Shown one piece after another: positions 1-64,000 of a stretch of DNA of 64,000 nucleotides (the stretch's first letter is position 1; each line of letters starts with the position of its first letter). The stretch is taken from the NCBI RefSeq assembly GCF_023921125.1, contig NZ_CP099466.1, positions 1 through 64,000 on the forward strand, in the 5' to 3' direction. Below the pieces are notes generated by a model. That model was not told the origin of the DNA and did not search any database. It saw only the letters and a program-made list of their open reading frames with translations. The DNA is from Arthrobacter caoxuetaonis. Lineage in GTDB: Bacteria > Actinomycetota > Actinomycetes > Actinomycetales > Micrococcaceae. A program made the position numbers and the translations under genes.

Positions 1-329
1 ATGAATGAGTGCAGATAGCAGACACAAAGGACTACTCAACGTTAGGTGAGACCCTGAATCCAGTCAAACCGGGCTTCCACGGCCTGTTTGTACAGAACTG
101 CCCACACCTGTGGACAACTGCCCTGGCCGCGGTCCTGCCGTGGCATTGTGAGTGATGTCCCAAGTGGCACGGGGGCGCAGGAATCCAGCTACCGAGAGCC
201 GAAATGATGATCTAGGCTTGGCGCTGGGTGTTTTATCCACGGGTGTGCATAACTCTGTGGATGATCCTCCGGAATCCAGGCCTGGTTTCCGGTTTCTTAG
301 ATCGCCATGCGGCGTCACGAGAGGTTTTT
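1..329. promoter_or_regulatory. dnaA upstream region with DnaA boxes
   Basis: No convincing gene lies in these 329 bases. The stretch holds near-consensus DnaA boxes, each one mismatch from TTATCCACA or its complement: TGTGGACAA at 109-117, TTATCCACG at 233-241, TGTGCATAA at 244-252 and TGTGGATGA at 256-264. Three of them sit within 32 bases, about 70 bases before the dnaA start. This fits the known autoregulation of dnaA by DnaA and possibly an upstream part of the origin. No clear -35/-10 pair was identified. Confidence 0.6.
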
Positions 330-1748
330 GTGGGTACGGACGAAATCAACGATGTCGGCAGCTCCTGGCGCAAGGTCATCCGAACCCTGGAGACCGACGA
401 CAGGGTCTCTCCCCGTCAGCGCGGTTTCGTGGTCCTTGCACAGGCGCAGGGACTGATTGGAACCACTCTGCTGGTCGCTGTTCCCAACGAACTCACCCGG
501 GAAGTACTGCAGACGCAACTCAAGAACATCCTGGATGAAGTACTCAAGACGGTTTTCCAGGCAGATATCCAATGCGCATTCGTCATTGATGCGGATCTGA
601 CGCCGGTTGCCCAGGCCGAGCCGGAACCCGAGCCCGAAGAGCCTGCCCCGTCTCCGGTACCTACAGGAGAGAGTGCTCCGTCCCCGACGCCGCCCAGCAC
701 GTCACAGGAATTCGGCCGGCTGAATCCGAAGTACGTCTTTGAGACGTTCGTCATCGGCTCATCGAACCGGTTTGCCCACGCGGCAGCAGTAGCCGTGGCT
801 GAAGCTCCGGCGAAGGCCTATAACCCCCTGTTCATCTACGGGGACTCCGGACTGGGCAAGACCCACCTGCTGCACGCCATCGGCCACTATGCCCGGCACC
901 TCTACACCGGCATCCGCGTGCGCTACGTGAACTCCGAGGAATTCACCAACGACTTCATCAACTCGATCCGCTACGACGAAGGCGCCAGCTTTAAGCAGCT
1001 GTACCGGAACGTGGACATCCTGCTGATCGATGACATCCAGTTCCTGGCCAATAAGGACGCCACGCAGGAGGAGTTCTTCCATACCTTCAATGCGCTGCAC
1101 AACCACAACAAGCAGGTTGTGATCACCTCTGACCTGCCCCCGAAGCAGCTCTCGGGATTTGAAGAGCGGATGCGCTCCCGCTTCGAGTGGGGCCTGCTCA
1201 CCGACGTCCAGCCGCCGGAACTGGAAACGCGCATTGCGATCCTCCGCAAGAAGGCCATCGGGGATTCGCTCAGCGCCCCGGACGACGTCCTCGAATACAT
1301 CGCTTCGAAGATCTCCACGAACATCCGGGAACTGGAGGGTGCCCTCATCCGGGTTACCGCCTTTGCGAGCCTGAACCGCCAGCAGGTCGACGTCGGCCTG
1401 GCCGAAATCGTGCTGAAGGACCTGATCACCGATGACGGCGCCCAGGAAATCACGGCAGCGTCGATCCTCGGACAGACAGCGGCGTATTTCCAGATCAGCC
1501 TCGAGGAACTGTGCAGCAAGTCGCGGACCCGGACGCTGGTGACCGCCCGGCAGATCGCCATGTACCTCTGCCGTGAGCTCACTGACATGTCCCTGCCGAA
1601 GATCGGCCAGGAGCTCGGCGGCAGGGACCACACCACCGTGATCCACGCCGACCGGAAGATCCGCGAACTCATGGCGGAACGCCGGGCCATCTATAACCAG
1701 GTCACCGAACTGACAAACCGCATCAAGCAGCAGCAGCGTGAAGCCTAG
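330..1748 (+). CDS. dnaA: Chromosomal replication initiator DnaA
   Basis: DnaA binds DnaA boxes at the origin and, with ATP, melts the duplex so the helicase can load. The protein is 472 residues. Domain I occupies about the first 90 residues, followed by a Pro/Glu-rich linker (about 95-140). The AAA+ core shows Walker A GDSGLGKT at 171-178 and a Walker B with DD at 234-235. The C-terminal DNA-binding domain carries the DnaA signature GGRDHTTV near 430-437. I chose the GTG at 330 because it follows GAGAGG by six bases and begins the conserved N-terminus; an in-frame ATG at 228 would add 34 unconserved residues. DnaA boxes flank the gene on both sides, and dnaN follows. Confidence 0.97.
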
Positions 1749-2300
1749 AAAACCCCGTCCCTCCGCGGATGTAAGGGCCCCGAAGGGGCTCGAAATTAAC
1801 AAGTGTGGACAAGGGTGTGGATAACTCGGTGGACAACTCGTCGTTAGGGCGTTCAGCCTGTGGATACGCGGAACTGTCAAAAAGTTCCCAACAGGGTCCA
1901 TCAGCGCGTAGGCTGACTGTCCACAAGTTATCAACAGCCTTAATCCGCCAACCCGGCTCGGCAGAGCGAGTTATCCACAGTATCCACAAGGGTTATTAAC
2001 ACTACGAATCTTAAGAATTTGGGTTCCACCAAATAACATCTGACCTTCCAGCCCAGACATCCGATGTTCCAACGAGCCCTTCTTTCAACCTGGCAGGTGC
2101 CCATTGGGCAACAGCACAATCGCTCCCGGATGCCCTTCTTGCGGCCCATGCAGCCAAGCACCGCTGAAGGTAAGCTGGCACAGGGTATTGTGGTGATTCC
2201 CAGGCGGACAGCCGCGCGGCCCAGCCGCACGCAATGCTCCCTCACGTTCATGAAAGTTCAGTAGTACTGATAAGTACGTTGTGAAAGGCGGCACCCTGCA
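1749..2300. other. oriC: Replication origin oriC (dnaA-dnaN intergenic region)
   Basis: The 552-base gap between dnaA and dnaN has two perfect DnaA boxes, TGTGGATAA at 1816-1824 (complement) and TTATCCACA at 1971-1979. One-mismatch copies lie at 1804-1812, 1859-1867, 1928-1936 and 1980-1988. Right after the last boxes comes an AT-rich run at about 1989-2040 in an otherwise GC-rich genome, a plausible DNA unwinding element. The final part (about 2250-2300) should contain the dnaN promoter and ribosome binding site. Position and content match the usual actinobacterial oriC. Short open frames here look random. Confidence 0.88.
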
Positions 2301-3425
2301 GTGAAGTTCAGAGTTGAGCGGGATGTCCTGGCCGAGGCGGTTACCTGGACGGCACGGTCCCTCTCACCCCGCCCGCCGGTTCCTGTCCTTTCCGGCCTGC
2401 TGATCAAGGCCGAGTCAGGTTCGTTGAGCATCGCGAGCTTCGACTACGAGATCTCCGCACGCCTCCAGATTCCTGCTGACATCTCCGAAGAGGGCACGAT
2501 CCTTGTCTCGGGACGGCTCCTTGCCGAGATCTGCCGCAGCTTGCCTTCCGCTCCGGTCGACGTCGAAACCGACGGGTCGAAGGTGACTCTCACCTGCCGC
2601 AACAGCCGCTTCAACCTGGCCACCATGCCGGTCTCGGAATACCCGGAACTCCCGGTACTGCCCGATGTCAGCGGCGTCGTCGACGGAGACGCGTTCGCCC
2701 AGGCCGTCTCCCAGGTCATCATTGCCGCGAGCCGCGATGACACCCTGCCGATCCTTACGGGCGTCCGCATGGAGATCGAAGACGACCTGATTACCTTCCT
2801 TGCGACTGACCGTTACCGGCTGGCACTGCGGGAGCTTCCCTGGAAGCCTGCAACCCCCGGTATTTCAACGAGTGCTCTGGTCAAGGCGAAGACCCTCAAC
2901 GAAGTTGCCAAGACCCTCGGCGGCGGAGGCGACCTGAACATTGCACTTTCCGAGGACAGCGAGCTGATCGGCTTCGAAAGCGGCGGCCGGCGCACCACCT
3001 CGCTGCTGGTCGACGGCGACTACCCGAAGATCCGTTCCCTTTTCCCGGACAACACCCCGATTCACGCCACCGTGGAAACATCCGCTCTGGTTGAAGCGGT
3101 GCGGCGTGTGTCGCTCGTTGCCGAACGGAATACTCCGGTGCGGCTGGCCTTCACTGACGGCCAGGTGACCCTCGATGCCGGCACGGGAGAGGACGCCCAG
3201 GCATCCGAGGCACTTGAAGCTTCACTGATTGGTGACGAGATCACAGTCGCCTTCAACCCGCACTACCTCAGCGAAGGCCTTGGCGCCTTCCCGAGCAAGT
3301 ACGTCCGTTTCTCCTTCACCACCCCGCCGAAGCCTGCTGTGATCTCCGCCCAGGAAGAACTCACCGGTGACGACCAAGAGGATTACCGGTACCTTCTGAT
3401 GCCAGTCCGGCTGCCTAACCAGTAA
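2301..3425 (+). CDS. dnaN: DNA polymerase III beta subunit (sliding clamp)
   Basis: This 374-residue protein is the ring-shaped clamp that tethers the replicative polymerase to DNA and serves as a docking platform for replication and repair proteins. It opens MKFRVERDVLAEAV and runs through three repeated clamp domains of about 120 residues each. It ends in the typical YLLMPVRLPNQ C-terminus, where the VRL segment packs near the protein-binding pocket. The start is GTG, and an AAAGG lies about 12 bases upstream. Length and position directly after oriC match the family. Confidence 0.97.
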   Translation: MKFRVERDVLAEAVTWTARSLSPRPPVPVLSGLLIKAESGSLSIASFDYEISARLQIPADISEEGTILVSGRLLAEICRSLPSAPVDVETDGSKVTLTCRNSRFNLATMPVSEYPELPVLPDVSGVVDGDAFAQAVSQVIIAASRDDTLPILTGVRMEIEDDLITFLATDRYRLALRELPWKPATPGISTSALVKAKTLNEVAKTLGGGGDLNIALSEDSELIGFESGGRRTTSLLVDGDYPKIRSLFPDNTPIHATVETSALVEAVRRVSLVAERNTPVRLAFTDGQVTLDAGTGEDAQASEALEASLIGDEITVAFNPHYLSEGLGAFPSKYVRFSFTTPPKPAVISAQEELTGDDQEDYRYLLMPVRLPNQ

Positions 3426-3490
3426 GGCTTCCACCGGAGCAGTTCGGGAGCCTTTCCGCCCACCTTCGTGGACAGCAGAGAGGAACCGAC

Positions 3491-4446
3491 ATGCACATTG
3501 GCCTCATTGGACTGGGCAAGATGGGCTTCAGCATGCGCGAGCGGCTGAGGAACAACGGCATCCAGGTGACAGGGTTCGACAAGAACCCCGTAATCAGCGA
3601 TGCCGGATCCCTTGCCGAACTCGCTGCTGAACTGCCTGCACCCAGAATCGTATGGGTCATGGTTCCCAGCGGGGCCACCACGGCAGCGGTCATCAGCGAC
3701 CTCGCCGAAGTGCTCGACGGCGGGGATCTGGTCATCGACGGCGGCAACTCCCGCTTTTCTGATGACCTGCGCCATTCCGAACTTCTGGCGCGAAAGGGCA
3801 TCCGTTACCTCGACTGCGGCGTGTCAGGCGGAATATGGGGCCTCGAAAAGGGATACGGCCTCATGGTCGGCGGTTCCGCCGCTGATGTTGACCGGGCGTT
3901 GCCGCTTTTTGACGCGCTGCGTCCTTCCGGCCACCGGGCGGACAGCTTCGTCCACGCCGGCGGAACCGGAGCCGGACACTACGCCAAAATGGTGCACAAC
4001 GGGATCGAATACGGCCTGATGCAGGCCTATGCCGAAGGGTATGAGCTCCTAGCGGCCCAGGAGATCATCGACGACGTTCCAGGGATCCTGCGGGCCTGGC
4101 AAAGCGGAACCGTCATCCGTTCCTGGCTGTTGGAACTGGCGGTCCGGGCCCTGGAGGAGGATCCGGGACTGGAGAGAGTAGCGGGATTCGTTGAGGATTC
4201 CGGGGAGGGACGGTGGAGGAAGCAATGGCCGCTGAAATTCCGGCTCCTGCCATCGCGTCGGCTGTCTTTGCCCGGTTCGCCTCCAGGCAGGACGATTCTC
4301 CTGCCATGAAGCTGGTTGCTGCCCTGCGCGGACAATTCGGCGGCCACGCAGTGAAAACGGCCCGGCAGGAACAGGATCCGGGACGGGGAGGGGTTCCGCT
4401 GAGCGCAGCGGAACAGGCCATCCGCGATGCCGGGACGCCGGAGTAG
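3491..4446 (+). pseudogene. gnd: 6-phosphogluconate dehydrogenase (decarboxylating), frameshifted
   Basis: The intact enzyme converts 6-phosphogluconate and NAD(P)+ to ribulose 5-phosphate and CO2. The first 240 codons (3491-4210) carry the NAD-binding GLIGLGKMG, the GGNSRF region and the AGHYAKMVHNGIEYG active-site segment of the short, GntZ-type family. After EDSGEGRW the frame runs into unrelated residues and stops at 4309. The expected C-terminus (VEEAMA, then ARFASRQDDSPAMKLV and FGGH) continues in another frame to 4446. The break falls at about 4210-4216. The family normally reads GRW-TVEEA here, so loss of one copy of a tandem ACGGTGG heptamer would explain it exactly. The ribosome binding site AGAGAGG is good. 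It could be a true pseudogene or an assembly error; without the C-terminus the enzyme is unlikely to fold. Confidence 0.85.
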
Positions 4447-4542
4447 CCGGCGGTAGGCTGTTCAGGACGGATGCCTGGCTTCAGGGCCGGCAGTGATGGC
4501 ATTGAGGAAGACGGACAGGACGGATAGACCAGGTGGCCCAGC

Positions 4543-5727
4543 GTGTACGTTGATTACCTTTCGCTGACGGGTTTCCGCAGCTACGGGCAGCTTGACCTGA
4601 GTCTGGAGCCCGGAGTCAGCGTCTTTGTCGGCCCCAACGGCACAGGCAAAACCAACATTGTGGAATCGATTGGGTATCTCGCGTCCCTGTCCTCACACCG
4701 GGTCAGTTCCGATGCTCCGCTCGTGGCGTTCGACGCCGACCAGGCCCTGGTTCGGGCACGGATCGTGCGCGGGTCCCAGGCCACGGCGCTGGAAGTGGAA
4801 ATCAATCCCGGCCGGGCCAACCGTGCACGGATCAACCGTGCCAATCCCGTAAGGGCCCGCGACATTCTCGGCATTTGCCGCACGGTGCTCTTCGCCCCTG
4901 AAGACCTGGCCTTGGTCAAAGGGGATCCCTCCGCCCGCCGCAGGTTCCTCGATGACATGATCGTTTCCCTCGTTCCCCGGCATGCCGCGACCCGCGCCGA
5001 CTACGAACGCGTGCTCAAACAGCGCAATGCACTGTTGAAATCGGCCCGGATGAGCGGGCGTTTCACTTCTGCGCATGAAGCAACCCTGGACGTCTGGGAT
5101 CACCACATGGCCGCTGCCGGAGCACAGCTCCTTGCGGCCCGGCTGCAGGCTCTGGACCGGCTGAGCCCGCACCTTGCCGGCGCCTACGCAGACCTGACCG
5201 ACGGCTCGAAAGCCGCCAGGGGCGTGTACCGGTCAACTTTGCTGGGACAGGTAGAGGACGACGGCGCCGCTGAGGGACCTGCAGATTCTGCAGAACTGCT
5301 GGGACTGGGACAGGAGGAACTGCAGGAGCGGTTCCTGCAGGCCTTCGCCGCCAACCGCAAGCGCGAAGTGGACCGCGGAATTTCCCTGGTCGGTCCGCAC
5401 AGGGATGAAGTTGAACTGCTGCTGGGGCCGGCGCCCGCCAAAGGCTATGCCTCGCATGGAGAAACCTGGTCCCTCGCGCTGGCCATGCGGCTGGCATCCT
5501 ACTACCTGCTGCGGGACGACGACGATGCTCCCGGCAGCGGCCCGATCCTGATCCTGGACGATGTCTTTGCCGAACTCGATGCCGGCCGGCGCCAGCGCCT
5601 GGCAGCCATAGTTTCCGGCGCCGAGCAGGTGCTGGTGACGGCTGCCGTGGGCGAAGACATTCCGGCTGCCCTCTCCGGCCGGCAGATTCCGGTTATCCCT
5701 GGAGGCGTCAGTGCTGCCGCCGGCTAA
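4543..5727 (+). CDS. recF: DNA replication and repair protein RecF
   Basis: RecF is an SMC-like ATPase that helps load RecA at gapped DNA with RecO and RecR. The 394-residue protein begins with the family N-terminus (LSLTGFRSY) and has Walker A GPNGTGKTN at 30-38. The Walker B and D-loop segment LILDDVFAELD lies near residue 340. The start is GTG with AGGTGG just upstream. It overlaps the next gene by 17 bases, which suggests translational coupling. This is the conserved place for recF between gnd and the DUF721 gene in Micrococcaceae. Confidence 0.96.
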   Translation: MYVDYLSLTGFRSYGQLDLSLEPGVSVFVGPNGTGKTNIVESIGYLASLSSHRVSSDAPLVAFDADQALVRARIVRGSQATALEVEINPGRANRARINRANPVRARDILGICRTVLFAPEDLALVKGDPSARRRFLDDMIVSLVPRHAATRADYERVLKQRNALLKSARMSGRFTSAHEATLDVWDHHMAAAGAQLLAARLQALDRLSPHLAGAYADLTDGSKAARGVYRSTLLGQVEDDGAAEGPADSAELLGLGQEELQERFLQAFAANRKREVDRGISLVGPHRDEVELLLGPAPAKGYASHGETWSLALAMRLASYYLLRDDDDAPGSGPILILDDVFAELDAGRRQRLAAIVSGAEQVLVTAAVGEDIPAALSGRQIPVIPGGVSAAAG

Positions 5728-6256
5728 TTCTCCGGAGCATGCCGGGCCGGACGGAGGGGACGACCGCCCCGATGCTGCCCGGGAACAGCTGAATCGGATG
5801 CGCCAGGCTGCGCAGGCGCGCGGCAACCAGCGCGTTCCGGCGAGCCGGCGCAAACAGGGACAGCGCCGGCAAACCCCTTTTGTTCCGGGCGAATACACCG
5901 GGCGCGACCCTCAAGGCCTGGGCAAAGTCTTCAACCGGTTCGTCAACGAACGGGGCTGGAATTCTCCGGTGGCCGTCGGTTCCGTAATTTCCCGCTGGGA
6001 GGAGCTGGTAGGCCCGGACGTTAGTGCGCACTGCAAACCGGAGTCCTTCTCGGACACCACCGTCCAGGTCCGCTGCGATTCCACTGCCTGGGCCACGCAG
6101 CTGCGGCTGCTTCGGGAGACGCTGATTGCCCGTTTCGAAGCGGAACTGGGTCCCGGCGTCGTCACCCGGATCGAAGTCATTGGCCCGGCAGCACCCAACT
6201 GGCGGAAGGGACTGCGGAGCGTCAAGGGCAGGGGACCGCGGGACACCTACGGATAA
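5711..6256 (+). CDS. DUF721 (DciA-like) protein
   Basis: This 181-residue protein has a poorly conserved charged N-terminus (about 1-65) followed by a DUF721 domain: the GRDPQGLGKVFNRFV region, SVISRWEELVGPDVSAHCKPES, then an amphipathic C-terminal part. DUF721 proteins of the DciA type help load the replicative helicase DnaB in bacteria that lack DnaC, and actinobacteria carry this gene between recF and gyrB. The GTG start lies inside the recF coding end. Family membership is clear from the sequence; the helicase-loading role is inferred from the family. Confidence 0.85.
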   Translation: MLPPANSPEHAGPDGGDDRPDAAREQLNRMRQAAQARGNQRVPASRRKQGQRRQTPFVPGEYTGRDPQGLGKVFNRFVNERGWNSPVAVGSVISRWEELVGPDVSAHCKPESFSDTTVQVRCDSTAWATQLRLLRETLIARFEAELGPGVVTRIEVIGPAAPNWRKGLRSVKGRGPRDTYG

Positions 6257-8589
<2,333 letters not shown>

Positions 8590-8619
8590 TCCTGCCGGCG
8601 GCTTCGCGCCGCCGCAGGA
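8590..8619 (+). terminator. Intercistronic hairpin between gyrB and gyrA
   Basis: Immediately after the gyrB stop, TCCTGCCGGCGGC pairs with GCCGCCGCAGGA across a TTCGC-containing loop, with one bulged base. There is no U-tract, so it may serve as an mRNA stability element or attenuator rather than a full terminator. gyrA starts about 70 bases further on. Confidence 0.45.
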
Positions 8620-8692
8620 CAGGGTCGCCGGTGGTCGTGCAAACGCCCCGGGAAACGTACACGGACTTGAACTTAGAACGGAACAGAATTAA

Positions 8693-11320
8693 ATGAGTGA
8701 TGAGACCCCGGAGGTCCCCGGCGGCGAACTCGAGCCCCTGAGCGGGAACGTCCTCTCCGACCGCGTCGAGCAGATCGACCTGCAGACGGAAATGCAGCGT
8801 TCCTACCTCGACTACGCCATGGCAGTCATCGTTGGACGTGCCCTCCCCGATGTGCGTGACGGCCTGAAGCCTGTGCACCGCCGCGTCATTTACGCGATGT
8901 ACGACGGCGGCTACCGGCCGGACCGTTCGTTCAACAAGTGTGCGCGCGTGGTCGGCGAAGTCATGGGCCAGTACCACCCCCACGGCGACTCCGCGATCTA
9001 CGATGCGCTGGTCCGCCTCATCCAGGACTGGGTCATGCGTGCCCCGCTGGCGCTCGGCCAGGGCAACTTCGGTTCCCCCGGAAACGACGGCGCTGCCGCC
9101 CCGCGTTACACCGAGACCAAGATGGCGCCGCTGGCGATGGAAATGGTCCGTGACATCGACGAGGAAACCGTCGACTTCATGGACAACTACGACGGCCGTA
9201 ACCAGGAACCCACCATCCTGCCGGCCCGGTTCCCGAACCTCCTGGTCAACGGATCCTCGGGCATCGCCGTCGGCATGGCCACGAACATCCCGCCGCACAA
9301 CCTGCGCGAAGTTGCCGACGGTGTGCAGTGGTACCTGGAGCACCCGGAAGCCAGCAACGAGGAACTCCTCGAAGAGCTGATCAAGCGGGTGAAGGGACCT
9401 GACTTCCCCACCGGTGCGACGATTCTTGGGCACAAGGGCATCGAAGATGCTTACCGGACCGGCCGCGGCTCCATCACCATGCGCGCCGTGGTCAACGTCG
9501 AGGAACTGCAGGGACGCACCTGCCTGGTTGTCACCGAGCTGCCGTACATGGCCAACCCGGACAACCTGGCCATCAAAATTGCCGAGCTGGTCAAGGACGG
9601 AAAGATCACCGGCATCGCCGACATGCGCGATGAGACCTCAGGCCGCACGGGCCAGCGCCTGGTGATTGTGCTCAAGCGCGACGCCGTCGCGAAGGTCGTA
9701 CTGAACAACCTGTACAAGCACACCCAGCTGCAGGAAAACTTCGGCGCGAACATGCTCGCAATCGTCGACGGCGTGCCGCGGACGCTGAGCCTGGACGCTT
9801 TCATCCGTCACTGGGTCACCCACCAGATGGAAGTTATCGTCCGGCGTACGCGCTACCGGCTGCGCAAGGCCGAGGAAGTTGCGCACATCCTGCGCGGCCT
9901 GCTCAAGGCACTCGACGCGCTCGACGACGTCATCGCCCTGATCCGCCGCTCCTCCACCGTGGAGGAAGCCCGGACCGGACTGATGCAGCTGCTGGACATC
10001 GATGAACTGCAGTCACAGGCCATCCTGGATATGCAGCTGCGCCGCCTGGCCGCACTGGAACGGCAGAAAATCCAGGACCAGCACGCCAAGCTGGAACTGG
10101 AAATTGCCGAATACAACGCGATTCTCGCATCGGATGAACGCCAGCGGCAGATCGTCAGCGAAGAACTGGCCGAAATCGTTGCCAAGCACGGTGATGACCG
10201 CCGCACCAAGATCCTGATGGGCTACGACGGCGACATGAGCATGGAAGACCTCATTCCCGAAGAGGAAATGGTGGTCACCATTACCCGCGGCGGCTACGTG
10301 AAGCGCACCCGCAGCGACAACTACCGTGCCCAGCACCGCGGCGGCAAGGGAATCCGCGGAGCCCAGCTGCGCGGGGACGACGTCGTCGAACACTTCTTCG
10401 TCACCACCACGCACCACTGGCTGCTGTTCTTTACCAACTTGGGCCGGGTTTACCGGGCCAAGGCGTACGAACTGGCCGAGGCCGGACGGGATGCCAAGGG
10501 CCAGCATGTGGCCAACCTGCTGGCCTTCCAGCCGGGAGAGCATATTGCCCAGGTACTGGACCTGTCCGACTACGACGTCGCTCCGTACCTCGTCCTTGCG
10601 ACCAAGCGCGGACTGGTGAAGAAGACCCGCCTGCAGGACTACGACACCAACCGTTCCGCCGGCATCATCGCGATCAACCTGCGTGAAGGCGATGAACTGG
10701 TCTCGGCCCAGCTCGTGAGCGAAACAGATGACCTGATGCTGGTCTCCCGCATGGGACAGTCGCTGAGGTTCACTGCTTCCGACGAAGCGCTTCGGCCGCT
10801 GAGCCGGGCAACCTCCGGCGTCACGGGCATGAAGTTCCGTGAGGATGATGAGCTGCTGGCTGCCGACGTCGTCACCGAGGACTCCTTCGTCTTCATCGTG
10901 ACCGAGGGCGGCTATGCCAAGCGGACATCGGTAGACGAATACCGGGTCCAGGGCCGCGGCGGGCTCGGGATCAAGGTCGGAAAATACAACGAGGAGCGCG
11001 GCCATCTGGTCGGCGCCATGGTCGTCCAGGAAGAGGACGAAGTCCTGGTGGTCATGCAGGGCGGCAAGGTTGTCCGCTCCGCTGTTTCCGGCGTTCCGGC
11101 CAAGGGCAGGGACACCATGGGAGTCATCTTCGCCAAACCGGACAAGAACGACCGGATCATTGCGGTAGCCCGTAACTCCGAACGCGACTTGGCGGTCGAA
11201 GAGGTGGACGGCGATGAGAATGCCGAGTCTGTGGAGGTGTCTGTGGATGAAGTACCGTTGTCTACAGATGAAACGGCTGGGCGCGACGCGCAGTCTGCTG
11301 AAGATGGAGGTACCGAGTGA
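8693..11320 (+). CDS. gyrA: DNA gyrase subunit A
   Basis: GyrA cuts and rejoins DNA in the gyrase tetramer. The 875-residue protein has the catalytic tyrosine in AAAPRYTE at residue 139. Its quinolone-resistance region, [11 protein letters not shown] (95-105), has Ser100 and Asp104, the residues typical of susceptible enzymes. The C-terminal half carries the repeated beta-propeller blades ([14 protein letters not shown] and related segments). The GyrA box appears as QHRGGKG instead of the usual QRRGGKG. An acidic tail of about 40 residues ends the protein. The stop overlaps the GTG start of the next gene by four bases. Confidence 0.97.
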
Positions 11321-11820
11321 GCTCGACCAACTCTAACGCCAGGTCCGGCGGCGGTCCGCGGGTAAAGGCCCCGGCCCGGCCCGCCCAGCGGCCTGGTACG
11401 GGTCAGAGCGCGTCAGGCAACCGGCAGCCACTGGTCAAGCCGGCACCCAAGGCCAAGGCCCGCAAGGCCCGGCTGCTCGTAAGCAAGATCGATCCGTGGT
11501 CGGTTCTGAAGATGTCCTTCCTCCTGTCCGTGGCCCTGGGCGTGGTGACTGTTGTCGCCGCCATCGTGCTGTGGACCGTTTTGGACCTCACCGGAATCTT
11601 CGACCAGGTGAACCGGCTCCTGGGCGAGATCGCAGGGTCCGAATCCGGCGGCTTCGACCTCCGCGAGTTCGCCTCGCTGGGCCAGGTAGTCTCTTTTGCG
11701 ACCATCATCGCGGTGGTCAATGTGCTCCTGCTGACGGCGCTTTCCATGCTTTCAGCGGTCCTGTACAACATCGCCTCCACCTTGGTGGGCGGCATCGGCG
11801 TCACCCTCACGGACGACTAA
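11317..11820 (+). CDS. DUF3566 membrane protein
   Basis: This 167-residue protein has a basic, Pro/Gly-rich N-terminus of about 50 residues. Two membrane segments follow (about 65-90 and 123-152), joined by an amphipathic loop. It matches the DUF3566 family, which in actinobacteria sits directly behind gyrA. The GTG start overlaps the gyrA stop (GTGA), so the two genes are probably translated together. Its function is unknown. The link with gyrase is only positional. Confidence 0.82.
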
Positions 11821-11830
11821 TTCCGCCGGT

Positions 11831-11863
11831 GTTCCGGCGCGGACTCCAGGTCCGCGCCGGAAC
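11831..11863 (+). terminator. Terminator-like hairpin after the gyrase operon
   Basis: GTTCCGGCGCGGA at 11831-11843 is followed, after a seven-base loop, by its complement at 11851-11863, a perfect 13-bp stem. It lies 10 bases after the DUF3566 stop. There is no strong U-tract, which is common in GC-rich actinobacteria. Confidence 0.7.
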
Positions 11864-11877
11864 ATTGGGATCCGGAT

Positions 11878-11907
11878 TTGGGGAACGGGTCGAGGGTACG
11901 GTAGAGT
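11878..11907 (+). promoter_or_regulatory. tRNA-Ile promoter
   Basis: TTGGGG at 11878-11883 and TAGAGT at 11902-11907 are spaced by 18 bases and lie 25 bases upstream of the tRNA gene. The -10 is a good match to the actinobacterial TANNNT; the -35 is moderate. Confidence 0.5.
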
Positions 11908-11932
11908 CTTATCTCGGCCCGGTGAGGTATCG

Positions 11933-12006
11933 GGGCGTATAGCTCAGGCGGTTAGAGCGCTTCGCTGATAACGAAGAGGTCCCAGGTTCAAGTCCTGGTA
12001 CGCCCA
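11933..12006 (+). tRNA. tRNA-Ile (GAT)
   Basis: The 74-base cloverleaf has acceptor arm GGGCGTA paired with TACGCCC plus discriminator A, a D-arm GCTC/GAGC, anticodon stem CTTCG/CGAAG with loop CTGATAA (anticodon GAT), and T-arm CCAGG-TTCAAGT-CCTGG. CCA is not encoded. tRNA-Ile behind the gyrase genes is the standard place for this tRNA in Micrococcaceae. Confidence 0.97.
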
Positions 12007-12050
12007 CGGAAGACCACGAAAGTGGTTGACCACAACGGCAAGGAGACACT

Positions 12051-12170
12051 GTGAAGAAGTTGTTCGCACTCGCGGCAGTAACGGCAGCAGGCGTCTTCGC
12101 CTTCAAGAAATGGCAGGAAACTGCTTCGGAGAAATCCGACTGGAAGGCTTCAACCGATAAGGTTGAGTAG
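12051..12170 (+). CDS. DLW-39 family small protein
   Basis: A 39-residue reading frame starts at a GTG with AAGGAG nine bases upstream. It lies between tRNA-Ile and tRNA-Ala. It begins with a basic MKKLF, has a short hydrophobic stretch (residues 5-17), then an aromatic and charged tail with SDW in place of the usual DLW. Length, position and composition match the DLW-39 family, named for its 39 residues. The hydrophobic segment is short for a full membrane span, so it may be a monotopic peptide. Function is unknown. Confidence 0.75.
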   Translation: MKKLFALAAVTAAGVFAFKKWQETASEKSDWKASTDKVE

Positions 12171-12191
12171 CTCCGCAGGAACCGGCTTGGT

Positions 12192-12219
12192 TTGAACACC
12201 CGCCAGGGTGGGATATACT
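12192..12219 (+). promoter_or_regulatory. tRNA-Ala promoter
   Basis: TTGAAC (12192-12197), a 16-base spacer and TATACT (12214-12219) form the best sigma-70-like promoter in this part of the window. The tRNA begins 16 bases after the -10. Confidence 0.7.
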
Positions 12220-12235
12220 GGAGCAGTTCCAATTC

Positions 12236-12308
12236 GGGGGCATGGCGCAATTGGTAGCGCACCTGCTTTGCAAGCAGGGGGTTCGGGGTTCGAGTCCCCG
12301 TGCCTCCA
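12236..12308 (+). tRNA. tRNA-Ala (TGC)
   Basis: The 73-base cloverleaf has acceptor GGGGGCA/TGCCTCC with one G-U pair, anticodon stem CCTGC/GCAGG enclosing the TGC anticodon, and a T-arm CGGGG-TTCGAGT-CCCCG. No CCA is encoded. It follows tRNA-Ile and the DLW-39 gene, the usual order in this family. Confidence 0.97.
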
Positions 12309-12315
12309 CCGAAAG

Positions 12316-12344
12316 AAAGTCCCGGCCCCTGCGGCCGGGACTTT
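12316..12344 (+). terminator. Rho-independent terminator after tRNA-Ala
   Basis: AAAGTCCCGGCC at 12316-12327 is complemented by GGCCGGGACTTT at 12333-12344 across a five-base loop. The stem sits eight bases behind the tRNA. Confidence 0.8.
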
Positions 12345-12433
12345 CTGCGTTAACGCGCATGGTCTCCTCCGCCATGGACCATGCTCCGGCGCGGCCGCCA
12401 GCGGGCGCCGGGAGCAGGCCCTAATCTCATTGA

Positions 12434-13366
12434 GTGACCTTTTTCCTTGCCCTCGTCGGCGTACTGGGTGTCTCGGCTTCCGGGCCCATCATGGCTGCCA
12501 CTGCTGCCCCTGCACTGGCGATCGCTTTTTGGCGCAATGCGCTGGGCGCACTGATCATGGGAGCGCCGGCAGCGCTGCGGAGACCGGCTGACTTCCGGCG
12601 CCTCACCAAAAGCGACCTGCGCTGGACCGCGCTTGCAGCTTTGGCCCTGGCACTGCATTTTGCCTGCTTCATCACCGCGCTCCAGCTGACGTCCGTCGCT
12701 GTCGCGACCGCACTGGTATGCCTCCAGGCGGGCTGGATTGCCCTCTTTGGGGTGTTCCGCGGGATCCGGATCGCACCAGCGACACTGGCTGGCCTCCTGG
12801 CTGCCTTCGCCGGCGTCGTCGTGATCACGGGTTTTGACGTGGCACTCTCGCCGCAGGCACTTCTCGGGGACGCCCTGGCGCTGGCCGGAGGTGCGCTGGC
12901 CGGCTTGTACACGATTGCCGGCGGCAGGGCTCGCCAAACCATGACCACCGGAACCTACACGACCCTCTGCTACGGGGCTTGCGCGGTCATACTCGCACTC
13001 ATGTGCGCCGTCTTCCGGCAGCCGGTCATCGGCTTCGAGCCTGGTGCCTGGCTCGGGATCCTGGCGGTCACAGTGATGGCGCAGCTTCTGGGGCACACCG
13101 TGTTCAACCATCTCCTGGCAGTGATCAGTCCACTCGTGGTGTCCATGATCATCCTGCTTGAGATCCCGGGTGCGGCCATCCTGGCAGCGGTCTTCCTTGG
13201 CGAGGAACTGCCCGGCGGGACATATCTTGGGCTGGCGGTCATTATCGCCGGACTCGCCGTCGTTCTCTGGGGACAGGCTAAACGCCGGGGGAAGGAGCCG
13301 AATGGTGCGGCGGAGGATCCGCTGCCCCCTGCCCCGCCGGTCCTTGGCGGTGACGTGGATCGTTAG
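12434..13366 (+). CDS. EamA/DMT family transporter
   Basis: A 310-residue integral membrane protein with about ten hydrophobic segments arranged as two EamA repeats, the fold of drug/metabolite exporters. The FWRNALGALIMGAPAAL segment near the N-terminus and the second-repeat signature around IILLEIPGAAILAAVFLGE support this. The substrate cannot be told from sequence. The start is GTG with no Shine-Dalgarno. A -10-like TAATCT at 12422-12427 lies six bases before it, so the message may be leaderless. The last 30 residues are polar and Pro-rich. Confidence 0.8.
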   Translation: MTFFLALVGVLGVSASGPIMAATAAPALAIAFWRNALGALIMGAPAALRRPADFRRLTKSDLRWTALAALALALHFACFITALQLTSVAVATALVCLQAGWIALFGVFRGIRIAPATLAGLLAAFAGVVVITGFDVALSPQALLGDALALAGGALAGLYTIAGGRARQTMTTGTYTTLCYGACAVILALMCAVFRQPVIGFEPGAWLGILAVTVMAQLLGHTVFNHLLAVISPLVVSMIILLEIPGAAILAAVFLGEELPGGTYLGLAVIIAGLAVVLWGQAKRRGKEPNGAAEDPLPPAPPVLGGDVDR

Positions 13367-13419
13367 GAGAAGCTCCCGCAGGTCCCGGATCCGCGGCTGC
13401 CGTGCAGGCCAGGCCCAAA

Positions 13420-13459
13420 CGAAGGAAGGGACCCCGGATTACCGGGGTCCCTTCCTTCG
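13420..13459. terminator. Bidirectional terminator hairpin
   Basis: A perfect 18-bp inverted repeat (CGAAGGAAGGGACCCCGG and its complement) with loop ATTA separates the convergent transporter and 11-residue-repeat membrane protein genes. The stem symmetry allows it to act on both strands. Confidence 0.8.
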
Positions 13460-13484
13460 GTCCGGCCGGAAGGCCGGATTAATG

Positions 13485-14423
13485 CTACTTCTCGTTCTTG
13501 TCAGCCTTGGCGCTGGAATCCGCGTGCGCTCCGCCGGACTTGGCGGACGTGGATGCTGCTTCCTTGCTGTGCTTGGCGGCCTCCGTGGCCTTCTCGCCTG
13601 CCTTGGAAGCGGAGGAAGCAGCAGCTTCCTTCACGGTCGCAGCGGAGTCCTTGGCCTTGCCGGCAGCGGCAGAGACTGAGTCCTTGGCCTTCTCGGTGGC
13701 CGAAGGAGCGGACGGCTTGGTGGCTTCGGCCGCGGGAGCGGGCGCCGGGACCGGGACTGTTGCCGGCTTCGGCTGGGCCGGAGCGGGAGTCTTCCACGGG
13801 TCTTCCACCGGACGCGAAGCCCGCCATGCCGCAACAGCGGCAACTGCCGCAGAAACGATGATGCCGAACACAAGCCAGCCCTTGCCGCCGCGCTTCTGCT
13901 GCTTCTTCAGTTCCTTGGCAGCCTTGGCAGCGGCTTTCTGGGCCTGCTTCATGGCCTTCTTGTTGCCGGTCGCCTTGGCCACGGCTGCCTGCACCGGCAG
14001 CGAGGCGTTGCCCAGTCCGCGCGAGACGGAGTCTGCAGCGTCTCCGATACGGGAGGACAGGTTGGGGATGTAGTCGTCGACAACCTTGTCCTTGGCATGA
14101 GTCAGGGCCGGGGTCGCGCGGTCAAGCGTCGTCTGGATCCTCGGCGTTGCGTCGTCGACGACCTGGCTGATTCTCGGTCCCACCTTCTGGAGGCCGTCCT
14201 GGATCCGCGGGGTCACCACGGCAACGCCCTGCGCGATCTCGTCGGCAGCACGCTTGAGCCCATCCTGGATCTTGGGCGAAGCGGTCTCGATTCCCTTTTC
14301 GATGCGGGGAACCGCCCATCCGACAGCTGCTTCTACTTTGGGGGTTGCCCAGTCACGCGCCGATTCCACGCCTGCGGTGACATTCGCTTCGAAGTCACGG
14401 GCAATGCGGTCCTTCTTGTTCAA
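13485..14423 (-). CDS. Membrane-anchored protein with 11-residue repeats
   Basis: This 312-residue protein of unknown function has a striking layout. Residues about 25-112 are eight consecutive 11-residue units of the pattern xx(T/S/V/G)P(K/R)(I/V)(Q/E/S)xx(L/V/I)x, for example VVTPRIQDGLQ, KVGPRISQVVD and DATPRIQTTLD. The fourth unit lacks the proline. A basic Ala/Lys-rich stretch (150-180) and one membrane segment (183-200) follow. The C-terminal third is Pro/Ala-rich, then Lys/Ala/Ser-rich (AKDS, AGEKATEAAK), like LEA proteins. Eleven-residue repeats are typical of amphipathic 11/3 helices that lie on lipid surfaces (apolipoproteins, synucleins, LEA proteins). A membrane-coating or stress role is an inference. 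It is transcribed divergently from ppiA. Confidence 0.75.
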   Translation of the reverse strand: MNKKDRIARDFEANVTAGVESARDWATPKVEAAVGWAVPRIEKGIETASPKIQDGLKRAADEIAQGVAVVTPRIQDGLQKVGPRISQVVDDATPRIQTTLDRATPALTHAKDKVVDDYIPNLSSRIGDAADSVSRGLGNASLPVQAAVAKATGNKKAMKQAQKAAAKAAKELKKQQKRGGKGWLVFGIIVSAAVAAVAAWRASRPVEDPWKTPAPAQPKPATVPVPAPAPAAEATKPSAPSATEKAKDSVSAAAGKAKDSAATVKEAAASSASKAGEKATEAAKHSKEAASTSAKSGGAHADSSAKADKNEK

Positions 14424-14574
14424 AACTACCTCCCAGGAAAGTGACGGTTCAGCCTTAGCCTACGTGCAATGACAGTTCTGTGCTATCAGAGGGCCAGGGG
14501 CGGCGAAGTTTTCACTGTGCGCTGAACAGGCCGTTTTCCCCCCACGCCAAAGTCGGCCGTGGAAGAATGTTGTT

Positions 14575-15117
14575 ATGACTGCTATTCCTACAGCACAAGC
14601 AACCGTCCACACCTCCAAGGGCGATATCCGCATCAACCTCTTCGGCAACCACGCCCCGAAGACGGTCCGGAACTTCGTCGGCCTTGCCACAGGTGAGATC
14701 GAATGGACCGATCCGGCGACCGGCGAGAAGACCAGCCGCCCGCTCTATGACGGCACGATCTTCCACCGCATCATCAAGGACTTCATGATCCAGGGCGGCG
14801 ATCCCCTGGGCCGCGGCACCGGCGGACCGGGTTACCAGTTCGACGACGAAATCAGCCCCGACCTGGACTTCACCGCTCCGTACAAGCTGGCCATGGCCAA
14901 CGCAGGCATCCAGATGGGCCGCGGAACGAACGGATCGCAGTTCTTCATCACCTCTGTGCCGACCACTTGGCTGCAGGGCAAGCACACCATCTTCGGCGAG
15001 GTGGCAGACGACGAGTCCAAGGCCGTCGTTGACGCGCTGAATGCTGTCGATACCGACATGCGGGACAAGCCGACCGAAGACATCGTCATCAACAACATCA
15101 CGGTCGAGCAGCTCTAA
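14575..15117 (+). CDS. ppiA: Peptidyl-prolyl cis-trans isomerase (cyclophilin)
   Basis: A 180-residue single-domain cyclophilin that speeds up cis-trans isomerisation of proline peptide bonds. The conserved core FHRIIKDFMIQGGD (63-76), the NGSQFFIT motif and GKHTIFGEV are all present, with Arg65 as the catalytic arginine. There is no signal peptide or membrane anchor, so it is cytosolic. In Micrococcaceae this gene lies beside the rhomboid protease gene as here, with a hairpin between the two. Confidence 0.93.
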   Translation: MTAIPTAQATVHTSKGDIRINLFGNHAPKTVRNFVGLATGEIEWTDPATGEKTSRPLYDGTIFHRIIKDFMIQGGDPLGRGTGGPGYQFDDEISPDLDFTAPYKLAMANAGIQMGRGTNGSQFFITSVPTTWLQGKHTIFGEVADDESKAVVDALNAVDTDMRDKPTEDIVINNITVEQL

Positions 15118-15129
15118 CCTGACCGCCGA

Positions 15130-15162
15130 ATGTACCCCGGCCGGGATCCGGCCGGGGTACAT
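15130..15162 (+). terminator. Hairpin after ppiA
   Basis: ATGTACCCCGGCCGG (15130-15144) and its exact complement (15148-15162) are separated by three bases. It is a strong stem 12 bases behind the ppiA stop but has no U-tract. Confidence 0.65.
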
Positions 15163-15191
15163 CCATAAGCACTCATCGGAGCCGAACACCA

Positions 15192-16034
15192 ATGTCCTAC
15201 GGAGTACCGGCCGGAGAGCCGGCCCATGATGTACCCGTCTGTCCGCGGCACCCCGACCGGGTCAGTTACATCCGCTGCCAGCGCTGCGGCAGGCCGGCGT
15301 GCCCGGAATGCCAGCACAGCGCGCCCGTGGGCATCCAATGCGCGGACTGTTTCCAGGAGAGCCGGGCCGGCACGCCTGCCTACCGGACGTCATACGGCGG
15401 CGCGGTCCGTTCCGGTAAGCCTGTAGTCACGATCACCCTCATGGCCCTGTGTGCCGCCGCCTATGTCCTGCAGTGGATTGCACCGGGTTTCACCGAACTC
15501 TTCTGGTTTGCTCCCGTCTACACGGACATCGAGCCTTGGCGGCTGCTGACAGCTGCTTTCCTCCACTCCCCCGGGTTCATCTTCCACATCGCGTTCAACC
15601 TCTATGCCCTCTGGCTTCTGGGAAGGTCACTTGAGCCGCTGCTTGGCAGGCTGCGCTTTACGCTGCTGTACCTGATCTCCGCGCTGGGCGGCTCAGTCGG
15701 CGTAGTCCTCCTGGCGCCGGCCTTCCAGGCAGTTGTGGGTGCATCCGGCGCAATCTTCGGCCTCTTTGGTGCTCTCTTCGTGATCCAGCGCCAACGCGGA
15801 GGCGAAGTCAAAGCCCTGCTGATCCTGATTGGCATCAACCTGGTGCTGGGCTTTGTCTATCCCAACATTTCCTGGCAGGCACACCTGGGCGGGATTCTCA
15901 CCGGTGCTGCCTGTGGGGCTGTCCTCGCCTACGCCCCCAAGGGTCCCCGCCGGGCGTTGGTTCAGTTTGGCGGCTTGGGCGTTATCGCCCTCATCCTGAC
16001 AGCAGTGGCCCTGCTGTGGACGCCTAACTTCTAG
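15192..16034 (+). CDS. Rhomboid family intramembrane serine protease
   Basis: A 280-residue membrane protease with an N-terminal cysteine-rich module (about 12-55: HPDRVSYIRCQRCGRP, then CPECQ and CADC), which looks like a small zinc-binding B-box-type fold. Six or seven membrane segments follow. The catalytic serine is in GASGAIFG (Ser185) and its histidine partner in QAHLGG (His231). Rhomboids cleave membrane proteins inside the bilayer; the substrate here is unknown. The cysteine module probably faces the cytosol and may recruit partners (inference). The gene is followed by a terminator and then the second DnaA-box cluster. Confidence 0.9.
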   Translation: MSYGVPAGEPAHDVPVCPRHPDRVSYIRCQRCGRPACPECQHSAPVGIQCADCFQESRAGTPAYRTSYGGAVRSGKPVVTITLMALCAAAYVLQWIAPGFTELFWFAPVYTDIEPWRLLTAAFLHSPGFIFHIAFNLYALWLLGRSLEPLLGRLRFTLLYLISALGGSVGVVLLAPAFQAVVGASGAIFGLFGALFVIQRQRGGEVKALLILIGINLVLGFVYPNISWQAHLGGILTGAACGAVLAYAPKGPRRALVQFGGLGVIALILTAVALLWTPNF

Positions 16035-16047
16035 GTTCCAGTTTGGC

Positions 16048-16080
16048 AGCGGCCCCCGGATTTCCCGGGGGCCGCTTTTC
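16048..16080 (+). terminator. Rho-independent terminator after the rhomboid gene
   Basis: AGCGGCCCCCGG at 16048-16059 pairs with CCGGGGGCCGCT at 16065-16076 and is followed by TTTT. It lies 13 bases after the stop codon. Confidence 0.85.
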
Positions 16081-16640
16081 CTTTAAACGGAGCGGGGCCC
16101 GGACCGGATCGCACACGGCCCTGGTACTGAACGGCGACACTCTCCACAGGGCATAGCAGTCTTATCCACAGAGATACCCACATTGTTAATAACTTACAGG
16201 CGTGTAACTCATGGTCCTGCGGGGGTGACCTGGCTATCTGACGCAGCTCCCGGAACCCTACCTCAGGGTTTTCCACAGAGCATTCGTGAAGTTGTGCACA
16301 GGCGGTGCCCAAAGCCGTTGAAGAGTTATCCAGTGTTGTCTCCGAGTTACACACATGTAATTCCACAGGTGTGGATAACTCGGATCCCTAGGCTGGCGCG
16401 GTTTGGCTCCTGAAGGGGCCGAAAGTTCTCCACAGTTGTGGACAACTCTGTGCACATGTTGGGTATAGGGTCCCGGTTGTTAGCTCCCGGTTATCCCCAG
16501 CTTATCCACGTTGAACTGTGGATAACCCCCTTCGGGGGACACCTTTCTCTGTGCAGGGTGCCCCTGCGTTCTTGAACAGGTTATCCACGGCTGTGGATAA
16601 GTGTCTGTGGATAAGTAGGGTGCCTGTGGGTAAGCCTGTT
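16081..16640. other. Dense DnaA-box cluster outside oriC
   Basis: This non-coding stretch between the rhomboid and crgA genes holds five perfect DnaA boxes: TTATCCACA at 16162-16170, and TGTGGATAA at 16370-16378, 16517-16525, 16592-16600 and 16606-16614. Seven one-mismatch boxes lie at 16269, 16426, 16437, 16491, 16502, 16581 and 16625, with further weaker ones (for example 16292 and 16326). That is 12 good boxes in about 470 bases, more than in the dnaA-dnaN gap. Several are paired in opposite orientation a few bases apart (16502/16517, 16581/16592). No gene is visible. A DnaA-titration or origin-regulating locus is the most natural reading, comparable in idea to datA of E. coli or the DnaA-box clusters of Streptomyces. 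That role is inference. Confidence 0.8.
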
Positions 16641-16647
16641 TAAAACA

Positions 16648-16680
16648 AAACTCCCGGTGTGGCAGGCACACCGGGAGTTT
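16648..16680. terminator. Terminator hairpin downstream of crgA
   Basis: AAACTCCCGGTGTG (16648-16661) pairs with CACACCGGGAGTTT (16667-16680). On the minus strand it follows the crgA stop at 16695, and a U-rich/A-rich flank exists on both sides. Confidence 0.75.
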
Positions 16681-16694
16681 GAACCAGTCGCAGG

Positions 16695-16952
16695 TCAGCG
16701 CCACCGGGTCGTCATCAGGAAGCCCACGATCGCAACGCCGAAGCCAACCAGGATGTTACCGCCACCGAGGGCCGGAATCGGGTACACACCCTGGGAAATG
16801 TAAAACACGATGATCCAGAGCAATCCGATGATCATGAGGCCGAACATTACCGGCTTGTACCAAACGGGATTCGGCTTGGGGGCTGCCTTTCCCTTGGCTG
16901 CAGCGGGCGCCGCTGCGGCTGCTGGCTTCTTGCGGGACTTTGACTCGGGCAC
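16695..16952 (-). CDS. crgA: Cell division protein CrgA
   Basis: An 85-residue protein with a Lys/Ala/Pro-rich cytosolic N-terminus, the NPVWYKP motif before the first membrane segment (about 34-53), a short loop with YPIPALGG, and a second membrane segment (64-80) ending in TTRWR. Size, two-helix layout and motifs match CrgA, a divisome protein of actinobacteria that binds FtsZ, FtsQ and FtsI and times septum formation. It is encoded opposite to the sortase gene. It lies close to the pknB/pbpA operon, as in other actinobacteria. Confidence 0.92.
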   Translation of the reverse strand: MPESKSRKKPAAAAAPAAAKGKAAPKPNPVWYKPVMFGLMIIGLLWIIVFYISQGVYPIPALGGGNILVGFGVAIVGFLMTTRWR

Positions 16953-17171
16953 GGATCCTCCTAGCGGAACCGGCTCACTGGACGCCGGTGCGGGTTATTG
17001 TCTCTGGGAGCCCCGAACTTCACTCGCCCGGCAGGGCCTGGGCCTATATCCTGTCTGGGTATCGGCGGTGGGCTGGGCAGCTGTTGCAGGGTCCCTCTCT
17101 TCAATCGTAGCGAATGACCAGTTCCGACGCGGCAGTACGCCGGATGGATTACCGAGAGGACCAGTGACAGT

Positions 17172-17996
17172 ATGACGGGTGCGGTGGACCAAACGGCCGA
17201 CTCCGCTTCGGGAAGACTCACGGAAGACAGGCCGGAAAACCGGCGGAACAGGAACGGCAGGCCGCGCAGCCGCGGTTCCATGGCCGTGCAGGTGCTCGGG
17301 GAACTGCTTATCACTGCCGGACTGGTGATCGTACTCTTCGTCGTCTGGGAACTGTGGTGGACCAATATTGAGTCTGACCGTTTGCAGGACGCCGCCATGG
17401 AAGAGCTCTTTGACGGTTTTGAGGTGCCGCCCATGTCCAGCGAGGCTCCCCCGCCGGAGGACTACGGTGATCCGGCGGTGCTGCCCTCACCCGAGTCGGA
17501 CGGCACTACGTTTGCGGCCATTTACATTCCCCGTTTCGGTCCCGACCATGCGAGGCCCATCACCGAGGGAATCGGACCGGAAGTGCTGGACACTCTCGGC
17601 TTGGGCCACTATCCAGAGACGGGAATGCCGGGGGAAATAGGAAACTTTGCCCTTGCCGGACACAGACAGACCCATGGACAGGTGCTGGACGCCGTCGACA
17701 CCCTGGTCCCGGGTGACCGCATCTACGTCCAGACGGCGGAGGGGTACTACACCTACGTGTACCGCAACAGCCAGATAGTTCTGCCGGAGCAGGTCGACGT
17801 GCTGGCAGCCGTCCCGACGCAACCGGGTGCGGAGCCGCAGGAACGCATCCTGACGCTGACGACCTGCAATCCACGGTTCGGGTCGCAGGAAAGATTCATC
17901 GCCTACGCGGTCCTGGACTCGTGGCAGCCCGCCGCAGCCGGGCCCCCGGAAGAAATACGGACTGTGGCATCGGCCACCGCGTCAAGACAGGGATAA
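17172..17996 (+). CDS. Class E sortase
   Basis: A 274-residue membrane-anchored transpeptidase. A basic N-terminus is followed by one membrane segment (about 37-60), a Pro/Glu-rich spacer, and the sortase fold. The catalytic residues are visible as His164 (ALAGHRQTHG), Cys232 (TLTTCNPRFG) and Arg241 (SQERF). TLTTCNP is the usual motif of class E sortases in high-GC Gram-positives, which attach proteins bearing LAXTG-type signals to peptidoglycan. The substrate genes are not in this window. A 56-residue membrane protein begins one base after the stop. Confidence 0.92.
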   Translation: MTGAVDQTADSASGRLTEDRPENRRNRNGRPRSRGSMAVQVLGELLITAGLVIVLFVVWELWWTNIESDRLQDAAMEELFDGFEVPPMSSEAPPPEDYGDPAVLPSPESDGTTFAAIYIPRFGPDHARPITEGIGPEVLDTLGLGHYPETGMPGEIGNFALAGHRQTHGQVLDAVDTLVPGDRIYVQTAEGYYTYVYRNSQIVLPEQVDVLAAVPTQPGAEPQERILTLTTCNPRFGSQERFIAYAVLDSWQPAAAGPPEEIRTVASATASRQG

Positions 17997-17997
17997 A

Positions 17998-18168
17998 ATG
18001 TACGCTTGGATCTTCCGGCATTTGCCCGGGCCGCTGTGGATACGCATCGTCACTGCGGTGGTACTCGTCGCCGGTGTGGTGCTGGCCCTTATGACCTATG
18101 TCTTCCCCTGGTTCTCGGAGTTCAGTTTCCTGAGCCCCCTGACCGATTCAACGATTGGCGGTTCCTGA
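17998..18168 (+). CDS. Small membrane protein between sortase and pabA
   Basis: An ATG one base after the sortase stop opens a 56-residue frame that ends four bases before the pabA start. The peptide has a short aromatic and basic start (MYAWIFRHLPGP), one strong hydrophobic segment (about 18-40) and a polar tail. The tight fit between two genes (sortase TAA, one base, ATG; then TGA, four bases, ATG) supports real translation in one operon. I do not recognise a family. Confidence 0.65.
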   Translation: MYAWIFRHLPGPLWIRIVTAVVLVAGVVLALMTYVFPWFSEFSFLSPLTDSTIGGS

Positions 18169-18172
18169 CCCA

Positions 18173-18817
18173 ATGAGCACCCGTATCCTCGTTGTCGATA
18201 ACTACGACAGCTTCGTCTACACGCTGGTCGGCTACCTGCAGCAGCTCGGCGCGGAGACTACCGTCGTACGCAATGACGATGTAAGCCTGGATGAGGCAAA
18301 GGAACTCGCAGCATCCCGGGACGGAGTCCTGGTGTCTCCGGGCCCGGGAGCGCCGGCTGACGCAGGGGTCTGCATTGAGCTCATTCGCTGGTGCCGCGAC
18401 AACGGCAAGCCGATGCTCGGAATCTGTCTTGGACACCAGGCCCTCGCCGAAGCATTCGGCGGAACCGTCACCCACGCACCGGAACTGATGCACGGTAAGA
18501 CCTCGGAAATTGAGCACCACGGAACCGATGTCTTCGCCGGACTTCCCAGCCCGCTGACCGCAACGCGCTACCACTCCCTGGCTGCGGTGGCGGAACAGAT
18601 CCCCGGCGAGCTGGACGTCACCGCCCGAACCGCCAGCGGAATCATCATGGGGCTCCGGCACCGCACGGCGCCTTTGTCAGGGGTGCAGTTCCATCCCGAA
18701 TCGGTCCTGACGGAAGGGGGCTACCAAATGCTGGGCAACTGGCTGGAGAGCCTCGGCCTCGAAGGGGCAGCAGCGTACGCGGCAACCCTGAGCCCGCTGA
18801 TCAGCTCCCGTTCCTAA
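18173..18817 (+). CDS. pabA: Aminodeoxychorismate/anthranilate synthase glutamine amidotransferase
   Basis: The 214-residue class I glutamine amidotransferase releases ammonia from glutamine for its synthase partner, either PabB (folate) or TrpE (tryptophan). The triad is visible: Cys85 in GICLGHQ, with His174 and Glu176 in QFHPESV. The ATG at 18173 was chosen because it starts the conserved STRILVVDNYDSFVYTL; an upstream TTG would add six residues and overlap the small gene before it. No PabB/TrpE partner lies nearby, as usual for this position next to pknB in actinobacteria. PabA versus TrpG cannot be settled from sequence alone. Confidence 0.88.
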   Translation: MSTRILVVDNYDSFVYTLVGYLQQLGAETTVVRNDDVSLDEAKELAASRDGVLVSPGPGAPADAGVCIELIRWCRDNGKPMLGICLGHQALAEAFGGTVTHAPELMHGKTSEIEHHGTDVFAGLPSPLTATRYHSLAAVAEQIPGELDVTARTASGIIMGLRHRTAPLSGVQFHPESVLTEGGYQMLGNWLESLGLEGAAAYAATLSPLISSRS

Positions 18818-18826
18818 CCCCGTGGG

Positions 18827-20731
18827 TTAGTCGCCCCCGCGACGGTTGCCCGGTTCCGACGGTGACTCGGAAGTACTGGGCGAGGGTGACGGTTTGGCTG
18901 GTTCTTTGGCAACCGTCAGTGTGATGGTGCTGCCCTGCGGAACATCCGATCCGGGGGCTTCGCTCTGCGCAGTCACCGTTCCCGGCTTCACCACGCTGTT
19001 TTCCACTTCTTCCACCGTCGCCTGCAGCCCGTACGCAGGATCCGCCAGATACGCCTTGGCTTCTTCCACATCGATATCCACAAGGTTCGGCACAGTGACC
19101 TTGCCTGTCGAAAGCACCAAATCTACGGTGCTGCCGACCTGCACCGAGGTACCCACACCGGGCTTTGTCTCGATGACATGCCCTTCCTGCACATCAGGGC
19201 TGTTGGCTGTGGCTGTGTTACCGCCCTGAAGGCCCAATAGGCGCAGGGTGTCCCTGGCCTGGGCCTCGCTCATTCCCGGAAGGGTATCCGGAATGAGAAC
19301 AGCCGATGGTCCCTGGGAAACTAACAGCGTGATGTCGCTGTCGAACCTGACGGTACTGCCGGCACCGGGTTCTGTGCCGATCGCCAGACCGGGTTCCACA
19401 GTGTCGCTGTACTCCTGCTCGATCACGGGAGCACGGAATCCATCAGCAGTGATGGTGTTGATGGCATCCGTCTGGCTCATGTTAGCTACATCCGGAATAG
19501 CCCCGGTCACGGGCGGGGGCGGCGGCTGGTTGGCCCAGTTGTAGGCAAAGATGCCTCCGGCAGTCAGCAGCAGGGCCACCGCCGTAAACAAGGTGATGAT
19601 CCAGGCACGGCTCCGGGACTTGTGCCGGGGGTCCCGCTCCTCCCGGGTGCCGACAGACAGTGGGGACTGATCATTGTCGTCTTCGAGCGACTCATCCACG
19701 GGAGTTGAGGTGAGCGGTCCGCCCTCGCGCACCCGTGCCATGGCCCGTGTCTGCGGTTCTTCCTCCGGAACTGGCACTGCTGGAGCCTTGGAGACCGCAA
19801 GGGCCTCCGTGGGAGCGGTGTCGCCTGAGCGCTGTGGCACGGCGGAAGTCCCGTTGCGGGCTGCTTCAAGGGCGTCCCGGAAGGCATGAGCGTTCTGGAA
19901 CCGCTCGCTGCGGTCCTTGGCGAGGGCATGCTCCAATACGGCATCAAGGGCCGCAGAAACTTCAGGATTGAAACTGCTGGCTGCCGGTGGAGCTTCCCGA
20001 ACGTGCTGGTAAGCCACCGATACCGGGCTTTCGCCCACGAACGGCGGCCGTCCGGCGAGCATTTCGAAGAGCAGGCAGGCAGCTGAATACAGGTCACTGC
20101 GTGCGTCCACGGTCTCGCCCCGGGCCTGCTCCGGAGACAAATACTGCGCCGTGCCAATGACCGCCTGGGTCTGCGTCATGGTGGCAGCGGAGTCGGCGAT
20201 GGCGCGTGCAATGCCGAAGTCCATGACCTTGACGTTTCCCTCGGCGGTGACCATCACGTTCGCCGGCTTGATGTCCCGGTGGACAATGCCTGAACGGTGG
20301 CTGTACTCGAGGGCAGAGAGAACGCCGAGGGTGTAGGTGATGGCATCGTCCGTGCTGATCTCCCCCGCCTTGATCAGGTCACGCAGCGTCCGCCCGGAGA
20401 CATACTCCATGACAATGAAGGGCAGCCGGACGTCGTCGGGAGATCCATTGGCGATTTCCTGGTCGCCGGTGTCATACACGGAAACGATTGAGGGGTGGTT
20501 CAACCCCGCGACAGCCTGCGCCTCACGCCGGAAGCGGGACTGGAACAGTGGATCCCGGGCCAGGTCTGGGCGCAGCACCTTGATGGCCACTGACCGGCCC
20601 AGCCGGGTATCCCGGCCAAGGTAGACGTCGGCCATGCCGCCACGGCCAATCAGTTCACCGACGTCGTAGCGACCGTTGAGGATGCGGTCGGTGTTCAGTG
20701 TTGGGTGCCCTCTCAGGAAATCCGCGCTCAT
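18827..20731 (-). CDS. pknB: Ser/Thr protein kinase with PASTA domains (PknB)
   Basis: A 634-residue membrane kinase that senses peptidoglycan fragments and phosphorylates cell wall and division proteins. The kinase domain (about 21-285) has the glycine loop, Lys51 in VAIK, HRDIKPAN at 151-158, DFG at 171-173 and the activation-loop threonines. After a linker comes one membrane segment (about residue 385-405) and three PASTA repeats outside the cell, then a Pro/Ser-rich tail. It is the last gene of the fhaA-pknB operon. Only six bases separate it from pknA upstream. It converges with pabA. Confidence 0.95.
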   Translation of the reverse strand: MSADFLRGHPTLNTDRILNGRYDVGELIGRGGMADVYLGRDTRLGRSVAIKVLRPDLARDPLFQSRFRREAQAVAGLNHPSIVSVYDTGDQEIANGSPDDVRLPFIVMEYVSGRTLRDLIKAGEISTDDAITYTLGVLSALEYSHRSGIVHRDIKPANVMVTAEGNVKVMDFGIARAIADSAATMTQTQAVIGTAQYLSPEQARGETVDARSDLYSAACLLFEMLAGRPPFVGESPVSVAYQHVREAPPAASSFNPEVSAALDAVLEHALAKDRSERFQNAHAFRDALEAARNGTSAVPQRSGDTAPTEALAVSKAPAVPVPEEEPQTRAMARVREGGPLTSTPVDESLEDDNDQSPLSVGTREERDPRHKSRSRAWIITLFTAVALLLTAGGIFAYNWANQPPPPPVTGAIPDVANMSQTDAINTITADGFRAPVIEQEYSDTVEPGLAIGTEPGAGSTVRFDSDITLLVSQGPSAVLIPDTLPGMSEAQARDTLRLLGLQGGNTATANSPDVQEGHVIETKPGVGTSVQVGSTVDLVLSTGKVTVPNLVDIDVEEAKAYLADPAYGLQATVEEVENSVVKPGTVTAQSEAPGSDVPQGSTITLTVAKEPAKPSPSPSTSESPSEPGNRRGGD

Positions 20732-20737
20732 GGTTGC

Positions 20738-22492
20738 CTACGGGGTGTCCGCTTCGGGGGATTCGGGACCCGGACCGGTGGAGACTACGACGGTCACAGC
20801 CGAGCCTTTGGCTACAGTGGCACCCTGCTGAGGATTGACGCTGATGACGCGTCCCTCAGGAACGTCGTTTGAAGGCTGTGAGACAACGTCAGGCATGAGT
20901 CCAGCGTTGACAAGCTGCTGGCTCACAGCGCTTTCAGGTTGGTTCAGCAGGCCGCCGGGCACGGTTACCTGTTCAGGACCGGATGAGTACGTAACCGCGA
21001 CGGCATCGCCGCGGGACAGCGTACCCACGGGATTGACGTCCAACACGGTGCCTTCGGGCTGGTCGGACGGTACGGGGTTCCGGCTGACAGCCAGGCCCAG
21101 GGAGCTCAGCTCCTGGGAAACAGTGTTCACGTCACGGCCCTGGTACTGGGAAGCGTTGACGGTGATTTCTTCCTCCGCAGCCGACGTGGTGGGGCTGGCT
21201 GAAGTCGTTGTCGGGGACGCGGAGCTGGATGTCGGCGAGGCGCTGCTGCGCGTGGGGCTGGCCGACGTAGAACTCGAGGCCGACGGCGACTGTGTGGTCC
21301 GGTCCCCGGCGGGATCGGAGTTTAGGTTCACTGCGATGAGGGCGATGATCGCGACCAGGACAAGGGAAAGGACCACGATCAGCGGAATGAGCCACTTCTT
21401 ACGCTTGGGCTCGTCGTCGTAGCCGTCGTCGTTGCCGTAACCGTCGTCGTCGACGTCGTCATCCGTCCATTCCCGTGAGGCAGCCACCGAACCGGTGTCC
21501 TGGCCTGCCGAAGCGGTAACGGGAAGGGCCGAGGTGGAGGGTGAAGCATCCACTCCACGGGTTGCAGAGGTATCCCCCTGCATAGGTACGGGAGCCGTCA
21601 TCGTTCCCGTGGCAGCGCTGTCTCCTGAACCGAAAAGCAGCATTCCGGGGACTGCCTGCTCGGCCGCGCTGATGTCTCCGCGGCGAATAGCTGCGACGGC
21701 ACGGGCAAGGGCTTCGGCGTCGGCCGGGCGGTCCGCAGGGTCCTTGGCCAGCATGGACATGATCAGTGCCCGCACCGGAGTGGGGATGGATTCGGGCAGC
21801 GGCGGCGGGGTGTCATTGACCTGGGCCAGTGCAATGGCGATCTGGGACTCGCCGGAGAACGGACGCGTTCCGGCGAGCAGCTCGTACCCAATGACGCCGA
21901 GGGCATAGATATCGCTTGACCCGGTAGCCTGCTGGCCCGTGGCCTGTTCCGGGGCCAGGTACTGGGCCGTTCCCATGACCTGGCCGGTGGCGGTGAGGGG
22001 CACCTGGTCGGCAAGGCGCGCAATGCCGAAGTCGGTGATCTTCACCCGCCCGTCAGGCAGGATCAGGAGGTTGCCGGGCTTGACGTCGCGGTGCACGAGC
22101 CCCTGCCGGTGGGCAACGGCCAGCGCGGTGGCAGTCTGGCCGATGATGGACAGGGTACGGTCCGGAGACAGGACCTTTTCACGCTCAATGATGGTGGAGA
22201 GCGGCTGGCCGGGGACCAGCTCCATCACGAGGTAGGCGGATCCCTCTTCCTCGCCGTAGTCGAAGACGTTGGCGATGCCTTCGTGATTCAGCAGGGCCGT
22301 GTGGCGTGCCTCGGCACGGAAACGGTTCAGGAAGCCCGGATCGCCGGTGTACTCCTCCTTGAGGATCTTAATGGCGACTATCCGGCCCAGGACGAGGTCC
22401 CGTGCCTTCCAGACTTCGCCCATGCCGCCGATAGCAATACGATCGGTCAGCTGGAACCTGCCGCCTAAGGTGATTCCCGAAGTAGGCCTCAC
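20738..22492 (-). CDS. pknA: Ser/Thr protein kinase (PknA-like) with two PASTA repeats
   Basis: A 584-residue kinase with Lys42 in [12 protein letters not shown] at 134-141 and DFG at 154-156. A membrane segment ([20 protein letters not shown]) follows near residue 375. The outer part begins with a low-complexity stretch of SASPT-type units and continues as two PASTA repeats. Mycobacterial PknA lacks PASTA domains, so this version may sense peptidoglycan directly (inference). The start overlaps the pbpA stop by four bases, so expression is coupled. Confidence 0.93.
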
Positions 22493-23931
22493 TTATTCAA
22501 CACCGCCTCTAGGAGTTTTTGCGCGCTTGGAGTGGTCAATTGGGATCCGGTGGTCAGGTCAACGTTTTCCATCACGATGGAAATGACCACTTCGGGGTCG
22601 TCTGCCGGGGCGAAGCCGGTGAACCAGGCATTGTCGCCGCGGTCCTGGACTTCGGCGGTGCCGGTCTTGCCTGCCACCTTCACGCCCGGGATGCGGGCTG
22701 CGGAAGCTGTGCCGTTCTCGACTACGCTCACCATCCAGTCGGTCAGCTGCGCGGCGGTGCCGGGGCTGATGGACTCATTCAGGACGGTGGGTTCAGGTTC
22801 GTCGAGTACTGACAAGTCCGGCGCCCGCACCGTTTTGATGAGGTTCGGGGTCATTTGGACACCGTTGTTGGCAATGGCGGCGGAGATCATGGCCACTTGG
22901 AGCGGCGTCGCGGTGACGCTGCCCTGCCCGATGGAGGACAGGGCGAGCTCTGCCTGGTCCTCGGTCTCCGGGAACTGGCTGGCAGTGACTTGCGTGGGGA
23001 TGCTGAACGATTCCCCGAAGCCGAACTTCTCTGCCTGCTGGGCCAGGGCATCCTGGCCCACGTCCCACGCAATCTGCGCAAAGACCGTATTGCAGGACTG
23101 TTCCAGGGCGAACTGGATGTCGGCCTCGCTGCGGCTGGCACAGGCACCGTTGGTGAAGTTCGGGAGGGAGATATTGGTCCCCGGCAGGGGCAGGGCCGCC
23201 GGATTGGGGATCACGGAGTCGGCGTTGAACTTCCCGGTTTCCAGGGCCGCCGCCGCATCCACCAGCTTGAACGTGGAGCCCGGTGCCAGCAGGGACTGGG
23301 TCGCCGGGTTCAGATACGGGGACAGTCCCGGGACGGTGAGCAGCTGCTCCATGTTCGCGTTGGCGATTTCGGTGTCGTGGCCGGCCAGCAGGTTCGTGTC
23401 ATAGGACGGTTTGGACACCATGGCCAGAATGTCACCGGTCTTGGGATCCATCATGACGATCGATCCCTTCTGGCCCTCGGGAATGAGGTCATAGGCAAGC
23501 CGCTGAAGCTGCGGATCGACGGTGAGTTCAACGGATGCACCCTCGGCCTGGGCGCCGGAGAACAGCTGGACCAGCCGGTCGTAGAACTGCTGGTCAGTGT
23601 TGCCCGTCAGCTCGTCGTTCATCGCGAGCTCGAGCTGGTAGCTGCCCTGGGAGAGCGAGAAGAACCCGGTGAGCGCTGAATACAGCTCAGGATCGTTGTA
23701 GACCCGCTGGTAGTTGAACTGGTCATTCGACGGCACCGACTCTGCGATCGGAACACCGTCAACCAGGATGGAACCCCGGTTCTTCCCAAAGTCCTGATAC
23801 AGGCTGCGGCTGTTGATCGGATTCTTGTTCAGGTCATCTGCGGCAAAGAACTGAACGTAGGTCAGCGAGCCGAGGATGGCCAGGAACATTGCCAGGGCGA
23901 CGATCCAGCTATTGCGGATTGCTTGGTTCAC
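22489..23931 (-). CDS. pbpA: Penicillin-binding protein PbpA (FtsI/class B transpeptidase)
   Basis: A 480-residue class B penicillin-binding protein that cross-links peptidoglycan. One N-terminal membrane segment (about 9-30) anchors a dimerisation region and a transpeptidase domain. The active-site motifs are STFK (219-222), SCN (279-281) and KTG (422-424). It is the partner of the RodA/FtsW polymerase encoded just upstream, whose stop overlaps this start by four bases. Position and size match PbpA of actinobacteria. Confidence 0.95.
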
Positions 23932-25343
23932 GAGCGTCCTCCCTCGGCATCATTGGTGGTGTGGCGGCGTGGCCCGGCTGCGGCCGGAGCGGCCAGAGCC
24001 GGCTCCATATCCAGGGGCAGCCCGGTGGCCGCCGGGCGCCGGGCGGCGTCGGAAATCAGCAGGAGCAGGGCCACGATGATCCAGTTGGCCAGCAGTGAGG
24101 AGCCGCCGGCCGACATGAAGGGTGTCGTCAGGCCGGTGAGGGGGATCAGGCGGGTGACGCCGCCGATCACGACGAAGCACTGCAGCGCGATCGTGAAGGA
24201 AAGGCCGACGGCGAGCAGTTTTCCGAAACCGTCCCGGGTGCCGAGCGCCGCGCGGAACCCGCGCGAAACGAGCAGCACATACATGAGGACTATTGCGAAG
24301 ACACCGATCAGTCCCAGCTCCTCACCGAGGGCAGCAATGATCATGTCCGAGTTCGCATACGCCACGAGATCCGGCCGGCCCTGCCCCAGGCCGGTGCCGG
24401 TCATGCCGCCGCTGGCAAGGCCGAAGAGGCCCTGAATCACCTGGTAGCTGCCGCCCGGTGACCGCTCGATCACTTCAGGATCGAAGGCGTTCAGCCAGCC
24501 GTCGATGCGCAGGGCAACGTGGCTGAAAATCTGAACGGCAACGAACCCGCCGGCGCCGATGAGCGCCAGGCCAATGAGGACCCAGCTCACGCGGCTCGTC
24601 GCGACGTAGATCATGGCCATGAAGAGACCGAAGAACAGGATGGAGGAGCCGAGGTCACGCTGGAACACCAGGACACCGATGCTTACGGCCCAGGCGGCCA
24701 TCATGGGGCCCATGTCCTTGAACCGGGGGAGCTGCAGCGGCCCGACCTTGCGTCCTGCAAGCAGGATCAGGTCACGGTTCGTGGAAAGATAACCTGCGAA
24801 GAATATGGCCAGGGTGATCTTGGCGATTTCGCCGGGCTGGAACGTCCCGCCTCCCACACTGATCCAGATCCGCGCCCCGTTGATCGTCACGCCCAGCGGG
24901 GTGAGGGGCAGAAGCAGCAGGACCGCGCTGACGATCAGGGAAATGTAGGTGTAGCGGCGCAGGATGCGGTGATCCTTGATCAGGAAAAGGACAGCTATGG
25001 CGGCGGCTACGGCTACGGTGCTCCAGAGGAGCTGCCGGTCTGCGGCATCAGAGCCCTTCGCGATGTCCAGGCGGTGGATCATGGCCAGGCCAATGCCGTT
25101 CAGAGCGGTCACGATCGGAAGTATTACCGGATCGGCATACTTAGCCCGGAACCGCAGGACGACGTGGAAAGCCAGTACCAGCGCTACGAGCGTTCCGCCC
25201 TGGAGCCAGAAATCCGAGTCGAAGGCACGGTCTTCATCGATTCCCACCAGCATGTTTGCCCCGACGCCGACGGCGAGGGCCACCACCAGCAGGAGGGCTT
25301 CGATGTTGCGCCGCGGCTTGGCCGGGGCTGCGAGTTCTGACAT
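23928..25343 (-). CDS. rodA: Peptidoglycan glycosyltransferase RodA/FtsW
   Basis: A 471-residue SEDS-family membrane enzyme that polymerises lipid II into glycan strands together with PbpA. About ten to twelve membrane segments are visible. The FQRDLGSSILFFG segment holds the conserved catalytic-region aspartate, and SGGMTGTGLGQG with PTPFM-like TPFMSAGGSSLL are SEDS hallmarks. I placed the start at the ATG at 25343, which overlaps the phosphatase stop as TGATG; an upstream start would add 39 residues of non-homologous sequence. The C-terminal tail is Pro/Ala-rich. Confidence 0.94.
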   Translation of the reverse strand: MSELAAPAKPRRNIEALLLVVALAVGVGANMLVGIDEDRAFDSDFWLQGGTLVALVLAFHVVLRFRAKYADPVILPIVTALNGIGLAMIHRLDIAKGSDAADRQLLWSTVAVAAAIAVLFLIKDHRILRRYTYISLIVSAVLLLLPLTPLGVTINGARIWISVGGGTFQPGEIAKITLAIFFAGYLSTNRDLILLAGRKVGPLQLPRFKDMGPMMAAWAVSIGVLVFQRDLGSSILFFGLFMAMIYVATSRVSWVLIGLALIGAGGFVAVQIFSHVALRIDGWLNAFDPEVIERSPGGSYQVIQGLFGLASGGMTGTGLGQGRPDLVAYANSDMIIAALGEELGLIGVFAIVLMYVLLVSRGFRAALGTRDGFGKLLAVGLSFTIALQCFVVIGGVTRLIPLTGLTTPFMSAGGSSLLANWIIVALLLLISDAARRPAATGLPLDMEPALAAPAAAGPRRHTTNDAEGGRS

Positions 25344-26899
25344 CACTGTTCCCCTCCGCACGGGTTGGCGGGTACGGCCGCTCCGTCGTCGGTGGACTCG
25401 AGCGCGTCCGCCAATGCCGTGGCTGAGGGCGAGGGCGAAGGATTCGCCGGCTGCGGGCACAGGATCGCCTTGGCGGTCCCCCGCAGCTGGTCAACGATTT
25501 GCTCGGCGTGCACCAGGTCCCTGGCTGGAACGGTGTCGTTGACCCGGCCGCGCCAGTATTCGGGGAGGCTGTCTACCGGAATGTTGCTCGTCTCCGCCAC
25601 GTGGGAAAGCTTGATGGGACCCAGCGTCTGGGAGACCCCGTTGAAGATCGCCACCCGGTTTTCCGATGCGCCCACGTAGTAGCGGGTTTGGGTCCAGGCA
25701 TAGCCGACCCACAGTACCGAGGCGAGCAGTGCTGCTATGACGGCCAAGACCACCACGAGGATCCAGCGCCTGCGCTTCTTGGGTTCCTGCACTTCTTCCG
25801 GCTGGTCCCCAGTGTCGTCGTCGGCCTTGTGCATCAGCATGCGCGCTGCTCGGCGTTCCGCTGAGCGCTCGGTGACGATGGGAATCTGGCCGGTCTCGGT
25901 CGCCAGCGCAGCAGCACCAACCAGCTGGTGCGGACGCGAAGCCAGATCGCGGCGGATGATCTCGGCGCGCACAGGATTCGCAGCGTCGCGGTCCTGGTCC
26001 GGATCTTCGGTATCGGCGTCGTCCTTGGCTGCGGTTTCGGGGCCTGCAGCAGCCGGAACAGTTCCGGCAGCGTCCCGGGAGCGGGAAGCCGAAGCGGCTT
26101 CCTGCACCGGGTTTCCGCCGGTAACGGGTGCGGGTTCCCGGGCAGGTGACGGAGCGGGCGCGCGCTCCTCGTCAGAAATCTCGGCCACTTCGATGATCGC
26201 GACGGTGACGTTGTCGGGGGAGCCTCCGGCGAGCGTGAGTTCCACCAAAGTGTCGACGGCCGTGGCGATATCCCTGGATCCGCGCAGGACGGCTTCAATG
26301 TCGTCGTCCCTTAGCACTGCGTTCAACCCGTCGGAGCAAAGCAGCCATTTCTCCCCGGCGGCTACCTCAAAGGTTGCCAGATCCAGTTCGGGACTGGCGT
26401 CGACGTCCCCCAGCACGCGCATCAGCACGTTCTTATGCGGGTGGGTCTCGGCCTCTTCCGGGCGCAGACGGCCTTCGTCGATCAGCCGCTGCACGAAAGT
26501 GTGGTCCACGCTGATCTGCTCGAAGGTATCGTCCTTGAGCCGGTAGGCACGGGAATCGCCGATGTGGGCGAGGGCAACCTTATTGCCTTGGAGCAGCATG
26601 GCTGTGACCGTGGTCCCCATTCCCGAGAGCTCAGGAGACGTGGTCACCAGTTCGGAGAGCAGGGAATTTGCTGCCTGGATTTCGTCTGCCAGCACGGTAA
26701 CGGCGTCGTCATCGAGGTCGGGACGGTCCAGATGGACCAGGTCCAGGACCGTCGAGGCCGATGCCACGTTGCCGCCGGCGTGTCCGCCCATACCGTCGGC
26801 AACGACGGCAAGGTAACGCCCGACGTAGGCAGAATCGTCGTTCTTGAAACGAACCATTCCTACGTCGGAGCGGGCAGCGTACCTGAGGGCAAGCGTCAC
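25343..26899 (-). CDS. pstP: PP2C-family Ser/Thr phosphatase (PstP)
   Basis: A 518-residue membrane phosphatase that removes phosphate from PknA/PknB targets. The catalytic domain (about 1-235) shows the PP2C metal-binding motifs: RFKNDDSAYVG, VVADGMGGHAGG, LAHIGDSRAY, LLCSDGLN and SPDNVTVAIIE. A long, charged, low-complexity linker follows. One membrane segment (about residue 365-385) comes next, and then an outer domain of about 130 residues. The GTG start lies three bases from the fhaB stop. It pairs functionally with the two kinases in this operon. Confidence 0.95.
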   Translation of the reverse strand: MTLALRYAARSDVGMVRFKNDDSAYVGRYLAVVADGMGGHAGGNVASASTVLDLVHLDRPDLDDDAVTVLADEIQAANSLLSELVTTSPELSGMGTTVTAMLLQGNKVALAHIGDSRAYRLKDDTFEQISVDHTFVQRLIDEGRLRPEEAETHPHKNVLMRVLGDVDASPELDLATFEVAAGEKWLLCSDGLNAVLRDDDIEAVLRGSRDIATAVDTLVELTLAGGSPDNVTVAIIEVAEISDEERAPAPSPAREPAPVTGGNPVQEAASASRSRDAAGTVPAAAGPETAAKDDADTEDPDQDRDAANPVRAEIIRRDLASRPHQLVGAAALATETGQIPIVTERSAERRAARMLMHKADDDTGDQPEEVQEPKKRRRWILVVVLAVIAALLASVLWVGYAWTQTRYYVGASENRVAIFNGVSQTLGPIKLSHVAETSNIPVDSLPEYWRGRVNDTVPARDLVHAEQIVDQLRGTAKAILCPQPANPSPSPSATALADALESTDDGAAVPANPCGGEQ

Positions 26900-26901
26900 T
26901 G

Positions 26902-27387
26902 CTAGGCCCTCAATTCGATGACCGTTTTGCCGATGCGGATCGGCATTCCCAGGTCAACGGGTTGTGCGCGGGTGAGCTGGGATCCTCCGAGGAAGGTTCC
27001 ATTCGTCGAACCGAGGTCCTCGATGAACCAGCGGCTTCCCTGCGGGAACAGGCGTGCGTGCCGGCCGGACGCGTAGTCGTCCTCCAACACCAGGGTTGCT
27101 TCCTGGGCGCGGCCGAGCAGGATGGGGCTTGCTGCCAGATCAAGGGTGGTGCCGCGGAGCGGACCTTCCGTGACAACCATCTGGCGGGCCTGGACCCGCG
27201 CCGGTGCCGGCGGGGTGCGTTCCAGCTCTGGATTCTTCCGTACCTGCCGGGCGGTGGGTACTCCGGTTTTGTTGCGTGCCCCCAGGACGAGATCCCTGCG
27301 AATGGCACCCACAACGGCCAGGACCATCACCCACAACAGGAGCAGGAAGCCGTAACGCAGAAGCGTGAGAACAAGGGTGCCGTCCAC
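26902..27387 (-). CDS. fhaB: FHA domain protein FhaB
   Basis: A 161-residue protein with an N-terminal membrane segment (about 5-28) and a C-terminal FHA domain (about 85-160). The FHA core GRAQEATLVLEDDYASGRHARLF and the DLGSTNGTFLGG motif bind phosphothreonine. In mycobacteria FhaB (FipA) links phosphorylation by PknA/PknB to division proteins. The GTG start overlaps the fhaA stop by one base. Confidence 0.93.
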   Translation of the reverse strand: MDGTLVLTLLRYGFLLLLWVMVLAVVGAIRRDLVLGARNKTGVPTARQVRKNPELERTPPAPARVQARQMVVTEGPLRGTTLDLAASPILLGRAQEATLVLEDDYASGRHARLFPQGSRWFIEDLGSTNGTFLGGSQLTRAQPVDLGMPIRIGKTVIELRA

Positions 27388-28115
27388 TACCGACCCCCGG
27401 GCCGTACGGGCAGCAGCCGGAAGACAATGCGGGTGCGACCCATGGCAATAGTGGAACCGTCGGTGAGGATGGTTTCTCCTTGGACTTTTTGGCCGTTGAC
27501 GTAGCTGCCGTTGGTCGAACCGAGGTCTACGGCCCGGACGGTGGAACCATCAGAGCGGATCTCGAGGTGGCGGCGGGAGACTCCGGTGTCATCAACGAGG
27601 ATATCTGCCTCGGACGATCGGCCCAGGACAACCGATGAAGCGTTCAGCGAATAGCGCTGCCCGTCTATGTCCAGCACCGGCTGCATCCGGGTGGGACCCT
27701 GCCGGGGAGCAGGCGGCTGCGGAACGCGTGCAGCAGGTCCCTGGGACTTCTCGGTCTTCGAATCGATTTCGAGGGCGCCCGGCTTGAGGGTGGAGTCCCT
27801 TGTGAAGGAGACACGTACGGGGCCCTGGAGAGTGTAGGTCTGGCTGCGCGCATGCTTGATGACGACGTCGCACAGCTCTTCGGCCAGCGGAGCGCCCCAC
27901 TCCTGGGCGCGGGCGAAGTCAGCGTCTGAAAGGCGTGCGGTGAAGACGTTCGGGGCCAGGGTGCGTCCCTGTCCGACCGTCATGGACTTCTCATCCAGTT
28001 CCCGGCGAAGGGCTATTGCCAGTTCCAGCGGTTCAACACGCCCCGAGGAACCGGTGGAAAAAGCTCCACGGACCATTCGTTCAATGCCGCGCTCAACGTT
28101 GTCGAGTAGACCCAT
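27387..28115 (-). CDS. fhaA: DUF3662/FHA domain protein FhaA
   Basis: A 242-residue protein with an N-terminal DUF3662 domain (about 1-125, opening MGLLDNVERGIERMVRGAF) and a C-terminal FHA domain (about 150-235). The latter has GRSSEADILVDDTGVSRRHL and DLGSTNGSYVNG. In mycobacteria FhaA binds the pseudokinase MviN/CwlM system and restrains peptidoglycan synthesis. It is the first gene of the seven-gene operon, so the operon promoter should lie in the gap upstream of 28115. Confidence 0.94.
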   Translation of the reverse strand: MGLLDNVERGIERMVRGAFSTGSSGRVEPLELAIALRRELDEKSMTVGQGRTLAPNVFTARLSDADFARAQEWGAPLAEELCDVVIKHARSQTYTLQGPVRVSFTRDSTLKPGALEIDSKTEKSQGPAARVPQPPAPRQGPTRMQPVLDIDGQRYSLNASSVVLGRSSEADILVDDTGVSRRHLEIRSDGSTVRAVDLGSTNGSYVNGQKVQGETILTDGSTIAMGRTRIVFRLLPVRPGGR

Positions 28116-28569
28116 CTCCGCCTCCTTCCCTTGTCTGGACGTGCCCGCTGTTCGGTTTCATACCTTGCTCCGTCCCGGCTTGGCGCACAGGGCGGTAAGG
28201 GAAACAATCTCCGTCGGCCCGTGCAGGGCTGCAGGCAGCCGGAGAGGTTCCAATCACTCCGATACTACTGGGGTCCGCTGAAAATTGTCTTAACACCCTG
28301 GCGGTGGGTTCAGATCGCTGATTTAGGTCCCGACGGGTGCGGGGGAAGCGCATCGCAGCCGCAAAAGGGCGATATTCGGAACGCTCAGGCCCTGGTCCGG
28401 CGCCGCATGCTGCGGGAGCCAGCGGCCGTGGCGGGGCCCGCCGGCCCCGTTTAGGTGTTTCGCAAAAATGCCGGTATGCTTGATTCTGCTGTTCCCGAGG
28501 AATAGGAATGCTCAGGTCTCACCGCACGATGTGAGAAACAATGCATCCGAAGCTGAGGGAAATCACTTT
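28116..28569. promoter_or_regulatory. Intergenic region between the fhaA operon and tRNA-Leu
   Basis: This 454-base gap should carry the leftward promoter of the fhaA-pknB operon and the rightward promoter of tRNA-Leu. A -10-like TATGCT at 28475-28480 is the only credible element I could find, and it is about 90 bases before the tRNA. Two GC-rich self-complementary patches (about 28410-28450) may fold. No gene was supported here; short open frames lack start signals and have no recognisable products. Confidence 0.35.
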
Positions 28570-28655
28570 GCGCGAGTGGCGGAACGGCAGACGCGCTGGC
28601 TTCAGGTGCCAGTGTCCGAAAGGGCGTGGGGGTTCAAATCCCCCCTCGCGCACCA
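28570..28655 (+). tRNA. tRNA-Leu (CAG)
   Basis: A class II tRNA of 83 bases plus an encoded CCA. Acceptor GCGCGAG pairs with CTCGCGC, the anticodon stem CTGGC/GCCAG encloses TTCAGGT with anticodon CAG (28603-28605), a long variable arm follows, and the T-arm GGGGG-TTCAAAT-CCCCC is normal. Unlike the tRNA-Ile and tRNA-Ala genes, it encodes its 3' CCA. Confidence 0.96.
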
Positions 28656-28660
28656 AACAG

Positions 28661-28696
28661 AATCACCCCGGCTGGATGGCCGGGGTGATTTTTTTA
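28661..28696 (+). terminator. Rho-independent terminator after tRNA-Leu
   Basis: AATCACCCCGGC (28661-28672) pairs perfectly with GCCGGGGTGATT (28679-28690) and runs into a T-tract of seven bases. This is the most canonical terminator in the window. Confidence 0.95.
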
Positions 28697-28781
28697 TGTC
28701 CGGTACACGCCCTGGGGCCAGTACGGCTGGTTGGGAGGCCCAACACGCCGTGACTGGCCCCTGGGTGGGTGCCGCTTGGGT

Positions 28782-29168
28782 TTAGCTGCTGGGCTTCTTA
28801 GCCGCTTCTTCCTTGACGCGCTTGGCCTCAGCGCGGACAGCGGCAAAGCTGGCACGCTCGGCAACGAGCCAGGCCGGGGGAGCGGCCAGCAGTTCAGTGA
28901 TCTGCGCGGTGGTCAGCGGATCCGTGATGCCGCCGCGGGCCAGGCCGCCGATCGAGATGTTCAGCTTCTGGGCGACAACCGGGCGCGGGTGCGGACCGTT
29001 GCGGCGGAGTTCGACCAGCCATTCCGGCGGGGCAGCCAGCAGTTCGTCGAGCTGCGCGCGGGTCACAGGATTGTCCTGGAACTCCTGCGGAGCTGCGGGA
29101 AGGTAAATGCCCAACTTCTTTGCAGCCGTCTCAGGCTTCATGGACTGGGAGGATTTTTCGGGGGTCAT
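28782..29168 (-). CDS. DUF5997 family protein
   Basis: A 128-residue soluble protein that matches the DUF5997 family. It contains two similar helical units: VTRAQLDELLAAPPEWLVELRRNGPHPRPVVA and LTTAQITELLAAPPAWLVAERA share the pattern (L/V)T.AQ..ELLAAPP.WLV, so the protein is an internal duplication. It is divergent from the LysR-like ligand-binding gene, with only 53 bases between their starts. Such pairing suggests a shared promoter region. Function is unknown. Confidence 0.78.
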   Translation of the reverse strand: MTPEKSSQSMKPETAAKKLGIYLPAAPQEFQDNPVTRAQLDELLAAPPEWLVELRRNGPHPRPVVAQKLNISIGGLARGGITDPLTTAQITELLAAPPAWLVAERASFAAVRAEAKRVKEEAAKKPSS

Positions 29169-29221
29169 GTATCAAGGGTATCCGGCCCTCCACCCGCCCG
29201 GCGGTGGGCTACTGTGAACAG

Positions 29222-30004
29222 GTGTCCCACGAGTCCTCCCAGCCGGTCCGACCGGCAGCTGCACCGCTGAAAGTCTCCTATGTTCCCGGTGTGACGCCGG
29301 GCAAGTGGATCTCGCGCTGGAATGAACGCCAGGGCCGGTCCCTGGAGGCACAGCAGGTCGACGAAGCGGCCGTTCTGGAAGAACTGGCTGCCGGCAGGGC
29401 GGACCTGGTGTTCCTTCGTATCCCGGAGGACGGCTTCCAGCGCCCCGAGGGCCTGCACGCGATCCCGCTCTACCGGGAGCAGCCCGTGGTTGCCGCGCCG
29501 AAAGACCACCCGGTGGCCGCGTTCGAGGAACTGGCCCTGGCCGACCTTGCGGGCGAGAACGTCATGGACCCCGCTGACCTTGGGAGCGTTGCCATGGGGC
29601 TGGAAGTGGTTGCTTCCGGCGTCGGGCTCCTGATCCTGCCGATGTCCGTGGCGAGGATCCACTCACGCAGGGACATCATTGCCCGGCCCGTCCAGGACGC
29701 ACCGGGCACCCGGATAGCGGTGGCCTGGCGCGAAGACTCCGAAGACCCCGACGTCGAAGAGTTCATCGGCATTGTCCGTGGCCGCACGGCCAACAGCTCC
29801 CGCCAGCCGTCGGCGCAGGCCGAACCGGGCAAGAAGGCCAGGCGGGGTTCGTCCGCCGGAGAACGATCAGGCCAGGGCTCCGCAGGGAAGACCCAGTCCG
29901 GCTCCAAACCGGGCCGGGGCAAGGCAGCACCCGGCAAGCAGGCAAGGCCCGGCAAAGCTGCAGGGACTAAACCGCCCCGCCGTCGTCCCGGCAAAGCACG
30001 CTAA
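29222..30004 (+). CDS. LysR-type substrate-binding domain protein without HTH
   Basis: A 260-residue protein whose residues about 17-190 look like the periplasmic-binding-fold effector domain of LysR regulators (KVSYVPGVTPGKW, VLEELAAGRADLVFLR, PLYREQPVVAAPKDHPVA, GLLILPMSVARI). No helix-turn-helix precedes it. From the GTG at 29222 there are only about 16 residues before the effector fold, and upstream extension in frame gives no HTH. The C-terminal 65 residues are Lys/Gly/Pro/Arg-rich and disordered, which could bind nucleic acid in another way (inference). The divergent DUF5997 gene is its likely partner. Confidence 0.75.
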   Translation: MSHESSQPVRPAAAPLKVSYVPGVTPGKWISRWNERQGRSLEAQQVDEAAVLEELAAGRADLVFLRIPEDGFQRPEGLHAIPLYREQPVVAAPKDHPVAAFEELALADLAGENVMDPADLGSVAMGLEVVASGVGLLILPMSVARIHSRRDIIARPVQDAPGTRIAVAWREDSEDPDVEEFIGIVRGRTANSSRQPSAQAEPGKKARRGSSAGERSGQGSAGKTQSGSKPGRGKAAPGKQARPGKAAGTKPPRRRPGKAR

Positions 30005-30025
30005 CCGGGGCGTCTGCGCAACGGA

Positions 30026-30796
30026 TCAGGTGATCCAGCCCCGGAGGGCGTTGAATCCGCCCTCAATGACACCGTAGATCGCGTACACCGAGACGGGCAC
30101 CATGATGGCCCACTCCCGCCATGACCCTGCGCGGCCGATGACCGGCAGCGACAGGCAGCCGCTCGTTTTCCACAGCTTCGCAACCAGCGGCATCGAAGCG
30201 ATTTTCCGGGGGCGCTTGATGCGCAGGGGCCACAGGATCATCACCCCCTGATGAGTCAGCAGGTCACCAATGATGTGCACGCCAACGCCCAGCCCGACGG
30301 CGAGGGGCAGCCAGCCGTTGTTCTCCGGGGCGTAGAGCGCAATAAAGAGCGACAGGCCGACCGCCAGCAACCAGCTGCGGGCCGCACCTCCCGCAATTTT
30401 CAAGGCCTTCAGCGCAAACCCCATCAGCAGCACCGAGAGCAGGCCGGCTCCGATCTCGATCGTCCCGAAGCCGCGGACCTCCGTTGTCATTTCACCCAGC
30501 GCACCGGCCAGGGCTACAAAGACAGCCAGTCCCAGCAGGGAGTGGGTGCCCCGGCGGTGGCCGCCGCTGACCCGTTCCGTGATGCGGGCAAGGATCTTGG
30601 TCACCGGGGGCAGCGAGTTGGCGATCGTGCCGCTGTGGTGGTCCAGGTCCGGAAGCAGGGCAGCTCCGGCGGTCAGCAGGGCTCCGCTGACTATGCCAAG
30701 CGGGCTCACGGGGTACCAGCCCAGGGCATAAGGCGCAGTGGAGGCTACGGCTACCCAGGCTGCAGCGCCGCTCGCGGCGTGGTGGCCACCCATCAT
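30026..30796 (-). CDS. Membrane-bound metal-dependent hydrolase (YdjM/DUF457 family)
   Basis: A 256-residue membrane protein with about six hydrophobic segments. Its histidine and aspartate motifs are MMGGHHAASG at the N-terminus, LLPDLDHHSG, GGHRRGTHSLLG and IIGDLLTHQGV. They match the YdjM/DUF457 family of predicted membrane-bound metal-dependent hydrolases; the substrate is not known. It converges with the LysR-like gene, leaving 21 bases between the stops. Confidence 0.8.
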   Translation of the reverse strand: MMGGHHAASGAAAWVAVASTAPYALGWYPVSPLGIVSGALLTAGAALLPDLDHHSGTIANSLPPVTKILARITERVSGGHRRGTHSLLGLAVFVALAGALGEMTTEVRGFGTIEIGAGLLSVLLMGFALKALKIAGGAARSWLLAVGLSLFIALYAPENNGWLPLAVGLGVGVHIIGDLLTHQGVMILWPLRIKRPRKIASMPLVAKLWKTSGCLSLPVIGRAGSWREWAIMVPVSVYAIYGVIEGGFNALRGWIT

Positions 30797-30936
30797 GGTG
30801 TCGTGCTTTCCTTCCGGGCGGTCAGTTCGCCGGAAATCCGGCAGTTATCCATCTTGCCACCCGGCACTGACAGAGCTGCGGTGATCAGCGGGCCCACACG
30901 GTGGAGAAGACCGGAATCACCACGGACTGGAAAGCA

Positions 30937-30980
30937 CTGACGGCCGCGGGCCCGCATTTTCGCGGGCCCGCGGCCGTCAG
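30937..30980. terminator. Strong bidirectional terminator hairpin
   Basis: CTGACGGCCGCGGGCCCGC (30937-30955) and its exact complement (30962-30980) form a 19-bp stem with loop ATTTTC. On the minus strand it follows the dps stop at 30999. Confidence 0.8.
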
Positions 30981-30998
30981 TTAATCGTGGGGGGCAGC

Positions 30999-31496
30999 CT
31001 AGACCGTGGCGGCTTTATCTGCACCCTTCGGGTGGACAACGTTGGCGGTGGGCGTCAGGTTCTCAGCGTCGACCATCCAGGCGTACTGCTCGAGCTTGCC
31101 GATAAAACCGTGCAGGATGTCCGCGGTCGTCGGGTCCTCTTCGTCTACCTGGTCATGGACGTCCCGCATGGTCTGGACAGTTCCACGCAGCAGTGCCACT
31201 ACCAACGTGACGGTGTCCTTGGTGTCAACCAGGCCCGCGGGGAACGGCGGCAGGGACGTGCCTTCGGCGACGGCCTGGCTGCGGCCATCGGGGACGGCTT
31301 CAAGGGCGCGCATACGTTCGGCGAGTTCGTCCGCGAAGAGACGGGCGTCGTCGATAATCTCGTCCAACTGCAGGTGGAGGTCGCGGAAGTTCTTGCCCAC
31401 CACGTTCCAGTGCGCCTGCTTCCCCTGCAGGTGAAGTTCGATCAGGTCCACAAGGACGGCCTGCAGGTTGGTGGTCAGCTGCTTTGATGCCTTCAT
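30999..31496 (-). CDS. dps: Dps family DNA-binding ferritin-like protein
   Basis: A 165-residue mini-ferritin that stores iron using peroxide and protects DNA under starvation or oxidative stress. The ferroxidase motif HWNVVGKNFRDLHLQLDEIIDDAR is clear (given here as its parts HWN, H and DEIIDD), and four helices follow. The ATG at 31496 has GGAGGAAAT immediately upstream; longer in-frame starts give unrelated sequence. Lys-rich ends (MKASK and GADKAA) could contact DNA. It is divergent from an SRPBCC gene. Confidence 0.93.
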   Translation of the reverse strand: MKASKQLTTNLQAVLVDLIELHLQGKQAHWNVVGKNFRDLHLQLDEIIDDARLFADELAERMRALEAVPDGRSQAVAEGTSLPPFPAGLVDTKDTVTLVVALLRGTVQTMRDVHDQVDEEDPTTADILHGFIGKLEQYAWMVDAENLTPTANVVHPKGADKAATV

Positions 31497-31706
31497 ATTT
31501 CCTCCACTGTTGACGAGAAATGGCCGGTTCGGCCGCGGCGCCGTGCGGGATCTCCGTTTCGGGCCGCGACGGGATATAAGCAAGCTTACCTTCAGCTTGT
31601 GATCTGTTGTCCAGTTGGTTACGGTGGGGCCGGGGATGAAATAAGGCCCCTTAGTATTGGGGACTGTTTCACACAGAACAGTGCCACCCGCGACTGAAGG
31701 GACACT

Positions 31707-32261
31707 ATGCACACCGTAGAAGAATCCATTGACGTTGCTGTACCTGTGACCACGGCCTACAACCAGTGGACGCAGTTTGAGTCTTTCCCGCACTTCATGA
31801 AGGGTGTGGAGTCCGTCACCCAGATCACGGACATGGAATCCCGCTGGACCACCAAGATCGGGGGCGTCGAGCGGACGTTCGACACGAAGGTCACGGAACA
31901 GCACCCGGATGAGCGTGTTGCCTGGAAGAGCATCGACGGAAAGTCACACGCCGGCGTCGTGACATTCCATCGCCTTGGTGACGCCGAGACCCGTGTCACT
32001 GTTCAGCTGGATTGGGATCCCGAGACGTTTGCTGAAAAGATCGGTGCTGCTGTGGGTGCCGATGACCACCGGGTCAAGGGAGACCTCGCAAGGTTTAAGG
32101 AATTCATCGAGTCAAGGGGATCTGAAACAGGCTCCTGGCGCGGAAATGTGGACGCTGCCCCAACAGCGGCCACGGGCGCCGGGGGCCTGAAGGCCGCCCC
32201 AACGGCCGACCCCTCACTCGATGATCCGGAGTCGGGCGGCCCCAGGGCGAGCGGCGTTTAG
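31707..32261 (+). CDS. SRPBCC family protein (cyclase/dehydrase type)
   Basis: A 184-residue soluble protein. Residues 1-145 have the START/Bet v1-like fold of the polyketide cyclase family, with VEESIDVAVPVTTAYNQWTQFESFPHFMKGV as the signature opening (seen as HTVEESI, YNQWTQF and FPHFMKG). The last 40 residues are Ala/Thr/Pro-rich and probably disordered. Such proteins bind small hydrophobic ligands; in actinobacteria this subtype often sits near stress genes, here next to dps. No catalytic activity can be assigned. Confidence 0.82.
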   Translation: MHTVEESIDVAVPVTTAYNQWTQFESFPHFMKGVESVTQITDMESRWTTKIGGVERTFDTKVTEQHPDERVAWKSIDGKSHAGVVTFHRLGDAETRVTVQLDWDPETFAEKIGAAVGADDHRVKGDLARFKEFIESRGSETGSWRGNVDAAPTAATGAGGLKAAPTADPSLDDPESGGPRASGV

Positions 32262-32286
32262 CCGCATCCCTGTCCGATCCGGACAT

Positions 32287-32332
32287 AAAGCCCGGTGCCC
32301 CTCCCGTCTAGAGGAGGGACACCGGGCTTTTT
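32287..32332 (+). terminator. Rho-independent terminator
   Basis: AAAGCCCGGTG plus CCCTCC pairs with GGAGGG plus CACCGGGCTTT with one internal mismatch, followed by TT. It lies about 25 bases after the SRPBCC stop and also serves the convergent oxidoreductase gene. Confidence 0.85.
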
Positions 32333-32361
32333 GTGTCCTGGACACGGCCGTGCGCGCCCGC

Positions 32362-33840
32362 TTACGCCGGATCCAGTCCCCGGACCGCGGGTCCTTCCAA
32401 CACCTCGCCCGTGGCTGTGAAGCGGGAGCCGTGCAGCGGGCAGTCCCAGGAGGCCTCGGCGTCGTTCCAGTTCAGGATGCCGTGGAGGTGCGGGCAGATG
32501 GCTGAGCGCCGGGTCGTGACACCGTTGACGGTGCAGACTGCCACCGGCGTACCGCCCTCCCTGACCACGACGCCGAGACCTTCGGACGGGACAGAATCAG
32601 CCGTGCGGGCGAGTCCGCCGGCCCAGCCGCTGATCATCTGGAGGCCTACCTCGGCGTTGTCCTTCACAGTGGACATGGCGTCGGGCACGCTGATCTTCGC
32701 CTTGTACAGGTCCTGGGACGGATCGGGTTCCCCGAGGATCTTTGCCGCCAGCGACAACGCAGCCGCCACAGCGTTGGTCATGCCCCACTTGTTGAATCCG
32801 GTGGCTGCATAGATGTTCTTGCCGAGCAGGGGCAGTTCCCCCACGTACGGTACTGCCGACGCCGGTCCGTAATCCTGGGCAGACCAGTCATAGCGGGCCT
32901 CTGCGACATTGAAGTGCTCCTGCGTCCAGCGGAACAGGTCGGTGACGCGGTCACGCGTATGGGAAGCACGGCCCACAGGATGGCCGTTGCCGCCGGAGAC
33001 CAGATATTGTGTGCCGTCCACACTGGCCGTTCGGAGTGAGCGCGCCGGCTGGTCTACGGACAGGTACATGCCGGTGGGAACCTCACCCGTCACGGGAAAA
33101 GCAGCTGCGTAGGAACGAAGCGGCTTGACGACGGCGAAGTAACCTCCGCGGTCCAGGATCGGTATTCCGGTGGCAAGGACTACGGTGCCGGCCTCGATGG
33201 ATCCGTCCGCAGTGTCCACGCGGACCTTCCCCTCAGGCGTGTGATGGACTTCGGTGACCCTAACGCCCTCAACGATGACCCCGGTGTGCTGACGAATTTC
33301 ACGTGCCAGGGCTGCCAGTGCCTCCAAAGGGTGGAACTGCGCCTGGCCGGGGAGCTTCAGGGCAGCCCTGACGGCGAACGGCAGCTCGGTTTCGGTCATG
33401 CTCTGCACCGGAAGTCCGGCCGCAAGGCAGGCGTCACGCTCCTCGGCCAGCGAGGACGCGCCCGCTTCGGTGACGGCGTAGGTCCAGGCGTCCCGGACCT
33501 CGTAGTGCACACCTGCCTCGGTGCAGAACCGCAGCAGCCACTCCTGTCCGCGGCGGTTGGCGTCGACGTACGCGGCGGCTGTTCCGGTGTTGTGGTGCCT
33601 GGCAACCGAGGAGATGACAGTGCCCTGCAGGAGGCTGATTTTCGCTGTGGTGTTTCCAGTCGTGACAGCGCCGGTTTTCCGTGCTTCGAGTACGGCAACG
33701 CGCTGTCCCTGCCGGGCAAGGAGGAGGGCAGTGGTAAGCCCGGTGAGTCCCGCACCTACGACAACCGTGTCATAGCTGTTTCCCGGGACGAAGGTGTCAG
33801 AGGTGATTGCGGGAGCAGTATCCAGCCAGAGCGATTGCAT
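32362..33840 (-). CDS. FAD-dependent oxidoreductase with C-terminal Rieske domain
   Basis: A 492-residue fusion. The N-terminal DAO-type FAD domain has the dinucleotide motif VVGAGLTGLTTALLLARQG near residues 26-42. A C-terminal Rieske domain has the [2Fe-2S] ligands Cys449, His451, Cys467 and His470 (C-x-H-x15-C-x2-H). The family is annotated from sequence as FAD-dependent oxidoreductase/Rieske protein; the electron donor and substrate are unknown. The ATG at 33840 has AGGAAGGAACGCC just before it. An upstream in-frame start would add 30 unconserved residues. It is divergent from the DUF4383 gene. Confidence 0.9.
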   Translation of the reverse strand: MQSLWLDTAPAITSDTFVPGNSYDTVVVGAGLTGLTTALLLARQGQRVAVLEARKTGAVTTGNTTAKISLLQGTVISSVARHHNTGTAAAYVDANRRGQEWLLRFCTEAGVHYEVRDAWTYAVTEAGASSLAEERDACLAAGLPVQSMTETELPFAVRAALKLPGQAQFHPLEALAALAREIRQHTGVIVEGVRVTEVHHTPEGKVRVDTADGSIEAGTVVLATGIPILDRGGYFAVVKPLRSYAAAFPVTGEVPTGMYLSVDQPARSLRTASVDGTQYLVSGGNGHPVGRASHTRDRVTDLFRWTQEHFNVAEARYDWSAQDYGPASAVPYVGELPLLGKNIYAATGFNKWGMTNAVAAALSLAAKILGEPDPSQDLYKAKISVPDAMSTVKDNAEVGLQMISGWAGGLARTADSVPSEGLGVVVREGGTPVAVCTVNGVTTRRSAICPHLHGILNWNDAEASWDCPLHGSRFTATGEVLEGPAVRGLDPA

Positions 33841-34046
33841 GGCGTTCCTTCCTGTGGACCGGGCTCCAGCCCACAGGCCGTGAGACCGTTCGTCAAGGTC
33901 TGTTGAGCACTTTCGCGTACACGTTAACACTGGATAGTAAGCCTACTTCCCAAGGGCAAGCCGCTGTGCCACAGTTTAAGGCGTAGGTTTACGGGCCTCC
34001 GTATGGCCGGAGTCCACGACTCTTCGCCGGAGCTAAGGAGTTGGCC

Positions 34047-34544
34047 ATGTCTTACGCAAGCAGCAGCCGGGGACTGTCTTCCCACAGAACCAGCACCCAG
34101 ATAGCCGCGATTGTCTTTGGCGTGATTTTCCTGGCTATTGGTGTACTCGGTTTCATCCCCGGAATCACCACGAACTACGGCGCGCTTTACTTTGCCGGGT
34201 ATACATCAGAGGCCGCACTTTTAGGCCTCTTCCAAGTCTCCGTACTCCATAATGTCGTTCACATGCTGCTCGGATTCATTGGCCTGTGGATGGCCAGAAC
34301 CCACTCGTCAGCCCGGACATACCTGATTGGTGCCGGTGTCCTGTACCTGCTTCTGTTCATTTACGGATTGATTGTGCCCCTGAATGGAGCAGGTAATTTC
34401 GTCCCGTTCAACTGGGCTGACAACTGGCTGCATCTGGGGCTGGCAGTCGTCATGATCATTCTCGGTTTTGTGCTCGGCCCTGAACGGGCGCGCGGAAGCA
34501 GCGGCAGCCGGGGATCCCCTGGTGAAGGCAGTATTCCAAACTGA
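34047..34544 (+). CDS. DUF4383 membrane protein
   Basis: A 165-residue protein with four membrane segments (about 17-38, 62-85, 92-115 and 125-146) and a Gly/Ser/Arg-rich tail. The IFLAIGVLGFIPGIT and VLHNVVHMLLGFIGLW segments match the DUF4383 family, whose role is unknown. I used the ATG at 34047 because AAGGAG lies six bases upstream. It is expressed away from the FAD/Rieske gene. Confidence 0.85.
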   Translation: MSYASSSRGLSSHRTSTQIAAIVFGVIFLAIGVLGFIPGITTNYGALYFAGYTSEAALLGLFQVSVLHNVVHMLLGFIGLWMARTHSSARTYLIGAGVLYLLLFIYGLIVPLNGAGNFVPFNWADNWLHLGLAVVMIILGFVLGPERARGSSGSRGSPGEGSIPN

Positions 34545-34554
34545 GGGTTCCAGG

Positions 34555-34580
34555 AAGGCACGGCATGCCGCCGTGCCTTT
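34555..34580 (+). terminator. Terminator hairpin after the DUF4383 gene
   Basis: AAGGCACGGC (34555-34564) and GCCGTGCCTT (34570-34579) form a 10-bp stem with a five-base loop and end in T residues, 10 bases behind the stop codon. Confidence 0.8.
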
Positions 34581-34751
34581 CGCATGTCCGAAGCGTGTCA
34601 CTCGAGAAAGCGAGTATGACGGCAGATTCCCGTACTCGGCGCGCAGGCTGTAATTTAGACAGCATCCTTATGAAGGGAGTGCTGCCGTGCACCTGCAACA
34701 CATCGATGATGGCCGACCCTCCGCCAGGACACTGTCCGCCGGCATCCGCCG

Positions 34752-35825
34752 ATGACGGGCGCAGTCCGGCTGGCATCCGCGTTCCGGGAGCCCTCAACCG
34801 ATGCTGCCCTCGCCGATCTGGCGAGCCTGGCAGGGGGCATCAACGGTTCGGCCGTGTCGGCGCTCTCGATCCTAAAATCAGCGGCCGTGGAAGCTCCGCT
34901 GCCGGGCCATGGGTCAACGCGGTATCTGTGGGAGCTGCTCGCCACCCTGGGCGCCGCCGATCTGACGGCAGCACGGGTGGTCGAGCCTCATCTCGATGCT
35001 CGCGCCATCCTGTCCGAGTCCACCGCCCACCCCGAGCATGATGAATATGCTGCTAAGGGCATATCTTTCGACGCCGGGTCATGGGGCGTCTTCGCGGCAG
35101 AAGCGAGCGGGATGGGCCTCGAAGCAGAGCAGCAGGACGGTGAGTGGACAATCACCGGCCGCAAGCCGTGGTGCTCCCTGGCCGACCAGTTGGATTATGC
35201 GGTGGTGACCGCCCGTACCGGCGCAGAAACCCGCCGGGCGTTCGCCGTCGACCTTCGGGACCCCGGCGTAGTGGCCTGCCAGGGGCCCTGGATTAGCCGG
35301 GGGCTGGCCGCCGTGGACAGCGCGCCGGTCGATTTCTCGAACGTTCCCGGCGTTCCCGTCGGGGCAGACAACTGGTACTTGCAGCGCAGCGGCTTCGCCT
35401 GGGGCGGCATGGGGGTGGCTGCCGTCTGGTACGGCGGAGCCGTAGGCGTTGCACGCCGTCTGCTGCAGGCGAGCCGTGAACGTACGCCGGACCAGATTGC
35501 GTCGATGCTGATGGGGCAGGTGGACACCGCCCTGTTCGCGGCCCGCACGGCGTTGGCCTCGGCTGCGCTTGAGGTTGATGCCGGCCGGGCAGACGGCCCT
35601 GCCGGCGCCGTTTTGGCGGCCCGAGTCAGGAGCGTTGTCGCCGGGGCAGCGGAACGGGTGCTCGTCGCGGCTGCCCATGGCATGGGGCCGGGGCCGCTGG
35701 CGACGGAAGAGGAACATGCCCGGCGGGTAGCCGACCTGCATGTGTACATACGCCAGCACCACGCCGAGCGCGACGACGCTTCGCTGGGCAGTGCCGTGCT
35801 GGCTGGAGGAGCAGATCCTTGGTGA
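34752..35825 (+). CDS. Acyl-CoA dehydrogenase family protein
   Basis: A 357-residue flavoprotein of the acyl-CoA dehydrogenase superfamily, on the short side for the family (about 380-400). The middle-domain segment GSWGVFAAEASGMGLEAEQQDGEWTITGRKPWCS (seen as GSWGV, TITGRKPWCS) is the typical substrate and flavin region. A C-terminal helical domain follows. The N-terminus is shortened or divergent, and I cannot point to the catalytic glutamate with confidence. It is the first gene of a coupled cassette: its stop overlaps the GTG start of the deacetylase/methyltransferase gene (GTGA). It could oxidise an acyl chain carried on CoA or a carrier protein. Confidence 0.82.
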   Translation: MTGAVRLASAFREPSTDAALADLASLAGGINGSAVSALSILKSAAVEAPLPGHGSTRYLWELLATLGAADLTAARVVEPHLDARAILSESTAHPEHDEYAAKGISFDAGSWGVFAAEASGMGLEAEQQDGEWTITGRKPWCSLADQLDYAVVTARTGAETRRAFAVDLRDPGVVACQGPWISRGLAAVDSAPVDFSNVPGVPVGADNWYLQRSGFAWGGMGVAAVWYGGAVGVARRLLQASRERTPDQIASMLMGQVDTALFAARTALASAALEVDAGRADGPAGAVLAARVRSVVAGAAERVLVAAAHGMGPGPLATEEEHARRVADLHVYIRQHHAERDDASLGSAVLAGGADPW

Positions 35826-37168
35826 GTTTTACGCACTTGGACCAAACCCGCAGCGAGCCCGCCTGGCTGGAGGTGCTGCGGGACGTCCAACCGCTGTCCG
35901 GTGACCTTCCCGGCGTGCCGTCCCGGCTGGTGGTGCTTGCCGCGCACCCGGATGACGAAACCCTGGGAGCCGGCGGGCTGATTGCATCCCTGGCAGCTGC
36001 GGGGACCGCAGTCGATGTGGTGGTGGCAACCGCCGGGGAAGGATCGCATCCAAACTCAAAAACGTACTCACCTCAGGCGCTGGCTGCGCTCCGGAACAAG
36101 GAGCTGCACGACGCCGTCTCCCGGCTTGCGCCCGCAGCGCGGGTCCATCTGCTCCCTTTGCCGGACGGCGGACTGTCCGCACACCGGACGGAGCTGGACC
36201 GGATCCTGGCGGAAGTGGTCGGGGAAGACAGTGATGATCTGTGGCTTGCCGCACCGTGGCGGGGCGACGGGCACACAGACCACGACACTGCCGGCCAGGC
36301 GGCAGCTGCATTCGCCGCAAAGGCACGCATACCGCTCCTGGAGTACCCCATCTGGCTTTGGCACTGGGGGACGCCCACCGATGTGCCGGCTGAACTGCGT
36401 GTGTTTCCGCTGGGGCAGGACGCTGCCGCGGCAAAACGCGATGCCATGGCCGCCCATTCCAGCCAGGTGAATCCGCTCTCCGGCCTGCCCGGGGACGAGG
36501 CACTGCTCGCACCGGAAGTCCTGGCACATTTCGAGCGTCCGTTCGAAAGCTTCGCCGTCACGGTTCCCAAATCCCAGAGCAGGGTCTTCGAGGAGCTGTA
36601 CGCCCGCTCCTCCGATCCATGGAACTTCGAGGGAAGCTTCTACGAACACCGTAAACGCGCCCTGACGCTCGCCATGCTGCCCCGGGAACGCTTTGGACGG
36701 GTCTTCGAACCCGGGTGCTCCATCGGGGTGCTGACAGCGGAACTGGCCCGGCGTGCTGACTCAGTAATCGCCATGGACGTCTCACAGCGGGCGCTGGACC
36801 TGGCCGGGGAGCGGCTGGCTGCCGAGCCGGGGGTCCGCCTGGTCCGGGGCAGCATTCCCGGTGACTGGCCCGCAGGAGAATTCGATCTTTTGGTCATCTC
36901 CGAAGTTGGCTATTTCATGTCCCCGTCCCAGCTTCGCGAAGTTGTGTCGCAGGCTGCCGGAACGCTCGCGGAAGACGGTGTGCTGCTGCTCTGCCACTGG
37001 CGGCACCCCATGGCCGACTGGCCGCTCGGCGGTGACGACATCCATGAGGCGTTCCGGGACGGCAGCGGCCTCGACATCCAGGCCGAGCACATCGAGGAAG
37101 ACTTTCGGATCGACGTCCTGGTGCATCGGCCGGCAGTATCGCCCGCCCGCCGTGAGGGCCTGCTTTGA
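35822..37168 (+). CDS. Bifunctional PIG-L deacetylase / NodS-like methyltransferase
   Basis: A 448-residue fusion. Residues about 35-225 are a PIG-L/LmbE domain with the zinc motif AHPDDE at 41-46 and the second histidine in HTDHD (His151/His154); such enzymes remove acetyl groups from N-acetylated amino sugars, as MshB does. Residues about 250-410 are a class I SAM-dependent methyltransferase with motif I FEPGCSIG (about 295-302), resembling the NodS family. Deacetylation followed by N-methylation of an amino sugar is a logical joint reaction, but the product is unknown. The next gene, a glycosyltransferase, starts on the overlapping TTGA. Confidence 0.88.
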   Translation: MSFTHLDQTRSEPAWLEVLRDVQPLSGDLPGVPSRLVVLAAHPDDETLGAGGLIASLAAAGTAVDVVVATAGEGSHPNSKTYSPQALAALRNKELHDAVSRLAPAARVHLLPLPDGGLSAHRTELDRILAEVVGEDSDDLWLAAPWRGDGHTDHDTAGQAAAAFAAKARIPLLEYPIWLWHWGTPTDVPAELRVFPLGQDAAAAKRDAMAAHSSQVNPLSGLPGDEALLAPEVLAHFERPFESFAVTVPKSQSRVFEELYARSSDPWNFEGSFYEHRKRALTLAMLPRERFGRVFEPGCSIGVLTAELARRADSVIAMDVSQRALDLAGERLAAEPGVRLVRGSIPGDWPAGEFDLLVISEVGYFMSPSQLREVVSQAAGTLAEDGVLLLCHWRHPMADWPLGGDDIHEAFRDGSGLDIQAEHIEEDFRIDVLVHRPAVSPARREGLL

Positions 37169-37851
37169 CCCTGCGACGGACCGGCGTTGTCATTCCTGCA
37201 CGGAATGAGGAAGAACTGCTGCCGCGGACGCTGGCCTCGGTAGCGGCGGCCTGCTCGCCGGAAGCCGGGGTGACCGGCGCCGTGAGTGTCGCCGTCGTGG
37301 TGGATTCCTGCACCGACGGCACCGCTGACGCCGCACACCGGGCGGCGTATGAACTGGGACTTCAGCTCCACCTGCTGGAAACCGGTACCGGGAACGTTGG
37401 AGGGGCACGGGCCGCCGGGGTCGAGGCACTTCTGGACGCCGGTGCCCAGTGGATCGGCAACACAGATGCGGACACAGTAGTTCCGCGCAACTGGCTGCAC
37501 ACCCAGCTGCAGTTCGCCGCTGCCGGCTACGGGCTGGTGCTGGGGACAGTCGTGCCCGACGCCGCCGACCTCACTCCGCGGCACCTGGCCCTGTGGCACG
37601 CCCGTCATGAACTGGCCGAGGGGCATCCGCACGTTCACGGGGCGAATCTTGGTTTTTCTGACCGGGCCTACGCGGCGGCAGGTGGTTTTTCGCCGGCCGC
37701 GGAGCACGAAGACGTGGACCTGGCCAACCGGATGAAAGCCGCCGGCGTGCCGTGGGTTGCAACGGACTGGAACCGTGCAGTCACATCGGGCCGTTCCCAA
37801 GGCCGGGCACCCGGCGGTTTCTCGGGCTTCCTCCGTCAGCTGCCCGGATGA
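37165..37851 (+). CDS. Glycosyltransferase family 2
   Basis: A 228-residue GT-A-fold glycosyltransferase without membrane segments. VVIPARNEEELLPRTLASV opens the nucleotide-sugar domain (about 8-26), NTDADT near residue 94 is the metal-binding DXD, and EHEDVDLANR near residue 185 holds the acceptor-side ED motif. The rare TTG start overlaps the upstream stop as TTGA, which shows strict coupling. Together with the two genes before it, it would add a sugar to the acceptor that is deacetylated and methylated. The acceptor is unknown. Confidence 0.87.
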   Translation: MTLRRTGVVIPARNEEELLPRTLASVAAACSPEAGVTGAVSVAVVVDSCTDGTADAAHRAAYELGLQLHLLETGTGNVGGARAAGVEALLDAGAQWIGNTDADTVVPRNWLHTQLQFAAAGYGLVLGTVVPDAADLTPRHLALWHARHELAEGHPHVHGANLGFSDRAYAAAGGFSPAAEHEDVDLANRMKAAGVPWVATDWNRAVTSGRSQGRAPGGFSGFLRQLPG

Positions 37852-37903
37852 AAACCGGCGTGCGGGTGTGGTGCCGGTGCGCCTCGCTGAGTACCGTGGG
37901 CCC

Positions 37904-38143
37904 ATGGATACCGAGCAGATTCAGTCACGCATCCAGGAACTGGTGGACCAGGAGCAGGCCCTGCGGGAGGCGGGGCCCAACCAGGATCCGGATCAGCACG
38001 CTCAGCAGCTGCGACGGGTAGGCGAGCAGCTCGACCAGTGCTGGGACCTGCTCCGGCAGCGCCGGGCCCGCATTGATGCCGGCGTGAACCCGGACGAAGC
38101 ATCAGTCCGGCCTGTCAGCGAAGTCGAAGGCTACCGGCAGTAG
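37904..38143 (+). CDS. DUF2630 family protein
   Basis: A 79-residue, mostly helical, highly charged protein. QIQSRIQELVDQEQALRE, QLRRVGEQLDQCWDLLRQRRA and PVSEVEGY are the conserved blocks of the DUF2630 family. A coiled coil or helical hairpin is likely. Function is unknown. The ATG at 37904 fits the family N-terminus. It lies 52 bases behind the glycosyltransferase but is probably independent, since the family occurs elsewhere alone. Confidence 0.85.
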   Translation: MDTEQIQSRIQELVDQEQALREAGPNQDPDQHAQQLRRVGEQLDQCWDLLRQRRARIDAGVNPDEASVRPVSEVEGYRQ

Positions 38144-38156
38144 TAGCCTCCTCCCT

Positions 38157-38411
38157 TCACCGCCTCAGCGAACGCATCAGCGTGGCGGCGCCAATCGTCC
38201 GGCGGAAGGGGCTGCGGCCGCGGAACGTCTCACCGGCGGCCCACCACATCATCGATCCCTGGCTGGCCCGGTGAAGCAACGTCCGGTAGCGGGGCGTGAG
38301 CGCCATCGAAGAGGCCGCCCCGAAACCTGCCCAGGCGAGGAGCGGAAGGTTGGGGCGCTGGAAAACGGTCTGCTTGCCGCGACGGTCACGGAAATAACTC
38401 GTAAAGCTCAT
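38157..38411 (-). CDS. Small basic protein downstream of ku
   Basis: An 84-residue, strongly basic protein with no recognised domain. It has a polar start (MSFTSYFRDRRGKQ), a short hydrophobic middle (LPLLAWAGFGAASSMAL) and an Arg-rich tail. It starts four bases after the ku stop on the same strand, so it should be cotranscribed with ku. A link with end joining is only suggested by position. It could also be an unrelated small membrane-associated protein. Confidence 0.6.
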   Translation of the reverse strand: MSFTSYFRDRRGKQTVFQRPNLPLLAWAGFGAASSMALTPRYRTLLHRASQGSMMWWAAGETFRGRSPFRRTIGAATLMRSLRR

Positions 38412-38414
38412 CCC

Positions 38415-39287
38415 TTACGCGCCTTTCTTGGTTTTCCGGCTGGAGGATTTCGCCGCCGGTTTTTTCTCGTCTGGTTCCTTCTTCGTGGCGGTTCCGCTCT
38501 TCTTGCCACGGTTCTTCTCGACGCTGCGGCGAAGTGCCTCCATCAGGTCCAGGACCTTTCCGCCCTCCTCCTCCGCCTCTTCGCCGAAGGTTTCCTGCGT
38601 GTCCAGCGCTTCGCCCTTTTCCAGCTTGGCCTCAATGAGGGTCCGCAGCTGTTCCTGGTATTCGTCGGTGAATCCCGACGGGTCGAAGTCGGAGCTGAAC
38701 GAATCGACCAGCGCGGAGGACATCTCCAGCTCCTTGGCCGAAATGCGGACGCTTTCCTCCAGGGAGGGGAAGGCAGCCTCGCGGACCTCGTCTTCCCAGA
38801 GCAGGGTCTGCAGTGTCAGGACGTCGCCGCGGACCCGCAGTGCACCCAACCGGCTCTTTTGCCGCAGGGAGAACTGCACGATGGCTGTCCGGTCCGTCTC
38901 TTCGAGGGTCCGGCGCAGGAGCACGTAGGACTTTGTGGATTTGGAGTCCGGCTCCAGGTAGTAGGTCCGGTCGAAGAGGATGGGGTCCACCTGATCGCTC
39001 GGAACAAACTCCACGACGTCGATTTCACGGCTTTTCTCCACCGGCAGTGATGCCAGGTCCTCATCCGTGAGCACAACTGTCTGCTCGCCGTCGTCGTAAG
39101 CCTTGGCAATGTTCTTGTACTCGACGACTTCGCCGCAAATTTCGCAGCGCCGCTGGTAGCGGATCCGCCCGCCGTCCTTTTCGTGTACCTGATGCAGGCT
39201 GACGTCGTGGTCCTCGGTGGCGGAATACACCTTCACCGGCACGTTGACCAGCCCGAACGCTATGGCACCCTTCCAGATCGCTCTCAT
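38415..39287 (-). CDS. ku: Non-homologous end joining protein Ku
   Basis: A 290-residue prokaryotic Ku. It binds double-strand DNA ends and recruits the ligase LigD. The family N-terminus MRAIWKGAIAFGLVNVPVKVY is recognised from MRAIWKGAIAFGL, with a zinc-ribbon-like RRCEICGEVV and the core beta-barrel of about 250 residues following. The tail (about 255-290) is Lys-rich, as in other long actinobacterial Ku proteins, and probably binds DNA. I took the ATG at 39287 because it begins this conserved end; an upstream start adds six residues. ligD lies 12 kb away. Confidence 0.94.
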   Translation of the reverse strand: MRAIWKGAIAFGLVNVPVKVYSATEDHDVSLHQVHEKDGGRIRYQRRCEICGEVVEYKNIAKAYDDGEQTVVLTDEDLASLPVEKSREIDVVEFVPSDQVDPILFDRTYYLEPDSKSTKSYVLLRRTLEETDRTAIVQFSLRQKSRLGALRVRGDVLTLQTLLWEDEVREAAFPSLEESVRISAKELEMSSALVDSFSSDFDPSGFTDEYQEQLRTLIEAKLEKGEALDTQETFGEEAEEEGGKVLDLMEALRRSVEKNRGKKSGTATKKEPDEKKPAAKSSSRKTKKGA

Positions 39288-39454
39288 GTACCCAGTGAAC
39301 ACCAAGCAGGCTGAGAGTTTCCAGACTTCGGCACCGCGGCCGATTTCCCGAGGGTCCTTGGCGCTGCGGTGATCCGCCTTTAGCCTATGAGCAGTTATCC
39401 GGCGCTCGGGGCGGTAGCTGACCCATAAGGAACAGCCAATCCGGGAGAAACCCC

Positions 39455-40846
39455 ATGATCCAGGAACAAGACCTAGAGACGCTGCGCGGATTGGTCAGCG
39501 GGATTATCGGCCTGCCGGGCGAAGCCGCCTACGCCGAGGACACTGCGGCCTATAACCTCTCGCAGGTGCACCGGCCGGATGCCACACTGGGAGCGCTCGA
39601 TGCCGGCGACGTCGCCCGGGCAGTCGGATGGGCGGCCGAACGCAGCATTCCGGTGGCCGTCCAGGCAACAGGACATAACGCCGCTGCGCCCATGGACGAA
39701 GGACTGCTGGTCAACGCGTCGCGGCTCCAGGAGGTTGCCGTGGATCAGGAAGCCGGGGCCGTCACGGTTGGGGCGGGCGTTCGCTGGTCCGCGGTGCTGG
39801 AGAAGCTGCTGCCGCTGGGCCTGACAGCGGCGCACGGCTCCAGTTCCAGCGTGGGCGTGGTGGGCTACACCCTCGGAGGCGGGCTGCCTTTGATGGGCCG
39901 GACGCTCGGCTTCGCATCGGACCATGTCCGGAGTTTCGATCTGGTCACCCCCGAAGGCCGGCATCGCCGAATCGATCCGGAGACTGAGCCGGAGCTCTTT
40001 ACCGTGCTGCGAGGGGGCAAGGGAAATTTTGGAATTGTCACATCCATGACACTGGGAGTGGTTCCGCTGGGGGATTTCTACGGCGGGCAACTCGTTTATG
40101 CGGAAGATTCCTCTGCCCGGGTGCTGGAACTTTTCCGGCAGTGGGCACCGACGCTGCCGCGGGAGGCTTCAGTGTCGCTGGCATTCATGCACCTTCCCGA
40201 CCTTCCGTTCCTTCCGGAAGAGGTGCGGGGTACGGCCCCGGTCATCCTGCGCTTCGCGTTCTTTGGGGAAGCACGGGACGCTGATACGCTCCTGGGGCCC
40301 ATGCGGGAAGTGCAGACCCTGCGGGACACCGCCGGCCCCATGGACTACCGGGACGTCGATGCAGTACACGGCGACCCCACGGATCCCGCTCCCGGCATGG
40401 AACGGGGAGTGCTGCTGACGGAGCTCAGCGACGAAGCGGCCGGCGAACTGCTGCAGCAGATTGGCCCGGGTTCCGGGACACCACTGGTCATGGCCGAACT
40501 GCGCCTTCTTGGCGGGGCGCTGGGCGAAGCCCCCGCATTCCCGGATGCCGTGTCGGGACGCACTGCCGCCTTCCATCTCTTTATCCTCGGCGTCGCGGGC
40601 CAGTCCGACGGCGATCCCGTCCAGGCTGCACTGACAAGGCTGGCTCTAGCGCTGGAGCCCTGGGCAGCCGGCAGTCTGATCAACTTCCACGGCCCGGCGG
40701 GGGACGAGACCGACCGTGCCCGGGCCTGGGAACCGGAGATGTACTCCCGGCTCCGGGATGCCAAAGCCGCCTGGGACCCGCAGAACCTCTTCCGCTACGG
40801 CCACGCCGTTCCGCCGGTTGGTTTAATGGAGACGGCATCCGGCTAA
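39455..40846 (+). CDS. FAD-binding oxidoreductase (BBE-like)
   Basis: A 463-residue PCMH-type flavoenzyme with a C-terminal berberine-bridge (BBE) region. QATGHNAAAPM (about 70-80) holds the histidine that usually carries covalent FAD. I see no matching cysteine, so a single covalent bond or none is likely. The rest of the domain is LVTPEGRHRRI and LRGGKGNFGIVTSM, the usual FAD-binding signature, and DPQNLFRYGH closes the protein. Such enzymes oxidise alcohols or amines. The substrate is not evident. The start is an ATG about 80 bases from a possible promoter. soxR follows it by about 40 bases. Confidence 0.87.
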   Translation: MIQEQDLETLRGLVSGIIGLPGEAAYAEDTAAYNLSQVHRPDATLGALDAGDVARAVGWAAERSIPVAVQATGHNAAAPMDEGLLVNASRLQEVAVDQEAGAVTVGAGVRWSAVLEKLLPLGLTAAHGSSSSVGVVGYTLGGGLPLMGRTLGFASDHVRSFDLVTPEGRHRRIDPETEPELFTVLRGGKGNFGIVTSMTLGVVPLGDFYGGQLVYAEDSSARVLELFRQWAPTLPREASVSLAFMHLPDLPFLPEEVRGTAPVILRFAFFGEARDADTLLGPMREVQTLRDTAGPMDYRDVDAVHGDPTDPAPGMERGVLLTELSDEAAGELLQQIGPGSGTPLVMAELRLLGGALGEAPAFPDAVSGRTAAFHLFILGVAGQSDGDPVQAALTRLALALEPWAAGSLINFHGPAGDETDRARAWEPEMYSRLRDAKAAWDPQNLFRYGHAVPPVGLMETASG

Positions 40847-40885
40847 TTTTCGGCCGGTCCGGCGGGGAGAGGCAGGAATCACGGT

Positions 40886-41344
40886 ATGGACTCTCAATCC
40901 CGGGTACGTGATGAACTCACAGTGGGACAGGTCGCTGAGCGAAGCGGCGTCGCCGTCTCCGCCCTGCACTTCTATGAACGCCAGGGCCTGATCCGCAGCC
41001 GCCGGACCGGCGGAAACCAGCGTCGTTTCGACCGCTCGGTGCTGCGCCGGGTCGCGGTGATCCGGGCCGCCCAGCGGGCGGGAATCCCGCTCTCCCATAT
41101 CGCCGCGGTTTTCGCCGAGCTTCCCGACGACGGTGTGCCCGACCAGGATGACTGGCGGCGCATGAGCGCCGTCTGGCGGACCGAACTCGATGACCGGATC
41201 CGGCAGCTGGAGGCACTGCGTGACCGGCTCGGAGGATGTATTGGCTGCGGCTGCCTGTCCCTGGCCGAATGCGGTTTCGTGAATCCGGAGGATGCTTCGG
41301 GGCTGCAGGCACCGGGAGCGCGGATGCTGGAACCGGGTCTCTGA
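40886..41344 (+). CDS. soxR: Redox-sensitive transcriptional activator SoxR
   Basis: A 152-residue MerR-family regulator. The HTH (VGQVAERSGVAVSALHFYE) lies at the N-terminus and a dimerisation helix follows. The [2Fe-2S] cluster ligands are Cys118, Cys121, Cys123 and Cys129 in CIGCGCLSLAEC, the classic SoxR pattern. SoxR is activated when redox-cycling compounds oxidise the cluster, and then remodels promoters with 19-bp spacers. A matching SoxR box and a promoter with such spacing lie right after its stop, in front of the flavin reductase gene. Confidence 0.95.
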   Translation: MDSQSRVRDELTVGQVAERSGVAVSALHFYERQGLIRSRRTGGNQRRFDRSVLRRVAVIRAAQRAGIPLSHIAAVFAELPDDGVPDQDDWRRMSAVWRTELDDRIRQLEALRDRLGGCIGCGCLSLAECGFVNPEDASGLQAPGARMLEPGL

Positions 41345-41345
41345 T

Positions 41346-41376
41346 TTGACCTCAACTATTGTTGAGGTTCTAACGT
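41346..41376 (+). promoter_or_regulatory. SoxR box and MerR-type promoter
   Basis: ACCTCAAC-TATT-GTTGAGGT (41349-41368) is a perfect 8-bp inverted repeat with a four-base centre, very close to the known SoxR box CCTCAAG-N4-CTTGAGG. It sits between a -35 TTGACC (41346-41351) and a -10 TAACGT (41371-41376) that are spaced 19 bases apart, the spacing at which MerR-family regulators act. The ATG of the flavin reductase is six bases after the -10, so the transcript would be leaderless. The site and spacing are visible; activation by the neighbouring SoxR is inferred. Confidence 0.75.
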
Positions 41377-41382
41377 TGAGGC

Positions 41383-41892
41383 ATGACTTCAACGGCAGTA
41401 ACCCATCCCCTCGTTGATGACTTCAAAGACGCCTTCCGCGGCCATCCCGCCGGAGTCGCCATTATTACCGCCGAGGGGTCGGAAGGTCCCGTCGGACTGA
41501 CGGCATCTTCCGTGAGTTCGGTATCCGCCGTTCCGCCGATCGTGGCCTTCTCCCTGGCCTCGGCGCAGGGATCAGCCGGCGTCATCGGGGCTGCGGAAAC
41601 CGTGGTGGTGCATCTGCTCGGTGCCGACAACGCAGAGCTGGCAGCTGTTTTCGCGTCTGCCGGCTCCGAGAGGTTCGGTCCGGACCGTGCCTGGACTCGT
41701 CTTCCCGGGGGAGAACCGCTGCTGCACGGCGTGCCCCGTGCTTTGGTGTGCCGCGTCATGTCACGGATGCAGGCCGGAAGTTCAATCCTGTTAGCCGCCG
41801 GCGTGGAGGAGATCGTGACCGGCCCGCCCGCAGCACCCCTGGTTTACCATGACCGCACCTTCCACCATTTGGGTGACCACTCGGCCCTCTAG
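41383..41892 (+). CDS. Flavin reductase family protein
   Basis: A 169-residue FMN-binding protein of the flavin reductase (split-barrel) family. DDFKDAFRGHPAGVAIITA and PVGLTASSVSSVSAVPPIVAFSLA form its flavin-binding core. These enzymes reduce flavin with NAD(P)H, often for a partner monooxygenase; none is adjacent. The SoxR box and the six-base gap from the -10 to the ATG suggest expression under redox stress from a leaderless message. It converges with argP, leaving three bases between the stops. Confidence 0.88.
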   Translation: MTSTAVTHPLVDDFKDAFRGHPAGVAIITAEGSEGPVGLTASSVSSVSAVPPIVAFSLASAQGSAGVIGAAETVVVHLLGADNAELAAVFASAGSERFGPDRAWTRLPGGEPLLHGVPRALVCRVMSRMQAGSSILLAAGVEEIVTGPPAAPLVYHDRTFHHLGDHSAL

Positions 41893-41895
41893 CTG

Positions 41896-42780
41896 TTAGC
41901 TCTGGCGGAGGTCCCGCCCTGCGGCCCGTGCCAGCGCTTCCGCCACGCGCTCGAGTGCCGGAATCTCCACTCGCCACTGCTGCCAGAAGAGGGGAACATC
42001 CAGGACCTGTCCTGGATCGAGAAGTACCAGGGAGCCGTTTTCCACCAACGGGTCGCTCTGGAGGTCCGGAAGCATGCCCCAGCCCAACCCCAGCCGCACC
42101 GCCTGCAGGAAGTCTGAGGACGCAGGAACGTAGTGGCGCGGCGGCATGACCCCGGACCCGAATCTCTCCTCCAGGAATCTTTCCTGGAGCGCGTCCTTGC
42201 GGTTGAAGACGATCATGGGTGCCAGGGCGGCTGCCTGGGCCGTCCACCCTTGGGGAAACCAGCGGCGGCAGAACGCAGCGCTGGCCATCGGCCGGTACCG
42301 CATGACCCCGAGCGGTGTGGCGGAGCAGCCCTGTACGGCCGCCGGGCTTGAGGTCACGGCTCCCATGGCAGTCCCGTTCCGCAGGCTCTCCGCCGAATGG
42401 TCCTGGTCCTCCAGCGTGAACTCCAGGCTCACGTCCGGCAGTCCCGCCAAGGCCGGAAGCACCCAGGTCGCCAGCGAGTCGGCATTGACCACCAGCTGCA
42501 CACTGGGTGGCCGTCCCTGCTCCGCCAGTCCCAGCCGTTCGACGGCGTCGCTCTCCAGGGCGGCGATTTGCCGCGCCAAACGCAGCAGGACGGCGCCGGG
42601 CTCCGTGGCCGCCACCGGACGGGTACGGCGGACCAGGATACAGCCGGCCCGCACCTCAAGTGCCTTCACCCGCTGGCTGACGGCGGACGGGGTGAGGTGC
42701 AGTGCGGCGGCAGCGGCGTCGAATCCGCCGTGGTCAATGACAGCGCTCAGGGCGCGCAGCTGGTCCGCATTGAAGTCCAT
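41896..42780 (-). CDS. argP: LysR family regulator ArgP/LysG
   Basis: A 294-residue LysR-type regulator. The HTH (QLRALSAVIDHGGFDAAAAALHLTPSAVSQRVKALE, seen as AALHLTPSAVSQRVKAL) is at the N-terminus, and an effector-binding domain follows. The ATG at 42780 fits the conserved MDFNADQLRAL start. Its divergent neighbour is a lysE-type exporter 72 bases away. This is the classic argP/lysG arrangement, in which basic amino acids (lysine, arginine) activate exporter transcription. Confidence 0.93.
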   Translation of the reverse strand: MDFNADQLRALSAVIDHGGFDAAAAALHLTPSAVSQRVKALEVRAGCILVRRTRPVAATEPGAVLLRLARQIAALESDAVERLGLAEQGRPPSVQLVVNADSLATWVLPALAGLPDVSLEFTLEDQDHSAESLRNGTAMGAVTSSPAAVQGCSATPLGVMRYRPMASAAFCRRWFPQGWTAQAAALAPMIVFNRKDALQERFLEERFGSGVMPPRHYVPASSDFLQAVRLGLGWGMLPDLQSDPLVENGSLVLLDPGQVLDVPLFWQQWRVEIPALERVAEALARAAGRDLRQS

Positions 42781-42852
42781 GTTTAGAAATACTAATGTTC
42801 CGTGAAAATAATTAGCTAGGAAGCACGTTCGCGGCCCCCTAACGTAGGGAGC
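42781..42852. promoter_or_regulatory. argP-lysE divergent promoter region
   Basis: The 72 bases between the two starts are unusually AT-rich at 42781-42818, as expected for an ArgP/LysG binding site. A -10-like TAACGT lies at 42840-42845, seven bases before the lysE ATG. The AGGGAG near the ATG is too close for a good Shine-Dalgarno, so a leaderless or very short leader is likely. Confidence 0.5.
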
Positions 42853-43470
42853 ATGACCCCCGATCTCGTTTCCCTGCTCACCGGCTTCGGCAGTGGACTG
42901 GCACTGATTGTCGCCATTGGCGCGCAGAACGCCTTTGTCCTTCGGCAGGGAATCCGGCGCGAACATCTGCCTGCAGTGCTCGCTGTCTGCATCCTCAGCG
43001 ACGCCGTCCTGATCCTCGCCGGAACAGCAGGCATCGGCAGGCTGACCGAATCTGCCCCCTTCCTGGTGGAGGTGCTGCGCTGGGCGGGAGCAGCATTTCT
43101 CCTGGTTTACGCAGGACTGTCCCTTCGGCGGGCTATCCGGCCTTCAGCGCTGCATGCAGCTGGATCAGGGAGCGGATCGATGGCGGCGGCTGTCCTCACG
43201 TGCCTGAGCCTCACATGGCTCAATCCGCACGTGTACCTGGACACGGTGGTCCTGCTCGGTTCGCTTGCAGCCACCCACGGAGCGGACGGCCGCTGGATCT
43301 TTGCTGCCGGCGCCGTGACAGCCAGTGCCGTGTGGTTTACCGCCCTGGGTTTTGGGGCCCGGCTCCTGGCGCCGGTGTTCGCCCGGCCCAGGGCATGGCG
43401 GGTGCTCGACCTGGGGATCGCCGTCTTCATGGCCGTACTTGCCTTCAGTCTTCTCCGGACCCCTGTGTAG
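42853..43470 (+). CDS. lysE: LysE/ArgO family amino acid exporter
   Basis: A 205-residue membrane protein with five or six hydrophobic segments. GFGSGLALIVAIGAQNAFVLRQGIRREH near the N-terminus holds the conserved LysE signature (seen as GAQNAFVLRQG), and LTWLNPHVYLDTVVLLG is the second conserved block. LysE proteins export lysine and arginine. The neighbouring divergent ArgP/LysG gene regulates it in the known systems. Confidence 0.94.
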   Translation: MTPDLVSLLTGFGSGLALIVAIGAQNAFVLRQGIRREHLPAVLAVCILSDAVLILAGTAGIGRLTESAPFLVEVLRWAGAAFLLVYAGLSLRRAIRPSALHAAGSGSGSMAAAVLTCLSLTWLNPHVYLDTVVLLGSLAATHGADGRWIFAAGAVTASAVWFTALGFGARLLAPVFARPRAWRVLDLGIAVFMAVLAFSLLRTPV

Positions 43471-43485
43471 GCGCAGAAGGCCTGC

Positions 43486-44064
43486 TTAGGCGGAGCCCGC
43501 CCGTACCTGTGCGTCAATCAGGATTTCCGCGGCCCGGCGTGCCTGGTGGGCCGGTTCTGCGGATCCGCAAATCGCCGCCGTCGTCTGTGCTCCCTCGGCG
43601 AGCAGGGCCAGCTGGGGGCCGAGCCCCGGAGCCCCGCCGGCTGCCGCAACCAGTTCGTCCATTACGCGCTGGAAAGACTCCTTATGGGCCCGCGTACGCT
43701 GTGCCACGTCGGGGGACTGGCTTCCCAGTTCGCCAAAGGTGTTGATGAAGGCGCAGCCGCGGAAAGATTCCTCCGCGAACCAGCCGGCAAGGTAGTCGTA
43801 GACGGCCAGCAGCTTCTGCCGCGGTTCCGCTGCTTCTTCGATCCTGGCCTGCAACCCGGTAGTCCAGGTGGTATGGCGCCGGTCCAGCACGGCGAATAGT
43901 ATGGCCTGCTTGGACGGGAACAGGGCATAGAGCTTCTTCAGCGGGAGGCCAACCTCGCGCCGAAGTTCAGCCATGCCGACAGCCTGGACGCCGCGCTCAT
44001 AAAAAAGGCGGTCCGCGACGTCGATCACGTGTCCACGTTCGTCCGCTAAGTTCATAGACTCCAT
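43486..44064 (-). CDS. TetR/AcrR family transcriptional regulator
   Basis: A 192-residue TetR-type repressor with an N-terminal HTH (HVIDVADRLFYERGVQAVGMAELRREVGLPLKKLYALFP, seen as LFYERGVQAVGMAEL and KLYALFPSKQAI) and a helical ligand domain. Start choice: the ATG at 44064 follows AGAGAAG; a second ATG at 44055 is possible and removes three residues. It faces a non-heme haloperoxidase-type hydrolase gene, with a perfect palindrome between them, so it most likely represses itself and that gene. The ligand is unknown. Confidence 0.9.
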   Translation of the reverse strand: MESMNLADERGHVIDVADRLFYERGVQAVGMAELRREVGLPLKKLYALFPSKQAILFAVLDRRHTTWTTGLQARIEEAAEPRQKLLAVYDYLAGWFAEESFRGCAFINTFGELGSQSPDVAQRTRAHKESFQRVMDELVAAAGGAPGLGPQLALLAEGAQTTAAICGSAEPAHQARRAAEILIDAQVRAGSA

Positions 44065-44077
44065 TGTACTTCTCTGA

Positions 44078-44986
<909 letters not shown>

Positions 44987-45126
44987 TCCCAAGTCCCCGG
45001 CCCGACTGCCGCAGGGATGGACTACAGTGTGCTCCATCAATGGGGGAGGGCCGGGGAAAGCGGCAGGTCCGGCGGCCAGGACGCGGCCGCCGGCTTCCCC
45101 CCGGACAAGCTAAGGGGACACTGCCC

Positions 45127-45573
45127 ATGACCAGCAGGCAGAGCGACTTCGATCCGCGTTATGACGCCGCCTTCCAGCGTGGAGGCGGGGACGGCGGGAC
45201 AGGCATCCAGCGGTTTACCGCCGAGGCTCCCCAAGTTGTGGAGATCAGTGACGTCCCGGCAGTATCGCACCCCACCAGCGCTCCTCCGCAAGTCTGGGTG
45301 GAACTTGAGCGGCGCCAGCGCAAATACCGTCTCGCGGCCTGGGGCCTCGCGGGCGGACTGGTGGTGCTGGGCCTCTTTGGGCTGTTCGCGGACCTCATCA
45401 TCCCGCCGGAACCGGCAGAGCCGCAGATGAACTACAGCGGGTATATGAACGAACCGTGGACCATGAGGCTCCGCTATGCGGCACCGAACCTGATTATGCT
45501 GGGGGTAATAACCGCCATCGTCCAGGTCGTCATCGAACAGATGCAGGCTTTCCGGATGCGGATGGGCCGCTGA
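45127..45573 (+). CDS. Uncharacterised two-segment membrane protein
   Basis: A 148-residue protein. The first 65 residues are polar with Gly- and Pro-rich parts. An amphipathic ELERRQRKYRL stretch precedes a membrane segment (about 70-92), a Pro-rich linker, and a second membrane segment (about 118-138) with Met- and Arg-rich end. A good Shine-Dalgarno (AAGGGGAC, about 45112-45119) supports the ATG at 45127. I do not recognise the family. The next gene, a 73-residue membrane protein, may share its operon. Confidence 0.65.
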   Translation: MTSRQSDFDPRYDAAFQRGGGDGGTGIQRFTAEAPQVVEISDVPAVSHPTSAPPQVWVELERRQRKYRLAAWGLAGGLVVLGLFGLFADLIIPPEPAEPQMNYSGYMNEPWTMRLRYAAPNLIMLGVITAIVQVVIEQMQAFRMRMGR

Positions 45574-45613
45574 AGGCCCAAGCCGGGCATGGCAAGCCAA
45601 GCGAGGAGAATCA

Positions 45614-45835
45614 ATGAGCGGGAAAAAGTCTTTCCAGGACCTGACGTCCGACCAGAAAAAGGGTCTCGGGATCCTCTCGAGCATCCAGTTCCTGCTGGCA
45701 GGCGCCGCGCTCGTGGACATCTGGCGCCGTCCGGGCAGTGAAATCAACGGTCCCAAAGCTGCCTGGAGCGCAGCCTGTGCCGTGAACTTTATTGGCCCGA
45801 TCGCCTACTTCGTGTTCGGGCGCCGCCGGAACTAG
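45614..45835 (+). CDS. Small membrane protein, PLDc-N-like
   Basis: A 73-residue protein with a polar start, one hydrophobic segment (about 20-38), a DIWRRP motif and a second segment ending GPIAYFVFGRRRN. The pattern KAAWSAACAVNFIGPIAYFVFGR resembles the membrane part of phospholipase D N-terminal (PLDc_N) proteins, which is a weak but plausible match. Function is unknown. It ends on CTAG, the same four bases on which the convergent L,D-transpeptidase gene ends. Confidence 0.7.
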   Translation: MSGKKSFQDLTSDQKKGLGILSSIQFLLAGAALVDIWRRPGSEINGPKAAWSAACAVNFIGPIAYFVFGRRRN

Positions 45836-47064
45836 CTCTTCGCCTGCGTGGAATATTCCGTCCACGGAACATTCCAGTCCCCGTAGCCGTCCCACATGGC
45901 TGCGGGGCCAACGCCGGTGTTCAATACCTGCACCAGGTCCCCCGGTTCGAAGGTGTCGTAGAAGTACTTCGCCCCTTCAGGTGACATGCCGATGCAGCCG
46001 TGGGAGACGTTGATGACGCCGAGTGCGCCCATGGCCCCGGGCAGCGCCTGATGGACAAAGACGCCGCTGTTGGTCAGGCGGCTTGCCCAGGATGCGTCGA
46101 ACGGTTCGTAGTAGGCGGGGTCTCCCGGCTTCAGCCCAATGCTCTCGGCCCGGAACGGCAGCGTCGAATGCTGGGACATGACCACCTGGTAGCCGCTGGG
46201 GGAAGGCCATTCCGAGTCGCCCAGGGTTACGGGGAACGAACGGGTGAGCTGCCCGTCAATAAAGACCTGCATGGTCTTGGTCAGGTTATCCACGACGGCA
46301 ACGCGGCTGTTATGGACCTGGAAGGTCCGCTTTTCGTTGAAGTTGCCGATCATCGAGTTTCCGAAATCGACACCGAACAGCTTCATGTCCACGGTCACGG
46401 TGGAGTTTGGTTCCCAGAATGTTTCCGGCCGGTAGCGTGCCTTGTTATCCGAAATCCAATAGAAGGCGCCAACCTGCCCGCTGGTGCTGGTGACCGTGAT
46501 GGCAGCTTCGACGGCTTCCTTATTCAGCACAGGTTCACTGAAATTGATCTCGATCGGATGCCCGACGCCGACGACGGACTGGTCCAGCGGACCCATAAAG
46601 GCGTTGGCTTCATTCGGCGGGGTGACGGTGTGAAAGGCCTGCGATGAAGTCTTCGTCTCGCCGTTGGAATCCGCCAGCGTGAACGTGAAGGTGTACCGGG
46701 TGTTGAAAGCCAGGGGCTCTGATGCTGCCCATTCTGTCCGGTTCCCGGCGAATTCGCCGGGAACGTCCTCACCGCCGGCTTCCGGGGCAAGGCTCACGGA
46801 TTCGATGGTGCCGTGCTGGACCTTCAAGGTGGGGACCGTTACCGGATTGACCTCGACTGCGGCATCTGCGGGTTCGGCGGTGAATTCAACCGGGATGGCA
46901 GGTTCGGCCGGCTTACTGGGCGACGGAGCGGACCCAGGTGCCTGCGCGGTGGTTCCGCCGTCGAACGCGCCGGTGGCAGCTGCCACGCCGGCGGCGCCGC
47001 CGATGACCAGGACCCCGGCCGCAGCGGCCAGGATCCACCGCTTACGGCTGCTCTTTTCCTGCAA
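45832..47064 (-). CDS. L,D-transpeptidase (YkuD) with Ig-like domains
   Basis: A 410-residue secreted or membrane-bound enzyme that makes 3-3 cross-links in peptidoglycan. Positive residues and a hydrophobic segment (about 10-32) form a signal anchor. Ig-like domains (about 50-240) follow, and the YkuD domain near the C-terminus contains the catalytic SHGC (354-357) with VFVHQALPGAMG before it. The layout matches the mycobacterial LdtMt group. Codons for Cys357 and its motif are intact, so it should be active. It converges with the small membrane gene. Confidence 0.92.
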   Translation of the reverse strand: MQEKSSRKRWILAAAAGVLVIGGAAGVAAATGAFDGGTTAQAPGSAPSPSKPAEPAIPVEFTAEPADAAVEVNPVTVPTLKVQHGTIESVSLAPEAGGEDVPGEFAGNRTEWAASEPLAFNTRYTFTFTLADSNGETKTSSQAFHTVTPPNEANAFMGPLDQSVVGVGHPIEINFSEPVLNKEAVEAAITVTSTSGQVGAFYWISDNKARYRPETFWEPNSTVTVDMKLFGVDFGNSMIGNFNEKRTFQVHNSRVAVVDNLTKTMQVFIDGQLTRSFPVTLGDSEWPSPSGYQVVMSQHSTLPFRAESIGLKPGDPAYYEPFDASWASRLTNSGVFVHQALPGAMGALGVINVSHGCIGMSPEGAKYFYDTFEPGDLVQVLNTGVGPAAMWDGYGDWNVPWTEYSTQAKS

Positions 47065-47136
47065 TGTTCAATCCCCTTGGTTCTGTTTGGCTGAAGTCAT
47101 ACTACGTGAGCGAGACTGTTCGGCGGCATGGCTGCG

Positions 47137-49401
47137 TCATCCCCGGACCTCGCCGGCCGTTTCCCCGGACAGTGCGTGGGCCACCAGCGGTCCCAGGGAC
47201 ACAGCACCGGCAGCGGACAGATGGTAGGCATCGGCGTAGAGCGGTGTGCTGCCCACGAAGGAGGGGCAGCGTCCGTCAACGCAGAACCACGCGGTGGTGT
47301 CTATCCACCGAACGTCGGGGTTTCCGGCCGTGGCGGCGCGGGCTTCGAGCGCCGCCCGGTCACCGTGTCCTTCCGGAAGGGCCTGCTCGCAGTCCTTCGG
47401 GCTGCTGAACCTGGTGGCGCACTGTGCCGGATCCTTTGCTTCCGGCGGTGCCCCCAGGACCAGGGTCCGTTGCGCCTTTGACGCCAGCCGCTCATGGATT
47501 CGCTGCGTTCCGCTCTCCCACTCGGCGTCGGCGGCTTTCCCGGTGGCGCCGCTGGAGAGCGCCGGCTCGTAGCGGAACGATGCCATGAGCAGCACCTCCG
47601 GGCTCAGCTCGCCGATTCTCTGGACTGCCCAGTCCCGGAAGACCGGGCACTCGGGATAGGGGGCGCCGCCGATCCGCGTTTGGGCAACCTCGGCCGGAGT
47701 GCAGCCCGCAGCGGTGTAGACGTGGATCCGCCATTGTCCGGGGTCAAGGACAGCCCTCAGCGCGGGAAGATAGGCCATCGCCACCGAGTCCCCGTACAGG
47801 ACAAGGTCCCGGGATGCGCCGGGGTCCCCGTAGACGCAGTGCGCCGTGTTGGCGACGGGATCCGGGTTCCTGGCCTCATTGCTGCCAAGGCAGCCGTCCT
47901 GGATCCACTCAACCGGTTTCGCGTTGCGCCCGCCCTCGGTGAAGGATGCAGGATCCGGTGAGAGGGCCGGCCATTCCGGGCTCTGAAGGGCTGCGCGCAG
48001 GGCCGCGGTGTGGGCCGTCAGGGGATCCTGGGGTGCGGGGACGGTTTCGCCGGGAGTCTCCGCGGGAACGGGGGACTCCACGCTGGACGGCGCCGGAATC
48101 GGTACGGGCCGCTGCAGTGTTTCTGCCGCTGCCGGCGGCAGGCTGTCCTGCAGGGCAGTATCGATGGCGACCGCCGCCAGACCCGATGCCAGCAGGCCCG
48201 TTGCGGCGGCCATGGCGGCCAGCCGGGCCGGACGCGGTGCCGTGGCCGGCTGGAAGTAGCGCCGGCCCCGTTCACGCGCGGTGTACCGGGGCATCAGCCA
48301 GCGCGAGTGCCGGACGGGATCCTCTAGGAAGTGGAAGGAGAGACTGGCCAGCAGCAGCGACACCAGGAGGGCGGGCAGGGCAGGGGATTCCGGAAAGAGG
48401 GCGGTGAAGAAGACGATGACCGGGAAATGCCAGAGGTAGAGGGAATAGGAAATGCGTCCAACGTAGCGGCTGGCAGGATTCGTCAGGGGCCACATGATCC
48501 GGTTGTAGCCGTGCCCCGGGACACCCGTTCCGGCCGCGATGAGCAGGACGGTGGAGGCTACGGGAAGCAGTGCCCAGGGTCCGGGGAAAGTGCTTTGCGA
48601 CGACAGGACAGCGAAGGACAGGGCGAGGCCGCACAGTCCAATCCATCCGGCAACTGCCCGGAAGAGACCCGGCAGGCGGACAAGCCACGGTGCCGCGACC
48701 GCCAGCATGGCTCCGGCACCGAGTTCCCAGGCCCTGCTGAGGGTGGAGAAATACGCCGTCGTGGGCCGGTGCACGGTTTCCCACAGGGCAAAGACGAAGG
48801 TGAGCGCGCAGAAACCGGCGATCAGGGCGAGCAGCAGCACACGCATTCCGCGGTCGGTGCAGCGCAGCACCGCGGCCAGGGCGATGCCTGACATCAGCAG
48901 CCAGGGCCAGGCAAGGTAGAACTGTTCCTCAACGCCGAGGGACCAGAAATGCTGCAGCGGGGAAACTGCCGCTCCGGCGTTCAGATAGTCCGTCCCGGAC
49001 GCCGCAAAGCGCCAGTTGCCCAGGAAGAAGAAGGACCATACGGCGTCTTCGAGGATCGCCGCCGCGCGTCCGGGCCCAAACACCACGAAGGCGGCCGTGA
49101 CAGTGGTTGCGAGGACGGCCACCGCGGCGGGAACCAGCCTGCGGATCCGGCGGCGGTAGAAATCGCCGAGGGAGAGCCTCTCCGGAGAGGTAATGTCGCG
49201 CACCAGGATGGTGGTGATGAGGAAACCCGAAATGACAAAGAAGACGTCCACGCCGGCATAGCCGCCTGCCGGCCACGCATACAGGTGGTTTCCGAGCACG
49301 GCAGCCACCGCGACGGCGCGCAGGCCCTCGATGTCATACCGGAAGGCAGGGGCCGACCGTTGCTGCCGCGCCTGTGCACGGGTGGACGGTGGCAGGGACA
49401 C
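47137..49401 (-). CDS. OatA-like acyltransferase 3 / SGNH protein
   Basis: A 754-residue membrane protein. Residues about 20-380 are an acyltransferase-3 domain with ten or eleven membrane segments (DIEGLRAVAVAAVLGNH, GVDVFFVISGFLI). A Pro/Ser-rich linker follows, then a C-terminal SGNH domain with YGDSVAMAY (the serine) and a late DAYHLS (Asp/His pair). OatA-type proteins O-acetylate peptidoglycan or surface glycans, which blocks lysozyme. The acyl donor and acceptor here are not known. It lies 72 bases upstream of the L,D-transpeptidase start on the same strand. Confidence 0.88.
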   Translation of the reverse strand: MSLPPSTRAQARQQRSAPAFRYDIEGLRAVAVAAVLGNHLYAWPAGGYAGVDVFFVISGFLITTILVRDITSPERLSLGDFYRRRIRRLVPAAVAVLATTVTAAFVVFGPGRAAAILEDAVWSFFFLGNWRFAASGTDYLNAGAAVSPLQHFWSLGVEEQFYLAWPWLLMSGIALAAVLRCTDRGMRVLLLALIAGFCALTFVFALWETVHRPTTAYFSTLSRAWELGAGAMLAVAAPWLVRLPGLFRAVAGWIGLCGLALSFAVLSSQSTFPGPWALLPVASTVLLIAAGTGVPGHGYNRIMWPLTNPASRYVGRISYSLYLWHFPVIVFFTALFPESPALPALLVSLLLASLSFHFLEDPVRHSRWLMPRYTARERGRRYFQPATAPRPARLAAMAAATGLLASGLAAVAIDTALQDSLPPAAAETLQRPVPIPAPSSVESPVPAETPGETVPAPQDPLTAHTAALRAALQSPEWPALSPDPASFTEGGRNAKPVEWIQDGCLGSNEARNPDPVANTAHCVYGDPGASRDLVLYGDSVAMAYLPALRAVLDPGQWRIHVYTAAGCTPAEVAQTRIGGAPYPECPVFRDWAVQRIGELSPEVLLMASFRYEPALSSGATGKAADAEWESGTQRIHERLASKAQRTLVLGAPPEAKDPAQCATRFSSPKDCEQALPEGHGDRAALEARAATAGNPDVRWIDTTAWFCVDGRCPSFVGSTPLYADAYHLSAAGAVSLGPLVAHALSGETAGEVRG

Positions 49402-49527
49402 GTTGGACGCTTTCGGCAGGGGAGCGGGATTGGAACGAATCTAGCCCGCTGACCGGCTGCGCAGCCAATCCCCGCGCGGAGCAGGGAAAACTGGAATCAA
49501 ACCTTGACAAAGGGCCTGGGTGAAGCA

Positions 49528-51009
49528 TTACCCCAGTTCCGCCAGCCTGGCCGCCTGGCGGGTAATGTTCTTCGCCATGGACGGGAAGATCAACCCGTGG
49601 AAGGGATAGATCAGCCACCAGTACAGCCGTCCCAAAAGCCCCCGCGGAAAGTAGATGGCGCGCTGGCTGTAGACGCTTCCGCCGCCGTCGGGATCCACCC
49701 GAAGCTCCAGCCAGGCTTTGCCGGGGACCCGCATTTCCGCCCGCAGCCGCAGCAGCGTCCCGCGTTCGAGGAACTCCACCCGCCACCAGTCCACGACGTC
49801 GCCGGTAAAGAGTGTGGCCGGGTTCCGCCTTCCGCGGCTCAGCCCGGCACCGCCCACGGTTTTGTCCAGGACGCCGCGGATGGCCCAGGCCATCGGAAGG
49901 GAGTACCAGCCGTTGTTGCCGCCGATGCCTTCGATCACTTTCCATACGTGGCTGGAGTCAACATCGGAGCGGCGACGGCGCTGGTCCACGTAGACCGTCT
50001 GGCCGGCCCAGTCGGGGTCTGACGGAAGGGGCTCCGACGCGAGATCGGCCGCGCTGGAGGCGCTGGCCCACGTGGTCTCCACCTCGTTGCGTGCCTCTCT
50101 GCCCAGCGCCCGGGTGACGGCGTCGTGGTAGTTCGTCAGTCCGTTCTGCGGTTCCGGGATGTAGCCGTTGATGTCCCGTTCCTTCGCCACGGCATCGTGC
50201 TGGAGGGATTCAACCAGGGGCCGGGACATGGAGAGCGGGATGGGCGTTACCAGTGCCACCCACAGGCCGGCCAGCTTGGGTGCCGGGATGGGCAGGGCAT
50301 AAATCCGCCGCCGGGGCAGTCCTGCCACCTCCGCATAGCCGTTCATGATGTCGGCGTACTCCAGGACGTCGCCGGAGCCGAGGTCGAAGGTGCGGTTCAG
50401 GTTTTCGGGCAGGTCGACGGCGCGGGTCAGGTAGTGCAGGACGTCCCGTACGGCGATCGGCTCGATTTTCCGGCGCACCCAGCTCGGCGCGGGCATGACG
50501 GGCAGGGTCTCGGTCAGGTGCCGGATCATTTCGAACGACGCCGAGCCGGAACCGATCACCACCCCGGCCTGGAACACCACTGCGGGAACGGCCCCTCTGA
50601 GCAGGATCTCGCCGACGGCGGTCCTTGACGCCATGTGGGGTGAGAGCTCGCCCTCGGAGGGATGCAGGCCGCCCAGGTACACGATCCGCTTGACGCCGGC
50701 GGTCTCAGCGGCTTGGGCCACGATGGTGGCGATGTTCTCTTCCTGCGCGGCGAACCCTTTGCCCGAGGCCATGGAATGGACCAGGAAATACACCGTGTCG
50801 ATGTCTTGGAACGCGGAGTTGACGGAGTCCGCATCCGACAGGTCGCCCTGGACGATCTCGACGTCGTCGTGCCACGGGACATCGTTCAGCTTGTCGGGTG
50901 AGCGGACCAGCACCCGCACGTCGTGCCCGTCCGCGAGGAGCAGCGGCACCAGCCGCCCGCCGATGTAGCCGGTTGCTCCAGTGACCAGGACCCGCTGCGT
51001 GTCAGTCAT
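49528..51009 (-). CDS. SDR-type NAD(P)-binding protein with DUF2867
   Basis: A 493-residue protein. The N-terminal Rossmann fold (about 1-250) has VLVTGATGYIGGRLVPLL, the NADP-binding motif. The C-terminal part (about 330-490) is a DUF2867 domain (SSHVWKVIEGIGGNNGWYS, DVVDWWRVE, FPRGLLGRLYWWLIYPFH). Such proteins look like atypical short-chain dehydrogenases or epimerases; no substrate is known. The ATG at 51009 is chosen because it begins the fold, while an upstream frame adds unconserved residues. It is divergent from ligD, with a 132-base gap. Confidence 0.88.
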   Translation of the reverse strand: MTDTQRVLVTGATGYIGGRLVPLLLADGHDVRVLVRSPDKLNDVPWHDDVEIVQGDLSDADSVNSAFQDIDTVYFLVHSMASGKGFAAQEENIATIVAQAAETAGVKRIVYLGGLHPSEGELSPHMASRTAVGEILLRGAVPAVVFQAGVVIGSGSASFEMIRHLTETLPVMPAPSWVRRKIEPIAVRDVLHYLTRAVDLPENLNRTFDLGSGDVLEYADIMNGYAEVAGLPRRRIYALPIPAPKLAGLWVALVTPIPLSMSRPLVESLQHDAVAKERDINGYIPEPQNGLTNYHDAVTRALGREARNEVETTWASASSAADLASEPLPSDPDWAGQTVYVDQRRRRSDVDSSHVWKVIEGIGGNNGWYSLPMAWAIRGVLDKTVGGAGLSRGRRNPATLFTGDVVDWWRVEFLERGTLLRLRAEMRVPGKAWLELRVDPDGGGSVYSQRAIYFPRGLLGRLYWWLIYPFHGLIFPSMAKNITRQAARLAELG

Positions 51010-51141
51010 TTCCCCAACATACACACGATGCCTGCGTGCCGGAGGTCCCTGCGCGAACCCGTCCCAAAAGCCCCGCAACATTTTGTAAGCATGCTGATGG
51101 CTACTGGAAATCGGCTGCTAATCCCGGTAAGACTAGGGGGC

Positions 51142-53748
51142 ATGGCAACTACGGGAACGGCCCCGAAGCAGCGGGAAACAGTCAACGTGGACGGACACCG
51201 CCTGCGCCTGACCTCGCTGGACAAGGTGCTCTACCCCGAAACCGGTACCACCAAAGCGGATGTGCTGTCCTACTATGCCGCCATTGCGGACACCCTGATT
51301 CCGTACGCCCGCAACCGGCCCGCCACCCGCAAGCGCTGGGTCAACGGCGTCGGAACTCCGCAGAAGCCCGGGCAGGTCTTCTTCCAGAAGAACATCGACG
51401 ACTCCGCGCCCAGTTGGGTGAAGCGCAACGCCATTGAGCACAAGGAGAGCACGAACGTCTATCCGCTGGTCAATGACCTGGCCACGCTGACCTGGCTGGC
51501 CCAGCTGGCTGCCCTGGAAATCCACGTCCCGCAGTGGCAGTTCGGGCCGCGGGGAGGAAAGCAGAATCCGGACCGGCTGGTCCTGGACCTGGATCCCGGG
51601 GAAGGCGCCTCGCTGGCGCAGTGCGCCGAGGTAGCCCGCCTGGCCCGGGGCATCCTCACCGACATGGGGCTCGACGCCCGCCCGGTCACCAGCGGTTCCA
51701 AGGGCATCCACCTTTACGCTGCCCTGGATCAAAAGCAGACGTCGGATGAGGTGAGCGCCGTCGCGCATGAATTGGCGCGGGCGCTGGAAGCTGACCACCC
51801 GGACCTGGTGGTGAGCGACATGAAGAAGACGCTGCGCAAGGGCAAGGTGCTGGTGGATTGGAGCCAGAACAACGCCAACAAGACCACCATTTGCCCGTAC
51901 TCGCTGCGCGGACGGTTCCGCCCGACGGTCGCCGCGCCGCGGACCTGGGCGGAACTGGAGGACCCCGACCTGGCGCAGCTGGACTATGAGCAGGTCCTGG
52001 AGCGGGTGGACACCCTGGGGGATCCGCTGGCCGGAATGCACTCCGGACAGGCGGATGCCGGCGACCTTGACGCGTCGACGGCACCGGACAGGCTCCACAA
52101 GTACCGCAGCATGCGCGATGCCGCAAAGACACCGGAGCCCGTTCCGGAAGAAGCGCCCAAGGCCGTGGAGGGCGACGGCAACAGCTTCGTCATCCAGGAG
52201 CACCACGCCAGGCGGCTGCACTGGGACTTCCGGCTGGAGCGCGACGGCGTCCTGGTCTCCTGGGCAGTTCCCAAAGGCCCGCCCACTACGCCGAACAGAA
52301 ACCACCTGGCGGTGCAGACAGAGGACCATCCGCTGGATTACGGCGGCTTCTCAGGTACCATTCCCAAGGGTGAATACGGTGCCGGTGAAGTGACGATCTG
52401 GGACCACGGCACCTATGACACGGAAAAATGGCGCCCGGACAAGGAAGTCATTGTCACCGTGCACGGCCAGCCCGACGGCGGCCTGGCCCGGGACGGTGCG
52501 GCGGACCGGCGATTTGCCTTCATCCATACCGGCGGCGAGGACGGCAAGAACAATTGGCTCCTGCACCTGATGAAGGACCAGCGCCCGGCGGAAGCTCCGG
52601 AGACAGGAGGGGGCTCGGAGTCTGCGGCCAAGCGGACCCCGTCCACGAAACGCGCCACGTCCACTCCGAACCCTGCAGAGGCAGTGAAGACCGCGGCCAA
52701 AGCCCGGCCGGACCCGCTGCCGCTTCCGGACGCTTCGGCGGTCAGGCAGGACATCAAGGACTCCGGCATGCCGTCCCTGAAACCCATGCTCGCCACGCTG
52801 GGTTCCAAGGCGGATATCAACGACGACGCCGACTGGGCGTTCGAGATGAAATGGGACGGTGTGCGGGCGATCGCCGAAGTGACCCCGGAGGGCACCCGGC
52901 TGATCAGCCGCAACGGCAACGACATGACCGTGGCGTACCCCGAACTGCAGGAACTCGGCCGCTCGCTGAACGGTGGGCGGGCGGTGCTGGACGGGGAGAT
53001 CGTGGCACTGAACAAGGCAGGACGCCCGGACTTCGGCCTGCTCCAGCCGCGCATGCACCTGACCCGCGCCCGCGACGCGGAAGCCGCGGCAGCCAAGACT
53101 CCGGTGCAGTTCATGATCTTCGACCTGCTCTGGCTGGACGGGAACTCCCTGCTGGAGCTCAGCTGGGAACAGCGCCGCGAAATCCTGGAACAGGCCGTGG
53201 AATCCAGCGACGACGGCGGGCATATCCAGGTTCCGCCCGCCCTGGACCTGGGCATGGAGGACGCCGTCGAGGCCAGCAAGGAACTGGGGCTTGAGGGCGT
53301 CATGGCCAAGCGCCGTTCAGCGGACTACTCAGCCGGCATCCGTTCGCGCAGCTGGATCAAGCTGAAGAACCAGTTCAGCCAGGAAGTAGTCATAGTGGGC
53401 TGGCGGCCGGGCCAGGGCAACCGGGCCAACAAAGTCGGGTCCCTGCTGGTGGCAGTGCCGGACGGAACCGAGCTGCAGTACATCGGCCGGGTCGGCTCCG
53501 GGCTGAGCGAGAAGGACCTCGCCCTGGTGGGCTCCCGGCTGAAGAAACTCTCCCGCAAGACCGCTCCGCTGGACGACGTGCCCCGGGCCGACGCCTCCGA
53601 CGCGCACTGGGTCCGCCCGGTCCTGGTGGGTGAGGTGACCTACGCGGAGCGGACGGGCACCGGCAAGCTCCGGCACCCGGTGTGGCGCGGGCTGCGGCCG
53701 GACAAACGGCCCTCCGACGTCGTACCGGAAATTCCCGCACCGTCCTAG
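51142..53748 (+). CDS. ligD: ATP-dependent DNA ligase LigD (Pol-PE-Lig)
   Basis: An 868-residue three-domain repair enzyme for non-homologous end joining. The polymerase (primase-like) domain spans about 10-300 with metal-binding Asp149 and Asp151 (LDLDPGEG). The phosphoesterase domain begins near residue 349 ([18 protein letters not shown], seen as [10 protein letters not shown]). The ligase domain has the adenylation lysine Lys570 (EMKWDGVRA). The order POL-PE-LIG is that of mycobacteria, not the LIG-PE-POL order of Pseudomonas. It works with Ku, encoded at 38.4-39.3 kb. The ATG at 51142 begins the conserved start; an earlier in-frame codon would overlap the SDR gene. Confidence 0.94.
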
Positions 53749-53806
53749 GGCAACCGCCTGGGACAGCCAAGAACGTCCACCACCCCCAACCGGGAGGAAC
53801 GCAGCA

Positions 53807-56284
53807 ATGACCGATACCCGAACCCCTGAAGATCGACTGCCCGGAACGGCACTGCCGCCCCAGGACCAGCTGCAGGCGGTGGATGCGTGGTGGCGGGCGG
53901 CCAACTACCTCTCCGCCGGCCAAATCTACCTGCGGGACAATCCGTTGCTGCGCCGGCCGCTTGAACCGGGCGATGTGAAGGCCCGCCTGCTGGGACACTG
54001 GGGAACCACCCCCGGCCTGAACTTCATCTACGCGCACCTGAACCGGCTGATCAATGAGACCGGCCAGCAGTTCCTGTTCATTACCGGCCCGGGCCACGGC
54101 GGCCCGGCCAATGTTGCGAACGCCTGGCTGGAAGGGACCTACTCGGAGATCTACAGCCACGTCGGCGAGGACGAGGACGGGCTGCATACGCTGTTCAAGC
54201 AGTTCTCCTATCCCGGTGGTGTGCCCAGCCATGCGGCGCCGGAAACGCCCGGGTCCATCCATGAGGGCGGCGAGCTGGGCTACTCGCTGGCGCACGCCTA
54301 TGGCGCCGTCTTCGACAACCCGGACCTGGTGGCGGCCACGGTCATTGGCGACGGCGAGGCCGAGACCGGGCCGCTGGCCGCTTCCTGGCATTCCAACAGC
54401 TTCCTGGACCCAGCCGCGGACGGAGCGGTCCTGCCGATCCTGCACCTGAACGGCTACAAAATCGCGAACCCCACCGTGCTCTCCCGGATGCCCGAATCCC
54501 AGCTGGTGAAGCTGCTCGAAGGCTACGGTTACCGCCCGCACTTCGTGACCGTGACGGACCCGGACGCCATAATGACCGCGCATGAGGACTTCGCCGCGGC
54601 GCTGCGCACCTGCCTGTCAGAGATCCACGCGATCCAGGAGCCGTACCGGTCCGGCGAGAAGCAGGCCGTTCCGGCCGACGCTCCGGTTGCCGGCGACGTC
54701 GACCCCCACGCCCCGCGCTGGCCCATGATCGTTCTCCGTTCCCCCAAGGGCTGGACCGGTCCGCGGGAAGTGGACGGCAAACCCGTGGAAGGCACCTGGC
54801 GGGCGCACCAGGTGCCGCTGTCCGAGGTACACGACAACCCGGAACACCTCACCCAGCTTCAGGACTGGCTGCAGTCCTACCGTCCGGAGGAACTGTTCGA
54901 CGGCGACGGCCGCCTACGCGGCGAAATCGCGGCCCTGGCCCCGGCCGGCAACCTGCGCATGAGCGCCACTCCGTATGCGAACGGCGGCCGTCTGCTCCAG
55001 GACCTGCGCCTGCCCGCCTACGCGGACTTCGCCGTCGCGATTGAGGAGCCGGGCGGGGAACGCGTGAGCCCCATGCTGAACCTCGGAAAGTACCTGGCAG
55101 AGATCATCCGGCTAAACCCGGAGAACTTCCGGATCTTTGGCCCGGATGAGACCGCCTCCAACCGGCTGCAGGAGGTTTACGGGGTCACGGACAAGGTGTG
55201 GCAGCAGCGGATCGAGGCTGTGGACGAACATCTGGCCCGCAGCGGCCGGGTGGTGGAGGTGCTCAGCGAACACCTCTGCGAGGGCTGGCTGGAAGGCTAT
55301 CTGCTCACCGGCCGGCATGGCGTTTTTAACTGCTACGAAGCCTTCGTCCACATTGTCGATTCGATGTTCAACCAGCACGCCAAGTGGCTGAAGGTCAGCA
55401 GGGAGCTGCCCTGGCGGCAGCCCATCGCGTCACTGAACTACCTGCTCTCCAGCCATGTCTGGCAGCAGGACCACAACGGGTTCTCGCATCAGGATCCGGG
55501 GTTCATCGACCACGTGGTGAACAAGAAAGCCGACGTGATCCGGGTGTACCTGCCGCCGGATGCCAACACGCTGCTGGCCGTCACGCAGCACATCCTCGGG
55601 ACACGGGACCGGGTGAACGTGGTGGTCTCCGGCAAGCAGCCGGCGCCCGTGTGGCTGGATCCGGAAGAGGCCAAGCTGCACGTCAAACGCGGTATCGGCG
55701 TCTGGGACTTCGCCGGCAGCGAAGATGAGTCCCCCGGCGTGAAGCCGGATCCCGACGTAGTCATGGGCTGTGCAGGGGATGTGCCCACCCTTGAAACCAT
55801 CGCTGCCGCCGCACTGCTGAAGGAACGGCTGCCGCAGCTGCGGATCCGCGTGGTGAACGTAGTGGACCTTATGCGGCTGCAGGATTCCACCGAGCATCCG
55901 CACGGGCTCTCCGACCGGGACTTCGACACCCTGTTCACGAAGGACAGGCCCGTGGTTTTCGCCTATCACGGCTATCCGTGGCTGATTCACCGCCTGACGT
56001 ACCGCCGCACCAACCATTCCAACCTGCACGTGCGCGGCTACAAGGAAGAGGGCACCACCACCACGCCGTTTGACATGGCAATGCTGAACCAGATTGACCG
56101 GTTCCAGCTGGCCATCGACGTGCTGGACCGCGTACCGTCGCTGGGGTCCACCCAGGCCGGCTTCCGGCAGTGGCTGCAGGACGAGCGGCAGCGGTGCCGC
56201 CAGTACACCCGGGACGAGGGGCAGGACCCGCCGTTCATCAGCGGCTGGACGCTCGAAGAGGCCCAGCGTTCAACGCAAGACTAG
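53807..56284 (+). CDS. Xylulose-5-phosphate/fructose-6-phosphate phosphoketolase
   Basis: An 825-residue thiamine diphosphate enzyme that splits xylulose 5-phosphate (or fructose 6-phosphate) with phosphate into acetyl phosphate and a shorter sugar phosphate. [25 protein letters not shown] (seen as [17 protein letters not shown]) and [19 protein letters not shown] are TPP-binding and metal motifs. The C-terminal part [26 protein letters not shown] is also typical. GGGAGGAACGCAGCA is a strong Shine-Dalgarno region. It provides a bypass from the pentose phosphate pathway to acetate, relevant if the upstream gnd copy is broken. Confidence 0.95.
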
Positions 56285-56342
56285 GTTTCCCGCGGGCTAC
56301 CGCCCGCCGGGATGGCATGATCCGTCTACACGAAGGAGCACT

Positions 56343-56810
56343 ATGTCCAACGAACAGTCGACCATTTCCGTATCCCGCGTCATCGACGCACCGGCAGGGG
56401 ACATCTTCCACCTGCTCTCCAACCCTGAGCGGCACCACGAGCTGGACGGTTCGGGCATGGTGGTTTCGGATGAGAAGACCGACCGCATCGCCAAGGTCGG
56501 CGATGTGTTCACCATGAACATGAACAACTCCAAGATGGGCGAGTACAAGACGGACAACCACGTCACAGGCTTCGACCACAACAAGCTCCTGGCCTGGAAG
56601 ACTGCCGTTGCGGGCACGGAGCCCGCTGGTTGGGAATGGATGTGGGAGCTGGCTTCCATGGGGCCGGATTCCACCGAAGTGACCCTGACCTATGACTGGA
56701 GCAAGGTCACGGACAAGGAGACCCTGAAAAAGGTGTCCTTCCCGATGGTCAGCAAGGAAGAGCTGGAAGCCTCGCTGAACAAGCTCGCGGCTGCGGTTTC
56801 CGGCTCCTGA
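56343..56810 (+). CDS. SRPBCC family protein
   Basis: A 155-residue soluble protein with the START/Bet v1-like fold: STISVSRVIDAPAGDIFHLL (strand and helix start), LDGSGMVV, and a long C-terminal helix (EELEASLNKLAAAV). The ATG at 56343 is preceded by AAGGAG. Ligand and partner are unknown. It follows phosphoketolase with 58 bases between. It is a separate subgroup from the SRPBCC protein at 31.7 kb. Confidence 0.85.
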   Translation: MSNEQSTISVSRVIDAPAGDIFHLLSNPERHHELDGSGMVVSDEKTDRIAKVGDVFTMNMNNSKMGEYKTDNHVTGFDHNKLLAWKTAVAGTEPAGWEWMWELASMGPDSTEVTLTYDWSKVTDKETLKKVSFPMVSKEELEASLNKLAAAVSGS

Positions 56811-56820
56811 CCCCCCGCCG

Positions 56821-56872
56821 AGAGGCCAGTTACGGCTCTTATGAGGCGTGAAACGAGCCGTAACTGGCCTCT
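56821..56872. repeat. Long perfect inverted repeat with 16-base loop
   Basis: AGAGGCCAGTTACGGCTC (56821-56838) and its exact complement (56855-56872) are separated by 16 bases. This 18-bp stem has no U-tract and a larger loop than the terminators in this window, so it could be a REP-like element or simply a terminator for the SRPBCC gene. I saw no second copy in the window. Confidence 0.55.
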
Positions 56873-56882
56873 CGAATGACGA

Positions 56883-56922
56883 CGGCGGCCGGTTCCCTTC
56901 CGGAGAAGGGAGCCGGCCGCCG
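56883..56922. terminator. Terminator hairpin downstream of the SDR gene
   Basis: CGGCGGCCGG plus CCCTTC pairs with GAAGGG plus CCGGCCGCCG (one two-base internal mismatch) around a four-base loop. It lies 19 bases from the stop of the leftward SDR gene at 56941. Confidence 0.7.
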
Positions 56923-56940
56923 CCGTTGTGTTTGGTGCGG

Positions 56941-57939
56941 TTAGCCCGCGGACCAGCCGCCGTCAGAGGGCAGGATGGCGCCGTTGATGTTCACGGAGTC
57001 ATCGCTGAGCAGGAACGTGATGGAGGCTGCCAGGTCCTCGGCCGAGGCCAGGCCGGGAATCATCACGCGGGCCGGCGTCAGGCGGGCCTCGCCGTACTCG
57101 GAGGTCTTGCCGCCCATCGGAATGCCGGTGGCAACGCCGCCCGGAGCAACCGCGTTGATGCGTATGCCTTCCTTGGCATACATGAAGGCGGCGCTCTTGG
57201 TGATGCCAACAACGGCGTGCTTGGAGGCCGTGTAAGCCACACCCGAGGCGGAACCGCGCAGGCCTGCTTCGGAGGTGACGTTCACGATCGTGCCCTTGCG
57301 GGCTTCCAGCATGCCGGGAAGCACGGCGCGGGTCAGGCGCACCAGGCCGTCCACATTCACGGCAAAGATCTTCTGCCACATGGCGTCGGAGACCTCGTGC
57401 AGCGGGCTGAAGTCGTCATTGATGCCGGCAACGTTGGCCAGGCCGTCGACCTGCCCGCCGGCAGCAGCGATGATCCGGTCCACGGCGTCGAGGTCCGTGA
57501 GGTCGGCGGCTACCGGGACAATGGCGTCACCAAGTTCCTCGGCCAGTTCCTTGATCTTCGTTTCGGCGATGTCCACGGCAATCACCCTGCCGCCTTCGCG
57601 GGCGATCCGGGACGCGGTCGCCCGGCCGATGCCGGAGCCGGCGCCGGTGACGATCACGGTCTTGTTCTCGAAGCGGCCCGGAACGGTGGGAAGCGCAGTC
57701 TCTTCGAGCTCCGGCATGACGCCGCCATTGGCCGCCTTCACCATTTCATCGACCGCTGCCTGGGGCATCTGGCCCTGGCTCAGGTCCACGAGCTGCTGGA
57801 GCTTCAGTGCCTTGGCCGGACCGAGGGAAGCTTCGTCGCTTCCGGTCTGGGCCAGGAAGCCGCGCAGGACCGGGCCGCCCACGGGGTGGTTGAGCCATTC
57901 CTCGATCGTGTTGCCGGCTGTTAGGGGTGTAGTGGACAT
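56941..57939 (-). CDS. Short-chain dehydrogenase with N-terminal helical extension
   Basis: A 332-residue protein. Residues about 90-332 are a classical SDR: TGAGSGIGR (NAD(P) binding), NVAGIN, and the YTASK catalytic Tyr/Lys pair (VAYTASKHAV), with DGGWSAG at the end. The first 85 residues are an extra helical module (TIEEWLNHPVGGPVLRGF, QLVDLSQGQMP). This module looks, from memory, like a domain found at the C-terminus of some actinobacterial beta-glucosidases; I cannot confirm that. It faces a LacI-type regulator across twin operators, which suggests sugar or polyol metabolism. Confidence 0.85.
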   Translation of the reverse strand: MSTTPLTAGNTIEEWLNHPVGGPVLRGFLAQTGSDEASLGPAKALKLQQLVDLSQGQMPQAAVDEMVKAANGGVMPELEETALPTVPGRFENKTVIVTGAGSGIGRATASRIAREGGRVIAVDIAETKIKELAEELGDAIVPVAADLTDLDAVDRIIAAAGGQVDGLANVAGINDDFSPLHEVSDAMWQKIFAVNVDGLVRLTRAVLPGMLEARKGTIVNVTSEAGLRGSASGVAYTASKHAVVGITKSAAFMYAKEGIRINAVAPGGVATGIPMGGKTSEYGEARLTPARVMIPGLASAEDLAASITFLLSDDSVNINGAILPSDGGWSAG

Positions 57940-57987
57940 AGAGGGTAGTCCTTTCGTCGGTGCGGCCGGGGTACAGGCCGCACGTGG

Positions 57988-58012
57988 TTACACGTGTAAG
58001 TAACGCGTGTAA
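57988..58012. promoter_or_regulatory. Tandem LacI-type operators
   Basis: TTACACGTGTAA (57988-57999) is a perfect palindrome, and TAACGCGTGTAA (58001-58012) is a near-copy one base later. Both lie between the SDR and LacI genes. Such tandem CG-centred palindromes are typical LacI-family operators and could let the regulator repress both genes. Confidence 0.75.
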
Positions 58013-58091
58013 GGTCAGATTAGCTCAATACCGGGGCCCCATCGCAAGAACCGCGGGATCCCGGTCCGTGAAACGAAAGGCTGGGCGCTCA

Positions 58092-59087
58092 ATGGCATCA
58101 CGGGTGACGTCGGAGGACGTGGCACGGGTTGCAGGGGTCTCCCGGGCCACCGTCAGCTACGTCCTCAACGGACGTTCCGGGCAGAGCATCTCGGAGGCTA
58201 CCCGAGAACGCGTCCTTGCTGCCGCACAGGAGCTGGGATACTCACCGTCGACGGCTGCACGCACGCTCCGCCGCGGGCGCAGCGACCTGGTTCTGATGCT
58301 GCTGCCGCCCGAACCCCTGGGACGTGCCCTCGCGATGGTGCTGGACAGCGCCTCGGAATATGTTGAACAGGCCGGTCTGCGCCTCATTGCGCACCGGCTG
58401 CCCGACGGAGGTGCGGCCGCCCCGCTGGTCCGCTCACTCGTTCCCGCGGCGCTGATTGTGGCGACACCCTTGAATGCCGAGGACCTGGATTCGCTGCAGG
58501 CCAGCGGTGTGCCCATGGCGTCGCTGCAGCAGGACCACGCGGATCCGCTGGGAGCGGACCTGGGGATCGGCGCCATGCAGGTGCAGTACCTGTCCTCCGC
58601 CGGACACCGCCGCATTGGCGTTGCCCTGCCGGCCGGCCCCGGCTACCAGTGGCGCGCGGACGCCCGGCTGGCGGCCATCCAGGAGGCCTGCTCCCGAAAT
58701 GGTTTGCTGCCGCCTGCCGTCGAGCGGATTGGCCTTGATCCGGCGGCTGCAGCCGCGGCCATTGACCGGTGGCGCCAGGCACGCATACCCGTGACCGGGG
58801 TCTGTGCCTTTGACGATGAATACGCGTTTGCGCTGTTGGCTGGACTGTCCATGCTCAACCTGTCCGCGCCGTCGGACCTGGCTGTGGTCGGCGCAGAGGA
58901 CATTCCGCTCGCCCGGCTGGCCATCCCCCCGCTGACCACCGTTAGCGTGCATGCACGCAGGATCGGGGTCCTCTTCGCGCAGTTGGCAACTGCGTCGCTG
59001 GTGCCCACCGATAGTTCCGCCGGCACCACAGCGGAACCGGCGGAGAGCCTGCCCCCCGTGACCCTGGTCCTCCGCTCTTCCGCGTAG
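58092..59087 (+). CDS. LacI family transcriptional regulator
   Basis: A 331-residue regulator with an N-terminal HTH (VTSEDVARVAGVSRATVSYVLNGR, seen as VARVAGVSRATVSYVLNG) and hinge, followed by a periplasmic-binding-like sensor domain (about 60-320). The ATG at 58092 begins the HTH; an earlier in-frame start would add 44 residues of non-family sequence. The binding sites at 57988-58012 lie just upstream. The ligand is likely a sugar or derivative used by the divergent SDR (inference). Confidence 0.9.
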   Translation: MASRVTSEDVARVAGVSRATVSYVLNGRSGQSISEATRERVLAAAQELGYSPSTAARTLRRGRSDLVLMLLPPEPLGRALAMVLDSASEYVEQAGLRLIAHRLPDGGAAAPLVRSLVPAALIVATPLNAEDLDSLQASGVPMASLQQDHADPLGADLGIGAMQVQYLSSAGHRRIGVALPAGPGYQWRADARLAAIQEACSRNGLLPPAVERIGLDPAAAAAAIDRWRQARIPVTGVCAFDDEYAFALLAGLSMLNLSAPSDLAVVGAEDIPLARLAIPPLTTVSVHARRIGVLFAQLATASLVPTDSSAGTTAEPAESLPPVTLVLRSSA

Positions 59088-59125
59088 GAGTCGGCTCCGG
59101 TTGGCAGGAAACCGGCGGGTTCGCA

Positions 59126-59157
59126 GTTCTGCTGCCGGTTACAACCGGCAGCAGAAC
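59126..59157. terminator. Terminator hairpin between LacI and RelA-type genes
   Basis: GTTCTGCTGCCGGTT (59126-59140) and AACCGGCAGCAGAAC (59143-59157) are complementary over 15 bp with an AC between them. The stem lies between convergent genes and can act for both. Confidence 0.75.
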
Positions 59158-59176
59158 CTGCAAACGGCAGCAGGCC

Positions 59177-60280
59177 TTAGTTCTCCCGCGCGCGGTAGAG
59201 CTGCATCTGCCGGTAGCGCCGGCCCAGGGATTCACGCCTCGGCTGGGACGGAGCGTCCTCCGGCTCGGCCGTCAGGTCGATGTGCTTCTTGCCGAACCTC
59301 CAGAGCAGAAGGTCGTCCAGCAGGCGGTCCGGTCCCGGAGAGTAGCGGTGGTCCAAGGCCGCGCGGACCTTGGTGATGGCCTCGGCCTGGAGCAGCCCGG
59401 CCAGGTCCATGGTGGTTTTCAGGCCATGCGCCGCCAGCAGTTCCGCGGCCCAGCCCCAGTCGTCACCGGCCTTGCGGTTCACATGGGGCAGCAGGGTCAT
59501 CCAGACATGCCGGATCCGGTTGGGAGTCAGCGGCGCCGCCCCCTCACCCTCGTCGTCCCAGAAACCAGTGACCGCCTCATAGCGTTCGTGCAGCTCGGCG
59601 AACTCGTTCTCCACAGTCTCCAGCATGGCGGCCGTGGCAATGAACTGCCGGTCGAAGTACGGGCTCCAGGCCCGCGGATCCCCGGCTTTGAACCGGATGT
59701 CGTGCTCAATTTCAGACCACGCATGAGCGAGCACAGTGCGGATCTGCACCTCGAAAAGGTAACTGCCGTTGGGTTTTTGCGCCGGTTCGAGCAGGCGGTG
59801 GAACTTGCGCACCGTCTCGTTCTGGATGGTGCGCAGGATCAGGTGCCGGCTGGAGTAGCCGTAGGTTCCGGACTCGATCGAGCCGATGTCTTTCTCCCGG
59901 TCCCCCCGGCAGTCGAACTCGGCCCGCTGGCGTTTGATCAGGTTCGCTGCCTCATCCACCTCGTGCGGCAGGGTCATGATGACGCGCACGCCTACCAAGT
60001 CGGTCAGGTTCCGCAGCGGATCCGGGAAAAGCAGGCTCGGCACTTCGTCCGGGTTCTCGGAGGGCAGCGTGCGGGAGGCCTTGTCCCGGAACGACTCCAC
60101 CGATTTGGTCCGGGAAGCGATGAACAGCGGCTTCACCGGGGTGTCCTCGAACACGGCCCGCAGGCTGGCTTCCATTTCCGCCGTCACGGATTCCAGTGCC
60201 GGGCGCACCCGGGCATACTCGTCCGTGCTGGCCTGGACCACCGGGCGCAGCCGGTCATCCAGGGTGTCCCACGCGCTCAC
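59177..60280 (-). CDS. RelA/SpoT-type alarmone synthetase with long C-terminal domain
   Basis: A 367-residue protein. Residues about 40-200 hold a (p)ppGpp synthetase domain: SRTKSVESFRDKA, DLVGVRVIMTL, TYGYSSRHLIL and the hallmark EVQIRTVLAHAWSEIEHD (seen as EVQIRT at 177-182 and HAWSEIEHD). There is no HD hydrolase domain. Residues 200-367 are a separate, mostly helical part of unknown role. Small alarmone synthetases usually end soon after the domain, so this one is longer than most. It may be a stress synthetase or, less likely, a toxic type without an adjacent antitoxin. Confidence 0.85.
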   Translation of the reverse strand: MSAWDTLDDRLRPVVQASTDEYARVRPALESVTAEMEASLRAVFEDTPVKPLFIASRTKSVESFRDKASRTLPSENPDEVPSLLFPDPLRNLTDLVGVRVIMTLPHEVDEAANLIKRQRAEFDCRGDREKDIGSIESGTYGYSSRHLILRTIQNETVRKFHRLLEPAQKPNGSYLFEVQIRTVLAHAWSEIEHDIRFKAGDPRAWSPYFDRQFIATAAMLETVENEFAELHERYEAVTGFWDDEGEGAAPLTPNRIRHVWMTLLPHVNRKAGDDWGWAAELLAAHGLKTTMDLAGLLQAEAITKVRAALDHRYSPGPDRLLDDLLLWRFGKKHIDLTAEPEDAPSQPRRESLGRRYRQMQLYRAREN

Positions 60281-60428
60281 TTCTGTCCTTTCGCAGTTTC
60301 TGCCAGCCTAGGGCACGCCGCAGACACTGGACGGTCCGGCGGCGGTTAGGCTCATCTCCAGATTAGGACGACGGCGGCCCGCCGCGTGCAGGCAGCCGCA
60401 GGCACCTCTCCCTGACGAAGGACCATCC

Positions 60429-61181
60429 ATGCCACAGCGGTTCACTTACGGCAGCCATCCTGAACAGTTCGGCGAGCTGACACTTCCGCCGGGAGGCCAG
60501 CCTGTCCGTGGAACCGTGGTCATCATCCACGGCGGATACTGGCGTTCAACGTACTCGCTGGAACTGGGCCGGCCGCTGGCCGCGGACCTGGCGGGGCGGG
60601 GATGGGCTGCCATGAACCTGGAGTACCGCCGCGCGGGAAACGGCGGCGGCTGGCCGCAGACCTTCGCTGACATTGGCGCCGGCATCGATGCGCTGGCGGC
60701 CCTTCCCGAACCCGGGGGCACCGGCCTGTCGGGACCGGTGATCGCCCTGGGGCATTCCGCCGGCGGGCAGCTGGCGGTCTGGGCGGCGGGACGGCAGGCG
60801 CCCCGGGTGGCGCTGGACGCCGTCGTCAGCCAGTCCGGGGTGCTGGATCTGCGCCGTGCCCACGAGCTGGGACTGAGCAGCGGGGCAGTGGAGAACTTCC
60901 TGGGCGCGGGCTCGGAAGAAGACCCGGAGCGCTGGCAGGCGGCCGACCCGGTCCGGTCCGTGCCGGTGCCGGTGCCGGTGTTCGCCCTGCACGGCAAGGA
61001 GGACGCAACAGTGCCCCTGGAACTGGCCGAGTCCTACGTCAGGGCTGCGCATGCGGCGGGCGGATCCGCGGAGCTGCGCCTCATTCCCGGGGACCACTTT
61101 GAGATGATCACCCCGGGAACGGCGGGCTGGGAGGAGGTGCTGCGTGCGCTCGACGACGCGGCTGAAGCGAATCCCGGCTAG
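60429..61181 (+). CDS. Alpha/beta hydrolase (kynurenine formamidase-like)
   Basis: A 250-residue alpha/beta hydrolase. VVIIHGGYWRSTYSLEL has the HGGYW motif shared with kynurenine formamidases and BD-FAE-type esterases. The nucleophile is in ALGHSAGGQLA, and the acid and histidine residues follow in FALHGKEDATVPLE and IPGDHFEMI. No kynurenine pathway gene is close, so the natural substrate is open. It is divergent from the RelA-type gene and followed by a fructokinase-like gene. Confidence 0.87.
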   Translation: MPQRFTYGSHPEQFGELTLPPGGQPVRGTVVIIHGGYWRSTYSLELGRPLAADLAGRGWAAMNLEYRRAGNGGGWPQTFADIGAGIDALAALPEPGGTGLSGPVIALGHSAGGQLAVWAAGRQAPRVALDAVVSQSGVLDLRRAHELGLSSGAVENFLGAGSEEDPERWQAADPVRSVPVPVPVFALHGKEDATVPLELAESYVRAAHAAGGSAELRLIPGDHFEMITPGTAGWEEVLRALDDAAEANPG

Positions 61182-61214
61182 CGCCGCCCGTGCCGCAATC
61201 GGTAGGTTGAGGGC

Positions 61215-62129
61215 GTGATCACAGTCATTGGCGAAGCCCTCATCGACGAAGTCCTCAGTGATACCGCGCCCCGCCGGTCCCACCCGGGCGGCAGTCCGCT
61301 CAACGTCGCGGTGGGAGTGGCCAGGCTGGGCCGGCCGGTGCAGTTCGTTGGCCGGTACGGCAGTGACGCCCACGGCGTGCTGATCGCCGAGCACCTGAGG
61401 AACAACTCGGTCCTCACCGCCCTGCCGGCGGATGACCGGCCCACCAGCGTTGCCACGGCGACCCTGGATCCAGCCGGCGGAGCAAGGTACACCTTCGACC
61501 TGGAGTGGGCGCTGCCCGGCCTGGCGGAGAAGCTGCCGCGGCTGCTCGAGGGAACCACGCTGCTGCACACCGGCTCTATTGCCACCATGCTCTCCCCGGG
61601 GGCGCACGAGGTGCTCGCCGCCGTCGAACGCGCGCATCCGCAGGCCACCATCACCTTTGATCCGAACTGCCGGCCGACCATCATCACTGATGTGTCATAT
61701 GCGCGGGAGCAGGCGGAAAAGTTCGTCCGCCTGGCCGACGTCGTGAAGGCCTCCGACGAGGACCTCGCCTGGCTCTACCCGGACCAGTCTGCCCAGGACG
61801 CGGCCCGGGCATGGCTCGGCATGGGGCCGGCGGTGGTGGTCGTGACGCGCGGTTCCCGCGGACCCTGGGGCGTGGCTGCGTCCGGGAGCTGTGAGGTGCC
61901 GGCGCCCGCCGTCGCCGTCGCTGACACCGTTGGAGCAGGAGACTCTTTTATGTCGGCGCTGATTGCCGGGCTTATGGACCGCAATTACGACGGCGCTGCC
62001 CGCCGCCCGGAGCTGCGGAAGATAGGCGTCGGGGACCTCGAAGCCATCCTCGCCTATGCCGCACGGGCGGCAGCCATGACCGTGTCCCGTCCTGGTGCAG
62101 ACCCGCCCCGGCGGGATGAGCTGTTCTAG
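61215..62129 (+). CDS. PfkB family carbohydrate kinase
   Basis: A 304-residue ribokinase-fold kinase. The GGSPLNVAVGVARLG segment near residue 26 is the first PfkB signature, and DTVGAGDSFMSALIAGL (about 238-254) is the second, with the catalytic Asp in GAGD. It phosphorylates a sugar or nucleoside, with fructokinase the most likely guess given bacterial homologues. The start is GTG 33 bases after the hydrolase stop, so both may share a transcript. Confidence 0.88.
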   Translation: MITVIGEALIDEVLSDTAPRRSHPGGSPLNVAVGVARLGRPVQFVGRYGSDAHGVLIAEHLRNNSVLTALPADDRPTSVATATLDPAGGARYTFDLEWALPGLAEKLPRLLEGTTLLHTGSIATMLSPGAHEVLAAVERAHPQATITFDPNCRPTIITDVSYAREQAEKFVRLADVVKASDEDLAWLYPDQSAQDAARAWLGMGPAVVVVTRGSRGPWGVAASGSCEVPAPAVAVADTVGAGDSFMSALIAGLMDRNYDGAARRPELRKIGVGDLEAILAYAARAAAMTVSRPGADPPRRDELF

Positions 62130-62222
62130 GAGAGCGCCCGGTTCCACAAGGGACCGCCGAACCGCGGCTGGCGGCAGGGGCGTGCATTCCCGCTAATCTG
62201 GAAGCTGATGGAAAGGCGGGGC

Positions 62223-63026
62223 ATGCGGCTGGTAGCAAGTGACCTGGACGGAACGATAGTTGGCCGGGACAACCGGATCAGTGACCGGACCGTCAACGCG
62301 TTCCGCAAGTGCGCCGACGCCGGCATCAAGATTGTCTTTGTCACCGGCCGGCCGCCGCGCTGGCTGGGCCCGATCCGCGACCAGCTGGGCCACACCGGCA
62401 CGGTCATCTGTTCCAACGGGGCAATCCTCTATGACCTCAAGGCCGCGCGGGTGACGTGGTCCAGGGCCCTCGGGCTGGACGGTATGTTCCAGGCTGCAGG
62501 GATCATCCGCCGCCTTTATCCCGCCGTGCGGTTCGCCGCCGAAACCGTGGAAGGTTTCCACCTGGAGCCAGGGTTTTTACAGGACGGCGGTGCTGACCTG
62601 CTGGGGGAAGTCGCCCCCGCACCGCTGGTCCAGTCGCTGGGGCCGGGAAGCCGAGTGGTGAAGTTCCTCGCCCGGGTCCAGGACGTCCATCCGGACGAAT
62701 TCCTCCGGACGGTCCAGCCCGAGGTGGCGCATCTGGTTTCCACCACCCATTCAGCCCCGTCGGTTCCGCTGCTGGAAATGTCCGCTCCCGGCCTGGACAA
62801 GGCCGTGACGCTGGCGGAGTACGCCGCTTCCCTGCAGATTGAGGCGGCGGACGTCGTCGCTTTCGGTGACATGCCCAACGATTTGGGGATGCTGGGCTGG
62901 GCCGGACGGGGTTACGCCATGGCCTCCGGACATCCTGCCGTGCGTGCTGCCGCGGCCCGCACCGCGCCGCCGTTCGAGGAGGACGGCGTAGCCCAGGTGC
63001 TTGAGGACCTGCTGAGCGGCCGGTAG
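62223..63026 (+). CDS. HAD-superfamily Cof-type phosphatase
   Basis: A 267-residue HAD-IIB hydrolase. Motif I is SDLDGTIVGRDN right after the start, motif II VTGRPPR, and the late motifs DKAVTLAEYAA and FGDMPNDLGML carry the Lys and Asp residues. These enzymes remove phosphate from sugar phosphates or nucleotides such as FMN. The ATG at 62223 is preceded by AAAGG at a good distance and puts motif I near the N-terminus; the ATG at 62208 is also possible. It converges with the PAP2 gene, two bases apart. Confidence 0.87.
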   Translation: MRLVASDLDGTIVGRDNRISDRTVNAFRKCADAGIKIVFVTGRPPRWLGPIRDQLGHTGTVICSNGAILYDLKAARVTWSRALGLDGMFQAAGIIRRLYPAVRFAAETVEGFHLEPGFLQDGGADLLGEVAPAPLVQSLGPGSRVVKFLARVQDVHPDEFLRTVQPEVAHLVSTTHSAPSVPLLEMSAPGLDKAVTLAEYAASLQIEAADVVAFGDMPNDLGMLGWAGRGYAMASGHPAVRAAAARTAPPFEEDGVAQVLEDLLSGR

Positions 63027-63028
63027 CG

Positions 63029-63763
63029 CTACGGCGCCGGAACGTTCCGCAGCCGGCGGGCGTGCAGCAGCTGGTGGACCGTTATGAGGATGGCCAGCCA
63101 GGCGAGTCCCAGGAACCAGGCCACCAGCACGTCCGTCAGCCAGTGATGTCCCAGGTAGACCCGGCTCAGCCCCACGGCCGCAATGAATCCGGCGGCCAGC
63201 ACCAGCGTGATGATCCTGGCCCACCGGGAGTCCAGATAGAGGAACAGCAGATACGCAACCGTTCCGGTTACCACCATGGAGTTCAGTGAATGCCCGCTGG
63301 GAAAGGACGCGGAGTACTCATACGGCGGAACGGCGTCGGAAAGCGCTGGCCGGGACCGTCCCACCAGGGCCTTGCCTGCGATGGTCATCAGCAGGGAACC
63401 CGCAGCAGCTGAGGCGGTAAGGATCAGGGGAGTCCAGCTGCGCTGCCACCGGCACAGCACGGCCACTGCGGCTGCGGCCAGGAGCGGCAGTCCGATGGTC
63501 CCGCCAAGGTTGGTCAGCCAGGTCACCGCGGTGTCCAGTCCCGGCGAACGGATGGACTGCGCGGCAGTGAGCACCGGCTGGTCCAGGGCTGCCACACCGT
63601 CCTCCTCCGCGACGGCGTCGTATACGCCTCCCGCCAGCAGGGCCAGCAGCAGGGCCGGCACCAGGCCGGCAGTCAAGGTGAGGAGCAGGACTCCGTGCTT
63701 CCCCAGCGCCTGGGCAGCACGGGAGACTTGGTGCTGGAGCCGGGCGGCAGGGGCGTCGCTCAT
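63029..63763 (-). CDS. PAP2 family phosphatase
   Basis: A 244-residue membrane phosphatase with about six membrane segments. The phosphatase motif is split as KALVGRSRP (motif 1), SFPSGHSLN (motif 2) and SRVYLGHHWLTDV (motif 3, with the catalytic histidine). PAP2 enzymes remove phosphate from phosphatidic acid, undecaprenyl diphosphate or phosphoglycolipids. The ATG at 63763 overlaps the upstream gene's stop as ATGA, so the two are coupled. An upstream in-frame start would add 21 unconserved residues. Confidence 0.88.
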   Translation of the reverse strand: MSDAPAARLQHQVSRAAQALGKHGVLLLTLTAGLVPALLLALLAGGVYDAVAEEDGVAALDQPVLTAAQSIRSPGLDTAVTWLTNLGGTIGLPLLAAAAVAVLCRWQRSWTPLILTASAAAGSLLMTIAGKALVGRSRPALSDAVPPYEYSASFPSGHSLNSMVVTGTVAYLLFLYLDSRWARIITLVLAAGFIAAVGLSRVYLGHHWLTDVLVAWFLGLAWLAILITVHQLLHARRLRNVPAP

Positions 63764-64000
63764 GGTCCCAGTATGCCAAGCCGGTGGCCCAGCCAATCCA
63801 GGTTGCCGGCGAGCCCTTCCTTCCACACCTGCCAGGAGTGCCCGCCGGGCAGTTCCTGCAGCTGTATGTCCATGCCCGCGGCCTGGGCTGCGTCATAGAC
63901 CTGCCGGCCCTCCCCTTTGTACACGCCGTCGTCCTTTCCGATGACCACTATTCCTGCAGTATCCGGAAAGGACTGCTGTTTGAGCACGTCCAGGGCGTTC
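63760..64000 (-). CDS. Esterase (alpha/beta hydrolase fold), partial
   Basis: Only the last 79 or so codons are present; the gene continues beyond base 64000 on the right. The visible part reads NALDVLKQQSFPDTAG, then VVIGKDDGVYKGEGRQVYDAAQAAGMDIQLQELPGGHSWQVWKEGL, with GGHSW as the usual catalytic histidine region of the Esterase D/antigen 85-type family. It is likely a secreted or membrane-linked esterase. Without the N-terminus the subfamily stays open. Its stop overlaps the PAP2 start. Confidence 0.7.
   Translation of the reverse strand, partial: NALDVLKQQSFPDTAGIVVIGKDDGVYKGEGRQVYDAAQAAGMDIQLQELPGGHSWQVWKEGLAGNLDWLGHRLGILGP

Follow-up and report, generated by a model that had tools for sequence, protein, structure and literature searches.

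The window, by which we mean the whole 64,000-nucleotide stretch of Arthrobacter caoxuetaonis DNA that was analysed, carries a ppi gene for a cyclophilin-type peptidyl-prolyl isomerase (positions 14575–15117, plus strand; Pfam PF00160), which served as the anchor of the locus. A rhomboid protease gene (15192–16034, plus strand; PF01694) and crgA (16695–16952, minus strand; PF06781) lie beyond it, and a sortase gene is also found in this neighbourhood. The gap between the rhomboid gene and crgA is convergent, with the former ending at 16034 and the latter, which points toward the gap, ending at 16695. A scan with TTATCCACA that allowed up to one mismatch identifies 12 DnaA boxes between 16162 and 16633, comprising five perfect boxes that start at 16162, 16370, 16517, 16592 and 16606 and seven one-mismatch boxes that start at 16269, 16426, 16437, 16491, 16502, 16581 and 16625. 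The preliminary description had reported the same numbers, had drawn the limits of the cluster at 16141–16633, which is correct to about 20 bases, and had rightly singled out 16502/16517 and 16581/16592 as pairs of opposite orientation. Its statement that no gene explains this stretch also stands; the cluster falls between the ends of the rhomboid and crgA genes.

Each side of the cluster carries a terminator-like hairpin, one located 3′ of the rhomboid gene (16048–16076, plus strand; 12 pairs, 11 of them G-C) and one located 3′ of crgA (16648–16680, minus strand; 14 pairs, 8 of them G-C). The number of hairpins proves little, because two in the interval 15900–16800 is not significantly different from the 1.0 (sd 1.0) found in shuffled sequences. 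Nevertheless, both occupy the places where terminators are expected, and they could act as such. No sigma-70-like promoter was found in 15900–16800, and the 64-kb window holds no parS site at up to three mismatches.

The density of boxes in this gap is exceptional both within the window and across the genome. In total, the window contains 30 matches to TTATCCACA at one mismatch or fewer, whereas 100 shuffles that preserve its dinucleotides average 4.12 matches (sd 2.00) and reach 10 at most. The stronger motif TTATCCACR occurs 38 times genome-wide, and a comparison of all 38 sites places seven in the cluster, two in the dnaA–dnaN gap and one at the start of dnaA. Outside the cluster, this motif never occurs more than twice per 500 bp. 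Thus, the cluster is the densest TTATCCACR group of the genome, and the suggestion that other intergenic regions be compared for density has turned up no strong-box group that equals it. For the broader pattern TTRTCCACR, 100 of 133 genomic matches were listed, reaching 2.93 Mb, and for the one-mismatch genome scan 100 of 322 were listed.

The new point about this cluster is that its boxes follow a grammar. Specifically, two tandem boxes spaced 12–13 bp apart face an inverted third box at 22–24 bp, an arrangement we call a triad. Ten of the 12 boxes fall within five such triads, which were found with a rule somewhat wider than the strict one given below. Triad 1 (16162–16192, plus strand; offsets 12/22) is formed by boxes at 16162 (plus, TTATCCACA), 16174 (plus, ATACCCACA) and 16184 (minus, TTATTAACA). 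Triad 2 (16347–16378, plus strand; 12/23) is formed by boxes at 16347 and 16359 on the plus strand and a perfect box at 16370 on the minus strand. Triad 3 (16426–16457) is a mirror version, with a plus-strand box at 16426 and minus-strand boxes at 16437 and 16449, and reads 12/23 on the minus strand. Triad 4 (16491–16525, plus strand; 11/26) includes boxes at 16491 (plus), 16502 (plus) and 16517 (minus), and triad 5 (16581–16614, minus strand; 14/25) is again a mirror, with boxes at 16581 (plus), 16592 (minus) and 16606 (minus). The sole other triad that the same wider rule finds in the 64 kb lies in the dnaA 5′ region (233–264, minus strand), with boxes at 233, 244 and 256.

To establish these spacings, 114 regions 3′ of rhomboid genes were collected from 77 of 80 named loci (the other three lack a rhomboid match) and from 37 family segments, yielding 112 distinct sequences in which some species are present twice. 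When boxes with up to two mismatches are paired, tandem pairs peak at 12 bp (80 of the 114 regions), and facing pairs occur at 10 bp in 63 regions, 11 bp in 64, 22 bp in 44 and 23 bp in 70. Divergent pairs are present in at most nine regions at any offset. A strict rule was then set (tandem offset 12–13, inverted offset 22–24, each box at least 7 of 9 and a sum of at least 22), and 85 of the 114 regions contain a triad that satisfies it. When the boxes of every region were re-placed at random, 200 rounds yielded a triad in a mean of 0.7 and a maximum of three regions, and all-tandem triads with the same spacings occur in only two of the 114. The strict-rule rate is partly fitted, because the rule was chosen after the offset histogram of the same regions had been seen. 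A looser rule, under which boxes could score as low as 6 of 9 at offsets of 11–13 and 21–26 with the sum still at least 22, passes 99 of the 114 regions and none in five Markov-shuffled sets, but it also passes 14 of 23 dnaA–dnaN gaps, and it was dropped owing to this poor separation.

Strict triads are present in all 18 regions from the window's genus and in 67 of the 96 regions from elsewhere. With family labels taken from record titles, the tally is 15 of 17 named loci and 35 of 37 family segments for Micrococcaceae, 18 of 23 for Microbacteriaceae, 6 of 9 for other Micrococcales and 4 of 6 for the remaining groups. Strict triads are rarer in Streptomyces (4 of 12), Actinomycetaceae (2 of 5), Streptosporangiaceae (1 of 4) and Bifidobacterium (0 of 1), although the 12 Streptomyces regions still average 2.0 perfect boxes. 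When triads are counted up to three per region, many Micrococcaceae exhibit three, and other groups usually exhibit one.

All 29 genus genomes examined, the window's own included, carry three to six perfect and one to seven one-mismatch boxes in the gap, and the genus alignment reveals near-invariant blocks at three box groups, with triads 1 and 2 both near-invariant. These loci were located by tblastn; for one (L014), the rhomboid end falls outside the locus and 1,500 bp were taken instead. The alignment across Arthrobacter that had been proposed as a check therefore favours the cluster, since its boxes are conserved in 29 of 29 genomes. In a survey of one genome each from 31 other genera of Micrococcaceae, 21 segments contain the rhomboid gene, and all 21 have a box group at its 3′ end or within about 0.7 kb past it. 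The weakest of these (L110) has one perfect and four one-mismatch boxes that extend into the rhomboid gene. The ten segments without a rhomboid gene, two of which are cut by contig ends, are uninformative on the site, although L092 among them carries boxes grouped at another place.

Among the 21 rhomboid-bearing segments, 13 place crgA 2.5–9.1 kb beyond. Because the boxes stay at the rhomboid gene when crgA is distant, the cluster, which trails the rhomboid 3′ end family-wide, is a rhomboid-linked element, and its assignment to crgA was rejected. As judged from the named loci, the element is also present, generally in a form with fewer boxes, in Microbacteriaceae, Streptomyces, Brevibacterium, Actinomycetaceae and others. 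The preliminary description had framed the site as one of Micrococcaceae; it is indeed conserved there, but that frame is too narrow for an element that is widespread in the class.

Several rearrangements were observed around the site. Extra sequence places crgA 4–9 kb from the rhomboid gene in seven genera (L088, L096, L099, L101, L103, L106 and L109), and the box group in these same genera still lies within about 0.7 kb of the rhomboid gene. Insertions may thus be frequent on the side of the element that faces crgA. In two Nesterenkonia loci (L142 and L151), crgA and the sortase gene are inverted and reside on the other side of ppi, with the box cluster still beside the rhomboid gene. In two further genomes (G128 and G138), crgA is not near the rhomboid gene.

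We also used a sequence model of the triad (R1), built from 50 triads that include triad 1 of the window, to search genomes. In the window's own genome, triad 1, which is itself a training row, ranks first (E of 2.6e-6), followed by a second triad of the cluster, the dnaA 5′ region and a third triad of the cluster; the dnaA–dnaN gap and then a box group before dnaB rank lower. Under stricter filters, 192 of 197 genomes of the class have a model match at an E value of 0.05 or better. The best match is listed for 124 of these 192, and 100 of the 124, the window's own genome included, also have a listed ppi position. The best match lies at a median distance of 1.6 kb (1.0–6.7 kb) 3′ of the ppi start in 78 of these 100 checkable genomes, for which the chance expectation, estimated from genome size, would be well under 1 percent. 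The other 22 do not fit this pattern, with 13 matches on another contig and nine elsewhere on the same contig. This genome-wide search is more independent than the strict-rule count, even though the training triads of the model come from this site in related genomes.

The canonical oriC candidate of this chromosome is the dnaA–dnaN gap (1749–2300), which contains two perfect and four one-mismatch boxes, as previously counted, and a conserved AT-rich stretch. The two sites share the same boxes, and both have an AT-rich motif of the GTTAWTAAC type after a box pair. In contrast, the dnaA–dnaN gap has the longer AT-rich stretch, and an inverted triad is absent from all 28 such gaps tested (0 of 15 in the genus and 0 of 13 in other genera). 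The 13 gaps from other genera contain 4–13 boxes of at least 7 of 9, yet none forms an inverted triad. The lowest GC content of any 40-mer is 0.35 in the cluster, where only the short GTTAWTAAC-type motif is present, compared with 0.30 in the dnaA–dnaN gap. All-tandem triads are found in the dnaA–dnaN gaps of the genus (15 of 15, the window plus 14 relatives) and in only 1 of 13 gaps from other genera. The idea that gap and element carry opposite triad types in general was thus dropped, as the all-tandem type characterises the genus and is rare outside it.

The best explanation for these observations is that the cluster is neither a gene nor a promoter, and that the main origin lies elsewhere. 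On balance, the box content, grammar and conservation point to an oriC-proximal DnaA-binding element for replication control, which most likely would sequester DnaA after initiation. The cluster probably controls the timing of chromosome copying rather than serving as a second origin. The proposal in the preliminary description that the cluster could titrate DnaA is among the best readings.

If this model is correct, DnaA would bind the boxes as triads, with two molecules side by side on the tandem boxes and a third molecule facing them. Because the element lies about 14 kb from oriC, it would be copied very soon after initiation. Such early copying would double the local count of strong DnaA sites, and the doubled element would then draw DnaA away from oriC or alter its nucleotide state. 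Withdrawal of DnaA would help to prevent an immediate second initiation. We infer DnaA binding, sequestration and the sign of the effect from sequence. The position beside oriC favours a negative role, whereas the facing boxes resemble those of DnaA-reactivating sequences (DARS) and would favour a positive one. A different function, for example in the organisation of the chromosome, could also account for the conservation of the boxes.

To our knowledge, the control that restricts initiation to once per cycle is poorly known in actinobacteria. Smulczyk-Krawczyszyn et al. (2006; J. Bacteriol. 188:6184) reportedly described the clusters H69, H24 and D78 near oriC in Streptomyces coelicolor, and this study is not known to include a triad grammar or class-wide conservation. 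Presumably, crgA of this species (SCO3854) lies on cosmid H69, and cluster H69 may therefore correspond to the present element. By title and abstract, we found no DnaA-box paper involving crgA or rhomboid that concerns this site, of which the 2006 Streptomyces study may cover part. Further searches returned no paper on a DnaA-reactivating sequence in Actinobacteria and, for DnaA ChIP-seq together with Streptomyces, no actinobacterial DnaA map by title or abstract. An element that is short, has a fixed grammar, keeps its position across much of the class and is, in this form, absent from the tested dnaA–dnaN gaps is a direct target for experiments.

Known systems offer partial parallels for a sequestering role. 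The datA core of Escherichia coli is intergenic and located downstream of genes, and transcription through datA has been suggested to be inhibitory, according to the datA passages of PMC5742627, in which the minimal core consists of boxes 7, 2 and 3 plus an IHF site. The present cluster is likewise an intergenic group of DnaA boxes downstream of genes, here two converging ones, and it would double early after initiation. It differs in that a triad is lacking from the glyY–queG part of datA and in that datA, as placed in an excerpt of PMC4451416, lies more than 450 kb from oriC compared with about 14 kb here. A chromosomal cluster of DnaA boxes in S. coelicolor represses untimely initiation and is treated as a datA-like analogue (work cited in a passage of PMC5742627). 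Bacillus subtilis has DnaA-box clusters in eight intergenic regions, as given in parts of PMC5742627 and PMC4451416, and these resemble the present cluster in being intergenic.

A different outcome would follow if the element were an actinobacterial DARS with the triad as its reactivating core, a reading we regard as possible but rather unlikely. Under this scheme, ADP-bound DnaA would bind, the molecule on the inverted box would meet its neighbour head to head, ADP would leave, and the re-formed ATP-DnaA would promote the next initiation. In the DARS sections of PMC5742627, the cores of DARS1 and DARS2 each consist of three DnaA boxes whose spacing is identical at the two sites, with box I opposite II and III, and head-to-head contact is the prominent feature. 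We measured both sites in E. coli K-12 at the positions given there (0.81 and 2.97 Mb; PMC5742627). Their boxes both lie at 0/12/26 with the third inverted, and thus their order, orientation and tandem spacing are shared with the actinobacterial triads. When applied to E. coli, the wide triad rule picks exactly one triad in each of the DARS1 and DARS2 gaps, and it picks none in the gap at oriC or in the glyY–queG part of datA. Triad 4 of the window, at 0/11/26, comes nearest to the E. coli 12/26 arrangement. In box layout, the element resembles DARS1 and DARS2 in having three boxes with one opposite two, as in the strict triads of the 85 regions and the five triads of the window, and in being intergenic.

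The same comparison reveals where the resemblance ends. The facing boxes are 10–11 bp apart in most regions compared with 14 in both E. coli cores, and the window has five triads that sit next to oriC. Although the tandem offset of 12–13 agrees, the inverted offset is mostly 22–24 rather than the constant 26, and only triad 4 is close. Because the core spacing differs in this way, we do not file the element as a DARS, although by analogy it may work like one. The triad model gives 12.5 bits for DARS1, compared with 12.2 for oriC, 11.9 for the dnaA promoter region and 11.7 for datA, and it gives 10.9 bits for DARS2, where it finds only the tandem pair. The model is therefore no evidence for DARS as such, since DARS1 scores hardly above these other sites, and an initial impression that DARS1 is its top E. 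coli site lost weight when oriC, datA and dnaA were included as controls.

Protein comparisons add to this picture. An E. coli Hda query matches DnaA alone in the window's genome at E values up to 1. An E. coli type of RIDA–DARS cycle would thus be incomplete here. The DnaA protein of the window's genome, when aligned, retains the E. coli positions Asp269, Arg285 and Leu290; Asp269 is linked to the action of DARS1 and Leu290 to that of DARS2 in the relevant passages of PMC5742627. We offer only as a tentative and rather unlikely proposal that Actinomycetia possess a DARS-like DnaA-resetting triad site beside the origin, after ppi and the rhomboid gene and before crgA, with five copies here. 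If true, the site would be a DNA-only switch that acts on DnaA through its nucleotide state or its oligomeric form, in a genome with no recognisable Hda. More generally, if the element is DARS-like or datA-like, DNA-encoded control of DnaA would extend beyond the beta- and gamma-proteobacteria, for which DARS is named in the passages concerned of PMC5742627 and PMC4451416.

Sequestration near a single origin should also be weighed against the prospect that replication starts at the cluster, either alone or as half of an origin in two parts, with the dnaA–dnaN gap as a helper or relic. We consider this improbable. The cumulative GC skew of the window is lowest at about 16–19 kb, the genes from dnaN to the rhomboid gene exhibit a third-position skew resembling that of lagging-strand genes, and triad 1 includes an AT-rich palindrome of the GTTAWTAAC type, as does the dnaA–dnaN gap. 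This strand skew in the genus would also be compatible with an origin close to the cluster. However, the skew of this middle block looks like codon bias, because fourfold sites are C-rich in genes of both strands, with the minus-strand part of that evidence coming from one or two open reading frames of the dnaN–rhomboid block. Among 13 genomes with flanks, four have their skew minimum no more than about 1 kb from the rhomboid end (G006, G024, G061 and G052), whereas the minimum is within 1.2 kb of dnaN in three (G124, G089 and G080) and at neither place in six, and fourfold-site skew has the opposite sign in one genome (G113). Because the skew is mixed in this way, a second origin was demoted to a minor rival.

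The architecture of the two box groups also weighs against a joint origin. Bipartite origins, as defined in the portion of PMC4285127 that treats them, span up to about 2 kb with one spacer gene, which is usually dnaA, whereas the groups here have about 14 kb, with roughly a dozen genes, between them. The bipartite origin suggested in the preliminary description thus draws weak support from the turn in the window's skew, but it is opposed by this separation, by the conserved boxes and longer conserved AT-rich stretch that the dnaA–dnaN gap keeps for itself, and by the discordant skews. As a separate observation, the dnaN–rhomboid block of the 2.2-Mb Micrococcaceae genome with the opposite sign (L090/G113) has fourfold-site skews of +0.25 for GC and +0.62 for TA, unlike both of its flanks.

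Finally, the notion that the boxes time transcription of crgA, the rhomboid gene or the sortase gene with replication appears very improbable: the cluster does adjoin a cell-division gene, and DnaA can serve as a transcription factor (as noted in part of PMC8203912), but a DnaA-controlled promoter would have its boxes around or before the start of a gene, whereas the gap receives the 3′ ends of both neighbours, has a terminator-like hairpin on each side and shows no sigma-70-like promoter in 15900–16800, and crgA is 2.5–9 kb away from the cluster in 13 of the 21 informative genera. Promoter control of crgA and the sortase gene, as the preliminary description had also proposed, was accordingly rejected on gene orientation.

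Two other groups of DnaA boxes were observed in this genome. In the dnaA 5′ region, positions 109–264 of the window hold four one-mismatch boxes and the facing triad at 233–264. These boxes would lie in the dnaA leader, because alignment with E. coli DnaA suggests that the gene probably starts downstream of the GTG called at 228, and they likely serve dnaA autoregulation. The second group, at G000:C1:3510222–3510457 (about 15172–15407 of locus L032), comprises six DnaA boxes, two of them perfect, that sit between the gene for ribosomal protein L9 and the start of dnaB; on a circular contig, this place would be about 45 kb to the left of dnaA. This group is a candidate for a DnaA-controlled dnaB promoter or for another DnaA-binding site.
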